Positions 1-64,000 of a stretch of 64,000 nucleotides of DNA are shown here, one piece after another. Each line of letters opens with the position of its first letter. The first letter of the stretch is position 1. The stretch is taken from NCBI GenBank assembly GCA_009773055.1, contig WOUW01000002.1, positions 22,518 to 86,517 of the forward strand, given 5' to 3'. This DNA is from Paracoccaceae bacterium (GTDB taxonomy: Bacteria; Pseudomonadota; Alphaproteobacteria; Rhodobacterales; Rhodobacteraceae). The position numbers and the translations under genes are program-made. The notes below the pieces were generated by a model. The model was not told the DNA's origin. It made no database searches and saw nothing but the letters and a program-made list of their open reading frames with translations.

Positions 1-2
1 CC

Positions 3-1760
3 AAAGGCTGCCCCCATTTCGCCGGTCGCCTGATCCGTGGCGTGAAGAACGGTCCCTCGCCCGACTGGATGCAAGCCCGTCTCAAGGCCATTGGCCTGCG
101 CCCCATTTCGGCGCTAGTGGACATCACCAACTACTTCACCTTCGGCCTGAACCGCCCCCTGCACGTCTTCGACGCCGCCAAGGTCAAGGGCGACCTTCAG
201 ATCCGCCCCGCGAAGGACGGCGAAACCCTGCTCGCGCTCGACGGCAAGACCTACACCCTGACCCCCGGCCAAATGGTCATCGCCGACGACCACGGCCCGG
301 AATCCCTCGCCGGGATCATGGGCGGCGAGGCTTCGGGCTGCTCCCCCGAAACCACTGACGTCTTTCTTGAGTCGGCCTGGTGGGATCCGATCACCATCGC
401 CGCCACTGGCCGCGCGCTGAAGATCAACTCCGACGCCCGCTACCGGTTCGAACGCGGCGTGGACCCGGCCTTCACCCTTCCGGGCCTCGAACTCGCGACC
501 CAGATGATCCTCGACCTCTGCGGCGGCGAGGCCGGGACCGTGGTGCAGGACGGCGCCCCCGTCGACCCGACCCGTAGTTACCAGTTGAACCCCGCCCGCG
601 TCGTCAGCCTCGTCGGCATGGAGATCCCCGAGGCGACCCAGCGCGCCACGCTCGAGGCTTTGGGCTTCACCTTGAACGGCAACGCCGTCACCCCGCCGAC
701 CTGGCGCCCCGACATCCTCGGCGACGCCGACCTCGTCGAGGAAGTTGCCCGCATCGCCAGCCTGACGAAACTCCAAGGCGCGCCCATGGCCCGGCAGCTT
801 CCCGGCGTCCCACGTCCGATCCTGACGCCGCTGCAGGTCCGCGAGCGCACCGCCCGCCGCACCATCGCGGCCTTGGGCTACAACGAATGCGTGACCTACA
901 GCTTCATCGACGCCAAGGCGGCTACCCTGTTCGGCGGCGGATCGGATGCTGTCCGGGTCGAAAACCCCATCTCCTCCGAGATGACGCATCTCCGCCCCGA
1001 CCTCCTCCCCGGCCTCCTCGCCGCCGCCGCCCGCAACCAGGCGCGCGGCTTCATGGACCTGTCGCTCTTCGAAATCGGCCCCGCCTTCCAGGGGGGCGAG
1101 CCCGGCGACCAGCACCTGCAAGCCGCAGGCCTTCTGGTCGGAGCCGCCGCCCAGCGTGACCCCCATGGCAGCCGCCGCATGGTCGATGTCTTCGACGCCA
1201 AGGCCGATGCCGAGGCTGTCCTCGCCGCCCTTGGCGCGCCCGCCCGGACACAGATCACCCGTAAACTGGCTGACTGGTGGCACCCCGGCCGCTCTGGAGT
1301 GATCGGCCTAGGCCCCAACACCCTTGCCACCTTCGGCGAGGTTCACCCGCGCATCCTGCACGCCATGGATGTCAAAGGCCCCGCCGTGGCCTTCACCATC
1401 CTGATCGCCAATGTCCCTGCGCCCAAGGTCAAGACCCCGACCCGACCCGCGCTCGCCATCAGTGACCTGCAGGCCGTGGACCGCGACTTCGCCTTCGTGG
1501 TGGACGCGAAGGTCGAAGCCCTCACTGCCGTCAACGCCGCGCAAGGTGCCGACAAGGCCCTGATCGAATCCGTCCGCGTCTTCGACCAGTTTACCGGCGA
1601 CAAGGCCGAGGCGCAGATGGGCCCCGGCAAGAAATCCATCGCCCTGACCGTCCGCCTGCAGCCACAGGACAAGACCCTGACCGAAGCCGAGATCGAATCC
1701 GTCAGTGCCAAGATCATCGAGAAGGTCACGAAGGCGACAGGCGGCAGCCTGCGGGGCTGA
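3..1760 (+). CDS. pheT: Phenylalanyl-tRNA synthetase beta subunit, 5' end outside the window
   Basis: Open frame continues upstream of the listed start (KGCPHFAGRLIRGVKNGPSPDWMQARL), B3/4 and FDX-ACB-like regions, ends at 1760. Confidence 0.95.
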   Translation, partial: KGCPHFAGRLIRGVKNGPSPDWMQARLKAIGLRPISALVDITNYFTFGLNRPLHVFDAAKVKGDLQIRPAKDGETLLALDGKTYTLTPGQMVIADDHGPESLAGIMGGEASGCSPETTDVFLESAWWDPITIAATGRALKINSDARYRFERGVDPAFTLPGLELATQMILDLCGGEAGTVVQDGAPVDPTRSYQLNPARVVSLVGMEIPEATQRATLEALGFTLNGNAVTPPTWRPDILGDADLVEEVARIASLTKLQGAPMARQLPGVPRPILTPLQVRERTARRTIAALGYNECVTYSFIDAKAATLFGGGSDAVRVENPISSEMTHLRPDLLPGLLAAAARNQARGFMDLSLFEIGPAFQGGEPGDQHLQAAGLLVGAAAQRDPHGSRRMVDVFDAKADAEAVLAALGAPARTQITRKLADWWHPGRSGVIGLGPNTLATFGEVHPRILHAMDVKGPAVAFTILIANVPAPKVKTPTRPALAISDLQAVDRDFAFVVDAKVEALTAVNAAQGADKALIESVRVFDQFTGDKAEAQMGPGKKSIALTVRLQPQDKTLTEAEIESVSAKIIEKVTKATGGSLRG

Positions 1761-1772
1761 TCCGGCACGCGA

Positions 1773-1805
1773 GCTCTAAAATTCTTCGCCGAAGAATTTT
1801 AGAGC
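1773..1805. terminator. Perfect 15-bp stem/3-nt loop hairpin between convergent genes (bidirectional terminator candidate)
   Basis: GCTCTAAAATTCTTC-GCC-GAAGAATTTTAGAGC. Confidence 0.75.
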
Positions 1806-1818
1806 CCCGCCGCTCCGC

Positions 1819-2499
1819 CTACTTCCTGGCCCGCCACGTCCCCAGCCAGGCCCCGATCCGGCCGAAGAAGCCGCGTGCCTCTTTCTGCACCGCTTCCACC
1901 CGCGCGCCTGCCGCATCAAACGTCTCACCCACATCGGCCAGCGCCGGGTCGACCATCCGCTCGCGGAACTGCAGCCACATCTTGCGGACCATGAAGATCA
2001 CGAAAGCCAGGAACACCAGCAGGATGATGTTGACCCACGGGATAATCGTCACATTCGGGCCGTCCACGGGTGTCACGCTCACCGCATTGGGAAAGATCGA
2101 GAAAATTGGCAACCGCCAGCCGTAATGCGTGATCGACACCCATTGCGGGTTCGTCTTGTCCGATTTCAGGTTCTGCGCCTCGGCCTGCAGGGTGCTGGAA
2201 TCCCACTTGAAATAGGGCGGCCAGAACCATCCAGTATCCTCGTTCCGGTAGACCATCACGCTTTGCCCATCCGGGAACACCGCGTCGATGAAGCGGATGT
2301 CGCGCACCGTAGCCGTCGTCTCCACCCCCGTCCCGGTATCCTCAATTGAATAGAACATCCAGTTTGCGCCAATGGGCGTGTTCTTGTTGTAGGTGTTGAT
2401 GATCTGCACGACGTCATGCTGCGGCAGGGTGTAGTGCAGAAAGAGGCCGACGATCACCAGCGCCAGAATCCGCAGCCCCCACTTGATCTTGGTCCACAT
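1819..2499 (-). CDS. DUF1523-like membrane protein
   Basis: 226 aa, N-terminal TM, HYTLPQHDVVQI..NTYNKN, second TM; last gene of a co-directional run. Confidence 0.75.
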   Translation of the reverse strand: MWTKIKWGLRILALVIVGLFLHYTLPQHDVVQIINTYNKNTPIGANWMFYSIEDTGTGVETTATVRDIRFIDAVFPDGQSVMVYRNEDTGWFWPPYFKWDSSTLQAEAQNLKSDKTNPQWVSITHYGWRLPIFSIFPNAVSVTPVDGPNVTIIPWVNIILLVFLAFVIFMVRKMWLQFRERMVDPALADVGETFDAAGARVEAVQKEARGFFGRIGAWLGTWRARK

Positions 2500-2511
2500 G
2501 GGCGCGTCCTT

Positions 2512-2790
2512 TCAGTACCAGTTTACGAAATAGATCGTCAGCAGGAAGCCGACGGTCGGGATGATATAGATAAGCCATAGCAGGCGCTTTTTCAGCCCCT
2601 TGTCGTAATGGATCATCCCCGCTTCGATGAAGGCCGACCGTTCCTGCATGGTCAGCCCCTCCCGAGCCGGGTCGGTGTCCCATTCCTTCTCCAGCTTCTC
2701 GCGCCGGACCGACCGGGAATAGACCGACGTCAGGAAATAGGCGATCGTCAGACCGACATAGAGAAAGAACGCAAGGCGCAGCCAACCCAT
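2512..2790 (-). CDS. Small two-TM membrane protein, unknown function
   Basis: 92 aa, N- and C-terminal hydrophobic helices; start abuts stop of upstream gene. Confidence 0.7.
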   Translation of the reverse strand: MGWLRLAFFLYVGLTIAYFLTSVYSRSVRREKLEKEWDTDPAREGLTMQERSAFIEAGMIHYDKGLKKRLLWLIYIIPTVGFLLTIYFVNWY

Positions 2791-4158
2791 CTAGCGTCTC
2801 CCTCCCCAAGGGCCCACGACCGGCCCGTGCCCAGCTGTTCGCGCCGGTTTCGGCCCCGCCGCCATTTGCGGCCGCTGCAATTCGTCCATCCCAGGCTCCG
2901 GCCCGAACAGGGCCGTCCGCGCGCCCTCACGGTCCACCTGATACTCCCGCGCCAGAAAATCCGCCACATAGGTCTTCTTGCGATCCGACCAGGTGGCGTA
3001 TTGCCCGTAGAACAGCTCCTTGTGGGTGATGAACATCTGCCGCACGTCCATCGGTGACAGCTCGGACAGAAGCATGTTCACCAGATCTCGGTCCGCCCCC
3101 GCCTTGCCCCGCAGCGTGTAGAAATACGCCGGATGCTCTGACGTGATCTTCGGCCAGGCTCCCCCCGCCTCCACCCAGCGGAGGAGGTCCGCCAGCCCCA
3201 AAAACTCCGCAGGCAGGGCCGACCCAAGCTTGTAGGCAACCTTCCGCAATTCCGTCCGCCGCGCGTCGCCGATCTCGATCCCCAGCCGATCCGCCGCATC
3301 GACCAGGATGAAATCCATCTTCTGCCGCAGGATCGCCGCCGCATCGGTGCCCCGCGCCTGCACGATGGGTTCGGTCAGGTTGTTGCGCTCCAGCCAGTCG
3401 GCGATCTGGTTCCGATGCGTCAGGTCCATCACCTGCGCCACCGGCACCTCTCCCAAAGACTGCCAGTCCAGTGTCGAGATCGCCGCCGGGAACCGTACAT
3501 CGCGAAAGATGTAGACCCCGCCGAAATGGCTGGTCCAGTAATTCGCCTGACTGAACGTCATCGCCGGAAGGCTGATCGGCACCCGCGTCACGTCCCCGGT
3601 CTTCTTCGCCAGCCCGATCATCTCCGCCACCAGCACATCGTCGCGCCAGCCGTCCGGCTCCTGCCGGAACCGCTCGATCAGCTTCGCCAGCTTCCCCGCA
3701 TCCGCCACATGCCCGCCGATCGTATCCGCCTCGACCGTCACCTGCCTTATGTCGAACAGCTTGGCCGGCGTGTCGAAGGCATAGACCGAGTTCTGCAACT
3801 CCCCCGCCACCGCATCCCTTGCGGTCAGGGCAAACAATTGCGCCTCGTTCTTCTCGATGAACTGCGTCAGGATTCCGCGGCTGGTGGAGAACTTGATGTT
3901 CAGCAAAGGCGCATCCTTCTGCGCCGTGGTCAGCAAGATGAACTGCCGGTTCGCCCCGTTGGGGTTGAGGTAGAGGTCATCTTTCAGCTCATCCCCGATC
4001 TCCGGCGAATAGCCCGACAGGTCAATGTGGAAATCGTCGAGCCTGGTCGTCTTGCCGGTGAGATGCTTGAGCGCCCGGTTGTAGCGTTCGACAAGGGCGG
4101 GCGAGGAGACCTCGATCAGGTTCCCGAACATCAGACCGCGTTGGATGAGGCGTTTCAT
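2791..4158 (-). CDS. DUF6638-like hypothetical protein
   Basis: 455-aa ORF in operon context; family assignment from recognition only. Confidence 0.7.
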   Translation of the reverse strand: MKRLIQRGLMFGNLIEVSSPALVERYNRALKHLTGKTTRLDDFHIDLSGYSPEIGDELKDDLYLNPNGANRQFILLTTAQKDAPLLNIKFSTSRGILTQFIEKNEAQLFALTARDAVAGELQNSVYAFDTPAKLFDIRQVTVEADTIGGHVADAGKLAKLIERFRQEPDGWRDDVLVAEMIGLAKKTGDVTRVPISLPAMTFSQANYWTSHFGGVYIFRDVRFPAAISTLDWQSLGEVPVAQVMDLTHRNQIADWLERNNLTEPIVQARGTDAAAILRQKMDFILVDAADRLGIEIGDARRTELRKVAYKLGSALPAEFLGLADLLRWVEAGGAWPKITSEHPAYFYTLRGKAGADRDLVNMLLSELSPMDVRQMFITHKELFYGQYATWSDRKKTYVADFLAREYQVDREGARTALFGPEPGMDELQRPQMAAGPKPARTAGHGPVVGPWGGRR

Positions 4159-4168
4159 TCAGACCTCC

Positions 4169-4801
4169 TTACAGACGAGGCCGACCGGCAGCCATCCATT
4201 CAAGCATCGCCTGCAACAACTCGGGCACAGGCACATTCCGCAAGTCATCTTCGACAAAACCGTCGGCTCTTCGCTTTTCTGCATACCACTCTTGAAAGTC
4301 TTCGTATTCGCTCAGCACCTTACGCTCAGCGATACGCTCAAACCCCGGCATGGCGGCGAGCCAATCTCTGACAGCTTTGACGGCAAGCTCGTACTTCCCC
4401 TCGTGAGGAACAATATCTATTCCCGCAAGGTCCGAGAGCGCAGCTTGGTATCGGTACTTTTGTTCTTCCAGGACCAATATCTTCTTCCTGGAGTAGGGTT
4501 CGCCACCATAGCGGCGACACGCAAAATCCATTCCCAACTCGAACGGCATGTTCATGCGATAATGTTCACCGGCCTCGCGCGCCTGGCATCGACTGAGGTC
4601 ATGGATCGAGTATTCAGATTCCTTAATGAGGTCGGCGATCTTGTCGATCCGCGTTTCACCAGCGTTGTTCCGTTCGGTCGCCACGCGTGGCCGCAATCCA
4701 AAGCGCACGACGCAAAAGAGCATTGCCTTCAGTACGGGTTCAAAGTCCCAATCGAATGGGCAGTTGACGAAAACGTTCCGGGAGAACTCCGGATGTGCCA
4801 A
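4169..4801 (-). CDS. Putative NDT/TIR-like Rossmannoid protein (candidate NAD/nucleotide hydrolase effector)
   Basis: FVNCPFDWDFEPVLKAM, SEYSIHDLSR and NMPFELGMDFA motifs; lower GC than flanks. Confidence 0.6.
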   Translation of the reverse strand: MAHPEFSRNVFVNCPFDWDFEPVLKAMLFCVVRFGLRPRVATERNNAGETRIDKIADLIKESEYSIHDLSRCQAREAGEHYRMNMPFELGMDFACRRYGGEPYSRKKILVLEEQKYRYQAALSDLAGIDIVPHEGKYELAVKAVRDWLAAMPGFERIAERKVLSEYEDFQEWYAEKRRADGFVEDDLRNVPVPELLQAMLEWMAAGRPRL

Positions 4802-4804
4802 TCG

Positions 4805-5029
4805 TCAGCCCTTCGGCGGAAATGGATCGTTTCCGAATGATTCGCGTTCGCGGATCAACCCGTCGCGACCGTGAATGTAGAGTTCGGTCCTTTGATTGCG
4901 TGCGATATCGCGTGCGGCCCTGATCGCCTCGCCCTGCGTGTCATAGGTGCGGGTGACCTTGTCGGAGCCGGACCGACGAACGGCCCACTGCCCGTTACGG
5001 GGCACTACGTGTTGACCTTTACCTGCCAT
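4805..5029 (-). CDS. DUF2188 domain-containing small protein
   Basis: MAGKGQHVVPRNGQWAVRRSGSDKVTRTYDTQGEAIRAARDIARNQRTELYIHGRDGLIRERESFGNDPFPPKG. Confidence 0.8.
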   Translation of the reverse strand: MAGKGQHVVPRNGQWAVRRSGSDKVTRTYDTQGEAIRAARDIARNQRTELYIHGRDGLIRERESFGNDPFPPKG

Positions 5030-5092
5030 GAGTCGCGTTCCTTTTGACCACACACTTAAGGTAGGGAAGTTTGCGTGTCGTTTCCAGACCCA

Positions 5093-5476
5093 TCACCCCT
5101 TCCCCCTCTCATCCACCATCCGCATCCCCAGCCGCCGGTTCATCTCCTGCGCCTTCACCAGCCAGACGAACCCCAGCACCGGCCCCCACAGCAGCGCGAA
5201 CAGCGCAGACCGCCCCAGGAAGAACCCCACCCGCTCGACCGGAGCCGCCAGGATCCCCGCCACCACCCCGTCATTGATCGCCGCATACAGCCCCACCGCC
5301 AGCCCGGCCCCCACCACCACCGCGACCACAGCCGTCTTCACCACCGCCCAAGCCAGCACCCGCTGCGACAGGCCGTCAGCCCCCGCGAACCACCCCGGCA
5401 ACCACGCCACCAGCGCACTCAACCCCGCCAGCGGCAGGATGGAGTTCCACAGGTCGAGGGTCAGGGCGTTGGTCAT
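5093..5476 (-). CDS. Small multi-TM membrane protein, unknown
   Basis: Start taken at MTNALTLDLWNSILP; several hydrophobic segments; operon context. Confidence 0.65.
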   Translation of the reverse strand: MTNALTLDLWNSILPLAGLSALVAWLPGWFAGADGLSQRVLAWAVVKTAVVAVVVGAGLAVGLYAAINDGVVAGILAAPVERVGFFLGRSALFALLWGPVLGFVWLVKAQEMNRRLGMRMVDERGKG

Positions 5477-5481
5477 TGCGG

Positions 5482-5682
5482 CTATTCCTTGCCTTCGTGA
5501 TACTTCACGAAATTGGCAACCGAGCCGTAGTGCTCCTTCACCAGCCGCTGCTGCGCGATCATCATTTTGGAACCGCGCTCCGGCCAACCATGGGCTTCAA
5601 ACATTTGGGTCGTGCCGCCGTACTTCGCCTTGGCAATCCGCGCGATTGCTTTAGCGTCCCATCCCGGCTCGTGTCCCATCAC
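5482..5682 (-). CDS. 66-aa hypothetical protein
   Basis: Start overlaps stop of the AAA ATPase gene (TGATG), good RBS GGGGAAGGGG. Confidence 0.6.
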   Translation of the reverse strand: MMGHEPGWDAKAIARIAKAKYGGTTQMFEAHGWPERGSKMMIAQQRLVKEHYGSVANFVKYHEGKE

Positions 5683-7607
5683 CCCTTCCCCTCCAGATAC
5701 CGCCGCTTCGCCTCTTCCGTCCGGCCAAAGTCGCGCACCATCGCGGCAATCGCCACCTCGTCCGACTTGTCGGCATAGCGGAACTCGGAATCGGCGTAGC
5801 GGTTGATCTCCTGGATCACCATCTCGACCGAGATCGGCGTCATCAGCCCCCGGATCATCGCCAGCTTCTCGTCATAGGGCCTGAAGAGGAAGAGGTCCGG
5901 CTCCTCCATCCACGCGTCCGGCAGTTCAAAGTCCATCGCCCGAACCTTCACCGCATCGGTGATGTTCTTGATCGCCCGCCCCGTGAACCGCTCATCCGCC
6001 TGCTGGATCGCCTTCAGATACGCCCCCATTTTGGCCAGCGTATCCAGCTTGCCGATCTCACCTTGGACCTTGTCCCAGACCTTCAGCAACCCCTCCTCAT
6101 GCGGCTTCGAATACCCCTCGAAGCTGGCGGTAACGGCCTTCTTGATCTCCTGCGCCGCGAACAACTCATGGTCCCCCACCGGGATCGCGTGGTTCTTGCC
6201 CAACAGCAGCGAGAGGATGTCGATGTAATCCTCCCGGCTTTGCGGCCCGTCGACCAGAAACCGCGCCCCGGCCCGCTGCCGCAGGGCGTCGTCCACATTC
6301 TCCGGGTAGTTCGAGAACATTCCAAAAGTGCAGTTCCCCCGCACCACCGTCCCCGCACCTGCGAAGGCCTGCATGAAGACCGCCGTCACCTCCTGCTGAC
6401 CCGCCGACGACTGCCGGTCCCCCCGCTTGCCCGCCACCTGGTCGATGTCGTCGATGGTCCCGAAGCCGATGACCGAGGGGTCCAGCACCGCATCGATGAA
6501 CGCCTTCGCGTTCTGCCCCGACTTGCCCTGATAGCTGTCGATCTGGTCGATGGAGAAGTTCTGATACCGGAACGGATACCCCGCCACCTTGCAGTAATCG
6601 TTGAGCAATCCCGCCATCATCTGGATCAGCGTGGTCTTCCCCGTGCCGGGCTTGCCGTCCCCCATGAAGGTGAAGATGAACCCGCCCAATTCCGCAAACG
6701 GATTCAGCCGCCGCTCGAAATCATAGGCCATCAGCATCTTCGACAGCCTAAGGCTTTGATACTTGGCGATGTGGTTCCCCACCACCTCATGCGGCTTCTT
6801 GAAGGCCATGGCGATCATGCCGCCCTTCGCCGCCTTGGCCGGCTTGAACCCCGCGATGGTCAGCCCGTCGGCCTCCACCTTCCACGAGGCCCCCGTGAAG
6901 ACCGACACCCGAGCGCCATTCTCCGCCCGGATCTGCACCTTCTTCATCAGCGCCTCGGCAAAGGCTGACACCACCGCCACCAGCTTCACATCATCCGTCG
7001 CCAGCGCGCCGATGTCCTGATCCAGCTCCCAGAGCGCGCCCTGCAGGGCCAGCGGAGCATTGTCGGTCAGGACCTCCTCCACCTCCCCCAGCTCCACCGT
7101 CCCCGGCCCTACATGCGGCGCAATCAGGTAGGCCAAGGCATTGGCAAAGGTGAACAAAACCACCAGCGCCTCGCCCTGCAGAAGCTCCCCGAACTCGCCC
7201 CGCTTCGGCTCCGGCACCCGGCCCTCCAGGTTCGCCTTCTTCAACTCGGCCAGCCCCGACTGCGCCGAAAACGTCTCCCCCATCGCCAAAGCAATCGCCA
7301 AGCCACGCCGCAAGGCATTCAGCACCGCTGCCTGCACCGGGGTCACCAGCCCGTCGCCAAGACCTTCCACCCGCTCCGCCAGCCGCACGCCACCCGGCCG
7401 CGCCGTCGACCGCGTTGCCATCCCCGGCACCGTCGACCGGAACGTCGGCCGCGTCCCGATCCCCGGCGACCGCTCCGCTACCTGAGCCTGCACCAAAGCC
7501 TTCGCCAGCCGCGGCGCATGATCGAAGCCCAGAACCATCCCGAGCGCCGCCTCATACTGCGCCCGGATCGTCTCTTCCTTCAGCTCCATCGTGTCGCGCG
7601 TGCTCAT
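5679..7607 (-). CDS. AAA+ ATPase
   Basis: Walker A GKPGTGKTTLIQ, Walker B-like VIGFGTIDDIDQ, FGMFSNYPENVDDALRQRAGARF; start taken at MSTRDTMELKE. Confidence 0.85.
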   Translation of the reverse strand: MSTRDTMELKEETIRAQYEAALGMVLGFDHAPRLAKALVQAQVAERSPGIGTRPTFRSTVPGMATRSTARPGGVRLAERVEGLGDGLVTPVQAAVLNALRRGLAIALAMGETFSAQSGLAELKKANLEGRVPEPKRGEFGELLQGEALVVLFTFANALAYLIAPHVGPGTVELGEVEEVLTDNAPLALQGALWELDQDIGALATDDVKLVAVVSAFAEALMKKVQIRAENGARVSVFTGASWKVEADGLTIAGFKPAKAAKGGMIAMAFKKPHEVVGNHIAKYQSLRLSKMLMAYDFERRLNPFAELGGFIFTFMGDGKPGTGKTTLIQMMAGLLNDYCKVAGYPFRYQNFSIDQIDSYQGKSGQNAKAFIDAVLDPSVIGFGTIDDIDQVAGKRGDRQSSAGQQEVTAVFMQAFAGAGTVVRGNCTFGMFSNYPENVDDALRQRAGARFLVDGPQSREDYIDILSLLLGKNHAIPVGDHELFAAQEIKKAVTASFEGYSKPHEEGLLKVWDKVQGEIGKLDTLAKMGAYLKAIQQADERFTGRAIKNITDAVKVRAMDFELPDAWMEEPDLFLFRPYDEKLAMIRGLMTPISVEMVIQEINRYADSEFRYADKSDEVAIAAMVRDFGRTEEAKRRYLEGKG

Positions 7608-7676
7608 CGGCCAAGCCCTTTCTTCTGTTCGCAAATATCCCGGGGCCCGGGGCAGCGCCCCGGACGCCTGCAAAGC

Positions 7677-8811
7677 TCACAACGTCGGAATCAACCGCCC
7701 TCCGGCCCCCACGACGAACTTCCGCAGCCCCTGCAACCCCTTGGGGTTCTGCTCGACCAGCACCTGGTAGGGCTTCTCAGGCAGGATGATCATCCGGTCC
7801 TGCCGCGTAGCCCCCAGCTCCGCCCCCGCCACCGGGTCCAGCTTGTAGACCTGCCGCAAGACGCTGGAGAACCACCCGTCCTTCACCTCTTCCTCACGGT
7901 CCGAGATCAGATCCTCCACCGTCCAGACCAGCGCCCAGTCCTCGCCCTCCGGGGCCTTCGCGCCTTCCAGCACCTTCGAGATCGGCCCCGACTGCAGCGT
8001 GAAGCTCGCCGAATACATCGGCCCCAGGATGATCCGCCGCAGCCGTTTCGGGTGCAGGTCCGGGAAATCCTTGTCGAACCCCATGGCAATCGTCAAAAGC
8101 TTGAGACCCCCCACCGACTGCGCCATCAGCGCCGCCTGCGCCTCAGGCCAGCGGTAGGCGTCATTCGGCAACGGCTTCTTCCCGGCATCCTCCAGGTCCA
8201 TCAGGTGCACCACCGGCAGGTTGACCTGAGTGTCCCAGACCGCCCAATGCACCAGAAAATGCCGCCGCTCGCTCCCAGAATTGCTGACGTCTTCGATCCA
8301 CTGCGCGTCGGGGTCGTTCCTTGCCCAGAAGATCCCCCCGGCCAGCAGCGCCTCATAGTAATACCGCTGCGACAGCGCGAACTGCAGCGCCGTGGGGATC
8401 GTCAAGTCCCCCACGATCTGCCGCACCATCCGGTCCTTCAGCTCGGCTTCCGAGGGCATCCCGGCCAGATGCTTCTCGGCCTGCTGCGCATCGACCGCCA
8501 TGGTCATCAGTTCCTGCGCCACCGGAAACCCGCTCTCATGCCGGTCGATGGTCAGCCGCGGGGCCGTCTCCCCTCGCCCGGTCATCAGGTACTTGTGCGA
8601 CAGCGCCCGAAACGTCCCCGCAACCGCCGTCAGGTATTTCCCCAACACCCGAGCCTCGGTCCGCGTCAGCCGCCCCTCCGCCTCAACTTCCGCCGCCACC
8701 CGGCCCAGATGTCCGGTGATCCGGACGAACTTGGAAAAGTAGCGGCGCGCGACGAGCGTGTCGTAAAGCTCGGCATGGTCTTGGACGAGCTGGTCCTTGA
8801 CCTCGTTTGTC
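7677..8811 (-). CDS. Hypothetical protein, about 378 aa, operon partner of AAA ATPase
   Basis: GTG start (8811-8813) directly abuts the stop of the upstream coiled-coil gene; long conserved-looking ORF. Confidence 0.7.
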
Positions 8812-8813
8812 AC

Positions 8814-9884
8814 TTATTCCCCATACGCGTTCTTGTCATGCTTCTCGACAATCGCCGCGAACCGGCGGGCAAAGCGCTCATCCGCCTTCGCCTTCTGCTC
8901 CAGGATCGCCCTTGCGAACACCATATGCCCCTCATGCGCTTCCAGCATGTCGGCCATCTTGTCGTTGGTCGCAGCACCTATCGCCGCCATCGCGGTCTGG
9001 GCTTCCTGGTCGGTCTTGACCCCGATCTCGTTGATCCGGTGCGCCACGTCCTGCTGCTGGGCGGTCTTCAAGGACGAGGTCAGCGCGTCATACAGCACCA
9101 CCCGCTGCTTGGTGTCCGTCTGCAGCTTGTTGATCAGCACCAGTTGCGTCGCCGCCTGGTTCTGCAGGCTGTCGACCCAGGTCTTGCCCTTCTCGATATA
9201 GCGCTCCAGCGTCTGCGATTTCGCCAGCTTCACCTGTTCATCCTGTACCAGCGCGTTGTATTGCGCGTTCAGGGTCGCCAGTTCCGTCTCCAGCTTGGTC
9301 CGCGCCGCCGCGTCCTGCTCGACCGCGATCTTGTTCTCCAGCTCGATGATCTTCGGGTCCATCCCCGCGATCTCGCGCCGCACCGCCTCCAGCGCGCCCA
9401 CCGTCTCCTCGCGTTCCGTCAGGGTCGAGGCGAGGTTCCCCTCCACTCGCGTCTTCTGCACGTTCAGAAGGTCCAGCTGCCCCTGCAACAGCCTCACGAT
9501 CACGTCCGATTTCGAGATCAGGTCCTGCAGCTTGTCATCGACCGTGGCCGCGCGCATCCGCTCCTGCCGCATCGACTCGGCCTTGGCGGACGAGAAGATG
9601 CCAATGAACGACTCCATCCCGGTCTTCGACCGCATCTCGGCAAACTCCGCCGAAAAGCCCGCCGTCACATCGTCCAGCCCCATGATCAGCTCGGCGATGT
9701 TGGCGTTCATCAGGTCGGTGTGCTTGTTCACATCCTCGAGCGTGGCGTTTTCCACGTCCAGCGTGACGCCCTGGTCCAGCTTCGACCGGGCTTCCTCGAT
9801 CCGGCTGGTGATCGCTGAAATCTTCGCCTGCGCCTCGGCGACCTGAGCCTGGCTTTCCTTGATCTGCGTCTCGAAATCGGCCAT
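8814..9884 (-). CDS. Long coiled-coil protein, TelA (toxic anion resistance)-like architecture
   Basis: 356 aa, heptad-rich helices throughout; first gene of operon. Confidence 0.65.
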   Translation of the reverse strand: MADFETQIKESQAQVAEAQAKISAITSRIEEARSKLDQGVTLDVENATLEDVNKHTDLMNANIAELIMGLDDVTAGFSAEFAEMRSKTGMESFIGIFSSAKAESMRQERMRAATVDDKLQDLISKSDVIVRLLQGQLDLLNVQKTRVEGNLASTLTEREETVGALEAVRREIAGMDPKIIELENKIAVEQDAAARTKLETELATLNAQYNALVQDEQVKLAKSQTLERYIEKGKTWVDSLQNQAATQLVLINKLQTDTKQRVVLYDALTSSLKTAQQQDVAHRINEIGVKTDQEAQTAMAAIGAATNDKMADMLEAHEGHMVFARAILEQKAKADERFARRFAAIVEKHDKNAYGE

Positions 9885-9909
9885 CCGACCCTCCGTTGAA
9901 CTTCGTTTG

Positions 9910-9942
9910 CATCACATAGTGATGTAACAGCGAATTACATCA
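9910..9942. promoter_or_regulatory. Overlapping inverted repeats upstream of the AAA/coiled-coil operon
   Basis: CATCAC-ATA-GTGATG (9910-9924) overlapping TGATGTAA-N7-TTACATCA (9920-9942). Confidence 0.6.
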
Positions 9943-10155
9943 TCCCGGTGCCGGTTTTTCGGCACTCTCAACGGCACAAGTCTTGCAACAACTAGGCCTA
10001 TCCGCCAAGCGCGGAATCCCCGCACCCTGCATTTGCTCTTTTCCCAAATACTCTCGGGGTTTGGGGGTGAAACCCCCATCAACCGAGGAGGAGCGCGCAA
10101 GCGCGACGACGAGACCAAAGCCTCGCGCGGCAGCGCTCCGCCTGAAAACCGCCCG

Positions 10156-10989
10156 TCACACCGGGATGTTGTCGATCAGCCGCACGCCGTCGACCCAGGC
10201 CGCCGCCAGCATCCGGCGCGGGCGGCGCGGGTCGTCCGAGGGCATCAGCGTCTCGGCGTCGCGCAGTTCGATATACTCCACCCGCTCGAAGCCGGCCTCG
10301 CGCATGGTCTCCGCCGCCTCGCGGATCGCCATCCGGTCGGCATGGCCCACGCGGATATCCTGCGCCGCACGAGTTATCGCTGCATAAAGCACCGGAGCCT
10401 TCGCCCGTCCCGCTGCCGTCAGCCGCACGTTGCGCGACGACATCGCCAACCCATCCGCCTCGCGTATCGTCTCGCAGCCCACCACGTCGACCGGCACATT
10501 CAGATCCCGGACCAGCCGCAGCACGACCTGCAACTGCTGCCAGTCCTTCTGGCCGAAATAGCCCTTGTCGGCCAAAGTCATGCCGAAAAGTTTGGTCACC
10601 ACCGTCGCCACCCCGTCGAAGTGACCGGGCCGCATGTAGCCTTCCAGCGGCTGCGCCACACCTTGCATCGTCACATTGGTGATAAAGCCGTCAGGGTAGA
10701 CCTCCTCCACCGGGGGCGCAAAGATCGCGTCAACCGGCACCGTCGCCAGAAGCGCCGCGTCCGCCTCTTCGCTGCGAGGGTATTTCTTCAGGTCCTCGGG
10801 GTTGTTGAACTGCTTGGGGTTCACGAAGATCGTCGTGATCACCCGGTCGCATTCACCCCTTGCCCGCCGCGCCAGCGACAGGTGCCCGTCGTGCAGCGCG
10901 CCCATCGTCGGGACCACGCCGATCACTTCGCCCTTCGCCCGCCACTCCCGCGCAAGCGCCCTCAGGTCGGCCACTGTCCGCAGGATCAT
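10156..10989 (-). CDS. panC: Pantothenate synthetase
   Basis: [43 protein letters not shown]. Confidence 0.97.
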
Positions 10990-11816
10990 TTCTTCACCGG
11001 AACAACATCGGGAAACGAATGCTCCGCCGCGGGAAACGCACGGCTGCGGACATCCGCGGCATAAGCTGCAATCGCCTCATCCGCCGCCTTTCCCAGTTCG
11101 GCATAGCGCTTCACGAACTTGGGCCGGAAGTCGGTGAACAGCCCCAGCATGTCATCCACCACCAGCACCTGCCCGTCGCAATCCACCCCGGCCCCGATGC
11201 CAATCGTCGGGATCGCCAGCGCCTGCGTGATCCGCCCCGCCAGCCCCTCCGGCACCTTCTCCAGCACGACCGAGAACGCCCCCGCCGCCTCCACCGCGCG
11301 GGCATCCGCCATCACCTTCTCGGCCTCCTCGGCCCGGCCCACCACCTTGTAGCCGCCAAGCGTGTTCACCGACTGCGGCGTCAAGCCCACATGCGCCATC
11401 ACCGGCACCCCTCGCGCGGTCAGAAACGCGATCGTCTCCGCCATGTGAACCCCGCCCTCCAGCTTTACCGCTGGGGCAGCCGTCTCGGCCATCAACCGGC
11501 TCGCGTTGCGAAACGCCTGCTGCGGCCCCTCCTCGTAGGACCCGAACGGCATGTCGATCACCGGCATCGCTTTCTGCGCCCCCCGCACCACCGCGCGACC
11601 GTGCAGGATCATCATCTCCATCGTGACGCCCAGCGTGGACGGCAAGCCGTGGATCACCATCCCGACCGAATCCCCGACCAGAACGACGTCGCAATGCGCG
11701 TCGACCAGCCGGGCCACGGGGGTCGAATAGGCGGTCAGCACGACCAGCGGCTCACCGCCTTTGCGGGCGCGAATATCGGGGGGAAGCACAGGCCGGACGG
11801 GGGAAGTCGCGCTCAT
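10986..11816 (-). CDS. panB: 3-methyl-2-oxobutanoate hydroxymethyltransferase
   Basis: [37 protein letters not shown]; 4-bp overlap with panC. Confidence 0.97.
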
Positions 11817-11972
11817 CTCAGGGCCTCCGCTTTTCGCATTCTGCCCGCCATATGGGCACAACCGCACCCCCATCGCAACAGATTTGCGCCGCAGCGCAGC
11901 ACCGCCGACCCCAAAGCCCCGGGGTTGACCCTTGCCGCCCCATCGCCCTGAATGCCGCGAAAGGAGACCTCA

Positions 11973-12314
11973 ATGCCCCTCATCCAGCGCGTCAGCCGCG
12001 ACGGCACCGCCCCCGACATCACCCGCCCCGATCCGGCCAAGGTGATCTCGGGCGATCCGGTGCACAGCACCTGGAACCTCGAAGACCGCGACGGGCTTTA
12101 CGCCGGGCTCTGGCAATCCACCCCCGGCAAGTGGCGCGTCAGCTATTCGGAATGGGAGTATTTCCGCATCCTGTCGGGCTACTCTCTCCTGACCGGAGCG
12201 GACGGCAGCGTCACCCAACTGCACGCCGGCGACAGCCTGATCATTCGCCCGGGCTTTGAAGGGACGTGGGAGGTCGTGCAGACCACCCTCAAGGACTACG
12301 TCATCCGGCTTTAA
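11973..12314 (+). CDS. Cupin-domain protein
   Basis: RBS AAAGGAG upstream; LHAGDSLIIRPGFEGTWEV. Confidence 0.8.
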   Translation: MPLIQRVSRDGTAPDITRPDPAKVISGDPVHSTWNLEDRDGLYAGLWQSTPGKWRVSYSEWEYFRILSGYSLLTGADGSVTQLHAGDSLIIRPGFEGTWEVVQTTLKDYVIRL

Positions 12315-13198
12315 CCGGCGTCAGACGTGCCCACCGTTACAGCCCCAGAGCTTTCTCCGAGGGCGCATTCTGCGTCCGGAATGCCCCGGCGTGCGCAGGC
12401 GGCCATCCGCTTTTTCTGGGCCCTTTCGGCAGCGGCCTGGTTCTTTGCATCTTGCTTGGCAATGGCAGCCAGGTCCTTCTCCCTCTGGGCCTCGTTCTCC
12501 GCGGTCGCAGGAACCATATGACCGAAGGCATTCAGCATCTGTTGGCCTTCCATGGCCACGCTTTCCGCCTCGCTGCGCACCTTCACTCGTGTTCCTGTCG
12601 GCACCTTGTTGTAAAGGTCGATCGCGTCCTGGTTGAACAGCCGGATGCAGCCCGCGCTGGTCGCATGTCCGATCGAGGCATTGTCCGCCGTGCCATGGAT
12701 CCGGAACATCGTGTCCCGCCCACCGCGATACAGATACAGCGCCCGAGCACCCAGCGGGTTCTCCAACCCACCCGGCAGGCCACCGGCATAAGCAGCATAA
12801 AGGTCAGGCCGCGTGCGGACCATGTTGGCGGTCGGCTGCCACGACGGCCATTCTGCCTTGCGCCCGATCACGCCATTGCCCCGGAAAGACAGCCCCTCGC
12901 GTCCCACTGCAATCGGATAGCGCGTTGCGGTCCCGCCTTCGCCCACCAGATACAACTTGCGTGCAAAGGTATCGACAACCACCGTGCCCGGAGCCTCGCC
13001 GCCCGCATAGCTGACCTCGGTCCGGCGGTTGCCTTCATAAAGGTGTTGCCCCGGCACCGCTTCAATGAAGAACGCACCGTCCTGAACGCTTTCATACCCA
13101 GGCATGACCGCCGGCGTCTTTGTCGTCGGGGCACCTGCGCAGGCCGCAAGCATGGGAAGGGCAAGGATCGCAAGGATCCGGGCAAGGGAATGGGTCAA
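12311..13198 (-). CDS. L,D-transpeptidase (YkuD family) lipoprotein
   Basis: Lipobox LAAC, IHGTADNASIGHATSAGCIRLFNQD catalytic motif; TTG start assumed (ORF extends to 13300). Confidence 0.9.
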   Translation of the reverse strand: MTHSLARILAILALPMLAACAGAPTTKTPAVMPGYESVQDGAFFIEAVPGQHLYEGNRRTEVSYAGGEAPGTVVVDTFARKLYLVGEGGTATRYPIAVGREGLSFRGNGVIGRKAEWPSWQPTANMVRTRPDLYAAYAGGLPGGLENPLGARALYLYRGGRDTMFRIHGTADNASIGHATSAGCIRLFNQDAIDLYNKVPTGTRVKVRSEAESVAMEGQQMLNAFGHMVPATAENEAQREKDLAAIAKQDAKNQAAAERAQKKRMAACARRGIPDAECALGESSGAVTVGTSDAG

Positions 13199-13354
13199 TT
13201 TGGCAGACTCGGGGTTAAGGGCAGCTAACCCAAGCTTCGGCCATGCGCCGGGGTCTGCGTCAAGCCTAAATTCGCAGGAAAATCCGAATCTTCGCGGCAA
13301 CAGCTGCCCCGAAACCGGATTCGGGTCCGATTCCGGGGCAAGCGTTCGATAAGG

Positions 13355-15523
13355 TCAGTTCACGGTGCCGATCGACCAGAAATAGGTCTCGCCACTGCTG
13401 TCATCGACGCCGTCGTTGTCAGTCACGGCCCACCCGGTTCCGGCGGCGTCGATGGTAAAGCCCTCGATCTTGTCCACGACATAGCCGTTCTTTGCCTTCA
13501 GGTCGGGCAGGAAGTCGTGCACCAGCTCCTTGGCAACAACCGGCAGGGTCTCGCCCAGCTTGGCTGGGGTCATGTCGGCGGCCTTGACCCGGTAAAGCCG
13601 CTTGACGACGGCCTTGTCGGCAATCTGGTTGTCGCGCTCGACGATGTAGACCCAGTCGCCCTGCGCGGTGATTTCCGACAGGCCCATCCATGCGCCGTCC
13701 GCCGGGGCTTCCAGCGGGTAGTGAACCGCGCCCCAGGTGCCTTCCTTCAGGTCATAGGCCAGAAGCTTGACCATGCCCTTCGGATCGTCCTTCCATTCGC
13801 GCTGCACCGCGACCCACAGCATGTCGCCAACCTTGGTCACGCCTTCAAATCCGAAGCGGACCTCGTTGGCGGCCAGTTCGGGCGGCAGGCCGACTTCTTT
13901 CACGATCTCGCCCTTGTCGTTCACCTGAACCAGACCATGCGGGATCATCCGGTCGCTGCGGCCTTCGGTGGCGATCCAGAAGCCGCCCTCGCCGTCCAGA
14001 GCCAAGCCCTCGATGTCCATCAGCTGCGCGGGGTTGCCGCCGCGCGTGACCGTCAGGGCCGAGGTGATCTTTGCCGGGGTCTGGGTGGCATCGACGGTGT
14101 AGATCGTCGGCGCACCCGACAGGACCGAATCGTTCGCGGCATAAAGCTTGCCCGCCGTCGCCGGATCAGCGGTCAGTGCGGACAGCGCCACCCAGCCGAT
14201 CAGCGGATCGGACCCCGCGCTGGTGATCGTCGGATAGGCGGCCGTGCCCTCGGCCCGCTCGTAGACCATCACATGCGCCGGAGCGAGGCCGTCGGCCCGC
14301 AGGTCAACCTCGTTCGCGGTCGCCAGCAGGTTCCGTGACGGGATCGCGATCAGACCTTCGGGACTGATGCCCGAAGGCAGCATCTGTTTCAGCACCGGGT
14401 TGGCCGGATCGGTCAGATCATAGACCGCAACCAGCGAACCGCGCTCGGAGGCGACGAAAAGGTGCCGCACGCCATCAAAAGTCGCAACTTCGACCGATTC
14501 AAATTCCGCACCCTTCTTGTTGCGGAAGTCCGGGTAATGGCCCAGCGCCGCAACTTCGCGCTCAAGGCTCGCGCCCGAATCGTAAACGACCGTGCCGTCC
14601 TTCTTCCAGACCGTAAAGCCGCGCGATCCGCCCTTGTAGTCGCCCTCGTTCGCCGTCACGAAGTGGTCGGCGTCGATCCACTTCACTGCGTCAGGCTCCC
14701 GCAGGACGCCTTCCATCTTGCCGGTGAAATCCAGCCGACCGTCCTTCTTGGTGTCGATGCCTTCCAGGTCCACCGCACCCGCGCTGAAGTGGCTGGTAAT
14801 CGCGCCATCAGCCCCGATGACGGCGATGTGGTTGTTTTCCTGCAGCGTGACGACAATCTCGCCTGCCTCGTTCACATCCACATATTCCGGCTCGGGGTCA
14901 TCGCCTGCCACTGCGGCCAGACCCAGAAGCTCGATCTTCTGCAGCCCGCCGCAGTCCACCGCCCCATCCTTGATCGGCAGCTTCACCACATAGCCTGCGG
15001 GCATCTGCGGTATGGCCCCGTCGTTCACCTCTTCGTCGCGCTCATTCTCGACCGCGATGGCCAGGAACGACCCGTCCTTGGCCTTGGCCACCGAATCCGG
15101 TTGCCCGCCGATGTCGCACTCGGCAACGACCGCCTTGGTCGCGGGATCGACCGTCACCACCTTGCCCGACGGAGCAGTGAAGCTTTCCGACGTGTTCACC
15201 CCGGCAAGGATCATCCCGCCCACGAACACCGCCGTCGTCGGCTCGCCACCCACGTCGATATTGCCCATCGGCTTGGGCGCCTTGGGATCGGTGACATCCA
15301 CCAACCCGACCACGCCCAGCGGGCTATCGGTATAGACCAGCACCATGCCGTCTTCCGAAGCGCTGATGATTTCGGCACTCGTCTCTCGCGCCGGATCTTC
15401 ACCCTCGGCCATGTTGCCCGGAGTCGCAAACGACGCGACACGGTTGAACACCGGCTCGGCCAGCGCAGGCGCGGCGGCGGCAATTGCAAGGACAGAAGTC
15501 AGACCAAGGGTCTTGGAAAGCAT
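13355..15523 (-). CDS. Esterase-like activity of phytase family secreted protein
   Basis: 722 aa, signal peptide, beta-propeller-like repeats, C-terminal phytase-like region. Confidence 0.8.
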   Translation of the reverse strand: MLSKTLGLTSVLAIAAAAPALAEPVFNRVASFATPGNMAEGEDPARETSAEIISASEDGMVLVYTDSPLGVVGLVDVTDPKAPKPMGNIDVGGEPTTAVFVGGMILAGVNTSESFTAPSGKVVTVDPATKAVVAECDIGGQPDSVAKAKDGSFLAIAVENERDEEVNDGAIPQMPAGYVVKLPIKDGAVDCGGLQKIELLGLAAVAGDDPEPEYVDVNEAGEIVVTLQENNHIAVIGADGAITSHFSAGAVDLEGIDTKKDGRLDFTGKMEGVLREPDAVKWIDADHFVTANEGDYKGGSRGFTVWKKDGTVVYDSGASLEREVAALGHYPDFRNKKGAEFESVEVATFDGVRHLFVASERGSLVAVYDLTDPANPVLKQMLPSGISPEGLIAIPSRNLLATANEVDLRADGLAPAHVMVYERAEGTAAYPTITSAGSDPLIGWVALSALTADPATAGKLYAANDSVLSGAPTIYTVDATQTPAKITSALTVTRGGNPAQLMDIEGLALDGEGGFWIATEGRSDRMIPHGLVQVNDKGEIVKEVGLPPELAANEVRFGFEGVTKVGDMLWVAVQREWKDDPKGMVKLLAYDLKEGTWGAVHYPLEAPADGAWMGLSEITAQGDWVYIVERDNQIADKAVVKRLYRVKAADMTPAKLGETLPVVAKELVHDFLPDLKAKNGYVVDKIEGFTIDAAGTGWAVTDNDGVDDSSGETYFWSIGTVN

Positions 15524-15692
15524 GGCGGAACTCCTCGTTCAGGGGAAAGTCGCGCGACGCATCGCAAGCTCCGATGACAGCGGCATGACGAAAACGTATC
15601 ATTCGCGTTACAGGTTCCGTCCAGGGAACCCGGCGGAATTCCGCGCGTTGTCAGATACCGCTCCAGTCAGAAGCGGCATAAAGGGGACCCCA

Positions 15693-15947
15693 ATGGGCAT
15701 TGAAGCACTTCTCATCACGTTGATTATCGGCGCCATCGCGGGCTGGCTTGCCGGCCTTATCGTCAAGGGCTACGGCTACGGCCTCCTCGGCAACATCGTC
15801 GTCGGCATCGTAGGCGCTTTCATCGGCAGCCTGCTGTTTCCCTATGCGGGTATCAGCCTTGGCGGCGGCATCGCCGGTGCGATCATCTCGGCCACCATCG
15901 GCGCCGTGATCCTGCTCTTCCTGATCCGCCTGATCAAACGCGCCTGA
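15693..15947 (+). CDS. GlsB/YeaQ/YmgE family stress-response membrane protein
   Basis: MGIEALLITLIIGAIAGWLAGLIVKGYGYGLLGNIVVGIVGAFIGSLLF. Confidence 0.9.
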   Translation: MGIEALLITLIIGAIAGWLAGLIVKGYGYGLLGNIVVGIVGAFIGSLLFPYAGISLGGGIAGAIISATIGAVILLFLIRLIKRA

Positions 15948-15954
15948 CGAATTC

Positions 15955-15977
15955 GGGCCGGGGTCATCCCCCGGCCC
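15955..15977. terminator. Hairpin between convergent genes
   Basis: GGGCCGGGG-TCATC-CCCCGGCCC. Confidence 0.7.
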
Positions 15978-15983
15978 AAACCC

Positions 15984-17198
15984 TTACCCGACCACGTTGA
16001 ACGCAGGCCCATAAGGGTAATGCGTGATGTCCTCCGGCTCGTCCTCGGTCACGACGAAGATGTCGTGTTCCCGGTAGCCTCCCGCGCCCGGCATCCCTTC
16101 CGGGATCGTCAGCATCGGCTCCATGCTGATCACCATCCCCGGCTCCAGCACCGTGTCGATATCCTCGCGCAGCTCCAGCGCCGCCTCGCGGCCATAGTAG
16201 TGCGACAGGATGCCGAACGAGTGGCCATAGCCGAACGTCCGGTATTGCAGCATCTGCCGCTCCGCCAGGAACTCGTTGATCTTCATGGTGATCTCGGCAC
16301 AGGACGCGCCGGGCTTCAAAAGCTTCATGCCGAATTCATGGCTGTCGATGTTGGTCTGCCAGACCCGCATCGAAGCATCATCCACCTCGCCCACGAACAG
16401 CGTCCGCTCCAGCGCGGTGTAATAGCCCGAGATCATCGGAAAGCAGTTGAGGCTCAGGATATCCCCATGCTTCAGCTTGCGGTTCGTCACCGGGTTGTGC
16501 GCGCCATCGGTGTTGATCCCCGACTGGAACCAGACCCAGGTGTCGCGATACTCCGCATCCGGGAACCGCTTGGCAATCTCCCGCTCCATCGCGTCCCGCC
16601 CCGCAATGCTGACCTCAAGCTCGGTCGCTCCGACCGCAATCGCCTCGCGGATCGCATAGCCGCCGACGTCGGCCACGTTGGCCCCGTGCTTGATCAGCGC
16701 AATCTCTGCCGACGACTTCGTCATCCGCTGGTGCATCGTCGCGGGCGCAATATCCATCCCGCGCTTCGGTTTCAGGAAGGTGTTGAACTTCTCGGCCCGC
16801 TCCATCGTCAGATGGTCGGCCTCGCAGCCCACCGCCTTGCCAACCCCGGTGACCGAGGCCACCGCCCGCCACATGTTGTCGCGCGCCCAGTCGGTGTAGG
16901 TGATGTTGTCGCCAATCGACCGGCGCCACGGCTGGCCCGCATCAATCCCCGCAGAAATCGTCACGCACTCGGTCTTGGTCACGACGCAGGCATAGGGCCG
17001 CCCGAAACTGCAATACAGGAACCCCGAATAATAGGCGACGTTGTGCATGCTCGTCAGCACGACCGCGTCCAGATCATGCAGTTCCATGATCTCGCGCAGA
17101 CCTTCCAGCCGGTCATGATACTCCTGATCGGCGAAGGGCAGCGTGTCCTTCTTGCCGCCATTGTGAAAGCGGTACATCTCGGGACGGTTCAACGACAT
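15984..17198 (-). CDS. Creatinase (creatine amidinohydrolase), M24 fold
   Basis: YSGFLYCSFGRPYACVVT, WFQSGINTDGAHNPVT, FGYGHSFGILSHYYGREAALELREDIDTVLEPGMVISMEPM. Confidence 0.9.
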   Translation of the reverse strand: MSLNRPEMYRFHNGGKKDTLPFADQEYHDRLEGLREIMELHDLDAVVLTSMHNVAYYSGFLYCSFGRPYACVVTKTECVTISAGIDAGQPWRRSIGDNITYTDWARDNMWRAVASVTGVGKAVGCEADHLTMERAEKFNTFLKPKRGMDIAPATMHQRMTKSSAEIALIKHGANVADVGGYAIREAIAVGATELEVSIAGRDAMEREIAKRFPDAEYRDTWVWFQSGINTDGAHNPVTNRKLKHGDILSLNCFPMISGYYTALERTLFVGEVDDASMRVWQTNIDSHEFGMKLLKPGASCAEITMKINEFLAERQMLQYRTFGYGHSFGILSHYYGREAALELREDIDTVLEPGMVISMEPMLTIPEGMPGAGGYREHDIFVVTEDEPEDITHYPYGPAFNVVG

Positions 17199-17418
17199 TT
17201 CCAGACCTCATATCCGGGGGTCTGGGACATGCCGCAGGACCCCGAAAGGTCCCGGCGTACAGGACGGTAACGGGGTTTCCCGCAAGCGTCGGGGCAAAAC
17301 CCCTGTGGCGACGCCATCGCCACGGCTCCTCCCTTGAATGCGCTTTCGCGACAATTCGCGCAAGCGCGTTTTCGACCCTTGCGAGGCCGGTTTGCGACCC
17401 CATCTAAACTCGGTGAAC

Positions 17419-17784
17419 ATGGAAATGGAGACGAAGATGCGCTGTCCGGTCGACAACGAAACCCTGGTGATGGCAGACCGTGGCGGGGTCGAAATCGACT
17501 ATTGCCCGAAATGCCGTGGCGTCTGGCTGGACCGTGGCGAGCTGGACAAGATCATTGATCGTTCGCTCGGTGGGTCTGCCGCCGCCCCCGCACCAACCCC
17601 GCAGCAGGCCCTGCAGCAGCACGCAGCCCCCCCTGCGGCCCCCGTCTACCAGCCCGAGCCTCGGGCGCCCCAAGGTTACCGCGAAGACGACCGCCGTCGC
17701 CGGGACGATGACGACGAAGATTACCGCTACGGTCACAAGAAGAAGCGCAAGGAAAGTTTCCTCAGCGACATCTTCGACTTCTGA
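17419..17784 (+). CDS. TFIIB-type zinc-ribbon protein
   Basis: MRCPVDNETLVMADRGGVEIDYCPKCRGVWLDRGELDKII. Confidence 0.9.
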   Translation: MEMETKMRCPVDNETLVMADRGGVEIDYCPKCRGVWLDRGELDKIIDRSLGGSAAAPAPTPQQALQQHAAPPAAPVYQPEPRAPQGYREDDRRRRDDDDEDYRYGHKKKRKESFLSDIFDF

Positions 17785-17797
17785 CCTCCCCAACGCT

Positions 17798-17858
17798 CCT
17801 CGTCGACTTCGCCACGCGTCGCTGTCCCCTCGCGACGACCAGGCGAAGTCGAACGAGG
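17798..17858. repeat. Long imperfect hairpin (REP/terminator-like)
   Basis: CCTCGTCGACTTCGCC...GGCGAAGTCGAACGAGG with one bulge, inner CGTCGC...GCGACG. Confidence 0.7.
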
Positions 17859-17928
17859 GGCACCCCGCATCCTGTTTGCACTATCGCCACCGACCGGCCT
17901 ATCCTGCCACCCTGCAGGAGGCCCACCG

Positions 17929-18279
17929 ATGCACCCCATCAATCTCGCCGAAAAACTCTCCACATTCACCGCGCACTGGTCACCCCGCATCGTCGGCAGC
18001 TTCAACGGCCATGACCTGATGGTGGTCAAGCTTCTGGGCGAGTTTACCTGGCACAACCATCCCGACACCGACGATTTCTTCATGGTTTTGAGTGGCGAGC
18101 TGATCATCGACCTCCCCGATGGCGCAGTCACACTGAAGCCCGGTGAGGTCTTCGTTGTCCCGAAAGGCATGCAGCACCGCCCCCGTGCGACGGTCGAGAC
18201 ACATCTTCTTCTGATCGAGCCTGCGGGCACGCCCAACACCGGCGACCCCGCCACCGCCGCGGTCAAGGTCCACATCTGA
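17929..18279 (+). CDS. Cupin-domain protein
   Basis: WHNHPDTDDFFMVLSGELIIDLPDGAVTLKPGEVFVVPKGMQHRP. Confidence 0.88.
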   Translation: MHPINLAEKLSTFTAHWSPRIVGSFNGHDLMVVKLLGEFTWHNHPDTDDFFMVLSGELIIDLPDGAVTLKPGEVFVVPKGMQHRPRATVETHLLLIEPAGTPNTGDPATAAVKVHI

Positions 18280-18357
18280 TGCGTGCCCATCCCCCTGCGC
18301 CAACTGCCTTCGAAGGAAGTTGCAAAACTCTTGGCAGAGTTCTGGCCCCATCCTGAC

Positions 18358-19365
18358 ATGACGCGCCCCGGTCCCCTCAATCTCATCACCGACGTCCCCG
18401 GCCTCCGCGTCGGCAACGCCGATGACCCGCATCTCCGCTCGGGCGTCACTGTCCTCACGGCCGACCGGCCCTTCGTGGCAGCGGTTCACGTCATGGGCGG
18501 CTCCCCCGGCACGCGGGAAACCGACCTCCTCGCCCCCGATCGCATGGTGCAGGACATCGACGCGATCTTCCTTTCCGGCGGTTCCGCCTTCGGGCTCGAC
18601 GCCGGAACCGGGGTGATGCAGGGCCTCCGCGAGGCCGACCGGGGCTTCGCCGTCGGCCCGGTCCGTGTCCCCATCGTGCCCGGTGCCATCGTCTTCGACC
18701 TACTGAACGGGGGCGACAAGGGTTGGTCTGAAAGTCCCTATGCCGCTCTCGGGCGCCACGCCTTCGACGCCGCTACCCGCGATTTCACCCTCGGCACCGC
18801 AGGCGCGGGTTTCGGCGCGATGACCGGCACCCTCAAGGGCGGCCTCGGATCGGCATCCTGCATCCTGCCCTCCGGCCTGACGGTCGGCGCGCTGGTCGTC
18901 GTCAACGCCCTCGGCCAGGCCACCGTGGGCGAAACCGCCCACTTCTGGGCCGCCCCGTGGGAGGAAGGCCAGGAATTCGGCGGCCTCGGCCCCGCCCCTA
19001 TGACCCCGCAGGACGCCCCCCTTCCGCGCAAGCGGCTGGGTGAGGCGACGACCATCGCCATCGTCGCCACCGACGCGACCCTGACAAAGGCCCAGGCGCA
19101 CCGCATGGCCGTGGCCGCCCATGACGGCATGGCCCGGGCGCTGGTCCCCTCGCACACACCGCTGGACGGGGACCTTGTCTTCAGCGTCGTCACCGGCGAC
19201 AGGCCGCTACACGACCCCCTGACCGACCCCTTTCAGCTCGGCCATGCCGCCGCGACCTGCCTCGCCCGCGCCATCGCCCGCGCGATCTACCTCGCGCGCT
19301 CGGAACCCCTGGACCTGCAACCGACATGGGAGTCCCGCTTCGGGAAAAAGGGCGCGGCGGGTTGA
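18358..19365 (+). CDS. P1 family peptidase (DmpA-like)
   Basis: LNLITDVPGLRVGNADDPHLRSGVTV, LSGGSAFGLDAGTGVMQGL. Confidence 0.9.
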   Translation: MTRPGPLNLITDVPGLRVGNADDPHLRSGVTVLTADRPFVAAVHVMGGSPGTRETDLLAPDRMVQDIDAIFLSGGSAFGLDAGTGVMQGLREADRGFAVGPVRVPIVPGAIVFDLLNGGDKGWSESPYAALGRHAFDAATRDFTLGTAGAGFGAMTGTLKGGLGSASCILPSGLTVGALVVVNALGQATVGETAHFWAAPWEEGQEFGGLGPAPMTPQDAPLPRKRLGEATTIAIVATDATLTKAQAHRMAVAAHDGMARALVPSHTPLDGDLVFSVVTGDRPLHDPLTDPFQLGHAAATCLARAIARAIYLARSEPLDLQPTWESRFGKKGAAG

Positions 19366-19375
19366 CCCAGGCGTC

Positions 19376-19412
19376 CCCTCTCCCCCCGCGGGAGAGGGCC
19401 AGGGAGAGGGGG
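19376..19412. repeat. REP-like palindrome between convergent genes
   Basis: CCCTCTCCC-N5-GGGAGAGGG followed by CCAGGGAGAGGGGG. Confidence 0.65.
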
Positions 19413-19493
19413 AGCAACGCTTAACAAAAGCTGAACGCCCACAGGTAAGCCCTTGATTCCAAGAAGCCCGAATCCCTGCCCACGCGTGGGCAG

Positions 19494-19934
19494 CTACCAC
19501 CGCTTCAGCGCGTCCTCGTCGGCGTCCTTCGCCGCCACCCAGGCCTCGCCCCCGGCCCCCAGCTCCTTCTTCCAGAACGGAGCCCGCGATTTAAGGTAGT
19601 CCATCAGAAACTCCGCCGCCGCGAAAGCATCCCCCCGGTGGGGTGCCGCGGTCGCGACCATCATGATCGCCTCGCCCGGCCCCAGCTTCCCGTACCGGTG
19701 GATCACCAGCGCATCGACCAGCGACCAGCGAGACACCGCTTCCCCCACGATCCCGAAAATCGCCTTCTCGGTCATGCCCGGGTAGTGCTCGATCTCCATC
19801 CCGGACAGCGTGCCCGCCTCGTCCCGAACCAGTCCAGTGAAGCTGACCACCGCTCCCGCCCCGCGAACCCCCGCCGTGAAGGTCGATACCTCGGTCCCCA
19901 CATCGAACGGGGCGGACTGGACTGCGACGCGCAT
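19494..19934 (-). CDS. moaE: Molybdopterin synthase catalytic subunit
   Basis: GAVVSFTGLVRDEAG, IHRYGKLGPGE, APFWKKE. Confidence 0.95.
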   Translation of the reverse strand: MRVAVQSAPFDVGTEVSTFTAGVRGAGAVVSFTGLVRDEAGTLSGMEIEHYPGMTEKAIFGIVGEAVSRWSLVDALVIHRYGKLGPGEAIMMVATAAPHRGDAFAAAEFLMDYLKSRAPFWKKELGAGGEAWVAAKDADEDALKRW

Positions 19935-19935
19935 C

Positions 19936-20184
19936 TCAGCCGCCCGTCATCGGCGGGAAGAAGGCAACCTCCCTCACCCCCGCGAGCGGTGCATCGAACG
20001 AGGCCAGCTCCTGATCCAGCGCCACCCGCAGCGAGGTGAGATCGGAGAAAGCCGCCGCATATCGCTCTTCCCGGGCCCGCAATTCATCGACCAGATCGGC
20101 CACCGTGGCAGCCCCGGTTTCCAGCCGCTCGCGCGGCAGCCCGATCCGCTCCCGGACCCAGGCGAAATACAGAACGTCGATCAC
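19936..20184 (-). CDS. moaD: Molybdopterin synthase sulfur carrier subunit
   Basis: VIDVLYFAWVRERIG...EVAFFPPMTGG; GTG start overlaps pgsA stop. Confidence 0.92.
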   Translation of the reverse strand: MIDVLYFAWVRERIGLPRERLETGAATVADLVDELRAREERYAAAFSDLTSLRVALDQELASFDAPLAGVREVAFFPPMTGG

Positions 20185-20846
20185 TTGTCTTCCCGCAAGA
20201 ATGGCAGCGACTTGACGAAGTATTCCCAGCCCGTAACCACCGTCAGCAGGGCCGCTACCCACAACAGCCAGATCCCCACAAGGTTCGCGTAAGATGCGCA
20301 ATCCCGGTTGCCGCAAGTGCGGATCACCTCCGCCTTGCCAGCCGAGACGGCAGCCACGTGCTGTTCTGGCGTCATCCCGTCAAGGGCGAGGGCATTCAGA
20401 TAATCCAGGCCCGTGCCAAGAAAAAGCACCGCGATGGCGATCATCTGCGCCGTCGTCTTCCACTTGGCCAGCTTTGTGACCTTCAGTAACCCGCTTTTCT
20501 GGCCGAGGTATTCCCGCAAGCCCCCCACGAAAACCTCGCGGAACAGGATCAGTGTCGCAGGCAGGATCAGCCAGGGGTTCATCCCGTTGTAGCCGGTGAT
20601 GACCATGATCGCGATCACGACCATTGCCTTGTCGGCAATCGGATCCATCATTGCCCCGAACTTGGACTCCTGTTTCCACAGCCGGGCCAGATAGCCGTCG
20701 AACCAATCGGTCAACGCAGCGCCGACGAACAGGGTCAGCGCCAGCCAGTCGGCCCAGGGGCGATGGAAGTAGAGAAACAGGATCGCCACGCCCGGGGCGG
20801 CGAACAGACGAAGCACGGTCAGCGAGTTTGGGATCGTCCAGCGCAT
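20181..20846 (-). CDS. pgsA: CDP-diacylglycerol--glycerol-3-phosphate 3-phosphatidyltransferase
   Basis: TDWFDGYLARLWKQESKFGAMMDPIADKAMV motif. Confidence 0.95.
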   Translation of the reverse strand: MRWTIPNSLTVLRLFAAPGVAILFLYFHRPWADWLALTLFVGAALTDWFDGYLARLWKQESKFGAMMDPIADKAMVVIAIMVITGYNGMNPWLILPATLILFREVFVGGLREYLGQKSGLLKVTKLAKWKTTAQMIAIAVLFLGTGLDYLNALALDGMTPEQHVAAVSAGKAEVIRTCGNRDCASYANLVGIWLLWVAALLTVVTGWEYFVKSLPFLREDK

Positions 20847-20915
20847 GTCGAATAGGTAGACGAAGGGTCAGACCGGCGAAAGGGGCTTGTTTGACGGTTT
20901 TCCAAGCGCCCCTCC

Positions 20916-22211
20916 TCACATCCCCTGGGGTTGGCCGACCACGACGAAGTGCAGCGCTTCTGGCTTGAACAGCCGGGCCGCGACGCGCCGGATATCGTCC
21001 ATTGTCACCGCCTCGATCTTCGCATTCCGCGTCGTGACATAGTCCATCGGCAACCCGTCCATCTGCATCCCGACCAGAATGCTGGCGATGGGTCCATTTC
21101 CGTCGAACCGCAAGGGGTAGGACCCGGTCAGATAGGTCTTCGTCGCTTCAAGCTCTTCCGGCGCGACCCCGTCGCTGACGATCCGGCCCCATTCCGCCTG
21201 CACCACCTTGATCGCCTCGGCCACCTTGTCGTTCGAGGCCGAAAACTGACCAAGGATCATGTCGGCCTGATCCATATTCACGAGGTAGGTCCCGATCCCG
21301 TAGGTCAGGCCCCGCTTTTCGCGCACCTCGGTCATCAGCCGGGCCGTGAACCGCCCGCCGCCGATCACCTCGTTCAGAATGAAAGCCGGGAAGAAATCCG
21401 GATCGTCGCGCGGAATGCCCTTCTGGCCGAAGAACACCGAGGATTGCGGTGTCGGGAAATCCACCACCGTCACGCCTGCCGGCAACAGCCACGGAGCCGG
21501 TCCCGGCAGTGGGGCCCCGGTCGCAGGCAGATTGCCAAGCAACCTGTCCAGAAGTGCGCCCAGCTCTGCGGCCGTGATGTCGCCTGACGCCGCGACGAAC
21601 ACCCGGTCCCGCGCGAGCGCGGCCTTGTGCGCGGCCACCACGTCATCCCGGGTCAGCGCCATCACTGTCGGGATCGTCCCGTCTCCGCTGGACCCGTAAG
21701 GATGATCCCCGAAGGCTAGGGCGTCAAACTTCTCCGAAGCAATCGTCCCCGGGTCTTTCTCGTTTGACCGCAGGTTCGACAGCACCTGTTCGCGCACACG
21801 GGTAACCGCGTCCTGATCGAATCGCGGGTTCACCAGCGCCTCGCGCAGAAGGTCGATCGCCTGATCCCGGTTCTCGGTCAGGAACTTCGCCGAAACCCCC
21901 ACAGAATCCGTGCCTGCGTCAAAGCTGAAGCTTGCCGCCAGCGCATCCCGTGCCTCGGCAAAACCCTTGCTGTCCAGATCGCTGGCGCCTTCTTCCAGCG
22001 TGGCGGTCATCAGGTTCACCACTCCGCGCTTGTCCGGGGCCTCCAGCGAGGTGCCACCCTTGAACTGGATCTCCAATGCCGCGAACGGGATGTTGTGATC
22101 TTCGACCAGCCAGGCCCTGATCCCGCCTGGAGAGGTCACTTCCTGGATCGAAATCTCGGCATGGGCGGGGATCGCCAGCGCCAGCATCGCTAGAAGAACG
22201 GTGCGGATCAT
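20916..22211 (-). CDS. M16 family peptidase homologue lacking HxxEH (non-catalytic partner)
   Basis: Insulinase-fold sequence, position of HxxEH replaced (LMTATLEEGA). Confidence 0.88.
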   Translation of the reverse strand: MIRTVLLAMLALAIPAHAEISIQEVTSPGGIRAWLVEDHNIPFAALEIQFKGGTSLEAPDKRGVVNLMTATLEEGASDLDSKGFAEARDALAASFSFDAGTDSVGVSAKFLTENRDQAIDLLREALVNPRFDQDAVTRVREQVLSNLRSNEKDPGTIASEKFDALAFGDHPYGSSGDGTIPTVMALTRDDVVAAHKAALARDRVFVAASGDITAAELGALLDRLLGNLPATGAPLPGPAPWLLPAGVTVVDFPTPQSSVFFGQKGIPRDDPDFFPAFILNEVIGGGRFTARLMTEVREKRGLTYGIGTYLVNMDQADMILGQFSASNDKVAEAIKVVQAEWGRIVSDGVAPEELEATKTYLTGSYPLRFDGNGPIASILVGMQMDGLPMDYVTTRNAKIEAVTMDDIRRVAARLFKPEALHFVVVGQPQGM

Positions 22212-23532
22212 GGCTGGGCCTCCCCTTCGGCAGCGGGCCGGGTCAACCAGCCGGTCACAGCATTCCGACGGTCCAGCACTTTTCGGGCGGCTTCCATCAC
22301 ATCCGCCTCGGTCACCGCGGACAGCGCCTCGTCCCAGCCCTCGATGTCCGCAACGCTTAGCCCCACGCTAAGACCCTGGCCATAGCGTTGCGCAAGGTTC
22401 TCGACACTGTCGCGGGCATAGATTTCGCCCGCGCGGACCTGCGTGCGGATCCGCTCCAGTGCCGCAGGGTCGGGACCGTCTGCCAGAAACGTCTCCAGCA
22501 CCTGATCCAGATCGTTTTCGATCGTCTCAAGGCTGACATCGGGCGCAGGCACCACGGCAATCCCGAAGGTTCCGTCGTCGATACTGGTCCCGTCATAGAA
22601 AGCCGAGGAATAGACCGCCACCTGCCGGTCGAACTGCAAGGCCCGCGCCAGGACCGAGGTCTGGCCATTGCCGCCCAGAAGCTCGGCCAGAACGGTCAGC
22701 GCCGCCGCCTGCTTCTGGTCGCCGGGGTCACGTTCCGGAGCAAGATAGGTCCGCATGACATAGGGCTCGGACACCCTTTCGTCCGCCAGATCCAGCCGTC
22801 GTTCCGACAGCTGTGGCGGTTCCTGCGGGCGCATCCGCGGGACGATGCCGTCCGAGGGCGCAAGCGGGCCGTAATGCTTTTCCGCAAGGGCCTTCACGGC
22901 AACAGGATCGACATCGCCGGCAATGATCAGCGTCGCATTGTTCGGGGCATAGAAGCGTTCGTAGTAGGACAGCGCATCCTCGCGGCTCAGCGCTGCCATC
23001 TCGTGCCGCCAGCCGATCACCGGAATGCCATAGGGGCTGTTCTGAAACTGCGCCGCCCGCATCTGTTCGGACAACAGTGCATCGGGGTTGCTGTCCGTGC
23101 GCTGCGCGCGTTCCTCCAGAATGACCTGCCGCTCGGTCGCGACGTCGTCTTCGGTCAGGCGCAGGTTGCGCATCCGGTCGGCTTCCATCTCCATCACGAG
23201 GTCCAGCCGGTCGGCGCTGATCCGCTGGAAATACGCAGTGCATCGCCACCCTGCGCTTCGACGATGCCGGAAAATGCGTTCGGAGCGACCTTTTCGGTGC
23301 CCTTGAACATCAGATGCTCCAGGAAATGCGCGATGCCGGAATGGCCCCGGGGTTCATCCGCCGCCCCTACCCGATACCAGATCATCTGCACCACGACCGG
23401 CGCGCGATGATCCTCGATCACCACGACTTGCAGGCCGTTGTCCAGGCTGAAGGTGGTGACTGGCTCTTCCGCGGCAGCGGGCAGCGCCAGCGTCACGATG
23501 GCGGCCACGCCAGCGCCAATTCGTCCGAGCAT
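22208..23532 (-). pseudogene. M16 family zinc peptidase (HFLEH), reading frame split by an apparent internal deletion
   Basis: N-terminal half in ORF 23194-23586 (HFLEHLMFKGTEKVAPNAFSGIVEAQGGD), C-terminal half in ORF 22208-23197; junction lacks the usual DNAFTSWDYT segment. Confidence 0.8.
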
Positions 23533-23608
23533 CGGAGTCTCCAGGTCAGGTCTCTTGCGGGAAACTGCTGCGCGGCCAGTGAACAATCAAGCCATGGCCA
23601 CGCGCTTG

Positions 23609-24139
23609 TTACTCTTCGCCCGATTTCCGGGGCGGGGCCGACGGGTTGCGAAGCCCCAGCGCCCGCCACCGTGCAAGCTCTGCCTGCTGGTCCAGCCGCT
23701 GCTTGCGGTAGGCCTTGTAGTAGACGTTCACGCTGAACAGCCGTTCCAGGACGCGGCCGTTATTGTCGCGCCGCCACTCCAGGTCTTCCGAGGCCAGGGT
23801 CGAGCGGATGCCGCCGTCAACGCCAAAGCGGCCAGCATGGGCGTAAAGTGCAGAATCCCCTGACGGGATGCCCCCGGCCGCAGAAGGCTTGCCGCCCAGC
23901 GCTATCGCGGCATCTGCCTCCGGGTTCGGGTCGGAACGGTTGAAGCCACCGGGCGTCGGATCCGGCAGTTCAGCCAGAGTCTCCGGCATTTCCAGTGGTT
24001 TGGGCGGGACGATGGCAAATTCGTCCGGTCCGGGACCGGACCGCAGGTTCATCAGCTGAGGATCGCCCTTGCCGCCGCAGGCCGCCAGCGTGATCATCGT
24101 CGCAATCGCGATGACCGCCCTGCCTTTCTGTGCCTGCAT
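23609..24139 (-). CDS. DUF3035 lipoprotein (BamF-like)
   Basis: Lipobox LAACGG, FAIVPPKPLEMPETLAELPDPTPGGFNRSDPNPEADA. Confidence 0.8.
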   Translation of the reverse strand: MQAQKGRAVIAIATMITLAACGGKGDPQLMNLRSGPGPDEFAIVPPKPLEMPETLAELPDPTPGGFNRSDPNPEADAAIALGGKPSAAGGIPSGDSALYAHAGRFGVDGGIRSTLASEDLEWRRDNNGRVLERLFSVNVYYKAYRKQRLDQQAELARWRALGLRNPSAPPRKSGEE

Positions 24140-24200
24140 ACCTGCCTCCGAACCGTCTTTTGCCCGTCTTAGCCTAAAGCCGCGCGGTCGTCACGCCTGT

Positions 24201-24713
24201 TTAGCGCACCTTGCCTTTGGCTTTACCACCCCTTGCCGATCCGCCACGGTCACCTTTGGCAAACATCACCAGCCCAAGGGCCCCGGCAAAGATCGCAATA
24301 TCGGCAACGTTGAAGGCGTAGGGATTCTCGATTCCGCAGCAAGTCATGTTCAGGAAGTCCGCAACGGCACCGTAAACGATTCGGTCGATGATGTTGCCAA
24401 GCGCCCCGCCGACCAGAAGACCGCCCGCCAGTTCTGCCTTCCAGTTGCCGGTCTCGCGGCGCATCCACCAGACGACCCAGGCCGAGATTGCCAGCGCCAG
24501 CGCGATCAGCCCCCAGCGGGCAGGATCTGCACTGTTAGATAGCAGGCCGAAGTTGATGCCGAAGTTCCAGGCCATGCGGAAATTTATGTAGGGCGGCAGC
24601 ACGTCGATCTCGTTCCGGTTGATCAGGTCCAAGCCATGCACGACCGCAAGCTTGCTCAGCTGGTCGATGCCGAAGACCGCGACGGCTGTGATCCAGAAGC
24701 GCCGCATCATCAA
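24201..24713 (-). CDS. lspA: Lipoprotein signal peptidase
   Basis: [46 protein letters not shown]. Confidence 0.96.
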
Positions 24714-26296
24714 TGCCGGAAATGGCGCTGGCCGGTGAAGACCATGGCAAGCCCACGTTCGTCAGCTGCCGCGATGACCTCGTCGTCGCGCATCGACCCG
24801 CCCGGCTGGATGATCGCTGTCGCGCCTGCATCCGCCGCCGTGATCAGCCCGTCGGCGAAGGGAAAGAACGCATCCGACGCGACGACCGAGCCCTTGGTCA
24901 GCGGCCCCGCCAGCCCCAGCGCCTCTGCCATGTCCAGCGCTTTGCGCGCCGCGATCCGGGTGCTGTCCACCCGGCTCATCTGCCCCGCACCCACGCCCAC
25001 GGTCGCCCCGTCCTTGACGTAGATGATCGCGTTCGACTTGACGTGCTTTGCCACCGTCCAGGCAAACTTCAGGTCGCGCATCTCGGCATCCGAAGGTGCG
25101 CGCTTGGTTACCACTTTCAGGTTGGACGGCGACACATGCCCCGCGTCCCGGTCCTGCACCAGGAACCCGCCCGCCACCTGCTTGAACGCCAGGCCCCCGG
25201 CCTTCGGGTCGGGCAGCGCTCCTGTCGTCAGTAGTCGCAGGTTCTTCTTCCCGGCGAACACCGCCTTCGCCTCATCGGTCGCGTCGGGGGCGATGACAAC
25301 CTCGGTGAAGATCTTCACGATCTCTTCTGCCGTGGCCCCGTCAAGCACCTGATTCAAGGCAACAATCCCACCAAAAGCGCTGGTCTGGTCACATTGATAG
25401 GCACGCAGGTAAGCCTCGGTCAGCGACGACGCCGTGGCCACCCCACAGGGGTTCGCATGCTTGATGATCGCGCAGGCCGGGGCGCCTCCGGCGAACTCCG
25501 CCACCAGCTCGAAGGCCGCGTCGGTGTCGTTGATGTTGTTGTAGCTAAGTTCCTTGCCTTGCCACTGCCGGGCCGTCGCCACGCCGGGCCGACGCGAGCC
25601 GTCCACATAGAACGCCGCCGCCTGATGCGGGTTTTCGCCATAGCGCAGGGTCTGCGCCAGCTTGCCCGCAAAGCTGCGATAGCGCGGGACGGGCTCCTTG
25701 ATCTCGCCAGCCAGCCAGGTCGAGACCGCCGTGTCATAGGCCGCGGTCTTGGCATAGGCCGTCAGCGCCAGCTTCTGACGAAAGACCATCGTTGTGGCCC
25801 CGTCATGGGTTTTCAGCTGTGCCAGCAGGCTATCGTAGTCCAGCGGGTCCGTCACGACCGTCACGAAGCGATGGTTCTTCGCCGCCGCCCGGATCATCGC
25901 CGGACCGCCGATGTCGATGTTCTCGATGCAGGTCACATGATCCGCACCCCGCGCGACCGTCTCTTCGAAGGGGTAAAGGTTCACGATCAGAAGGTCGATC
26001 GGCTCGATCCCGTGCGCGGCCATCGCCACCAGATGCTCGTCATCGTCGCGCAGCGCGAGAAGCCCGCCGTGGACGTTCGGGTGCAGCGTCTTGACCCGCC
26101 CATCCATCATCTCGGGGAAACCGGTCACTTCCGCCACATCCCGCACCGCCAGCCCCGCCGCACGCAACATTCCGCTGGTCCCGCCGGTGGAGATCAGCTC
26201 GACCCCGTATCCCGCCAGGGTCCGTGCCAGGTCCAGCAGTCCGGTCTTGTCGGAAACGGAAATCAGCGCGCGGCCGATGGGGACGAGGTTGGTCAT
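24710..26296 (-). CDS. purH: Bifunctional AICAR formyltransferase/IMP cyclohydrolase
   Basis: Full-length Pur[25 protein letters not shown]. Confidence 0.97.
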
Positions 26297-26327
26297 CGCT
26301 GGAACCCTTCACTTGCCCGTCGGGACG

Positions 26328-28043
26328 TCAAGGGTCCACCCCCTCCAGGTCCCGAATGGCCAGCGGAGTATCCTTTGCCTTCGCCAAGGTCCAGCCTATC
26401 CGTGTCTCGAACCCCCGCGCCTCGCTTCGCAGCACGATCTGCAGCGATGGCCGGGGCTTCAGCCGCCCCTTTTCCAGATAGGCCGAAGGTTCCAGCCCCA
26501 GGTCTGCCGGACCGGTGTAACGGAAGATCCAGATCTCGCCACTGCGCAGGACCAGCGACACCGCAGCTCCGCCCATATCCAGTTCCGCATCGACATCCGG
26601 GTGCAGATGAAACCGGATCGCGAACCGCCCGCCCTCCATTGCCGTCGCGGTCATCGCATCCTCGAACCGTCGCCGCGCCTCGGCTGTCATCGCGGTCAGC
26701 GCGTCCACCCCTGACAACCGCCGCCCGTCATGCGCCAGTGTCAGGCTGCGGCTCGCGGTCAGCCCGTGACTGCGCAGCCAACCGTCATGCGCGATGAAGA
26801 GATCCGAACCTTCGGTGCCCACCGTCAGCCGCGACGACGTCACCTGCGCCCGATGCCCCAAGGCGTCGCCGCTCGCCACCAGCCGTGAGGACGACACCCC
26901 GTCCAGTCCCAGTGTCGAGTGCGACGCCGTCGCCCGCGCCGCCCGCCGCCACTCCGCCCCGAAGGCAGTGCCCGAGCCGCAGTTGACCACCAGTGCCCGA
27001 CGACCCGAGACCAGCTCGAAAGCCGAGGTCGAGGCATGCGCCGTTTCGGCCGCCCGCCCCCCCGGCGGGGCCGAGGCGTCGACAATGACCGAGGTTCGAC
27101 CCCCCGCCAGCCGGGCATAGCCCATTGCGATGGCAGGGGTCGCCCCCGCACGCACTCCTGCCGCCGCAAGGGCCTGATCCAGCCGCCCTTCCGCGCCCTT
27201 GCCGCCGCCGTGAAACCGCGCCAGATCGCCATCGGCATGACGCAGGGCCCGCAGCGCCGGGGCAATCCTCATGATCGCCGACGAAACTGCCGGAGGCACC
27301 GTCAGGTTCGCCTCTGTCATCGCGCTTGCCGACCAGGTCAGCAGCGTCAGCACTTCCAGAAGTTCCTCGGGGTTGCGCGTCGGAATCCCGCCTTCCGCGT
27401 CGATGTCCGCCTCACAGGCCGCCGCCAGGGCTGCCGTCGCCGGGGCGACCAGAGCCTCCATCCCGATCAGCGAGATGCCGGCATAGACCAGACCCGTCAG
27501 CGCCTCGAACCGGGGCAGCCCCTCTGCCGCACTGCGCCAGCGCCGCGCCAGATAGGCCGCCTGCCGCGACAGGGAGCGGTAGAAGGTCTCGCTCTGCGCC
27601 CGGTCGCGCCCGTTCAGCAAAAGCGTCGCGTGATGCACCCAAGCGATGATCCGGCGTCCGGTCAGGTCCGGGGTCCAGCCGGGCCCCCGCCCACCACCGA
27701 ACCGCGCAATCCAGCCCCAGGTCCAATCCTGCGCCCGGGTTTGCGCCTCTTTCGTGCCCAGCGCCGCAAGGTCATCCAGCCAGCAGAACCCATGCGCTTC
27801 GACGGCAAAGCCCCGGTCCGGCGCGGCAATGTCCCAAAGACTTGTGCCCGGCGCTTCGGCCAGATGCCCGGCCAGCAGCACATTGCCCAGAACCAGCTGC
27901 TTGCCGCGCGTGTAAAGCCCGATCGACCGCGGCTCCGGCTGCGACACGAACCCACCCGCCACGCGCGCCCGGCGCGCAGCAAAGACCGCCAGCCGATCGG
28001 CCAGCCGGTCCAAACGCTTCGACGTGCTGCCAGTGCCGCCCAC
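26328..28043 (-). CDS. Heparinase II/III family protein
   Basis: 571 aa; RATASHSTLGLDGVSSS, DGWLRSHGLTASRSLTLAHDGRRLSG. Confidence 0.88.
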   Translation of the reverse strand: MGGTGSTSKRLDRLADRLAVFAARRARVAGGFVSQPEPRSIGLYTRGKQLVLGNVLLAGHLAEAPGTSLWDIAAPDRGFAVEAHGFCWLDDLAALGTKEAQTRAQDWTWGWIARFGGGRGPGWTPDLTGRRIIAWVHHATLLLNGRDRAQSETFYRSLSRQAAYLARRWRSAAEGLPRFEALTGLVYAGISLIGMEALVAPATAALAAACEADIDAEGGIPTRNPEELLEVLTLLTWSASAMTEANLTVPPAVSSAIMRIAPALRALRHADGDLARFHGGGKGAEGRLDQALAAAGVRAGATPAIAMGYARLAGGRTSVIVDASAPPGGRAAETAHASTSAFELVSGRRALVVNCGSGTAFGAEWRRAARATASHSTLGLDGVSSSRLVASGDALGHRAQVTSSRLTVGTEGSDLFIAHDGWLRSHGLTASRSLTLAHDGRRLSGVDALTAMTAEARRRFEDAMTATAMEGGRFAIRFHLHPDVDAELDMGGAAVSLVLRSGEIWIFRYTGPADLGLEPSAYLEKGRLKPRPSLQIVLRSEARGFETRIGWTLAKAKDTPLAIRDLEGVDP

Positions 28044-28146
28044 GCCCTGCCTCTGCTCAAAGCCCGGTAGTCCCGGATCATCGCGCGGATGATAGGTCAG
28101 GGCCGCGCGTCTGTCACGTCACAGGCTTATGACAGTCCGTCAGCAC

Positions 28147-29266
28147 TCAGGCCAGGTGATCGATCCGCCGCAGGAACTGCGCCAGGTGGCCGACCTGATC
28201 CAGCCAGCGCGCCAGAAGCTTCGGGTCATGCGGCGCGCCATGCACCCCTGCCGGGATCTCACGGGTCAGCACCGCCTCGATCGCCAATGACACCGGCACC
28301 GACACCAGCCGCCCCATCGCAGTGCCGCGCACATCGCCCCAGGCATCCATCGCCCAGGTCTCGTGGAACACCGGCTTGCCGTCGCGTTCGGCTTTCAGCG
28401 CCACGAACAGCACCACCCGGTCCGGCTCGCCTTCGGCATAGGAGTTGTCTTTCAGCAAGGCAGCGGCGCGGGTTTCGAGGGCGGCGTTGATCGCCTCAAC
28501 AGGTTTGCCTTCCAGCCCCTCGATCTCGCGGAAAATCGGTGCCCAGGCATCGGCCCAACCGTTCAGCCGAATTGTCCCACGGACGAAGTCCTTGACCTTC
28601 CAGTGCGGCTCGAACCGGTATTCCTCCATGAACGGATAGCTGTCGCGGTTGGGGTAAACCTCAAAGCTTTCCGGCACCGGCAGCGGCGCGTCATAGCGGC
28701 TGATCGCATCCCAGGGCCGCGCCACCCGCAGTTCCGTAAAATGCCGCAAGCTGCGCGAAGGCGAGCGCAGCGCCTTCAGCACCCCCGCCGGGGCCCAGCT
28801 GAACTTGTAGCGGAAGGCATTCGCCACCTTCGGCACCCCGCCGCAATAGCTGGTGAAGCTGATGACGTTGTCGTTGTGATAAGCCTTCGACGCCCGATAG
28901 CGCGCCACAAGGTCATGCGCCATCAGGTGATCAATGCCGGGGTCAAGGCCGACCTCGTTGATCGACACCAACCCGGCCTCGCGGAATGCCTCATCCAGCG
29001 CCCGCATCTCCGGTGCAATGTAGCTGGAGGAGCAGAAGTTCGCCCCCTTCTCCAGGCACAGCTTCGCGATCCCGACATGCTGGTCGGCGGGCAACATCGA
29101 CACCGCGATGTCGCCCGGCTTCAGCGCCGCGCCGCGCAATGTCGCCGACCTCGGCGCGCGCCTTCTCGACCGTGCGGTTCCAGACCACGACGGGGTGCCC
29201 CGCCTCGATCAGCCGCCGCAACCCCGGAATCGACGACAGCCCCGTGCCGCACCAATGGATCGTCAT
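28147..29266 (-). pseudogene. Saccharopine dehydrogenase family protein, frame-disrupted near N-terminus
   Basis: MTIHWCGTGLSSIPGLRRLIEAGHPVVVWNRTVEKARAEVGD in ORF 28991-29266; GAALKPGDIAVSMLPADQHV... continues in ORF 28147-29139 in another frame. Confidence 0.75.
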
Positions 29267-29319
29267 GTTCTCACTCCCCTTTGTCCCCGGACCCCAGAAA
29301 TCTTCAGCAAGATCTTTGA

Positions 29320-29343
29320 CAAATTCCTTGCTTAAGGAATTTG
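29320..29343. terminator. Hairpin downstream of the minus-strand saccharopine dehydrogenase
   Basis: CAAATTCCTT-GCTT-AAGGAATTTG. Confidence 0.6.
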
Positions 29344-29365
29344 CAGCGCCGGTTGATCCCCTTGC

Positions 29366-30415
29366 TCACACGCCCGCGACGTGCCTGTCGAATTCCACCT
29401 TCGCCCGGCCCCAGACACCCTGGTCCAGCGCTGTCAGCGTCAGAAGCGACGGCAAAAGCTGCGCCGCATAATCCTCCGAGGACTCCACCGGCATCAGCGA
29501 AGGCAGGTTGTCGATCGCCGTCACATCCAGCGGCGGGTTGTCATGCACCCTTAGCGCAGGCGCGTCCCAGTCCGTCGCCCGGTCATAGACCTTGATCGGT
29601 GAAAAGTCTGAAGTCGGATCGCAGGCAATATCGCCGATCACCGTCAGTTTCCTTGGGTCGGTCTTGGCCGATGCCGGGACAAACACCGGACAGCCCGGCC
29701 GCGCGAGGATGCAGTTCAGGAAGATCTCGTGCTGCAAGACCTCCGGGAACGGCCCGCCCGAGGCCGTCTCGGCCATATCCCACTTCGTCACCGCGACACC
29801 CATCGCCGTGCACAGGTCCGCCGCCCCCGTGCCAACCCTGCCCAAAGCCCCGATGATGATCGCCCGCGGTCGCGCCAACCCGGCCAATTCCTCGCCAAGT
29901 TGCGCAAGCAGCACATCCTTGGACGGAACCTTCCGCACCGGCCCGGCAATCCCGCCACGCGCTTGCGCCGCCCAGCATTTCAAGGACACGGCGGCCCCCG
30001 CATACCCTGCCCAATAGCCAAAGGCCGCGACGCGGCGGCCATCCTCGCCCACCAGATACTCCAGGTCATACAGCGTCCCGCCCCCGGCCTTGAAGCGCTG
30101 CAACAGAACCCGCCCCGCCGGTTGCCCCTTGTAGGCATGGCCGAACATGATGTGTCGGTGCGTCAGGGGTGTCCCGTCCTCAGGCAGCTCCTTCAGCCCG
30201 AAGATGATCGCATCCGCCGGAGCCTTCGGCCAAAGGTTCTCCTCCGCGATCTCGCAGCCCGCCGCGACATAGCCGTCAAGCGGAATCGCCCGGACGGAGG
30301 ACTTCTCGACCGTCACCCGGATCCCCGCCTTCACCAGCGCCGCAGCACCTTCGGGCGTAATCCCCACGCGCTCCTCATGTGGCCGCTGTTCCGCGCGCAC
30401 CCAAAGATGGGTCAT
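29366..30415 (-). CDS. Saccharopine dehydrogenase (lysine-forming, LYS1-like)
   Basis: MTHLWVRAEQRPHEERVGITPEGAAALVKAG, GHAYKGQPAG, YLVGEDGRRVAAFGYWAGYAGA. Confidence 0.9.
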   Translation of the reverse strand: MTHLWVRAEQRPHEERVGITPEGAAALVKAGIRVTVEKSSVRAIPLDGYVAAGCEIAEENLWPKAPADAIIFGLKELPEDGTPLTHRHIMFGHAYKGQPAGRVLLQRFKAGGGTLYDLEYLVGEDGRRVAAFGYWAGYAGAAVSLKCWAAQARGGIAGPVRKVPSKDVLLAQLGEELAGLARPRAIIIGALGRVGTGAADLCTAMGVAVTKWDMAETASGGPFPEVLQHEIFLNCILARPGCPVFVPASAKTDPRKLTVIGDIACDPTSDFSPIKVYDRATDWDAPALRVHDNPPLDVTAIDNLPSLMPVESSEDYAAQLLPSLLTLTALDQGVWGRAKVEFDRHVAGV

Positions 30416-30565
30416 GTCCCCGTCCCTCCCCAAGCTCTCGGCCCCGTGATAGCCGAAGACCTCACCCGGCAAAACCCCGCAAACTGACTGTTTCCGACCG
30501 GACCCGGCTTGCAAAATCCGCCATATCGACGCAAGTCTCCCGCATCCGTCCTGACGAGTTCCCTT

Positions 30566-31129
30566 ATGCAGATTGACCCAACCGTATTGCCCGACGTCCT
30601 GATCGTCACCCCCCGCCGCTTCGGCGATGCCCGGGGCTGGTTCATGGAAACCTGGAACGCCGCACGTATGGCCGATGCCGGTCTGGACTTGCCCTGGGTG
30701 CAGGACAACCACTCCTTCTCCGCCGCCAAAGGGACGCTCCGAGGGCTGCACTATCAGTCGCCGCCGCGCGCGCAGGACAAGCTTGTTCGTTGCACCCGGG
30801 GCGCAATCCTTGATGTCGCCGTCGACATCCGCACCGGGTCGCCCAGTTACGGCCAGTGGGTCGCCGTCGAGCTGACCCCCGACAATGGTCGCCAACTGTT
30901 CGTCCCAAAGGGCTTCCTGCACGGCTTCGTCACCCTGACCGACGACACCGAGGTGCAATACAAATGCACCGATCTTTACGCTCCCGATCATGACGGTGCC
31001 GTCCGCTGGGACGACCCGGCCATCGGCATCGACTGGGGCACTTCGGCCCCCACACTTTCAGACAAGGACGCGAAAGCCCCGCTTCTGGCAGACATCGGCC
31101 GCCCCTTTCGCTATGGGGCCACCGAATGA
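30566..31129 (+). CDS. rfbC: dTDP-4-dehydrorhamnose 3,5-epimerase
   Basis: [43 protein letters not shown]. Confidence 0.96.
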
Positions 31130-32163
31130 AGCTCCTCGTCACTGGCGGTGCAGGTTTCATCGGCTCTGCCGTCGTCCGCCTCGCCGTCACCCGAGGCCAC
31201 GAAGTAGTCAATCTCGACGCCATGACCTATGCCGCGAACGAGGCGAACGTGGCCTCAGTCTCAGGCTCCAACCTTTACAGCTTTGAAAAAGCCGACATCC
31301 GCGACCGCGCCGCGCTGGACCGCATCTTCGCGACCCACAACCCTGACGCCGTGATGCACCTCGCCGCAGAAAGCCATGTTGACCGCTCCATCGATGGCCC
31401 GGCCGATTTCATCGAGACGAACATCACCGGCACCTTCAACCTCTTGGAAGCCGCCCGCACCCACTGGACCCGCGCTGGCAAACCGGAAACCTTCCGCTTC
31501 CACCACATCTCCACCGATGAGGTGTTCGGCTCTCTCGGCCCCGACGGTCAGTTCACCGAACACACCCCCTACGACCCCCGCAGCCCCTACTCCGCCTCCA
31601 AGGCAGCGTCAGATCACCTGGTCCGTGCGTGGCATGAAACCTACGGCCTGCCCGTTGTCCTCACCAACTGCTCGAACAACTACGGCCCCTACCACTTCCC
31701 CGAAAAGCTGATCCCCGTCACGATCCTGAACGCGCTCCACGGGCGTCCGATCCCGGTCTACGGCAATGGCGAAAACATCCGCGACTGGCTGTATGTCGAG
31801 GACCACGCCGACGCCCTCCTCCTCGTCCTCGAAAAGGGCACCCGCGGCCGCAGCTACAACATCGGCGGCGAGAACGAGCGGCGGAACATCGACCTCGTCC
31901 GCACCATCTGCGCCCTCCTTGACGAGATGGCCCCCAAAGCCACCCCCTACGGCGACCAGATCACCTTCGTCACCGACCGCCCCGGCCACGACGCCCGCTA
32001 CGCCATCGACCCCTCCCGCATCCGCGACGAACTGGGCTGGCGCCCCTCGGTCACCGTCGAGGAAGGCCTGCGCCGCACCGTCCGATGGTATCTCGACAAC
32101 GAGGCCTGGTGGCGTCCGCTTCTGAACCGGCAGGGCGTGGGCGAAAGGCTTGGCAAGGCATGA
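31126..32163 (+). CDS. rfbB: dTDP-glucose 4,6-dehydratase
   Basis: [44 protein letters not shown]. Confidence 0.96.
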
Positions 32164-33005
32164 AACTCCTCGTCTTCGGCAAGACCGGCCAGGTCGCGCG
32201 AGAGCTTCAGCGTCTCGCCCCCGACGCCACCTACTTGGGCCGCGACGAAGCTGATCTCGGTAACCCCTTCCAATGCGTCGACGCCATCAAGGAATCTGAC
32301 GCCGACGCCATCATAAACGCCGCCGCCTGGACCGCCGTGGACGCTGCAGAAAGCGACGAACTCAACGCCTTTCAGGTGAATGGCAATACTCCTGAATGCA
32401 TGGCTCTCACCGCAGCCGAGCGTGACATTCCGTTCCTGCACATTTCCACCGACTATGTCTTTGATGGACAGGGCGACAAGCCCTTCACACCCGACCATCC
32501 CACTGCGCCGCAAAACGCATACGGACGGACAAAGCTGCTCGGCGAACAGGGTATCCGCAATGCCTTGGGAAACCACCTCATTCTTCGCACCTCCTGGGTC
32601 GTCTCAGCCCACGGCTCGAATTTCGTCAAGACCATGCTGCGGCTTGGCAAGGACCGCGAGACGCTCAATGTCGTCGCCGACCAGATCGGCGGCCCGACCC
32701 CCGCCGCTGCCATCGCTCAGGCCCTGCTCACCGCCGCGCAGGCCATGACCGACGGCGCGCCCGGGGGCACCCACCACTTCGCAGGCACCCCCGACACCAG
32801 CTGGGCCGACTTCGCCCGTGCCATCATGGCCGAGGCAATCCTGCCCTGCCGGATCACCGACATCCCGACCTCCGATTACCCCACCCCGGCCAAACGGCCG
32901 CTGAATTCCCGCCTTGATTGCAGTGCATTTACCGCGGCATTCGGCATCCCGCGTCCCGACTGGCGCGAGGGCCTGGAAGCGATCGTGAAGGAGTTGCGCC
33001 CATGA
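32160..33005 (+). CDS. rfbD: dTDP-4-dehydrorhamnose reductase
   Basis: [41 protein letters not shown]. Confidence 0.95.
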
Positions 33006-33874
33006 CCCGCAAAGGCATCCTCCTCGCCGGTGGCACCGGCTCGCGCCTCTGGCCGATCACGCTGGGGGTCTCAAAGCAGCTCTTGCCGATCTACGACAAG
33101 CCGATGGTCTATTACCCGATCTCGGTCCTGATGCTGTCCGGCATTCGCGAGATTGCGATCATCACCACCCCCGACGACCAGCCCCAATTCCAGCGCCTTC
33201 TGGGCGACGGCAGCCAGTGGGGCCTTTCCTTCACCTGGATCATCCAGGAAAAGCCGGAAGGGCTGGCGCAGGCCTACCTTCTGACCCGCGATTTCCTGAA
33301 CGGCGCGCCTTCAGCCATGGTCCTTGGCGACAATATCTTCTTTGGTCACGGCTTGCCGGAAATCCTGCACCGCGCCAACGCACAACCGTCGGGCGGGACC
33401 GTGTTCGGCTACCACGTCTCCGACCCCGAACGTTACGGTGTCGCAGCCTTCGATGCTTCGGGCAAAGTCACCCAGATCATCGAAAAACCGAAAAACCCGC
33501 CCTCCAGCTTTGCCATCACCGGCCTCTATTTCCTCGACGGTCGCGCGCCCGACATTGCCGCCGAAACCAAGCCTTCCCCGCGTGGCGAGCTGGAGATCGT
33601 CGATGTCCTCGAACACTACCGCGCCGAGGGCTCGCTGCAGGTCGAACGCATGGGTCGCGGCTTTGCCTGGCTCGACACCGGCACCCCTGGCAGCCTGCTG
33701 GACGCCGGGAACTTCGTCCGCACTCTGCAGGATAGGCAGGGAATGCAGGTCGGCTCACCGGACGAGATTGCTTTTCACCAGGGCTGGATCAGCCACGCGG
33801 GTCTGGAAAAGCAGGCACAGATCTTCGGCAAGTCCAGCTACGGCGCACATCTGGCGGGCGTGCTGAAGGAATAA
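33002..33874 (+). CDS. rfbA: Glucose-1-phosphate thymidylyltransferase
   Basis: [41 protein letters not shown]. Confidence 0.97.
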   Translation: MTRKGILLAGGTGSRLWPITLGVSKQLLPIYDKPMVYYPISVLMLSGIREIAIITTPDDQPQFQRLLGDGSQWGLSFTWIIQEKPEGLAQAYLLTRDFLNGAPSAMVLGDNIFFGHGLPEILHRANAQPSGGTVFGYHVSDPERYGVAAFDASGKVTQIIEKPKNPPSSFAITGLYFLDGRAPDIAAETKPSPRGELEIVDVLEHYRAEGSLQVERMGRGFAWLDTGTPGSLLDAGNFVRTLQDRQGMQVGSPDEIAFHQGWISHAGLEKQAQIFGKSSYGAHLAGVLKE

Positions 33875-34084
33875 CCGCGTTCGACGAAGGACATCGCGGC
33901 AGTCCGTGGCGGCTTTCGCCTCGTCGTGAACGGCTTTCAGGACCTCCTTGGCAGCGTCCAGGTTCATGGCGGCGACGTTCAGGACAATCGGGTGTTGGCC
34001 AGGGATGGACCGCGGTTTGATCCCGGTCAAGGCGCTGACCCTTGTCTTGTGCAAGACTGCAAGCTCCACAGTGAGACCGTATTC

Positions 34085-34729
34085 ATGCCCTTCACGACCG
34101 AGCAGTTCTTCGAGGTCTTCGCCCGCTACAACCAGGCGATCTTCCCCTGGCAGATCATCGCGATCCTGGCCGGCGTGATGGCGGTCGCTCTGCTGTGGCG
34201 AAACACCCGGCAAGCGACGGCTGGGGTGTTGCTGGTGCTGGCAGCGATGTGGCTGGTGAACGGGATTGGCTATCATTGGCTGCACTTCGCACCGATCAAC
34301 CCCATCGCCCGGCTGTTTGCAGTGGTTTTCGTGGCCCAGGCCCTGCTTCTTGTCTGGGCCGCGCTGGCGCGTCCCGGTCTGCGCCTGACCCCGGGCAATG
34401 ACCTGGTCTCGATCCTAGGGCTCGCCTGCATCGGCTTTGCGATCGTGATCTATCCGGCGCTGGGCTGGCTGGCCGGACACCGCTACCCAGCGGTGCCGAT
34501 GTTCGGCGTCGCGCCCTGTCCCACGACGATCTTCACTGTTGGAGTGCTTTTGCTGGGAGACTGGCGCGAGGTGCGCGGGCTTTTGGTCATTCCGGCGCTT
34601 TGGGCGGCCATCGGTGGTTCGGCCAGCATCTTGCTGGGGGTGCCTCAGGACTTGGGGCTTGTCGCAACGCTCGGACTTCTTGCGGTCATCGCGTGGGGCC
34701 ATTGGCGCGGCTGGCGGGCATTTGCCTAA
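34085..34729 (+). CDS. DUF6064-like multi-TM membrane protein
   Basis: MPFTTEQFFEVFARYNQAIFPWQI...; several TM segments. Confidence 0.75.
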   Translation: MPFTTEQFFEVFARYNQAIFPWQIIAILAGVMAVALLWRNTRQATAGVLLVLAAMWLVNGIGYHWLHFAPINPIARLFAVVFVAQALLLVWAALARPGLRLTPGNDLVSILGLACIGFAIVIYPALGWLAGHRYPAVPMFGVAPCPTTIFTVGVLLLGDWREVRGLLVIPALWAAIGGSASILLGVPQDLGLVATLGLLAVIAWGHWRGWRAFA

Positions 34730-34750
34730 GACACAAGCCGCAAGGTCCGA

Positions 34751-34981
34751 TCAGGCTGCCTGTTCTACCGGTGGGCGGCGGATGGACCTTGCGGCCTCCA
34801 GCACCAGTGGCCGGAACCCCGCCCCACCTGCATCCAGAAGCTCGAACAATTGCCGCCGCATCCTTGGGTCCCAGAAATCGTTGATGTGAGAGGCAAGGAG
34901 CGCCACTCCTTCATCATGCGGCTTTGATTCCATGAACTTCGCGATGTCATTCGCCATCCGGGTGATCTTCTCAGCCGACAT
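34751..34981 (-). CDS. fdsD: Formate dehydrogenase delta subunit
   Basis: MSAEKITRMANDIAKFMESKPHDEGVALLASHINDFWDPRMRRQL. Confidence 0.92.
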   Translation of the reverse strand: MSAEKITRMANDIAKFMESKPHDEGVALLASHINDFWDPRMRRQLFELLDAGGAGFRPLVLEAARSIRRPPVEQAA

Positions 34982-35771
34982 GGGCTCCCTCCGTCATCAA
35001 TCGATCCGTGTGCGAGAAGACCTCGAACCGGTCCCCCCGTGCGAGCGCGATCAGCGTGATCCCCGCGCGTTCGGCCAGCTCCACCGCTTCGGCCGTCGGG
35101 GCCGAGACCGCGATGATCACCGGCGCGCCCAGCATGGCAACCTTCTGGACCATGTCCGTCGACACGCGCGAGGTCAGCACAACCGCCCCCTCCGGTAGGG
35201 TCCCTTGTCGGACCATCCCGCCCACCAGCTTGTCCAGCGCGTTGTGCCGCCCCACATCCTCGCGCGCCAAAACCACCCGCCCATTCCAGAACGCCGCCCC
35301 ATGCACCGCCCGGGTCGCGTCATGCAACCGCTGCTCGCCCGGCAAGGCCGCCACTGCAGCCTGCACCTGCACAGGCGTCATCCGGAACGCGGACGGTGCC
35401 ACCACCGGCACCTCCCGCAGGGCCTGGTCGATGCTGTCGATCCCGCAAAGCCCGCATCCGACTGGCCCCGCCATCACCCGCCGCCGCGCCGCCAGCCGGC
35501 CTTCGGCCTCGGGCTTCAGCCAGACTTGCACGTCCATGCCGCGTGGCAGGGCTTCCACCTCGACCGACAGGATTTCCCCTGGCCCGGCAATCCCTTCGGT
35601 CACGGCAAACCCGTAACCGAAGTCCTCCAGATCCGCCGGTGTCGCCATCATCACGGCTTGCGTGGTCCCGTTGAACGACAGCGCGACGGCCACCTCCTCG
35701 GGCAAGACCCGGTCGCCCGGTGTTACCGAACTTCCGAACACCAACCGAGGCGTGGGCCGCGCGCCCTTCAT
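34971..35771 (-). CDS. fdhD: Formate dehydrogenase accessory sulfurtransferase
   Basis: GCGLCGIDSIDQALREV, REDVGRHNALDKLVG, LTSRVSTDMVQK. Confidence 0.95.
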   Translation of the reverse strand: MKGARPTPRLVFGSSVTPGDRVLPEEVAVALSFNGTTQAVMMATPADLEDFGYGFAVTEGIAGPGEILSVEVEALPRGMDVQVWLKPEAEGRLAARRRVMAGPVGCGLCGIDSIDQALREVPVVAPSAFRMTPVQVQAAVAALPGEQRLHDATRAVHGAAFWNGRVVLAREDVGRHNALDKLVGGMVRQGTLPEGAVVLTSRVSTDMVQKVAMLGAPVIIAVSAPTAEAVELAERAGITLIALARGDRFEVFSHTDRLMTEGAHVG

Positions 35772-38644
35772 TCCGCCGCCAGAATCCGGCGCGAAAGGGC
35801 AGCCTGGGCGTTGTATTCCTCCTGCCACTCGGATGGACCGTTGGAAGGCGAGACCTGCACCGCCGTCACCTTGTATTCCGGGCAGTTGGTGGCCCAATCG
35901 CTGAAATCGGTGGTGATGACGTTCGCCTGCGTGTCCGGGTGGTGGAAGGTCGTATAGACCACGCCAGGCGAGACCCTGTCCGTTACCGTCGCCCGCAATG
36001 TGGTGTCCCCGGACCGTGAGGCCAGACGAACCCAGTCGCCCTCTTTGACTCCCCGGTTCTCGGCATCGTGCGGGTGGATCTCCAGCACATCCTCGTCGTG
36101 CCAGACCACGTTCGCCGTCCGCCGCGTCTGCGCACCTACGTTATACTGCGACAGGATGCGCCCCGTGGTCAGCAGCAGCGGGAAGCGAGGTCCGGTCTTT
36201 TCATCCGTCGCCACATACTCGGTCCGGATGAACTTGCCCTTGCCCCGGACAAACCCGTCGATGTGCATCAAGGGCGTGCCTTCCGGCGCGCTGTCGTTGC
36301 AGGGCCACTGGATCGAGCCCATCGTCTCCAGCTTCTCATAGCTCACCCCCGCGAACGATGGGGTGGTCATGGCGATCTCTTCCATGATCTGGCTCGGGTG
36401 CGTGTAGCCCCAGTTCGCGCCCATCGCATTGGCGAAGAGTTGCGTTACTTCCCAATCGGCATAGCCCTGCTTCGGTGCCATCACCTTGCGGACCATGTTG
36501 ATCCGGCGTTCGGCGTTGGTGAAGGTGCCGTCCTTCTCCAGGAACGAGGACCCCGGGAAGAACACGTGCGCGTAGTTCGCGGTCTCGTTCAGGAAAAGGT
36601 CGTGGACGATCACGCATTCCATCGCAGCCAGACCCGCCGCGACGTGGTGGGTGTCGGGGTCGGATTGCAGGATGTCCTCACCCTGGCAGTACAACCCCTT
36701 GAAGGTGCCCTCGACCGCCGCGTCCAGCATGTTCGGGATGCGCAGGCCGGGTTCCGGATCGATGGTCACGCCCCAGAGGTTTTCATAGATCGCGCGGACT
36801 TCCGGGTTTTTCACATGGCGGTAGCCCGGCAGTTCGTGCGGGAACGACCCCATGTCGCACGATCCCTGCACGTTGTTCTGCCCGCGCAACGGGTTCACCC
36901 CCACGCCCTTGCGGCCGATGTTGCCGGTCAGCATTGCAAGGTTGGCGATGCCAATGACAGTGGTGGAGCCTTGGCTGTGCTCGGTCACGCCGAGGCCATA
37001 GTAGATCGCCGCATTGCCGCCGGTGGCATAAAGCCGCGCAGCCTGACGGATTTCGTCGGCCGGAACGCCCGTCACCAGCTGCACCGCTTCGGGTGAATGG
37101 TTGGGCAAGCTGATGAACTCGGCATAATCCTGGAATTCATCCCAGTCGCAACGGGTGCGGATGAATTCCTCGTTGTAAAGCTTTTCGGTGACGATCACAT
37201 GCGCGATGGCCGAAACCACCGCCACGTTCGTGCCCGGCGTAAGGGAGAGGTGATGCGCCGCCTTGTAGTGCGGGCCTTCCACGGTTTCCGTCCGACGCGG
37301 ATCGACGACGATCAGCTTCGCGCCCTGCCGCAGCCGCTTTTTCATCCGGCTGGCAAAGACCGGGTGCGCCGCTGACGGGTTCGCACCGATCACCATGATC
37401 ACGTCCGATTCCTCGACGGAATCAAAATCCTGCGTCCCGGCGCTGGTCCCGAAGGTCTGGCCCAGGCCATAGCCGGTCGGCGAATGGCAGACGCGGGCGC
37501 AAGTGTCGGTGTTGTTGTTCATGAACACCGCGCGGGTCAGCTTCTGAACAAGGTAGGTCTCCTCGTTCGTGCAGCGGCTGGAGGTGATCACCCCCACCGA
37601 GTTGCGCCCATACTTCGCTTGGATGCCTTTCATCTTGGCGGCGGCAAACTCCATCGCTTCGGCCCAGGACACTTCCTGCCACGGATCCGAAACATTCTCG
37701 CGGATCATTGGTTTCAGAATGCGGTCCTGGTGCGTGGCATAGCCATAGGCAAAGCGGCCCTTGACGCAGGAATGGCCCCGGTTGGCCTTTCCGTGCTTGT
37801 AGGGGGTCATCCGCACCAGCTCATCGCCGCGCATTTCCGCCTTGAAGCTGCAGCCCACGCCGCAATAGGCGCAGGTGGTGATGACGGCATGTGACGGGGT
37901 GCCGATCTCGATGATCGACTTTTCCTGCAAGGTCGCCGTCGGGCAGGCCTGCACACATGCGCCGCAGCTGACGCAGTCACTGGCGAGCGCATCGTCGGTC
38001 TTTGCCCCGAACGACACGCGGCTGTCAAAGCCCCGGCCCTCGATGGTCAATGCAAAGGTGCCCTGCACTTCCTCGCAGGCCCGCACGCAGCGCGAGCAGA
38101 CGATGCATTTCTGCGGGTCGTAGCTGAAATAGGGGTTGGAATCGTCGCGCGGGATATACAGCGGGTTCGCTTCGCCCGAGGTGTTCTTGACCTTGAAGTG
38201 CGTATCTACAGCGTCATACCGCACGTCGCGCAGGCCCACGGCCCCCGCCATGTCCTGCAGCTCGCAGTCGCCGTTGGCGCTGCAGGTCAGGCAGTCCAGC
38301 GGGTGGTCCGAGATATAAAGCTCCATCACCCCGCGCCGCAGCTGCTTCAGCTTGGCGTTCTGGGTGTGGACCTTAAGGCCGGGGGCGACTGGAGTGGTGC
38401 AGGACGCCGGGGTGCCGTTCCGCCCCTCGATCTCCACCAAGCACAGACGGCAGGACCCGAAGGCATCCACGCTGTCGGTGGCGCACAGCTTCGGCACCTG
38501 AATGCCCGCCTCGGCTGCCGCGCGCATGATGCTGGTGCCCTCGGGCACGGTGACGTCGAAGCCGTCGATGGTCAGCGTGACCATGGTCTTCGATTTCGCG
38601 GCGGGAGTGCCGAAATCGCGGTCGGGGATGATGAAGTCTTTCAT
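35768..38644 (-). CDS. fdsA: NAD-dependent formate dehydrogenase alpha subunit
   Basis: 2Fe-2S/4Fe-4S N-terminus, CARVCHSPTGYGLGQTFGTSAGTQDF, GLGVTEHSQGS; catalytic Cys, no in-frame UGA. Confidence 0.96.
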   Translation of the reverse strand: MKDFIIPDRDFGTPAAKSKTMVTLTIDGFDVTVPEGTSIMRAAAEAGIQVPKLCATDSVDAFGSCRLCLVEIEGRNGTPASCTTPVAPGLKVHTQNAKLKQLRRGVMELYISDHPLDCLTCSANGDCELQDMAGAVGLRDVRYDAVDTHFKVKNTSGEANPLYIPRDDSNPYFSYDPQKCIVCSRCVRACEEVQGTFALTIEGRGFDSRVSFGAKTDDALASDCVSCGACVQACPTATLQEKSIIEIGTPSHAVITTCAYCGVGCSFKAEMRGDELVRMTPYKHGKANRGHSCVKGRFAYGYATHQDRILKPMIRENVSDPWQEVSWAEAMEFAAAKMKGIQAKYGRNSVGVITSSRCTNEETYLVQKLTRAVFMNNNTDTCARVCHSPTGYGLGQTFGTSAGTQDFDSVEESDVIMVIGANPSAAHPVFASRMKKRLRQGAKLIVVDPRRTETVEGPHYKAAHHLSLTPGTNVAVVSAIAHVIVTEKLYNEEFIRTRCDWDEFQDYAEFISLPNHSPEAVQLVTGVPADEIRQAARLYATGGNAAIYYGLGVTEHSQGSTTVIGIANLAMLTGNIGRKGVGVNPLRGQNNVQGSCDMGSFPHELPGYRHVKNPEVRAIYENLWGVTIDPEPGLRIPNMLDAAVEGTFKGLYCQGEDILQSDPDTHHVAAGLAAMECVIVHDLFLNETANYAHVFFPGSSFLEKDGTFTNAERRINMVRKVMAPKQGYADWEVTQLFANAMGANWGYTHPSQIMEEIAMTTPSFAGVSYEKLETMGSIQWPCNDSAPEGTPLMHIDGFVRGKGKFIRTEYVATDEKTGPRFPLLLTTGRILSQYNVGAQTRRTANVVWHDEDVLEIHPHDAENRGVKEGDWVRLASRSGDTTLRATVTDRVSPGVVYTTFHHPDTQANVITTDFSDWATNCPEYKVTAVQVSPSNGPSEWQEEYNAQAALSRRILAAE

Positions 38645-38645
38645 C

Positions 38646-38873
38646 TTACTGGCCTTTCCGTTCGGCAGTTTTCTGGGCGGCAAGCTGGTGGGCGACGATG
38701 GCATTCGCATGGCCATGACCCATCGAATGGGTGTCCTTCAGGAACGCGACGATCTGCATGTGCGGCAGGTCGAGCTTGTCCTTGATCAGGTCGAACCAAT
38801 GCGACATCGGCTGACCGTATTTCGTCTCGATCGAGGGGAAATAGGACGCAGGGCCCTTCACCGTCTCGGTCAT
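38646..38873 (-). CDS. DUF4287 domain-containing small protein
   Basis: YFPSIETKYGQPMSHWFDLI...FLKDTHSMGHGHANAIVAH; overlaps fdsB stop. Confidence 0.85.
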   Translation of the reverse strand: MTETVKGPASYFPSIETKYGQPMSHWFDLIKDKLDLPHMQIVAFLKDTHSMGHGHANAIVAHQLAAQKTAERKGQ

Positions 38874-40375
38874 TCGGCGGCCTCGCGCGCTGGGGCGAAG
38901 TCATCCGGGAAATGCGTCAGTGCGGACATCACCGGATATGGGGTAAAGCCGCCCAACGCGCACAGCGACCCCGACTTCATCGTGTTGCAGAGGTCGGTGA
39001 TCAGCGGAATCGCGCTGCTGTCGCCAGCGGCCAGACGGTCCAGTGTTTCAACGCCGCGCACCGCGCCGATGCGGCACGGGGTGCATTTCCCACAGCTCTC
39101 GATCGCGCAGAATTCCATCGCGAAGCGGGCCATCCGCAGCATGTCGGTGCTGTCGTCGGCGATGGTCAGACCGGCGTGGCCGATCAGCCCGTCCTTCGCG
39201 CCGAACTCCTCATACCCGAACGGCGTGTCGAACAGCGATGGCGGGAACCAGGCGCCCAGCGGCCCGCCCACCTGCACCGCCTTGACCGGACGACCCGAGG
39301 CCGTGCCGCCACCGATCTCGTTGACGATCTGGCCTAAGGTCAGCCCGAACGCCACCTCATACAGCCCGCCGCGCTTCACGTTCCCGGCGATCTGCAGCGG
39401 GATCGTGCCACGGCTGCGGCCCAGCCCGAAGTCCTTATAGAACGCCGCCCCCTTGGCCATGATCACCGGCACCGAGGCCAGCGAGATCACGTTGTTCACC
39501 ACGGTCGGCCTACCCATGAAGCCCTGCAGCGCAGGCAGCGGCGGCTTCGCCCGGACCACGCCGCGCTTGCCCTCCAGCGAGTTCAGCAGCGAGGTCTCCT
39601 CACCGCAGACATAAGCCCCGGCACCGACGCGGATGTCCATGTCGAAGGCCGCACCAAGGACGCCCGCATCCCGCGCGATCCTGACGGCAGCTTCCATCAC
39701 CCGGATCGCCACCGGATATTCGGACCGTATATACACGTAGCCCTTGGTCGCCCCGCAGGCCAACCCGGCAATCGCCATGCCCTCGATCAGCGTGAAGGGA
39801 TCGCCCTCCATCAGCATCCGGTCGGCGAAGGTGGCAGAGTCGCCCTCATCCGCGTTGCAGACGATGTATTTCTGCTCGCCCGGCGCCTCGGACACCGTCT
39901 TCCACTTGATCCCCGTCGGGAACCCCGCACCACCGCGACCCCGCAGACCCGACTCCGTCACCTCGGCCACGATCTGCGCCTTGGTCATCGCCTTGGCACG
40001 GTCCAGCCCCACCAGCCCGCCATGCGCGCGGTAGTCGTCCAGCGATAGGGGGTCGATCACCCCCACGCGGGCAAACGTAAGCCGCGTCTGCCCCTTCATC
40101 CAGGGCAGCTCGTCGACCAGCCCCAGCGCCTTTGGATGCGCGGCCAGATCGCCAAACAGCCCCGGCACATCTGCCACGGTCATCGGGCCGAAACCAACGC
40201 GGCCTGCATCCGCGACGACCTCCACCAGAGGCTCCAGCCAGACCATCCCGCGTGACCCGTTGCGGACAATCTGCACGTCCACGCCCCGACTGGCACCCTC
40301 AGCCGCAATCGCCTCGGCCAGCTTGTCCGCCCCAAGGGCAACAGCAGCGCTGTCCAGCGGAACGAAAACCTTCAT
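38870..40375 (-). CDS. fdsB: Formate dehydrogenase beta subunit (NuoF-like)
   Basis: ESGLRGRGGAGFPTGIKWKTV, CNADEGDSATFADR, ESCGKCTPCRIG. Confidence 0.96.
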   Translation of the reverse strand: MKVFVPLDSAAVALGADKLAEAIAAEGASRGVDVQIVRNGSRGMVWLEPLVEVVADAGRVGFGPMTVADVPGLFGDLAAHPKALGLVDELPWMKGQTRLTFARVGVIDPLSLDDYRAHGGLVGLDRAKAMTKAQIVAEVTESGLRGRGGAGFPTGIKWKTVSEAPGEQKYIVCNADEGDSATFADRMLMEGDPFTLIEGMAIAGLACGATKGYVYIRSEYPVAIRVMEAAVRIARDAGVLGAAFDMDIRVGAGAYVCGEETSLLNSLEGKRGVVRAKPPLPALQGFMGRPTVVNNVISLASVPVIMAKGAAFYKDFGLGRSRGTIPLQIAGNVKRGGLYEVAFGLTLGQIVNEIGGGTASGRPVKAVQVGGPLGAWFPPSLFDTPFGYEEFGAKDGLIGHAGLTIADDSTDMLRMARFAMEFCAIESCGKCTPCRIGAVRGVETLDRLAAGDSSAIPLITDLCNTMKSGSLCALGGFTPYPVMSALTHFPDDFAPAREAAE

Positions 40376-40830
40376 TTCGCCACCTCTGCCAGCACGCCTT
40401 CGTCACAGCGGCCCACCAGCCGCCCGTCGACCATCGCCGCTGGTCCGCAGGCGCAAAGGCCGAGGCAGAACACCGGCTCCAGCGTCACCTGGCCGTCCGC
40501 CGTCGTCTCGTGCCAGTCGATACCCAGCGCCGCCTTGATCCGCCCCGCCACCGCATCTGCGCCCATGGTCTGACAGGCCTCGGCCCGGCACAGCTTCAGC
40601 ACATGCCGACCTGCCGGGGCCGACCGGAAATCGTGGTAGAAACTGATCACCCCATGCACTTCCGCCTTCGACAGCATCAGCGACGACGCGATTTGCGGGA
40701 TGGCACTGTCCGGCACATACCCGAACGCCCCCTGGATCGCATGCAAGATGGGGAGCAATGGCCCCTCCAGCCCGTGATGCGCGTCTAGGATCTCGGCGAT
40801 CCGGTCGTTCTGGACGTGGGAATCAAGCAT
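40372..40830 (-). CDS. fdsG: Formate dehydrogenase gamma subunit (NuoE-like)
   Basis: IQGAFGYVPDSAIPQIASSLMLSKAEVHGVISFYHDF, LGLCACGPAAMVDGRLVGRC. Confidence 0.95.
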   Translation of the reverse strand: MLDSHVQNDRIAEILDAHHGLEGPLLPILHAIQGAFGYVPDSAIPQIASSLMLSKAEVHGVISFYHDFRSAPAGRHVLKLCRAEACQTMGADAVAGRIKAALGIDWHETTADGQVTLEPVFCLGLCACGPAAMVDGRLVGRCDEGVLAEVAK

Positions 40831-40868
40831 GCGGGCAACCTCTGGCTGGCATGCTGATGTATACGCCG

Positions 40869-40902
40869 ATTGATAGGTGTTTCAATGTTGATATACCGTC
40901 AA
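40869..40902. promoter_or_regulatory. Tandem inverted repeats in the fds promoter region (LysR-type operator candidates)
   Basis: ATTGA-N8-TCAAT (40869-40886) and TTGA-N7-TCAA (40888-40902). Confidence 0.5.
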
Positions 40903-40916
40903 ACGATAGGCGCAGT

Positions 40917-41798
40917 CTATCGAAACAGCCGGATCGCCTCATCCATCAGTGCTTGCAGAACCGGGGTCTGCGGATCGCGCCGCGCCGCGATCAGGCCGAC
41001 GGTGTGCTCTGCCTCGGGCTCCACGATCGGGATCGAATGCAAACGCCCATCGGCCACGAACATATCGGCCAGTTTCTTCGGGACCACACTGGCCCAGCGC
41101 CCGGTCAGCACATGCGCAACCAGCGCCATGGTGGAGTTCGACTCGATCATTGGCTGCGCATCCACCCCCGCTTCGCCAAGGTGCTGGTTCACGATGCGGC
41201 GGTTCTGCATGTCCGACGTCAGGAGGCAGAGAGGAACAGTAGACAGATCGTTCCAGCTGACATGCCGCCGTGTCGCCATCTCGGACCCCGGCGCGATCAG
41301 CAGGCGGTAGAATTCGGTGTAAAGCGGCACCTGCGACACCCGGCCCAGCGGTTCGTTGTCCAGATAGGTGATCCCCGCTTCCAGGTCCAAAGCCTCGATC
41401 CCGGTCAGGATCTCCACGCTGGTCCGTGACAGGATCGACACGCGCACATTCGGATGCTTCACGGTGAACGGCCCGGTCAGGTCGGCTACCATCGGCAGCG
41501 CCGTCGGGATCACTCCCAGCCTCAGGTTGCCCGACAGGCCGGACCGCACCACCCGCATCTCGTCCTTCAAGGCGCGCACGTCACCGACAATGCCCAGCGC
41601 CCGGTCCAGCACGCGCTGGCCTTCCGGCGTCAGGCCCTGAAACCGGCTGCCCCGGAACACCAGCTGCACGCCCAGTTGATCCTCCAGCTGCCGGATCGCC
41701 GACGACAATGACGGCTGTGTCACCCCACAGGCTTCCGCCGCCCGGCCAAAGTGCCGCTCCTTGGCCAGCGCGATGAACATTTCCAGCTTGTCGATCAT
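40917..41798 (-). CDS. LysR family regulator, probable FdsR
   Basis: MIDKLEMFIALAKERHFGRAAEACGVTQPSLSSAIRQLEDQLGVQL; upstream of and co-directional with fds operon. Confidence 0.9.
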   Translation of the reverse strand: MIDKLEMFIALAKERHFGRAAEACGVTQPSLSSAIRQLEDQLGVQLVFRGSRFQGLTPEGQRVLDRALGIVGDVRALKDEMRVVRSGLSGNLRLGVIPTALPMVADLTGPFTVKHPNVRVSILSRTSVEILTGIEALDLEAGITYLDNEPLGRVSQVPLYTEFYRLLIAPGSEMATRRHVSWNDLSTVPLCLLTSDMQNRRIVNQHLGEAGVDAQPMIESNSTMALVAHVLTGRWASVVPKKLADMFVADGRLHSIPIVEPEAEHTVGLIAARRDPQTPVLQALMDEAIRLFR

Positions 41799-41873
41799 GC
41801 CGGGAACCCTGCCGCGCCCTGCCCTTGCCCGCAAGCCCTTGCCGGTTACAGGTTGGGGGCTTACCTCTGCAGC

Positions 41874-42665
41874 ATGAGACGCTTCATCCCCTTCCTGCCA
41901 AAACCCGCCTATGTCCCCGTGATCCGCCTTGGCGGCACCATCGGCACCGGCACGCGGTCCTTGAACGACGAGGCGCTGGCCCCCCTGATCGACAAGGCCT
42001 TCAAGATGAAGCCCACCGCCGTGGCGCTTCAGGTCAACTCGCCCGGCGGATCGGCAGTGCAATCCTCGCTGATCGCCGCCCGCATCCGGCGGCTTGCGGA
42101 TGAAAAGAACATCCCCGTCCACGCCTTTGTCGAGGATGTCGCTGCGTCGGGCGGCTATTGGCTGGCCTGCGCCGCGGACGACATCTGGGTAGACCAAAGC
42201 TCCCTCGTCGGCTCCATCGGGGTGATCTTCGCCAGCTTCGGTTTCCCCGAACTGATGGCCCGCCAGGGCGTCGAACGCCGCGTCGTTACTGCTGGCCGGT
42301 CGAAAAGCTTTGCCGACCCCTTCCTGCCGCAGAAGCCCGAGGATGTTGACCGCCTCAAGGCACTGCAGACCCCGATCCACCAGGCCTTCATCGACCACGT
42401 GAAACACTCGCGCGGGAAGCGGCTGAATGAAACTCCGGATCTCTTCAACGCCGACATCTGGGTAGGCCGGCAGTCGGTCGATCTCGGACTGACCGACGGC
42501 GTCGCCCATCTGGTGCCAAAGCTGAAAGAGCTTTACGGCGAGAAGGTCCGCCTCCTCCCCCTCGGCCGCAAGCGCAGCCTGTTCCAACGCCTCGGCCTTT
42601 CCCTGGTGGACGAGACCCTCGGCGCCGTCGAAGATCGGGCGCTCTGGGCGCGATACGGTCTCTAG
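41874..42665 (+). CDS. S49 family serine peptidase (SppA/SohB-like)
   Basis: IRLGGTIGTG, QVNSPGGSAVQSSLI, EDVAASGGYWLACAADDIW. Confidence 0.92.
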   Translation: MRRFIPFLPKPAYVPVIRLGGTIGTGTRSLNDEALAPLIDKAFKMKPTAVALQVNSPGGSAVQSSLIAARIRRLADEKNIPVHAFVEDVAASGGYWLACAADDIWVDQSSLVGSIGVIFASFGFPELMARQGVERRVVTAGRSKSFADPFLPQKPEDVDRLKALQTPIHQAFIDHVKHSRGKRLNETPDLFNADIWVGRQSVDLGLTDGVAHLVPKLKELYGEKVRLLPLGRKRSLFQRLGLSLVDETLGAVEDRALWARYGL

Positions 42666-42851
42666 ATGCTGGTCAAGACAATCATCCTGTTTCTTGCCCT
42701 CATGGTGCTCGTCGCCCTGATCGGCCGCGCGCTATTCCCGACGGCTCTTCCCCGCGTCATGCAGAAGCGCAAGGCGGTCCCTGTCTGCAACAAATGCGGA
42801 CGCCACCTCATCGGCACAAAATCCTGTGACTGCGGGGGCAAGGCAAGATGA
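42666..42851 (+). CDS. 61-aa TM plus zinc-ribbon-like protein
   Basis: N-terminal TM, CNKCGRHLIGTKSCDCGG; immediately after S49 peptidase, overlaps SDR start. Confidence 0.7.
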   Translation: MLVKTIILFLALMVLVALIGRALFPTALPRVMQKRKAVPVCNKCGRHLIGTKSCDCGGKAR

Positions 42852-43621
42852 CGGCACTGGTGACCGGGGCAGGCAAGCGGCTGGGCCGCGCTATGGCGCT
42901 GTATCTGGCAGCGCGCGGACATGACGTGGCCGTCCATTACGCCTCCTCCGCCGACGAGGCCGAGGCCGTCGTCACCGAAATCCGCGCGATCGGCCGCCGC
43001 GCACAGGCCTTCAAGGCCGACCTGCTGGACGAGGCTCAGGTTCAGGCCCTGATCCCCGCCGCAACCAGCGCGCTTGGCCCGTTGACCGTCCTGATCAACA
43101 ACGCCTCAATCTTCGAATACGACCGGATCGACACCGCCACACGCCAAAGCTGGGATCGCCACATCGAATCGAACCTCCGCGCGCCTTATGTCCTGACGCA
43201 GGCCTTCGCCGCGCAATGCCCTCCTGCTGCCATCGACGAGAACGGCGAACCCCTCGCTCAGGGCCTGATCGTCAACATGATCGACCAGCGCATCCTGAAG
43301 CTGACGCCCGAGTTTTCCACCTACACGATCGCCAAGATGGGCCTCTGGGCCTTGACCCGGACCGCTGCGCAGGGCCTCGCCCCCCAAATCCGCGTCAATG
43401 CCATAGGTCCCGGCCCCACCCTTCGTGGCGGGCGCCAGACCGAGGACCACTTTGCCCGCCAGCGCGCCGCAACCGTGCTGGGGCGCGGCGCGAACCCCGC
43501 AGATATCACCGCCGCACTGGGATTCTTCCTCGACAGTCCCGCTGTCACCGGCCAGTTCATCGCGGTCGACGGTGGCCAGCACCTCGGCTGGAAAACACCG
43601 GACGTTCTGGGCGTGGAATAG
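42848..43621 (+). CDS. SDR family oxidoreductase (pteridine-reductase/FolM-like)
   Basis: TALVTGAGKRLGRAMALYLAARGHDVAVHYASS, NNASIFEYD, YTIAKMGLW. Confidence 0.9.
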   Translation: MTALVTGAGKRLGRAMALYLAARGHDVAVHYASSADEAEAVVTEIRAIGRRAQAFKADLLDEAQVQALIPAATSALGPLTVLINNASIFEYDRIDTATRQSWDRHIESNLRAPYVLTQAFAAQCPPAAIDENGEPLAQGLIVNMIDQRILKLTPEFSTYTIAKMGLWALTRTAAQGLAPQIRVNAIGPGPTLRGGRQTEDHFARQRAATVLGRGANPADITAALGFFLDSPAVTGQFIAVDGGQHLGWKTPDVLGVE

Positions 43622-43922
43622 GCCTTCCAGACCGACTGCGCGGAAACTTGTCCACCACGGCCATTCCTGTCACACCTTAGTCACAATTCTTTTGGAATTT
43701 CAGGGATTTGCGATCTGGTCAAAATATTTATCTTGCAATAACATGAGGTTAGCAAAACGCCCAAAAAAGAGGCAACCCTGTGAAGCCCGCCGAAAACAAG
43801 GGAAAATCCGCACTCCTGAAATCTTCTCCGCAGAGTTATCCCCAGAAACGGGGGACAGCTTTGCTCTTGCCTCGCCCCCCTTTCGGTGGCAGCCCCACCC
43901 AAGAATCGACATAGTGTAAACC

Positions 43923-45791
43923 ATGCCCGATCAAATCAGCAGCAAACCCCGCACCGGACACGAGGTGATCCAGGATTGCCTCCGCACCCTCGACGGCTCG
44001 CCCGGGGTCTACCGGATGCTGAACGCCGCCTCCGAAGTGCTATATGTCGGCAAGGCCCGCAATCTGAAGGCCCGCGTCTCGAACTACGCCCGCCCCTCGG
44101 GCCATTCCGGCCGCATCGCCCGGATGATCCACGAAACCGCCTCGATGATGTTCCTGACCACGCGGACGGAGCTTGAGGCGCTGCTTCTTGAACAGAACCT
44201 CATCAAGCAGCTGAAGCCGCGCTACAACGTGCTGCTGCGCGACGACAAGTCCTTCCCGAACATCCTGATTTCCAGCGAACACCCCTATCCGCAGATCAAG
44301 AAGCACCGTGGCAAGAAGTCCGAGAGGGGCGCCTACTTCGGCCCCTTCGCCTCCGCCGGGGCCGTCAACCGCACCCTCAACCAGCTGCAGAAGGTCTTCC
44401 TCCTGCGGAACTGCTCGGACTCGATGTTTGAGTCCCGCACCCGTCCCTGCCTGCAATACCAGATCAAACGCTGCAGCGCGCCCTGTGTCGGCAAGATCAG
44501 CCCCGAGGGCTACGCCACCCTCGTCGCCGACGCCACGCGCTTTCTGGAGGGCAAGACCACCTCCGTCCAGGCCGATCTGGCGAAAGCAATGACCGAAGCC
44601 TCCACCCAGATGGAATTCGAACGCGCCGCCGCCCTGCGCGACCGGATCAAGGCGCTTACCCAGGTCCAGCAGACGCAAGGCATCAACCCGCAGGGCGTGA
44701 CCGAAGCCGATGTGGTCGCCCTCCACCTTGAACACGGCCAGGCCTGCGTCCAGGTCTTCTTCATCCGCGCCAACCAAAGCTGGGGCAACCGCGACTTCTA
44801 CCCCAAGACCGGGGCAGGCGCGGAAGAACCCGAGATCATGGAGGCCTTCCTCACCCAGTTCTACGACGACAAGGACCCGCCCCGCCTGATCCTCCTGTCG
44901 CATCCCGTCGACAACCCCGACCTGGTGACCGAGGCCCTGACCGCCCGCGCGGGTCGAAAGGTGGAACTCGCCGTCCCCCAGCGCGGCGAAAAGGCCGAAC
45001 TCGTCGAAAACGCCACCCGCAACGCCCGCGAAAGCCTCGCCCGCCGGATGGCCGAGTCGACCACGCAGAACAAGCTCCTCACCGGCCTCGCCGAAGCCTT
45101 CGACCTCGACGCCCCTCCGCAGCGGATCGAGGTCTACGACAACTCGCACATCCAAGGAGCACACGCCGTGGGCGGTATGATCGTCGCCGGGGCCGAGGGC
45201 TTCCTGAAATCCCAGTACCGCAAGTTCAACATCAAGTCCGAGGCCGGTGCCAACTCCGACGACTTCGGCATGATGAAGGAAGTCCTGACCCGCCGCTTCG
45301 AGCGTCTGTTGAAGGAAGACCCCGACCGCAAGACCGACATGTGGCCCGACCTCCTGCTGATCGACGGCGGGGCAGGGCAGGTGTCGGCAGTAGCCGAGAT
45401 CATGTCCGAGCTTGGCGTCGAAGACATCCCGATGGTCGGCGTCGCCAAAGGCATCGACCGGGACGCCGGGAAAGAGGAATTCCACCGCCCCGGTGAACGC
45501 CCCTTCGCCCTGCAAAGGAACGACCCCGTCCTCTACTTCATCCAGCGCCTCCGGGACGAGGCCCACCGCTGGGCCATCGGCGCCCACCGCGCCAAGCGGG
45601 CGAAGGCCGTCAGCCTGACCCCCCTCGACGACATCCCCGGCATCGGAGCCACAAGAAAACGCGCCCTCCTGCAACACTTCGGCAGCGCCAAGGCCGTCGC
45701 GCGAGCGGGCCTGTCAGACCTGCAGGCCGTAGACGGGATTTCCGAGGCAATGGCCAAGACCATCGCGGACTACTTTTCGGCGAAGGGGTAG
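43923..45791 (+). CDS. uvrC: Excinuclease ABC subunit C
   Basis: [45 protein letters not shown], helix-hairpin-helix C-terminus. Confidence 0.97.
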
Positions 45792-46176
45792 GGTGGAGCT
45801 CCACTTCAAGAGCCGGAGCAGTGATCAATGCGCCTATGTGCTGGAGGGCTTTACGGTCGTCCGGCATGTCATCGTCAAGGTTGGGTGGGCAGCGGGTCGG
45901 ATTGAGTCCCTTCCCCTGCACCCCATGGTGAGCACAGGTGAGCACGGTGAGGACGAAGAGTACGATGAGGACGATGAGGACTGCCGGAGACTCGTATCGT
46001 CTTGATTGCGTTGACAAAGGCGGGCGAGCGCAACGCATCCCGCGCAGTTTATCGCGTTATATAACTCAGTATCTCCGGTTGAGTATGTCATATACGCGAA
46101 TATACAGCGCCAGAAAAGTTACCTAAATCATTGAAAATAAAAGGGAACGCCCACATATTAGCAGTACAGGGCGAAC

Positions 46177-46250
46177 GGGGTCCAAACTCTTCGCTGGAAC
46201 GATGCTCCTGGCTTCCAAACCCAGGAGCATTTCGCTGGGGGTCCAAACTC
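46177..46250. repeat. 13-nt direct repeat GGGGTCCAAACTC (46177-46189, 46238-46250) flanking a 10-bp hairpin
   Basis: ATGCTCCTGG-CTTCCAAAC-CCAGGAGCAT at 46202-46230. Confidence 0.75.
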
Positions 46251-46276
46251 AAGCGATGACTGACGGTCAGTGACTA

Positions 46277-46327
46277 CCGGTCTCCAAAACCGGCTCGCTG
46301 GCGCGATATTCGCAGTATCGCGCCAGC
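46277..46327 (+). other. Structured leader: tRNA-Trp-type anticodon arm followed by 12-bp/7-nt hairpin
   Basis: CCGGT-CTCCAAA-ACCGG (46277-46293) then GCTGGCGCGATA-TTCGCAG-TATCGCGCCAGC (46297-46327). Confidence 0.6.
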
Positions 46328-46347
46328 ATCTATCTCAGGAGCATACG

Positions 46348-46884
46348 ATGGCAAGAAAGTCAAAGATCAAGTCGCAAATCGAAGCACTGCGGGCCGAGTT
46401 GTGGCCCAACATTGAGAAAATGCATGTCTGGAATCGTCAGACGTCAGATGGTTATTCGACCATGCCAAGGACTATATCTCAGTTGGGGGCGATCGGCGAC
46501 GCTCTATCCGGCAAGGGCAAGCCGGTCATGCAGACATACCTAGAACTATGGTGTCGTGTATATGACGACGGCTTTGTGAACTTGAGCCGCCAACAAGAGA
46601 TAGCCTTTGCGTCCGGCTTCTCTGGACAACGTGCGGTCGCTACGTGGCGTGAACGCATGAAGCGGCTTCACGAGCTAGGGTTCATCGACATAAAGGAAGG
46701 TCCATCTGGGCCTTACAGCTACGCTCTAATTATCAACCCATATTGGGTCGTTGCTTCGCACAAGAAAAATGGAACCAAGAACTTCCCGCAAGATAGGTAC
46801 GTAGCCCTGTTCGAACGAGCGTTGGAGATCGGCGCAACCGACCTTACTGAGTACAACAAGGAACTCGCAGAAGCTGTCCAGTAG
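46348..46884 (+). CDS. Orphan hypothetical protein, possible winged-helix/replication-associated
   Basis: RBS CAGGAG, AT-richer codons than neighbours, ELWCRVYDDGFVNLSRQQEIAFASGFSGQRAVATWRERMKRLHELGFIDI. Confidence 0.65.
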   Translation: MARKSKIKSQIEALRAELWPNIEKMHVWNRQTSDGYSTMPRTISQLGAIGDALSGKGKPVMQTYLELWCRVYDDGFVNLSRQQEIAFASGFSGQRAVATWRERMKRLHELGFIDIKEGPSGPYSYALIINPYWVVASHKKNGTKNFPQDRYVALFERALEIGATDLTEYNKELAEAVQ

Positions 46885-46934
46885 ATGGCGAGCAAGTCCC
46901 GGCTAGGCAAGTTCCCTGTCGACGTTCCAAACAC

Positions 46935-46978
46935 CTCTCCTCCCCCAACGTGGGGAGGGGCCGGGGGTGGGGGGCACC
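46935..46978. repeat. REP-like palindrome between convergent genes
   Basis: CTCCTCCCCCAACGTGGGGAGGGGCCGGGGGTGGGG. Confidence 0.6.
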
Positions 46979-47124
46979 CGGCCAGCCCCGATTCGTGACG
47001 GATGGTTAACGCCCCCGCGTGCATACGCACGTATGCATGGAGTGTAGACGCGATGTAGACGGAAAGAAGACGCCGTATTTACAGCCAACCCCTTGATCTA
47101 ACAGACCGAACGCCGGACTAGCGG

Positions 47125-48126
47125 CTACTTCACCACGAACCCATGCGCAAACGGATCGCGGTCGTCGATGAAGATCGTGTTGATCCCCGTCTGCCGCGCC
47201 CACCCGGCGATGGAGGGCACAATCGCCTCCCGCCCCGCCACCTTGGCCGCCGCCTCGACCCGCCCCTTGAAGATCGACCCGATGATGCTCTCATGGTGGA
47301 ACTCGTCCCCCACGGCCAGCTTCCCCTTCGCCGCAAGCTGCGCCATCCGGGCCGAGGTCCCCGTCCCGCAGGGGCTGCGGTCAATCGCTTTTTCCCCATA
47401 AAACACGGCGTTACGGGCATGGGCCCCCGGCACCGTCGGCTTGCCCGTCCACAGGATATGGCTCAGCCCCCGGATCGCCGGATGCTCCGGATGCACGAAC
47501 TCATACTTCGCATTCAGCGCGGCGCGGAGCTTCGGCGACCACCCCACCAGCTCCCCCGCCGTATGGTCCGCCACATCGCGGAACGCCTTCTGCGGCTCGA
47601 CAATCGCATAGAAGTTCCCGCCATAGGCCACGTCCACCACGACCTCGCCCAGCCCTTCCACTTCCGCCGTAAGCCCCTCAGAATAAAGGAATCCCGGCAC
47701 ATTGGTCAGCCGCACTTCCTCGACAAACCGCCCATCCTGTATATACGAAACTTCGACCCGACCCGCCGGAGCGTCCACCGCCAACCGCCCCGGTTCCCGC
47801 GGCGTGATCAGCCCGTTCTCCAACCCCATCGTCACCGTCCCGATCAGCCCATGCCCGCACATTGGCAGGCAACCGGAGGTCTCGATGAACAGCACTCCCA
47901 CATCACAATCCGCCCGCGTCGGCGGATACAGGATCGACCCCGACATCATGTCATGCCCCCGGGGTTCGAACATCAGCCCGGTCCGTATCCAGTCGTAATC
48001 CTTCAGGAAATGCGCCCGACGCTCCAGCATCGTCGCCCCCTCCAGCCGGGGGCCCCCACCCGAAACCAGCCGGACCGGGTTGCCGCAGGTGTGTCCGTCG
48101 AGGCAGGAGAATGTATATACGGCCAT
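47125..48126 (-). CDS. Proline racemase family, probable 4-hydroxyproline 2-epimerase
   Basis: MCGHGLIGT and SPCGTGTSARMA, both catalytic Cys present. Confidence 0.92.
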   Translation of the reverse strand: MAVYTFSCLDGHTCGNPVRLVSGGGPRLEGATMLERRAHFLKDYDWIRTGLMFEPRGHDMMSGSILYPPTRADCDVGVLFIETSGCLPMCGHGLIGTVTMGLENGLITPREPGRLAVDAPAGRVEVSYIQDGRFVEEVRLTNVPGFLYSEGLTAEVEGLGEVVVDVAYGGNFYAIVEPQKAFRDVADHTAGELVGWSPKLRAALNAKYEFVHPEHPAIRGLSHILWTGKPTVPGAHARNAVFYGEKAIDRSPCGTGTSARMAQLAAKGKLAVGDEFHHESIIGSIFKGRVEAAAKVAGREAIVPSIAGWARQTGINTIFIDDRDPFAHGFVVK

Positions 48127-48127
48127 T

Positions 48128-49330
48128 TCAGAACCTGTGCGGGTTGAAGGGTGTCAGATCGACCGGTGGTGTCTGTTCAGTCAGGAGATCAGCCACGATC
48201 CGGGCCGTCCCGGCGCTTTGGGTCAGGCCGAGATGTCCGTGGCCGAAAGCGTAGATGACCTGCGCCGAAGCCCTGGACCGCCCGATGGCGGGCAGGCTGT
48301 CGGGCAGCGACGGACGAAAGCCCATCCATTGCCTGCCACCCTCGGTCCGTAGCATCGCCTCGGACCGCTTGAAATTTGGTGGCAGCGACAGACCTCCAAG
48401 CTCCACAGCCCCGCCAACGCGAATGCCAGTCGTCAGCCGCGAGACGACAAACCCGTGGCCACCGAAGGTGACCTGGCAGCGCAGGTCAAGCGCTTCGGGC
48501 GGAAGGGTCGTGTTGTAACCACGCTCGGTTTCCAGCGGGATACGCTCGCCCAAGGTCGCTGCGATGCGGTGCGAAAACGCCCCAGCGGCGAGGACAACTT
48601 TGTCGGAGGTCAGGGACGCGCCATTGGTGCGTATATACACGCCGCCGCCCTGCAGAGTAAGCCCGGTAACCTCGGCCTGCAGGATCGTGCCGCCCTGAGC
48701 GCGGAACCTGTCAGCCAGGGCCAGCACATAGTCCTTCGGGTCCGCAATGGACCACCAGCCGGGGGTAAAGGTGCCATATGTGAACCGGGGGCAGAGGCCC
48801 GGCTGCAGGGTGGCCATCTCCTCCTTCGTCATGTGGCGGAACTCGATCCCGTGGGCAGTGCGGGCCTCCCAGCCGGGAAGCGAAGCGCGAAATTCCGCCT
48901 CCGACTCGTAGACCTGGAGGTTGCCGTCTTTTCTAAGCATCCCAAGGGTGCCGTTTGCGCCCAGAAACGGCTCCAACTCGGCTCGGGAGAGGTCCATCAG
49001 CGCGGTCTGGGCACGAGTGGAGACCGCGACGGCACCTGGGGAACAGGCGCGCCAGAAGCGGTAGAGCCAGGGGGTGATCTGCAGGGCGTAAGCGGGTGGG
49101 ATGGTCAGGGGGCCGAGAGGATCCAGCAACCACCTCGGCGCTTTCTTCAGGATACCGGGCGACGCAAGCGGCAGGATGTCGGTGAAGGCGAAGGCCCCGG
49201 CATTTCCAGCCGAAGCGCCGGCGGCGGGGCCCTCCCGGTCCACGACAGTGACCGTCAACCCCCGCGCTTGCGCCATCAGCGCAGCAGAGAGGCCGATGAC
49301 CCCGGCCCCGATGACGGTGACTTCGCTCAT
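48128..49330 (-). CDS. FAD-dependent D-amino acid (D-hydroxyproline) dehydrogenase
   Basis: VTVIGAGVIGLSAALMAQARGLTVTVVDREGPAAGASAGNAGAFAF. Confidence 0.9.
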   Translation of the reverse strand: MSEVTVIGAGVIGLSAALMAQARGLTVTVVDREGPAAGASAGNAGAFAFTDILPLASPGILKKAPRWLLDPLGPLTIPPAYALQITPWLYRFWRACSPGAVAVSTRAQTALMDLSRAELEPFLGANGTLGMLRKDGNLQVYESEAEFRASLPGWEARTAHGIEFRHMTKEEMATLQPGLCPRFTYGTFTPGWWSIADPKDYVLALADRFRAQGGTILQAEVTGLTLQGGGVYIRTNGASLTSDKVVLAAGAFSHRIAATLGERIPLETERGYNTTLPPEALDLRCQVTFGGHGFVVSRLTTGIRVGGAVELGGLSLPPNFKRSEAMLRTEGGRQWMGFRPSLPDSLPAIGRSRASAQVIYAFGHGHLGLTQSAGTARIVADLLTEQTPPVDLTPFNPHRF

Positions 49331-49331
49331 G

Positions 49332-50291
49332 TCATGCGGCGTATTTCCGCGCCTCCGGCTGATTTACCCAGTTGGCATACCATGCATCGAACATGCGCAG
49401 CTGGGCTTCGATGAACCCCTTCTGGCTGGCCGAAAGTTCGTCGCCTTCGTTGAAGTGGTGGGTGTAGGCCGTCTCGCCGCGTAGGACCATCATGTGCTTG
49501 AAGAACAGGACCAAATCTGGCCCGGCGTCAACTTCCGCCAGCACCTGCATTGCGCTGTCCAGCTCGAACGCCAGCCGACGGGCCTCGGCATCGCCCTTCT
49601 GTGCGGCCTTGCACAGCGACACCAAGTTCAGCACCTCGCGCGGGAGGACATTGCCGATCCCGGTGATCGCGCCGTCGGCATTGCAGTTGACGTAGCCATG
49701 GTAGACGGCCGTATCGACACCGATCATCAGTTTCAGGTCCGCGCTTGCCCCGGTGATCGCGTTGGCCGCATAGGACAGATCCTCATATCCGCCGAACTCC
49801 TTGAAGCCGACAAGGTTCGGATGCTCGGCCCGGATCTGGAAGAAGAGGTCAGCCTTGGTGGAATAGCCGTAGTAGGGGCTGTTGTAGATCACCGCCGGAA
49901 GGCTGGGGGCAGCCGACAGCACAGCTTTGAAATGCAACCGCTGGGCCGCGACAACGGTGCCGCGCGACAGAAGCCTGGGAATGACCATAAGCCCGTGCGC
50001 GCCGACCCTCTGGGCGTGGGCAGCGATGGCGGCGGAGGTCGCTGTATTCACGGCACCAGTGCCGACGACGACCTTGATGCCCGCCTTCACCAGGCGTTCA
50101 ACCCCCTCCATCCGCTGTTCGGTGGTGAGCAACGGCCAGTCGCCCATCGAGCCACAGTAAACGACAGCGGACATGCCGAGGCCGACAAGCTCCTGCGCCT
50201 TGGCGACGAGGACGTCGAAGTCGGGCGAGCGGTCCGCCCTGCAGGGGGTCATCAGGGCCGGGATCGTGCCCGAGAAGATATCCGATTTCAT
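49332..50291 (-). CDS. DapA-family protein, probable pyrroline-4-hydroxy-2-carboxylate deaminase
   Basis: FSGTIPALMTPC, VIYNSPYYGYSTKADLFFQI, LVGFKEFGG. Confidence 0.85.
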   Translation of the reverse strand: MKSDIFSGTIPALMTPCRADRSPDFDVLVAKAQELVGLGMSAVVYCGSMGDWPLLTTEQRMEGVERLVKAGIKVVVGTGAVNTATSAAIAAHAQRVGAHGLMVIPRLLSRGTVVAAQRLHFKAVLSAAPSLPAVIYNSPYYGYSTKADLFFQIRAEHPNLVGFKEFGGYEDLSYAANAITGASADLKLMIGVDTAVYHGYVNCNADGAITGIGNVLPREVLNLVSLCKAAQKGDAEARRLAFELDSAMQVLAEVDAGPDLVLFFKHMMVLRGETAYTHHFNEGDELSASQKGFIEAQLRMFDAWYANWVNQPEARKYAA

Positions 50292-50374
50292 GCTGCGATC
50301 CTTCTGAAGGCGGACGAATCCGCGTTGGCTGGAGAGGAGGATACGCATTGCATTTTATTTGTCGACAAGATTCT

Positions 50375-51076
50375 CTAGAGCTTTATGTCCTGCCGCAAGT
50401 CGCGCGCCATCATCTGCTGGATCTGTTGCACGATCTTGTCGGCATGGTCTTTTGCGAGGCGATCGCATGTATCTACATCGCGTTCAGCGATAGCGGCAAT
50501 CATCGCCTCATGCTCCTGTATATACGGATGCGGCAGACGGGGCTCGAAGGTTGGGTAGTAGTAAAGCCGCAGGATTCGGCGGCCCTCGTCCAAAAGGCGC
50601 GAGAAAAGCTGGAGGTAATAGGGGTTGCGCCCGGCCTCGGCGACGGCGACGTGGAAATCTCGGTTCAGCTGGATCATTCCCGCCGTGTCTCCGGCAACGA
50701 CGACTCTGGCGAAGGCGTCCTGTCGGGCACGGATTTCGACAAGGTCTTCTGCGTCATGAAACTCCGCGGCAAGGCGTGTCGTCACGCGATACATCAGGGT
50801 CATCGCGTCGAAGAAGCGGTGCAAGTTCGGAAAGTCGATCTGCGACACCACAGTCGAGCGGTTCGGCAACAGTGTCACCAACCCATCTGCCGCCAGCCTG
50901 ACAAGCGCCTCGCGGATCGGGGTCCGGGACATCGACAACCGGTCGGCAAGACCTATTTCGTCAATCGGTTCGCCGGGTTGCAGGACAAGGCTTAGAATCT
51001 CTTCCCGCAGGGTGTCGTAGACAAGTCGCGACCCTGTTCCACGCTTTCGTTCTGGCTGATCATCGCTGTCGGTCAT
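50375..51076 (-). CDS. GntR family (FCD) transcriptional regulator
   Basis: VYDTLREEILSLVLQPGEPIDEIGLADRLSMSRTPIREALVRLAADGLV. Confidence 0.93.
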   Translation of the reverse strand: MTDSDDQPERKRGTGSRLVYDTLREEILSLVLQPGEPIDEIGLADRLSMSRTPIREALVRLAADGLVTLLPNRSTVVSQIDFPNLHRFFDAMTLMYRVTTRLAAEFHDAEDLVEIRARQDAFARVVVAGDTAGMIQLNRDFHVAVAEAGRNPYYLQLFSRLLDEGRRILRLYYYPTFEPRLPHPYIQEHEAMIAAIAERDVDTCDRLAKDHADKIVQQIQQMMARDLRQDIKL

Positions 51077-51200
51077 CCCGCCCCCCTGTCGACGGAAGGA
51101 ATACAGATGGCGGAGGATGCGGCAACCGATTTGTCCGCCTCGGTTAGCCCGGAAAGAAGACCCGGTCGCAAGATATTGAAATGTGGATAATTTTTAGGTC

Positions 51201-51233
51201 GTATACACGCCTGTATCCACGCATCGTATATAT
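51201..51233. promoter_or_regulatory. Three phased GTAT-type repeats upstream of GntR gene (operator candidates)
   Basis: GTATACAC (51201), GTATCCAC (51213), GTATATAT (51226), spacing 12-13 nt. Confidence 0.45.
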
Positions 51234-51238
51234 CACAC

Positions 51239-51658
51239 TCAGGGATCAACGCCGCCCATCTGGCAGATAATCGTCCATTCCTCGGCACTTACGGGCTGCA
51301 CAGAAAGCCGGGTGTTGTTGACCAGAACCATCTGCTCCAATCCCGGTGTGACCTTGCACTCTTCCAGGCTGATCGCGTGGTGCAAGGGCTTCACGGCTTT
51401 GATCATCACGCAGTCCCAACGCAGGTCATCGGTCGTCGAGTCGGGCTGGCTTTCCCGGCAAACCTCCACGATTCCAACGATCTCCTTGCCGACGTTCGAG
51501 TGATAGAAGAACCCCCGGTCGCCAACCTTCATCGCCCGCATGTTGTTGCGAGCCTGGTAGTTGCGCACCCCATGCCATTCTTCGCCCGCATCGCCTTTTG
51601 CGACCTGATGGTCCCAGCCCCAGACATCGGGTTCCGACTTGAACAGCCAGTAGGTCAT
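51239..51658 (-). CDS. EVE domain-containing protein
   Basis: MTYWLFKSEPDVWGWDHQ, EWHGVRNYQARNNMRAMKVGDRGFFYHSN. Confidence 0.94.
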   Translation of the reverse strand: MTYWLFKSEPDVWGWDHQVAKGDAGEEWHGVRNYQARNNMRAMKVGDRGFFYHSNVGKEIVGIVEVCRESQPDSTTDDLRWDCVMIKAVKPLHHAISLEECKVTPGLEQMVLVNNTRLSVQPVSAEEWTIICQMGGVDP

Positions 51659-51927
51659 CCAATCACCCGTTTCCATTCCTGGATCATCACCGACTCGAAA
51701 AGTCCGGCCTTGCCATAGGGATCATTCGCCGCCCAAGCCTCGGCCTCGGCCTTGGAGCCGACGCCAAGGATCAGCAGGCTGCCGCACATCTGACCTGCCG
51801 CGTCGATGAAGGGCCCGGCCTGCTCGACCACGCCAGTCTCTTGTATATACGCCAAATGCGCCGATCGGTTTTCGACCCGGGTCTGCAGGGCATTGGGTTT
51901 GTCGAGGCAAATCAAGGCATAGCGCAT
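51655..51927 (-). CDS. YciI family protein
   Basis: MRYALICLDKPNALQTRVENRSAHLAYI..., NDPYGKAGLFESV. Confidence 0.92.
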   Translation of the reverse strand: MRYALICLDKPNALQTRVENRSAHLAYIQETGVVEQAGPFIDAAGQMCGSLLILGVGSKAEAEAWAANDPYGKAGLFESVMIQEWKRVIG

Positions 51928-51929
51928 GG

Positions 51930-52886
51930 TCATTCCTGTTTCAGGGGTCGGCTCATCAGCTGACCGATGGCATCATTTAGCGCGATCCGTCCAGACGCAA
52001 GAGCATCGACCATCGCTGTGACCGGCATATCGATCCGCCGTTCCGTGGCCAGTCTCACAACGGCGCGGGCCGTCGCCACGCCTTCAACCGTGACGCGGGG
52101 GTCGAAAGCCTCGCCTTTCCCCAGCGCACAGCCATAGCGAAAGTTGCGCGACTGCGCCGACGTGCAGGTCAGCACCAGATCGCCAAGGCCCGACAAACCT
52201 GCGAGCGTTTCAGGACGCGCGCCCATGGCACCGGCCAGTCGGACCATCTCGGCATAGCCACGGGTCATCAGGGCCGCCCGCGCGCTGTCGCCCAGACCCG
52301 CGCCGATCACAGTGCCTGCGGCAATGGCGATCACGTTCTTCAATGCGCCGCCAAGTTCGGCCCCGGTGATGTCATCCGTGCGGTAAAGCCGCAATGTCGG
52401 GGTGGAAAGCAGCTCTTGAAGCCGGGAGCCCTCTCCTGTCGTGGCGAGAGTGAGGGCTGTGGGCAGGCCCTTTGCGATGTCTCCTGCAAAACTCGGGCCA
52501 GTCAGGATGGCAGCGTCGGCGCCCGGTCGGCGGTCATGGATCAGCGCAACCGGACCGCGCAGGCTGGCAAGGTCTACCCCCTTGCAGCAGGCCACAAGCG
52601 TCTGGGCCGATCCGATCTCGTGGTAGGTGTCCAGAACTGAGCCCAGCGACTGCATGGGAACGGCCAGAAGAAGCGCCTCTCCACCGACAATTTCTGCAAT
52701 TTCGGCGTGAATAGAGACGTTATCGGGTAGGTTGACCCCGGGAAGCGCGCGGTCGTTGCGCCGGGTGTCGCGCATCGTGTGGACCTGGTCCGCATCGCGG
52801 GCCCAAAGCCGGACGTCGCGGCCCGCCCGCGCCAAAGCCACGGCCAGGGCCGTGCCGAAAGCTCCGGCTCCGACGATGCCGATCAC
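51930..52886 (-). CDS. gpsA: NAD(P)H-dependent glycerol-3-phosphate dehydrogenase
   Basis: [57 protein letters not shown]. Confidence 0.96.
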
Positions 52887-53971
52887 GCCTTTGCCCCCTT
52901 CTTCCCCGAACCCAGCATCGCCAAGGCCGTTCCATCCAGCGGCCAGCGCGGACGCGCGACAAAATCAGTCGAAGGCCGCACGCCTGCCCGCAAGCGTTCG
53001 ATCCCCGCCCAGGCGATCATTGCCGCGTTGTCGGTGCAAAGCCGCAGCGGCGGGGCCAGAAAAGGCACCCCTGCCAGCGCGGAAACAGTCTCTAACATGG
53101 CCCGAATGGCCTTGTTTGCCGCCACGCCCCCCGCCACGGCCAGCGCGGTCGGTGGTGTGCCCGTCATCGCCAACGCGCGGGCCGTCTTCTTTGCCAGCAC
53201 TTCGGCCACCGCGGCCTGGAACCCGGCGCAAAGATCGCGGCGATCTTGCACGGTGATCCCGCCCTTTTCGGCCACCAGCGCATCCCGCGCCCGCAGCAGC
53301 GCCGTCTTCAGCCCCGAGAACGACATGTCGCAGCCTTCGCGGTCCAGCAGCGGCCGTGGAAACCGGAACCGCAGCGGATCGCCGAGGAGGGCCTCGGCCT
53401 CGACCGACGGCCCGCCCGGTTGTGGCAAGCCCAGAAGCTTGGCCGTCTTGTCGAAGGCCTCGCCAGGGGCATCGTCGATGGTGCCGCCCAGCCGGGTAAA
53501 GCTGTCCGGCCCCTTGACCAGCAGGAACTGGCAATGCCCGCCTGAAACCAGAAGCATCAGGTAGGGAAAGTCGATGGCATCCGTAAGCCGAGGGGTCAGG
53601 GCATGCCCCGCCAGATGGTTGATTGCCAGCAGAGGCAGGCCTTGCGCCGCGGCAAGGCCGCGCGCCAGCATCACGCCGGACAGGACGCCGCCGATCAACC
53701 CCGGTCCCGCCGTCACCGCGATGGCGGCAAGATCCCTCAGACCGACCCCTGCCTGAGCCAGTGCGGCCTCGACCACTCCGTCCAGCCGCTCGGCATGCGC
53801 CCGTGCAGCAATTTCCGGAACCACCCCACCAAAAGCCTCGTGCAGCCCGGTCTGTCCCAGCACCTCGGACGACAGGATCACCGGGAAACCATCTGGCGGT
53901 GCGCGAACGACAGCTGCGGCGGTGTCGTCGCAGCTCGATTCGATGCCAAGAAGGGTAAGCGTCCGGTCCAT
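52883..53971 (-). CDS. tsaD: tRNA N6-threonylcarbamoyladenosine synthase TsaD
   Basis: [49 protein letters not shown]. Confidence 0.96.
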
Positions 53972-54050
53972 GGCCGCCGTTGCATGAGGGGTCTCTGGCA
54001 GGTAACACCATGGGCATGGCGAGACAATCCGATCCGGGTTCGGGTCGAGG

Positions 54051-54683
54051 GTGCGACCATCTGTTTCCCCGCTCATGTCACCGCAGTTCCTGTCACCGCC
54101 GATGCCGGAAGGACCCTTCGCTGCGGTCATTTTCACCTCTGCGCAAGGGGTGGAAGGCGCGATCCAGTTGCGGGCCGAACTTCCGCGCCTGGCCTATTGC
54201 GTCGGTCGGGCAACGGCGGCGGCGGCGGCGGCGGCAGGGTTCGACGCGCTGTCATCCGATGGCGACGTGACGGATCTGGTGGCGACCCTTCTGTCCAAGC
54301 CGAAAAATGGTCGATTTCTGTATCTACGAGGCGTAGATACAGCAGGAGAGCTGGAGAACCATCTGATTTCAAATAATATTCCCGTAGTATCTTTACAAGT
54401 GTATTTACAGAAATCCTTACCTCTGGAGGGCGAGTCCCTTTCGCTTCTGAGTCATCCCGGGCCCGTAATCCTGCCGCTTTTCTCTCCTCGAAGTGCGCTG
54501 ATCTTCCAGAGTGCCATGCCCGCAGTTCCCGTGGCCTACCTTTCCGTCGCCGCGATGAGCCAGGCCGTTGCGACGGCCGCCTCTGGCATTCCGCACAGAG
54601 CGCTTGTCATCGCAGCAAGACCCGATGCCGACGCGATGCTCGATGCCGTCGAAAGCTTGCTTGCCGCAGCCCCATTGCCTTGA
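54051..54683 (+). CDS. hemD: Uroporphyrinogen-III synthase, apparently short or disrupted at N-terminus
   Basis: [42 protein letters not shown]; lacks usual N-terminal LLLTRP segment; in-frame stop just upstream. Confidence 0.75.
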
Positions 54684-54736
54684 ACCGAGACCCCACGAGT
54701 GCTTAGGTTGGCAGGACAGGACAAAAGGGCTGCCGC

Positions 54737-55864
54737 ATGACCAGACGCAAGGATCCCCAGCCCGAGACCGAGACTCCGCTGGCCGACGAAGTCATCGCCG
54801 AGGTGATCGAACCGACCGTTGAGGCGAATGCTGCGGACGAGCCTGTCTCCAGCCCCGACCCGGTTGCGCCACCGCCGACGCCGACTTCACCGCCGCGCCG
54901 CAGTGGCGTGTTTGCCCCGCTGCTTGGTGGCGCGCTGGCTGCGCTTGGCGGCTTCGCATTGTCGCATTTCAACGTCTTCGGCCTGGTCGCGCCGGACCAA
55001 AGCGGCGAACTGGCCGCACTTTCGGCAAGCCTGACTGCGGCCCAGGCGGATCAGAAGACAGCCCTGAACCAGGTCACGGGCGAGGTTGCCGCCCTGTCCG
55101 ACCGTCTGGCCAACCTGGAAGCCGCCCCTGCGCCAGGGGTGCCAGACCTCTCCGGCCTCGACGCACTGGATAAACGACTGGCTGCTATCGAAGCGATACC
55201 AGCCGATGCCACGGGGGCCAACCCCGCACTGGCCGCGAAAGTGGCCGAACTGGAGCGTCGACTTACCGCGCTGCCTGCAAATGAACCAAGTGCGGAGATC
55301 CAGAGCCAACTTGACGCCGCGCTCGCTCGGCTTGATGCCGCTGAAAGCGCCGCCAAGACCCGTGCTGCCGAGGCTGAGGCCGCAGCAGCCGATGCCCGTC
55401 GCAGCCAAGCTCTTGATGCGCTCAGTCAGGCGGTAACCGAAGGGCGTCCCTTTGCCGCGGAATTGCAGACGCTGGCCGACCCCGCCCTGACGTCGGCGCT
55501 TGGGCCGATTGCAGAAGCCGGAGCACCGACGCTTTCCAGCTTGCAGGCCGATTTCCCCGACGCCGCCCGCGAAACCCTTCGCGTTGCCCGTGAATTGAGC
55601 CCAGAGGATGGCTGGTCCAACCGCCTGGTAGATTTTCTCGCGGCGCAAACCGGTGCCCGGCCCGTGACCCCGCTTGAGGGAACGACCCCGGACGCCATCC
55701 TGTCCCGCGCCGAATTCGCGCTGTCCGAAGGCCGCGTGGCCGATGCGCTGGCCGAGCTTGCACCGCTGGAGGATGCCGTGAAAGCCCCGCTGGACACCTG
55801 GATTGCTGCCGCAACCAACCACGTCGCCGCAACCGCCGCCCTGCAATCCGCCCGGGGGGAATGA
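54737..55864 (+). CDS. COG4223/mitofilin (Mic60)-like protein
   Basis: Single TM after acidic/proline-rich N-terminus, coiled coil, C-terminal mitofilin-like region; hemD-hemY context. Confidence 0.8.
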   Translation: MTRRKDPQPETETPLADEVIAEVIEPTVEANAADEPVSSPDPVAPPPTPTSPPRRSGVFAPLLGGALAALGGFALSHFNVFGLVAPDQSGELAALSASLTAAQADQKTALNQVTGEVAALSDRLANLEAAPAPGVPDLSGLDALDKRLAAIEAIPADATGANPALAAKVAELERRLTALPANEPSAEIQSQLDAALARLDAAESAAKTRAAEAEAAAADARRSQALDALSQAVTEGRPFAAELQTLADPALTSALGPIAEAGAPTLSSLQADFPDAARETLRVARELSPEDGWSNRLVDFLAAQTGARPVTPLEGTTPDAILSRAEFALSEGRVADALAELAPLEDAVKAPLDTWIAAATNHVAATAALQSARGE

Positions 55865-57312
55865 TGCTCTGGTCGCTGACAAAGGTCATCCTCTTCGTCG
55901 TCCTCGTCGCTGCGCTTGCGCTTGGGGCCGGGCTTCTGTCCGAAACCGGCGAGACGATGCGCATCACCGTGGCCGGGTGGGAGTTCACCATCGGGCCGGT
56001 GCAGGCCGTTGTCCTGGCCTTGCTGATCATCGTGGCCGTTTGGGTCTTGCTGAAGGCGCTTGGTCTTCTTGGGGCCACGTTCCGCTTTCTGAACGGCGAC
56101 GAAACGGCGATCTCGCGCTATTTCGACCGCAATCGCGAACGGAAAGGCTATCGCGCCCTGTCCGAGGGCCTGATGGCTCTGGCCTCTGGCGAGCCGCGTC
56201 TCGCGCTGACCCGCGCCCAGAATGCCGAGCGTTTGCTCGGAAAACCTGAACTGACCACACTTCTTGTCGCGCAGGCCGCCGAAGCCGCTGGCGACCGCAA
56301 GCGCGCGACCGAGGCCTACAAGACGCTTCTGAAGGACGATGCCACCCGTTTTGTCGGCGTGCGCGGCCTTCTGCAGCAAAAGCTGGCCGACGGGGATCGC
56401 GAAGTGGCACTGAAGCTGGCCGAAAAGGCCTTCCAGCTTCGGCCCAAACATGCGGAAACCCAGGACATCCTGCTGAAACTGCAGTCTGATTCCGGCGACT
56501 GGTCCGGTGCTCGGACGACCCTTGGTGCCAAACTGCGGGCGGGGACCTTGCCGAAGGACGTCTACCGCCGTCGTGATGCAGTTCTGGCCCTGCAGCAGGC
56601 CCGCACTGTGGTCGACGACACTGCCAGCATCGAGGCGCGCGAGGCCGCCATCGAGGCCAACAAGCTGTCGCCTGACCTGATCCCCGCCGCCGCCATGGCC
56701 GCGCGCGGTTATCTGGCCAAAGGCGACAGGAAGAACGCGACCCGAGTCTTGAAGAAGGCCTGGGAAGTCCTGCCTCACCCCGATCTTGCCGCCGCCTTTG
56801 CCGAGATCGAGCCTGAAGAGACCCCGCAGGATCGGCTGAAACGCTTCCGCACCCTGACCAATCTGCGCCCGGACAACGATGAAACCCGGATGCTTCTGGC
56901 CGAACTCATGCTAGCAGCCGAGGACTTCCCCGGCGCCCGCCGTTCCCTGGACGATGTCGCCACCCGTGCGCCCACTCAGCGTTCACTGGCAATACTGGCT
57001 GCAATCGCGCGGGGCGAGGGGGCAGAAGATTCCATCGTGCGCGATCTGGTCGCACGCGCAATCGCGGCTCCGCGTGGCCCACAGTGGGTTTGCGACAAGT
57101 GCCATGCCATTCATGATGGATGGCAGCCGGTCTGCGACAACTGCGGCAGCTTCGACACCCTATCCTGGCAGACGCCCCCGGTCACCGCAACGGCTTCGAC
57201 CGCTCTGGCGGACCTTCTGCCATTGATGGACGCCCGCCCCGCCCCGGAACCGACCCCTGAACCCGAGGACGAACCGCTTCCCCTGGACGAGATCGCCCGG
57301 CGCGCAAATTAG
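55861..57312 (+). CDS. Heme biosynthesis HemY N-terminal domain/TPR protein
   Basis: Two TMs, SRYFDRNRERKGYRALSEGLMALASGEPRLALTRAQNAERLL, C-terminal CxxC zinc ribbon. Confidence 0.9.
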   Translation: MMLWSLTKVILFVVLVAALALGAGLLSETGETMRITVAGWEFTIGPVQAVVLALLIIVAVWVLLKALGLLGATFRFLNGDETAISRYFDRNRERKGYRALSEGLMALASGEPRLALTRAQNAERLLGKPELTTLLVAQAAEAAGDRKRATEAYKTLLKDDATRFVGVRGLLQQKLADGDREVALKLAEKAFQLRPKHAETQDILLKLQSDSGDWSGARTTLGAKLRAGTLPKDVYRRRDAVLALQQARTVVDDTASIEAREAAIEANKLSPDLIPAAAMAARGYLAKGDRKNATRVLKKAWEVLPHPDLAAAFAEIEPEETPQDRLKRFRTLTNLRPDNDETRMLLAELMLAAEDFPGARRSLDDVATRAPTQRSLAILAAIARGEGAEDSIVRDLVARAIAAPRGPQWVCDKCHAIHDGWQPVCDNCGSFDTLSWQTPPVTATASTALADLLPLMDARPAPEPTPEPEDEPLPLDEIARRAN

Positions 57313-57361
57313 GACTACACAGTCCGGATAGGCGGTGCTAATAGCCCGCGCAGGGAAGAAT

Positions 57362-57437
57362 GCCGGTGTAGCTCAGCTGGTAGAGCACGTCATTCGTAAT
57401 GATGGGGTCGGGGGTTCGAGTCCCTTCACCGGCACCA
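57362..57437 (+). tRNA. tRNA-Thr (anticodon CGT), CCA encoded
   Basis: GCCGGTG acceptor, TAGCTCAGCTGGTAGAGC D-arm, CGTCA-TTCGTAA-TGATG anticodon arm, GGTTCGAGTCC T-arm. Confidence 0.97.
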
Positions 57438-57512
57438 TTCTTCTCTGAAATCTTCCGCCTGAAGCAAAAGCCGCCGGACCTTTCGGACCGGCGGCTTTGC
57501 TGTTTTCTGGGC

Positions 57513-60020
57513 TTAACGCTTCGGACCCTTGGGCGGCACGAACCGCTTCGAGGTGTCCTTGGCGTCTGCGCGAGGCTTTGCCGGACGATCCGACGCGGCT
57601 GCACGGTCAAACGGCTTCTTGCTTCCCGGACCGGCGCTTTTGAACCCGCCCGGCTTGCCTGCGCCTTCGCGCTTCACATAGGGACGTGCGTCATCGCCCT
57701 TTGGGGCGAAGGTTTTTTTCGGACGATCGCCATCCTCACGCGGGCGGAAGCCCTCGGGTTTCGGAGCATAGGGCTTGCGGGCCGGGCGCTCTCCGTCCTC
57801 GCGCGGCTTGAAGCCTTCGGCGCGGGGTTTGTAGCCCTCGGATTTCCCGGCATAAGGCTTTCGCGCAGGGCGATCGCCCTCGGCACGCGGCGCATGCTCG
57901 GCCCGCGGCTTGTAGCCTTCCGTCCTGGCTGCATAGGGCTTGCGCGCCGGGCGGTCGCCTTCGGCTGTAGCAGCACCCTCGCCACGCGGCTTGTAGTTTT
58001 CGGGCTTGCCCTTGTAGCCGCCACCCTCGCTGGCATGGCTTTTGAAGCCTACCGCACGCGCCGGGCGGTCCGAAGACCCGCCATGGCTTTTGAATCCGGC
58101 CGAACGCGGCGCGGTCTTCTGGTCCGGGGTCCAACGCGGCTTCTTCGGAACTTCCTCGGTCACCTCGAGGCGCGGCGCGCGGTCGGCATAGGCCGGACGT
58201 TCCGCGTAGGCGGGACGCGCTAGACGATCGTCCTGCCGCTTTTCGTTCCACTCCGGCCGCGCTTCGCTGGGCGACACGCGGGGACGGTCTTCATACTTGG
58301 GCTTCGGCTTCGGCGCATACTCGCGCGGAGCGGCTTCGACACCCTCCTCCTCGACCACACGCGGCGGCTTCGGCGCATAGGCAGGCTTTTCGCGTCGTTC
58401 GGGACGATCCGGCTTCACAAAGCGTGGCTTGTCGAGATCCGGCTCGCCTTCGATCCGCTCCATCGTCAGGCCCTTGTCAAGCTCGACCGTGCCACCGAAG
58501 CGCGAGGCCAGCGCTTCGGAGATCTGCACGAAGGTCTCGTCCTCGCGCACCCGGATCGCGCCAATGCCATCCTTGGCGATGCTGCCCGCGTCGCAGATCT
58601 TCGGCAACAGCCAGCGCGCCTCGGCCCGGCCTGCCCGGCCAACGCTGATGCGGAACCAGACCGAAGGCCCGAACTCCCCACGTTCCCGCGGAGCGGACGG
58701 CGGCGGGACGGGCAAGTCGGTCGACAGCACTTCCGGGGCCGACCGGCCCTCTCGCCACAACCGAACGAAGGCTGCCGCCAGGGCTTCGGCACCAAATTGC
58801 TCCAGTAGATCCCCGGCAATGCCGACATCGTCGCCAATCGGCATGGTCAACGCCGGATGCTCCAGAATTCGCAGGTCGTCCTTGGCCTGAACGTCGTCCG
58901 CGCCGGGGGCCGAGCCCCATTCGGCGACAACCTTCGCGCCCGCCAGCAACCGCTGCGCCTTCTTGTATTCCGCCGGCGTCACGATCAGCGCCGAGACGCC
59001 CTTCTTGCCCGCGCGCCCCGTCCGGCCCGACCGGTGCAACAGGGTTTCCGAGTTCGACGGCAAGTCGGCATGGATCACCAGTTCCAGCCCCGGCAAGTCG
59101 ATGCCCCGCGCGGCCACATCGGTGGCAATACACACCCGCGCCCGCCCGTCTCGCAACGCTTGCAGCGCATGGGTGCGTTCCTGCTGCGACAACTCGCCCG
59201 ACAGCGCGACGACCTGGAACCCCCGGTTCCCCATCCGCGCCAGAAGGTGGTTCACGTTGACCCGGGTCTTGCAGAAAACGATGGCCGTGCGCGCATCATA
59301 ATAGCGCAGCACGTTGAAAATCGCATGCTCCCGGTCGCGCACCGCTACGCTCAGTGCGTGATACTCGATGTCGACATGCTGCTTCGCCTCGCCCTGCGCC
59401 GCGATCCGCAGGGCATCCTTCTGGAACTCACCGGCCAGCTTTTCGATTTCCTTCGGCACCGTGGCCGAGAACATCAGTGTCCGGCGTTCCGGGGGGGCTG
59501 CAGCCAGGATGAACTCCAGATCCTCGGCAAACCCGAGGTCCAGCATCTCGTCCGCTTCGTCCAGCACCACGGCGCGCAGGCCCGACAGGTCCAGCGATCC
59601 GCGCTCGATGTGGTCACGCAGACGGCCGGGGGTCCCGACGACGATATGCGCGCCACGATCCAGCGCCCGGCGTTCGGTCCGGTAGTCCATCCCGCCGACG
59701 CAAGTCGCCAGTTTGGCCGACGCGCCTGCATAGAGCCACTCCAACTCGCGTGCGACTTGCAGCGCAAGTTCCCGCGTTGGAGCGATGGCCAAAGCAATCG
59801 GCTTGTCGGCATACAGAAGCACGTCCTGCCCGCCCAGAATCTCTGGTGCAATCGCAAGGCCAAAGGCCACCGTCTTGCCCGACCCGGTCTGCGCCGAAAC
59901 CAGCATATCGCGCCCGGCAACGCCGTCCGCCAAAACGGCGTCCTGCACCGAAGTCAGCGTCTCATAGCCCTTAGCGGCCAAAGCCTGCGCCAGCGGCGCG
60001 GCCACGTGTTCAATCGTCAT
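57513..60020 (-). CDS. DEAD/DEAH-box RNA helicase with repetitive basic C-terminal tail
   Basis: SAQTGSGKTVAFGLA, VLDEADEMLDLGF, FSATVPKEI, HRSGRTGRAGKKG; start at MTIEHVAAP. Confidence 0.95.
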   Translation of the reverse strand: MTIEHVAAPLAQALAAKGYETLTSVQDAVLADGVAGRDMLVSAQTGSGKTVAFGLAIAPEILGGQDVLLYADKPIALAIAPTRELALQVARELEWLYAGASAKLATCVGGMDYRTERRALDRGAHIVVGTPGRLRDHIERGSLDLSGLRAVVLDEADEMLDLGFAEDLEFILAAAPPERRTLMFSATVPKEIEKLAGEFQKDALRIAAQGEAKQHVDIEYHALSVAVRDREHAIFNVLRYYDARTAIVFCKTRVNVNHLLARMGNRGFQVVALSGELSQQERTHALQALRDGRARVCIATDVAARGIDLPGLELVIHADLPSNSETLLHRSGRTGRAGKKGVSALIVTPAEYKKAQRLLAGAKVVAEWGSAPGADDVQAKDDLRILEHPALTMPIGDDVGIAGDLLEQFGAEALAAAFVRLWREGRSAPEVLSTDLPVPPPSAPRERGEFGPSVWFRISVGRAGRAEARWLLPKICDAGSIAKDGIGAIRVREDETFVQISEALASRFGGTVELDKGLTMERIEGEPDLDKPRFVKPDRPERREKPAYAPKPPRVVEEEGVEAAPREYAPKPKPKYEDRPRVSPSEARPEWNEKRQDDRLARPAYAERPAYADRAPRLEVTEEVPKKPRWTPDQKTAPRSAGFKSHGGSSDRPARAVGFKSHASEGGGYKGKPENYKPRGEGAATAEGDRPARKPYAARTEGYKPRAEHAPRAEGDRPARKPYAGKSEGYKPRAEGFKPREDGERPARKPYAPKPEGFRPREDGDRPKKTFAPKGDDARPYVKREGAGKPGGFKSAGPGSKKPFDRAAASDRPAKPRADAKDTSKRFVPPKGPKR
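57700..57975 (-). repeat. Coding tandem repeats in helicase tail
   Basis: Repeated GDRPARKPYA(x)nEGYKPRAE units. Confidence 0.8.
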
Positions 60021-60163
60021 GATGTCTTTCCAAAGGGGGGCGTAGCCATGCGCCCGTACAAGCCAAACGGCCCGTGTCCCTTTGGTGCGGGCCTCCTCGC
60101 CCACAGTCCCGGAATCTTGACCGTGGGGGGCCAGTAAACGAAACTTTGCCGACTGTATAGGCC

Positions 60164-60943
60164 TTACGCCGGGATCAGCCGCGCTAGCGCCGCGGCATGC
60201 AGCTTCGGGGGCAGCGCAAGCACGCCCTCGGCCAGCGCGGTCGGCGCGTTGAACCGAAGCGCCGCACCTTTGCGGTCCGTGACCACCGCCCCCGCGCGTT
60301 CCGCGATCAGGCTTCCGGCCGCGATGTCCCATTCCCAGGCGTCGCGCAGGGTCAGCATCCCGTCGAACCGCCCCTCTGCCGCGAGACACATCCTATACGC
60401 CAGCGACGCCCGGAAGCTTCGCGTGATCTCGGGCACGCCGCCCGGCCACTTCTCTGGCACCATGTTGGCCTTTGTCGTCAGGATGTTGGCACCTTCCAGC
60501 CGCTCACGCCCGCTGGATTGGATCACCTCACCATCCCGCATCGGGGCCGAGGTCGCTGAGGCCACATATATACGGTCGATCGCTGGTAGATACACGACCC
60601 CCGCCGTGACTTTGCCCTTGTGCGCCACGGCCAGCGAATGCGCCCAGGTCTCTTCCCCGGCCACAAAGGCGCGGGTGCCGTCGATGGGGTCGATGATGTA
60701 CACTGTATCTACAGCCAGTCGGTCTGCCTTGTCCGGCGTTTCCTCGGACAACCAGCCGTAGTCAGGCCGCGCAGCCAGTAGCTTTGCTTTCAGCATGTCG
60801 TTGACGGCAAGGTCGGCCTCGGTCACCGGCCCATGCTCGCCGCCCTTGTCCCAGACCTGCGGGTTCTTGCGCCAATAGCGCAGCGCGATCCGCCCCGCCT
60901 CGCGCGCGGCGTCTGTCAGCAGCGCCAGATCACGCGCCGGCAA
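60164..60943 (-). CDS. cysQ: 3'(2'),5'-bisphosphate nucleotidase/inositol monophosphatase family
   Basis: GWLSEETPD, IIDPIDGTRAFVAGEETW, AWEWDIAAGSLIAERAGA. Confidence 0.88.
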   Translation of the reverse strand: MPARDLALLTDAAREAGRIALRYWRKNPQVWDKGGEHGPVTEADLAVNDMLKAKLLAARPDYGWLSEETPDKADRLAVDTVYIIDPIDGTRAFVAGEETWAHSLAVAHKGKVTAGVVYLPAIDRIYVASATSAPMRDGEVIQSSGRERLEGANILTTKANMVPEKWPGGVPEITRSFRASLAYRMCLAAEGRFDGMLTLRDAWEWDIAAGSLIAERAGAVVTDRKGAALRFNAPTALAEGVLALPPKLHAAALARLIPA

Positions 60944-62273
60944 GAGTCAGTCCGTCGATCAGGATGGACGGCACCCGGGTGGACAGATGCGCCCGGACGT
61001 CGTTGGCCGGGATAATACGCAAGAGCATGTCCTTCAGGTTCCCCGCAATGGTGCACTCATGCACCGGGTAAGCCAGTTCCCCATTCTCTACCCAGAAGCC
61101 CGAGGCCCCGCGCGAATAGTCACCTGTCGTCGGGTTGATGGTCGAGCCGATCATCGAGGTGACCAGCAGCCCGGTCCCCATCTGTTTCAACAAGTCATCG
61201 CGGCTGACCGACCCTTGCGTCAGGTCGATGTTCGTCGTCGACGGCGATGGCGGCGCTGAAGTCCCGCGTGAGGCGTTCGCCGTCGACGCCATTCCCAACT
61301 TCCGCCCCGTCGCGAGGTCCAGCACCCAGCCGGTCAGCACGCCATCCGCCACGATCTCGCGACGCTGTGTCGGCAGCCCCTCGCCATCGAAGGGCCGGGA
61401 CGAGCCGATGCGGCTGCGATGCGGGTCCTCGACCAGAGACAGACCCACGGGGAGCACTTGCTTGCCAAGCAGATCCCGTGCCCACGATGACCCCCGCGCA
61501 ATCGACGACCCGTTGATCGCCGACAGCAGGTGCCCGACCAGCGAAGCTGCCACCCGTTCATCATAGACCACCGCAAAGGTCCCGGTCTTCGGCTTCACCG
61601 ACCCGACACGCTGCAATGTCCGCTCTGCCGCCAGCCGTCCGATCTCTTTCGCCGAAGGCATGTCGGAGGCGTATATACGCCCTTCGCCCGCGTAATCGCG
61701 TTGCATCTCCGTGCCTTGGCCAGTGAAGGCCACTGCGGACAGCGACGTCGAGGTGCGCCCATAGCCTCCCGAAAACCCGTTCGACGCCGCCATATGCAGC
61801 GCCCGCTGGCTATAGGCCGCAGAAGCTTCGACCTGCGTGATCCCGTTGGTCTCCAACGCCGCCGCTTCCACCGCCCGGGCCGAGGCTTCCAGCACCGCCG
61901 CACCCGGCTCCCCCGCCGGATCAGCGAGGTCCAGCGCGCCGAGGTCCCAACCCGAGGCCAGATCGGAAGCCTCCGCCAAGCCCGCCGTCGCATCCTCCGG
62001 TGCTTCGCGTGCCATCGCTACAGCCCGTTCCGCCAGCGCGGTGATCGTCGCCGCCGAGGTATCGGACGCCGACACACAAGCCTGTCGCAGACCGATCAGC
62101 ACCCGCAGGCCGATCTCCACACCTTCCGATCGCTCTGCCTGCTCTAGCGCCTGCTTTCGGATTTCGATGGACAGTGCTGTGCCGGACACCGCCAGTGCAT
62201 CGGCACTGTCGGCTCCGGCTTTTCGGGCGGCGTCCAGAAGGGCGTGGCTCAGGTCGGCAAGTCTGGGGGTCAT
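60930..62273 (-). CDS. pmbA: TldD/PmbA family metallopeptidase regulator (PmbA-like)
   Basis: RALHMAASNGFSGGYGRTSTSLS, NPTTGDYSRGASGFWVENGELAYPVHECTIAGNL. Confidence 0.93.
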   Translation of the reverse strand: MTPRLADLSHALLDAARKAGADSADALAVSGTALSIEIRKQALEQAERSEGVEIGLRVLIGLRQACVSASDTSAATITALAERAVAMAREAPEDATAGLAEASDLASGWDLGALDLADPAGEPGAAVLEASARAVEAAALETNGITQVEASAAYSQRALHMAASNGFSGGYGRTSTSLSAVAFTGQGTEMQRDYAGEGRIYASDMPSAKEIGRLAAERTLQRVGSVKPKTGTFAVVYDERVAASLVGHLLSAINGSSIARGSSWARDLLGKQVLPVGLSLVEDPHRSRIGSSRPFDGEGLPTQRREIVADGVLTGWVLDLATGRKLGMASTANASRGTSAPPSPSTTNIDLTQGSVSRDDLLKQMGTGLLVTSMIGSTINPTTGDYSRGASGFWVENGELAYPVHECTIAGNLKDMLLRIIPANDVRAHLSTRVPSILIDGLTLAGA

Positions 62274-62338
62274 CACATCGTCCCGTATCATCTGCCGATG
62301 TCAGGTAGCCCCGCAAAGCACCCTTCGCAAGGTCACCC

Positions 62339-63850
62339 CTACTGCAACCGCTGTCCGTTCGCGAAGAGCCCGCCTTCCTTGAACTCGATTTCCGAGGTCA
62401 ACTCATCCGGCCCCGCGCCGGGACGCGCGAACATCGCCATCCCCATGCGGAAGCCCATTGCGTCGTCCTCGGTCAGGATCCCCAGCGCGATGAGGTTGTC
62501 GACCAACTTGTTCGCCCCCTTGATCCCCACAGTGATCTTCCCATCGGGCCGCGGCATCCCCGCGAAAGTCTGCAGATCCGCATTGTCGAAAGTAAGCCCG
62601 CCCGCCGCCGACACTTCAGCTCCGGCCGCCTTGGCCAGCACCTGAACCAGGTCCAGGCTGTTCAGCTGGCCCGGAGGCTCGGCCCCGTCCATCTGCACAG
62701 AGGGGTCCATGATGTCCTGCGTCCAGAAGCCCGTGCCTTTCAGGTCCACGATCACCGTCGCAGGCTCGCGCGTCAACGATCCCGCCGGGTCGAACAGCCC
62801 CCAGACATCTTCGGACACAGTAAAGTCCACCACCTTGGTCAGGAACGAGAAATCCTGCGGTGTATCAGACTTGGTGACCGGCATCAGGATGTTGAACCCG
62901 CTTTCGGCAAAGGCCACTTCCACCTGCGGGAACGGGATTTCCGCCCCCGACATGGTGAATTTGGCCCCGTTCAACGAAGTGCCGTAGTTCATCCGGTCCT
63001 TGTTCATCGCAAGCTGGAAGTCGCCGCCCGTGGCGTTGGCAACCAGTTTGGTCGGCCCTGCGGCCTCGGTGATGTCGACATCCATCATCATCGCGCCGAA
63101 ATTGAACATCGAGTCCATCGTGAAGCCGCTGTTCAGCGCAGTAGCCATGTTGGCCATAATCTCGGCGTTGAGGAAGTTGCCCTTCGTCGTGCCGCTAAGA
63201 TCGGCCAGCGTCAGCGCCATCTTGCCTTGCCCCCCGCCGCCCTGGGTGTCGGTTCCAGAAAGGCCCAGCGCCAGCGACTTCGCCGCGAAGCTGCTGTCGA
63301 GGTTCGTCTTGTCGCCATCGCGGATCACCAGATACTTTGCCGTTGCCTCGGTCATCGTCAGGTCGGCCTCGGTGTCCAGCGCCTTGCCGCTTTCGTCGGT
63401 GACCTCGTCCAGCTTCACTGTGACCGCGGGCGCAGTGAAGTCATAGCTGGTCTCGCTGGCGCTGCCGCCCGCAACAATCTTCATCCCCGGCTGGCTGACC
63501 GTCAGCTTCATCGATCCCGGACCGTCGGCCTGGCTCGGGAATACCATCTGGATCGGGTAGCTCTCTGGCATCGTCACCGTGACGGTGCCATCGCCATTGT
63601 CGACAAAGGACAGCTTGTCAAAGCTGACCGACGCGCTGCCTCCCAGGTCGTCCTTGTAGGCGATCTGCACGTCGGTCACGTCCAGCGTCCCGCCGTTGTC
63701 TGCGGTATTGCCGACTGTCAGTTCCTGTCCGGCCGAGGTCAGCATGGCCTGCCAGCTGTCCCAGACCTCTTTTGGGGTCACTTCGGCGCTTGCGCCGGAA
63801 GCAAGAAACACCAGAGCAATCGCAGATGAACAAGTAAGCGCGCGCGTCAT
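62339..63850 (-). CDS. DUF2125 domain-containing periplasmic protein
   Basis: Signal peptide MTRALTCSSAIALVFLASGASAE; AsmA-like low-complexity beta pattern. Confidence 0.75.
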   Translation of the reverse strand: MTRALTCSSAIALVFLASGASAEVTPKEVWDSWQAMLTSAGQELTVGNTADNGGTLDVTDVQIAYKDDLGGSASVSFDKLSFVDNGDGTVTVTMPESYPIQMVFPSQADGPGSMKLTVSQPGMKIVAGGSASETSYDFTAPAVTVKLDEVTDESGKALDTEADLTMTEATAKYLVIRDGDKTNLDSSFAAKSLALGLSGTDTQGGGGQGKMALTLADLSGTTKGNFLNAEIMANMATALNSGFTMDSMFNFGAMMMDVDITEAAGPTKLVANATGGDFQLAMNKDRMNYGTSLNGAKFTMSGAEIPFPQVEVAFAESGFNILMPVTKSDTPQDFSFLTKVVDFTVSEDVWGLFDPAGSLTREPATVIVDLKGTGFWTQDIMDPSVQMDGAEPPGQLNSLDLVQVLAKAAGAEVSAAGGLTFDNADLQTFAGMPRPDGKITVGIKGANKLVDNLIALGILTEDDAMGFRMGMAMFARPGAGPDELTSEIEFKEGGLFANGQRLQ

Positions 63851-63955
63851 GGCAACAGCCTTTCGGGTTGAATTCGATCGCGCAACCTTTCTATCTCGTC
63901 CCAAAGGCGTCAAGGGATTCCGGGACGCTGGTAGGAAAAGTCGGATGGAACAGCC

Positions 63956-64000
63956 ATGATCAGGGTCCAGAACGCGAACGACTGCTGCACGATCACGCTT
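63956..64000 (+). CDS. Possible start of a gene truncated by window end
   Basis: ATG ATC AGG GTC CAG AAC GCG AAC GAC ... open to the end; divergent from DUF2125 gene. Confidence 0.3.
   Translation, partial: MIRVQNANDCCTITL

Follow-up and report, generated by a model that had tools for sequence, protein, structure and literature searches.

Hairpins that imitate a tRNA anticodon arm and are bound by the cognate synthetase have been described for the thrS operator of Escherichia coli and for yeast HisRS (PMC6542539). In the thrS operator, the mimic of the cognate arm lies upstream of the start codon and its anticodon loop gives the specificity; the HisRS self-binding mimic is an anticodon-like hairpin in the mRNA, and yeast ThrRS is reported to act on a foreign mRNA, RPC10, which does not encode the synthetase, through an ASL-like element (PMC9956033). 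Two further groups of RNAs are relevant for comparison: T-box leaders, which are leader RNAs tied to aminoacyl-tRNA biology, and sponge RNAs of the CsrB/RsmZ type, built of repeated hairpins with one conserved loop motif.

The DNA studied here, a 64,000-nt stretch of a Paracoccaceae bacterium contig (WOUW01000002.1; hereafter the window), contains, directly before the start codon of a mobile-element gene, a row of hairpins whose loops repeat the anticodon loop of tRNA-Trp. C34, C35 and A36 are the anticodon identity elements of bacterial TrpRS (PMC9976931), and we consider it about an even call that the tandem anticodon-arm mimics form a TrpRS-binding translational operator of the thrS kind, placed on a mobile-element gene. 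The array departs from the thrS operator in its anticodon (CCA, for Trp), its tandem copies, its freely varying stems and its synthetase, here a putative ligand; furthermore, the controlled gene would encode a mobile-element protein and not a synthetase, although single copies do occur at trpS. The two yeast cases are eukaryotic and were tested by experiment, whereas the array is bacterial and tandem and is interpreted from its sequence. T-box leaders bind the tRNA through a specifier codon, whereas the leader in the window imitates the tRNA, and CsrB and RsmZ are separate small RNAs with GGA loops, whereas the array abuts a gene and has UCCA loops. A CsrA/RsmA-binding leader or sponge would need ANGGA loops on the transcribed strand and was rejected, the loops on the coding strand here being UCCA. 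The open-access literature that we searched, which leaves subscription journals largely aside, describes no TrpRS-binding bacterial leader and no tandem anticodon mimics.

The hairpin is a structured RNA element for which Rfam has no model: its stem covaries, and the core of its loop, that of the tRNA-Trp anticodon, is invariant. It is found in a sporadic alphaproteobacterial mobile gene family and, independently, at trpS. If TrpRS does bind it, bacterial anticodon-mimic operators are not confined to thrS and occur as tandem arrays, and mobile elements have taken up such operators, coupling a gene to the tRNA state of the host.

The hairpin array in the window

The word TCCAAA occurs at 46181, 46214, 46242 and 46283, with GGGGTCCAAACTC at 46177 and 46238 and ACCGGTCTCCAAAACCGG at 46276-46293. 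Over the whole window the word is no commoner than expected (14 occurrences vs. 22 expected); what is unusual is that four copies cluster in about 108 nt. The region 46140-46347 folds better than 200 of 200 dinucleotide shuffles, both as RNA (z -4.1) and as DNA (z -5.3), and all four TCCAAA segments are found inside hairpin loops.

All the hairpins are on the forward strand. Hairpin 1 (46171-46194) pairs GCGAA-c-GGG with CTC-TTCGC around the loop GTCCAAA; folded alone, 46170-46193 gives its GGG/CTC stem and 7-nt loop. Hairpin 2 (46201-46231) has an 11-bp stem with a C.C mismatch and the loop TTCCAAA, and is the top-scoring match within its own genome to the hairpin model R1 described below. 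Hairpin 3 (46232-46256) pairs TCGCT with AGCGA, has an internal loop and is capped by GTCCAAA. The first-pass annotation of this DNA had read the two copies of the 13-nt GGGGTCCAAACTC as direct repeats flanking what it counted as a third hairpin; both copies are present, but they lie in the loops of 46171-46194 and 46232-46256 and so are the tips of hairpins 1 and 3 themselves, not flanks. Hairpin 4 (46277-46293; CCGGT, loop CTCCAAA, ACCGG) comes closest to the tRNA: its 15-nt core CGGTCTCCAAAACCG is identical to the tRNA-Trp anticodon arm in a genome of the same genus (G1122), the arm of that tRNA reading ACGGTCTCCAAAACCGT.

The row ends in a 12-bp hairpin with a 7-nt loop, TTCGCAG, at 46297-46327, 20 nt before the ATG and followed by AGGAG (46337-46341), a probable Shine-Dalgarno sequence. 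The sequences quoted in the annotation, this hairpin included, are all present where it placed them; its comparison of the hairpin with an acceptor plus T-arm minihelix does not hold up, as the loop varies in the closest relatives (TTCGCAG here, TGTCCAG in L001, longer in L002) and most relatives have a UCCA hairpin at this position. The terminal hairpin thus sits where relatives have their last UCCA hairpin, and does so in L001 and L002 as well; in the window, as in L002, the hairpin closest to the ATG is without a UCCA loop, and the nearest such loop in the window is 60-66 nt before the ATG.

The leader contains no tRNA according to ARAGORN, no Rfam family at gathering score and no T-box match, and a full cloverleaf or acceptor stem is absent, the best Rfam tRNA match scoring 16.2 bits against a cut-off of 47; that no complete tRNA can be folded had been noted before and is borne out by both searches. 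We take 46171-46327 to be the 5' leader of the gene at 46348-46884, presumably transcribed together with it.

Hairpins and the protein family in related loci

We collected 38 loci with the gene and grouped them by the presence of hairpins; the 21 that have them are all alphaproteobacterial. Within 250 nt of the start codon, the 21 of 21 hairpin-bearing loci contain 43 TCCA-loop hairpins against a mean of 0.19 in shuffles, while the next-best loop among the 256 tetramers reaches 4 and the twelve one-base neighbours of TCCA amount to 4 in total. No TCCA hairpin was found on the antisense strand upstream of the homologs, and none in the 17 other loci. Because so many hairpins precede every one of these homologous loci, they are not due to chance: the hairpins are conserved and their structure is maintained by selection. 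By the strict count, a locus has 1-5 of them, to which weaker hairpins have to be added, numbers 1 and 3 in the window among them; as their number and spacing differ between loci, the covariance model R1 was built for the single hairpin and not for the whole leader.

When 37 hairpins, selected for their stems, are aligned on the loop, standard pairs make up 86% vs. 54% in shuffles, the covariation score is 0.77 vs. 0.20, and all eight pairs have changed on both sides; a slide of the alignment by one column abolishes the covariation signal. Given the selection for stems, the count of 43 hairpins is the unbiased measure and the covariation describes how the stems vary. The stems are unrelated in sequence between hairpins, differing both between and within loci, and yet they covary strongly. 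At the loop positions outside the search rule, position 32 is G in 33 and position 38 is A in 37 of the 43 hairpins, and position 37 is A, C or U. With an invariant loop on freely varying stems, the conserved part is thus U33-C34-C35-A36-N37-A38, the anticodon loop of tRNA-Trp; a position 32 that is mostly G and a position 37 that is often C are unlike tRNA-Trp itself. The search for hairpins and covariation in homologous loci had been set beforehand as the check, and its outcome favours the hairpins. It also speaks against the array being a degenerate series of tRNA-derived attachment sites, as had been considered: well-paired, varied and covarying stems are the opposite of decay, and the copies are not conserved in sequence. 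A scan of viral_contigs for paired GGTCCAMACC words gave 20 contigs, 0 of them with a hairpin array, and these were dismissed as chance matches.

The gene at 46348-46884 (forward strand) encodes a 178-aa protein of an unnamed mobile-element family, for which profile searches found no family worth naming in Pfam, NCBIfam, PHROGs, PADLOC or PDB. In the alignment, its N-terminus is basic and its C-terminal half has the conserved motif GFxGQRAVxTW..RM..L.ELGFI..K.GxSG. The C-terminal half reads as a probable winged helix and the protein as probably DNA-binding; AlphaFold on four sequences of the family gave a pLDDT of 41, too poor for use. A putative binding site lies further upstream, where six GA(G/A)NAC-like repeats with a 9-nt period follow a C-rich tract (45928-45983; at lag 9, 31 of 45 positions self-match, a figure that never exceeds 25 among 100 shuffles or 22 when other lags are taken). 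By eye, most family members, with or without hairpins, have GAGCAC-, GATAAC- or GATACC-like repeats with an 8-10-nt period that are coherent within the locus; variants such as GAGCACNNN, GATAACNN and GATACCNN behind a C-rich tract are seen, for example, in L002, L017, L034, L040 and L042. These repeats are likely the DNA-binding site of the protein and probably coevolve with it. The hairpins of the relatives are placed between the repeat array and the start codon.

This arrangement bears on an alternative that we hold to be unlikely, in which the 178-aa protein would repress its own translation by binding to the UCCA hairpins of the mRNA that encodes it, the trpS hairpins being unrelated or coincidental. 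Among the loci fetched with the gene, the hairpins occur only before the gene and track one protein clade, all 21 hairpin-bearing members falling into one group of 23 in the protein tree (support 94); autogenous control typically uses a tandem operator close to the start codon, and the N-terminus of the protein is basic. However, many family members are without hairpins, so the protein does not need them. One of these, L020, is 60% identical to the window protein; together with the long-branch L027, it completes the group of 23, and the two probably represent losses or misplacements. The protein more plausibly binds the DNA repeats common to most members, and autogenous control leaves both the trpS hairpins and the tRNA-Trp anticodon loop unexplained.

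The same hairpin at trpS and a similar one at rimP

The reading as a TrpRS-binding operator draws on the other places where the hairpin occurs. The single-hairpin covariance model was run on 41 genomes, mostly of the window's genus; individual matches are weak and their E-values rough, and the recurring orthologous groups among them are the start of trpS, identified by Pfam, and the leader of rimP. The window's own genome has the hairpin at its trpS start. Both genes were then counted class-wide with unbiased gene lists. Under a loop rule taken from the arrays, the loop NTCCANA occurs between -90 and +30 of trpS in 8 loci, ranking first of 256 cores (mean 0.49, next 4), whereas the control region from -440 to -100 has 1 locus against a mean of 1.3. 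With the own genome excluded, the hairpin is found in 7 of 135 trpS loci vs. 0.54 in shuffles, a number reached by 0 of 200 shuffles. Most trpS genes lack the hairpin, which is present in no more than about 6% of the loci. No clear enrichment was seen among the first 30 loci of the class or with broad settings, and TCCA falls to 16th of 256 when the trpS window is widened and A38 is no longer required. The signal thus weakens as the settings are relaxed, and the enrichment depends on how window and loop rule were chosen, which was done with knowledge of the arrays.

In the loci concerned (L088 in the own genome, L166, L145, L162, L223, L224, L255 and L275), trpS has the hairpin at its start codon or shortly upstream of it. 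The hairpin ends about 22 nt before the ATG in L162 and L275, placed as in the arrays, most of which leave about 18-34 nt between their last UCCA hairpin and the ATG; it abuts the ATG in L255 and lies within the first codons in the window's genus and in G211. Some alphaproteobacteria may therefore autoregulate TrpRS in this way.

Because the same hairpin also stands at some trpS starts, the row of hairpins in the window probably lets TrpRS control the gene behind it. Host TrpRS would bind the UCCA loops upstream of the ribosome-binding site and control translation, in the simplest form by repressing it; free tRNA-Trp would relieve the repression by competition, and several copies of the hairpin would raise avidity. 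Expression of the mobile-element DNA-binding protein would then follow the host's balance of TrpRS and tRNA-Trp, and alphaproteobacterial trpS mRNAs with a single hairpin would be autoregulated likewise. The first-pass annotation had already proposed a tRNA-like regulatory leader with a mimic of the tRNA-Trp anticodon arm, and the clade-wide UCCA core and the enrichment at trpS starts extend that idea.

The rimP leaders are a different matter. Those of several species in the genus of the window, and that of G056 from the same taxonomic family, contain a hairpin with the loop GTCCACA or GTCCAAA (L074, L075, L076, L080, L081, L089, L091, L092, L100, L163 and L165), which follows a promoter-like sequence, precedes a terminator-like stretch and shows at least one compensatory stem change; that of G056 has a different stem. 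By the same count as for trpS, 0 of 99 rimP loci have the hairpin class-wide, and rimP was rejected as a general carrier. The rimP hairpins are not obviously explained by TrpRS control and could have another ligand or mark a taxon-specific TrpRS target. They are also what speaks for a host RNA-binding factor other than TrpRS, reading UCCA hairpins in a small regulon of trpS, the rimP operon and the 46348 gene. We regard such a factor as quite improbable: its rimP branch is missing from the class at large, we know of no candidate, and TrpRS directly explains the choice of CCA. A further match to the hairpin model, GGTGGTGGGGTCCAACCCCACC, was seen in the rplA-rplJ spacer of a same-genus genome (L093), near rplJ.

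Gene neighbours and mobility

The downstream neighbours of several members of the gene family include NYN (L020), AbiJ (L022), PBECR2 (L040), HEPN/Abi_2 (L041) and AlbA-Schlafen (Burkholderia phage Musica) and, by eye, a PIN-like protein (L027) and an Abi-like protein (L039); nuclease- or defence-type genes stand directly 3' of the gene in L020, L022, L023, L027, L039, L040 and L041. From these neighbours, the gene family looks as if it regulated toxin or defence cassettes of modular make-up. The gene in the window has no such partner: within about 200 nt downstream, no ORF of at least 50 codons starts on the same strand.

For the proposed TrpRS operator, the nuclease-type genes beside relatives suggest a more specific guess, namely that the regulator gene senses the tRNA status of the host. 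Whenever tRNA-Trp is cleaved, depleted or altered, as in phage infection, the TrpRS set free would bind the array, or else TrpRS would leave it when tRNA-Trp is plentiful, switching the gene of the element. We offer this as a doubtful extension; if true, tRNA status would be sensed by an mRNA that imitates the tRNA and comes from a gene other than a synthetase gene.

The same neighbours have been weighed for a decoy, an RNA-antitoxin-like role in which the array would be set free as a small RNA and either titrate TrpRS or block an anticodon nuclease of tRNA-Trp. Repeated copies of one loop do resemble sponge RNAs, and nuclease-type genes (NYN, AbiJ, PBECR2, HEPN/Abi, AlbA) come after family members. 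Nevertheless, the chances of this account are slim: the spacing between the start codon and the hairpin next to it varies rather little, which would fit an element acting in cis; no toxin-like gene directly follows in many loci with hairpins, that of the window among them; and most toxin-linked members are without hairpins. The decoy RNA named in the annotation, taken as acting in trans, has found no support of its own.

The family is found in 164 plasmid records, a large share of which are enterobacterial plasmids of very small size, including ones with ColE1-type replicons, as well as in Burkholderia phage Musica, one viral contig and chromosomes; despite these records, it has no name. A role of the protein as a replication initiator is weakened because several of the carrier plasmids have other known replicons (ColE1-type, RepM, RepA). 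It is also highly improbable that the hairpins act as DNA, in single-stranded or cruciform form, at a site where mobile elements originate replication, transfer or recombine. In favour are the folding of the array as DNA, the plasmid habitat of the family and the origin-like direct repeats and AT-rich DNA upstream. Against it are the other replicons of the carrier plasmids and the hairpins themselves, which are always on the coding strand between repeat array and start codon, are missing from many members and have the loop of a tRNA anticodon.

In its own taxonomic family, the gene is sporadic, with 6 others among 397 genomes and scattered matches in the class and phylum; the two close relatives of the 178-aa protein are in Rhodobacteraceae MAGs. 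The 46348 locus is absent from 31 of 31 other genomes of its genus that were searched; it was therefore either acquired recently or is what rarely remains of a mobile element. It is flanked by uvrC and a proline-racemase/4-hydroxyproline-epimerase-like gene.
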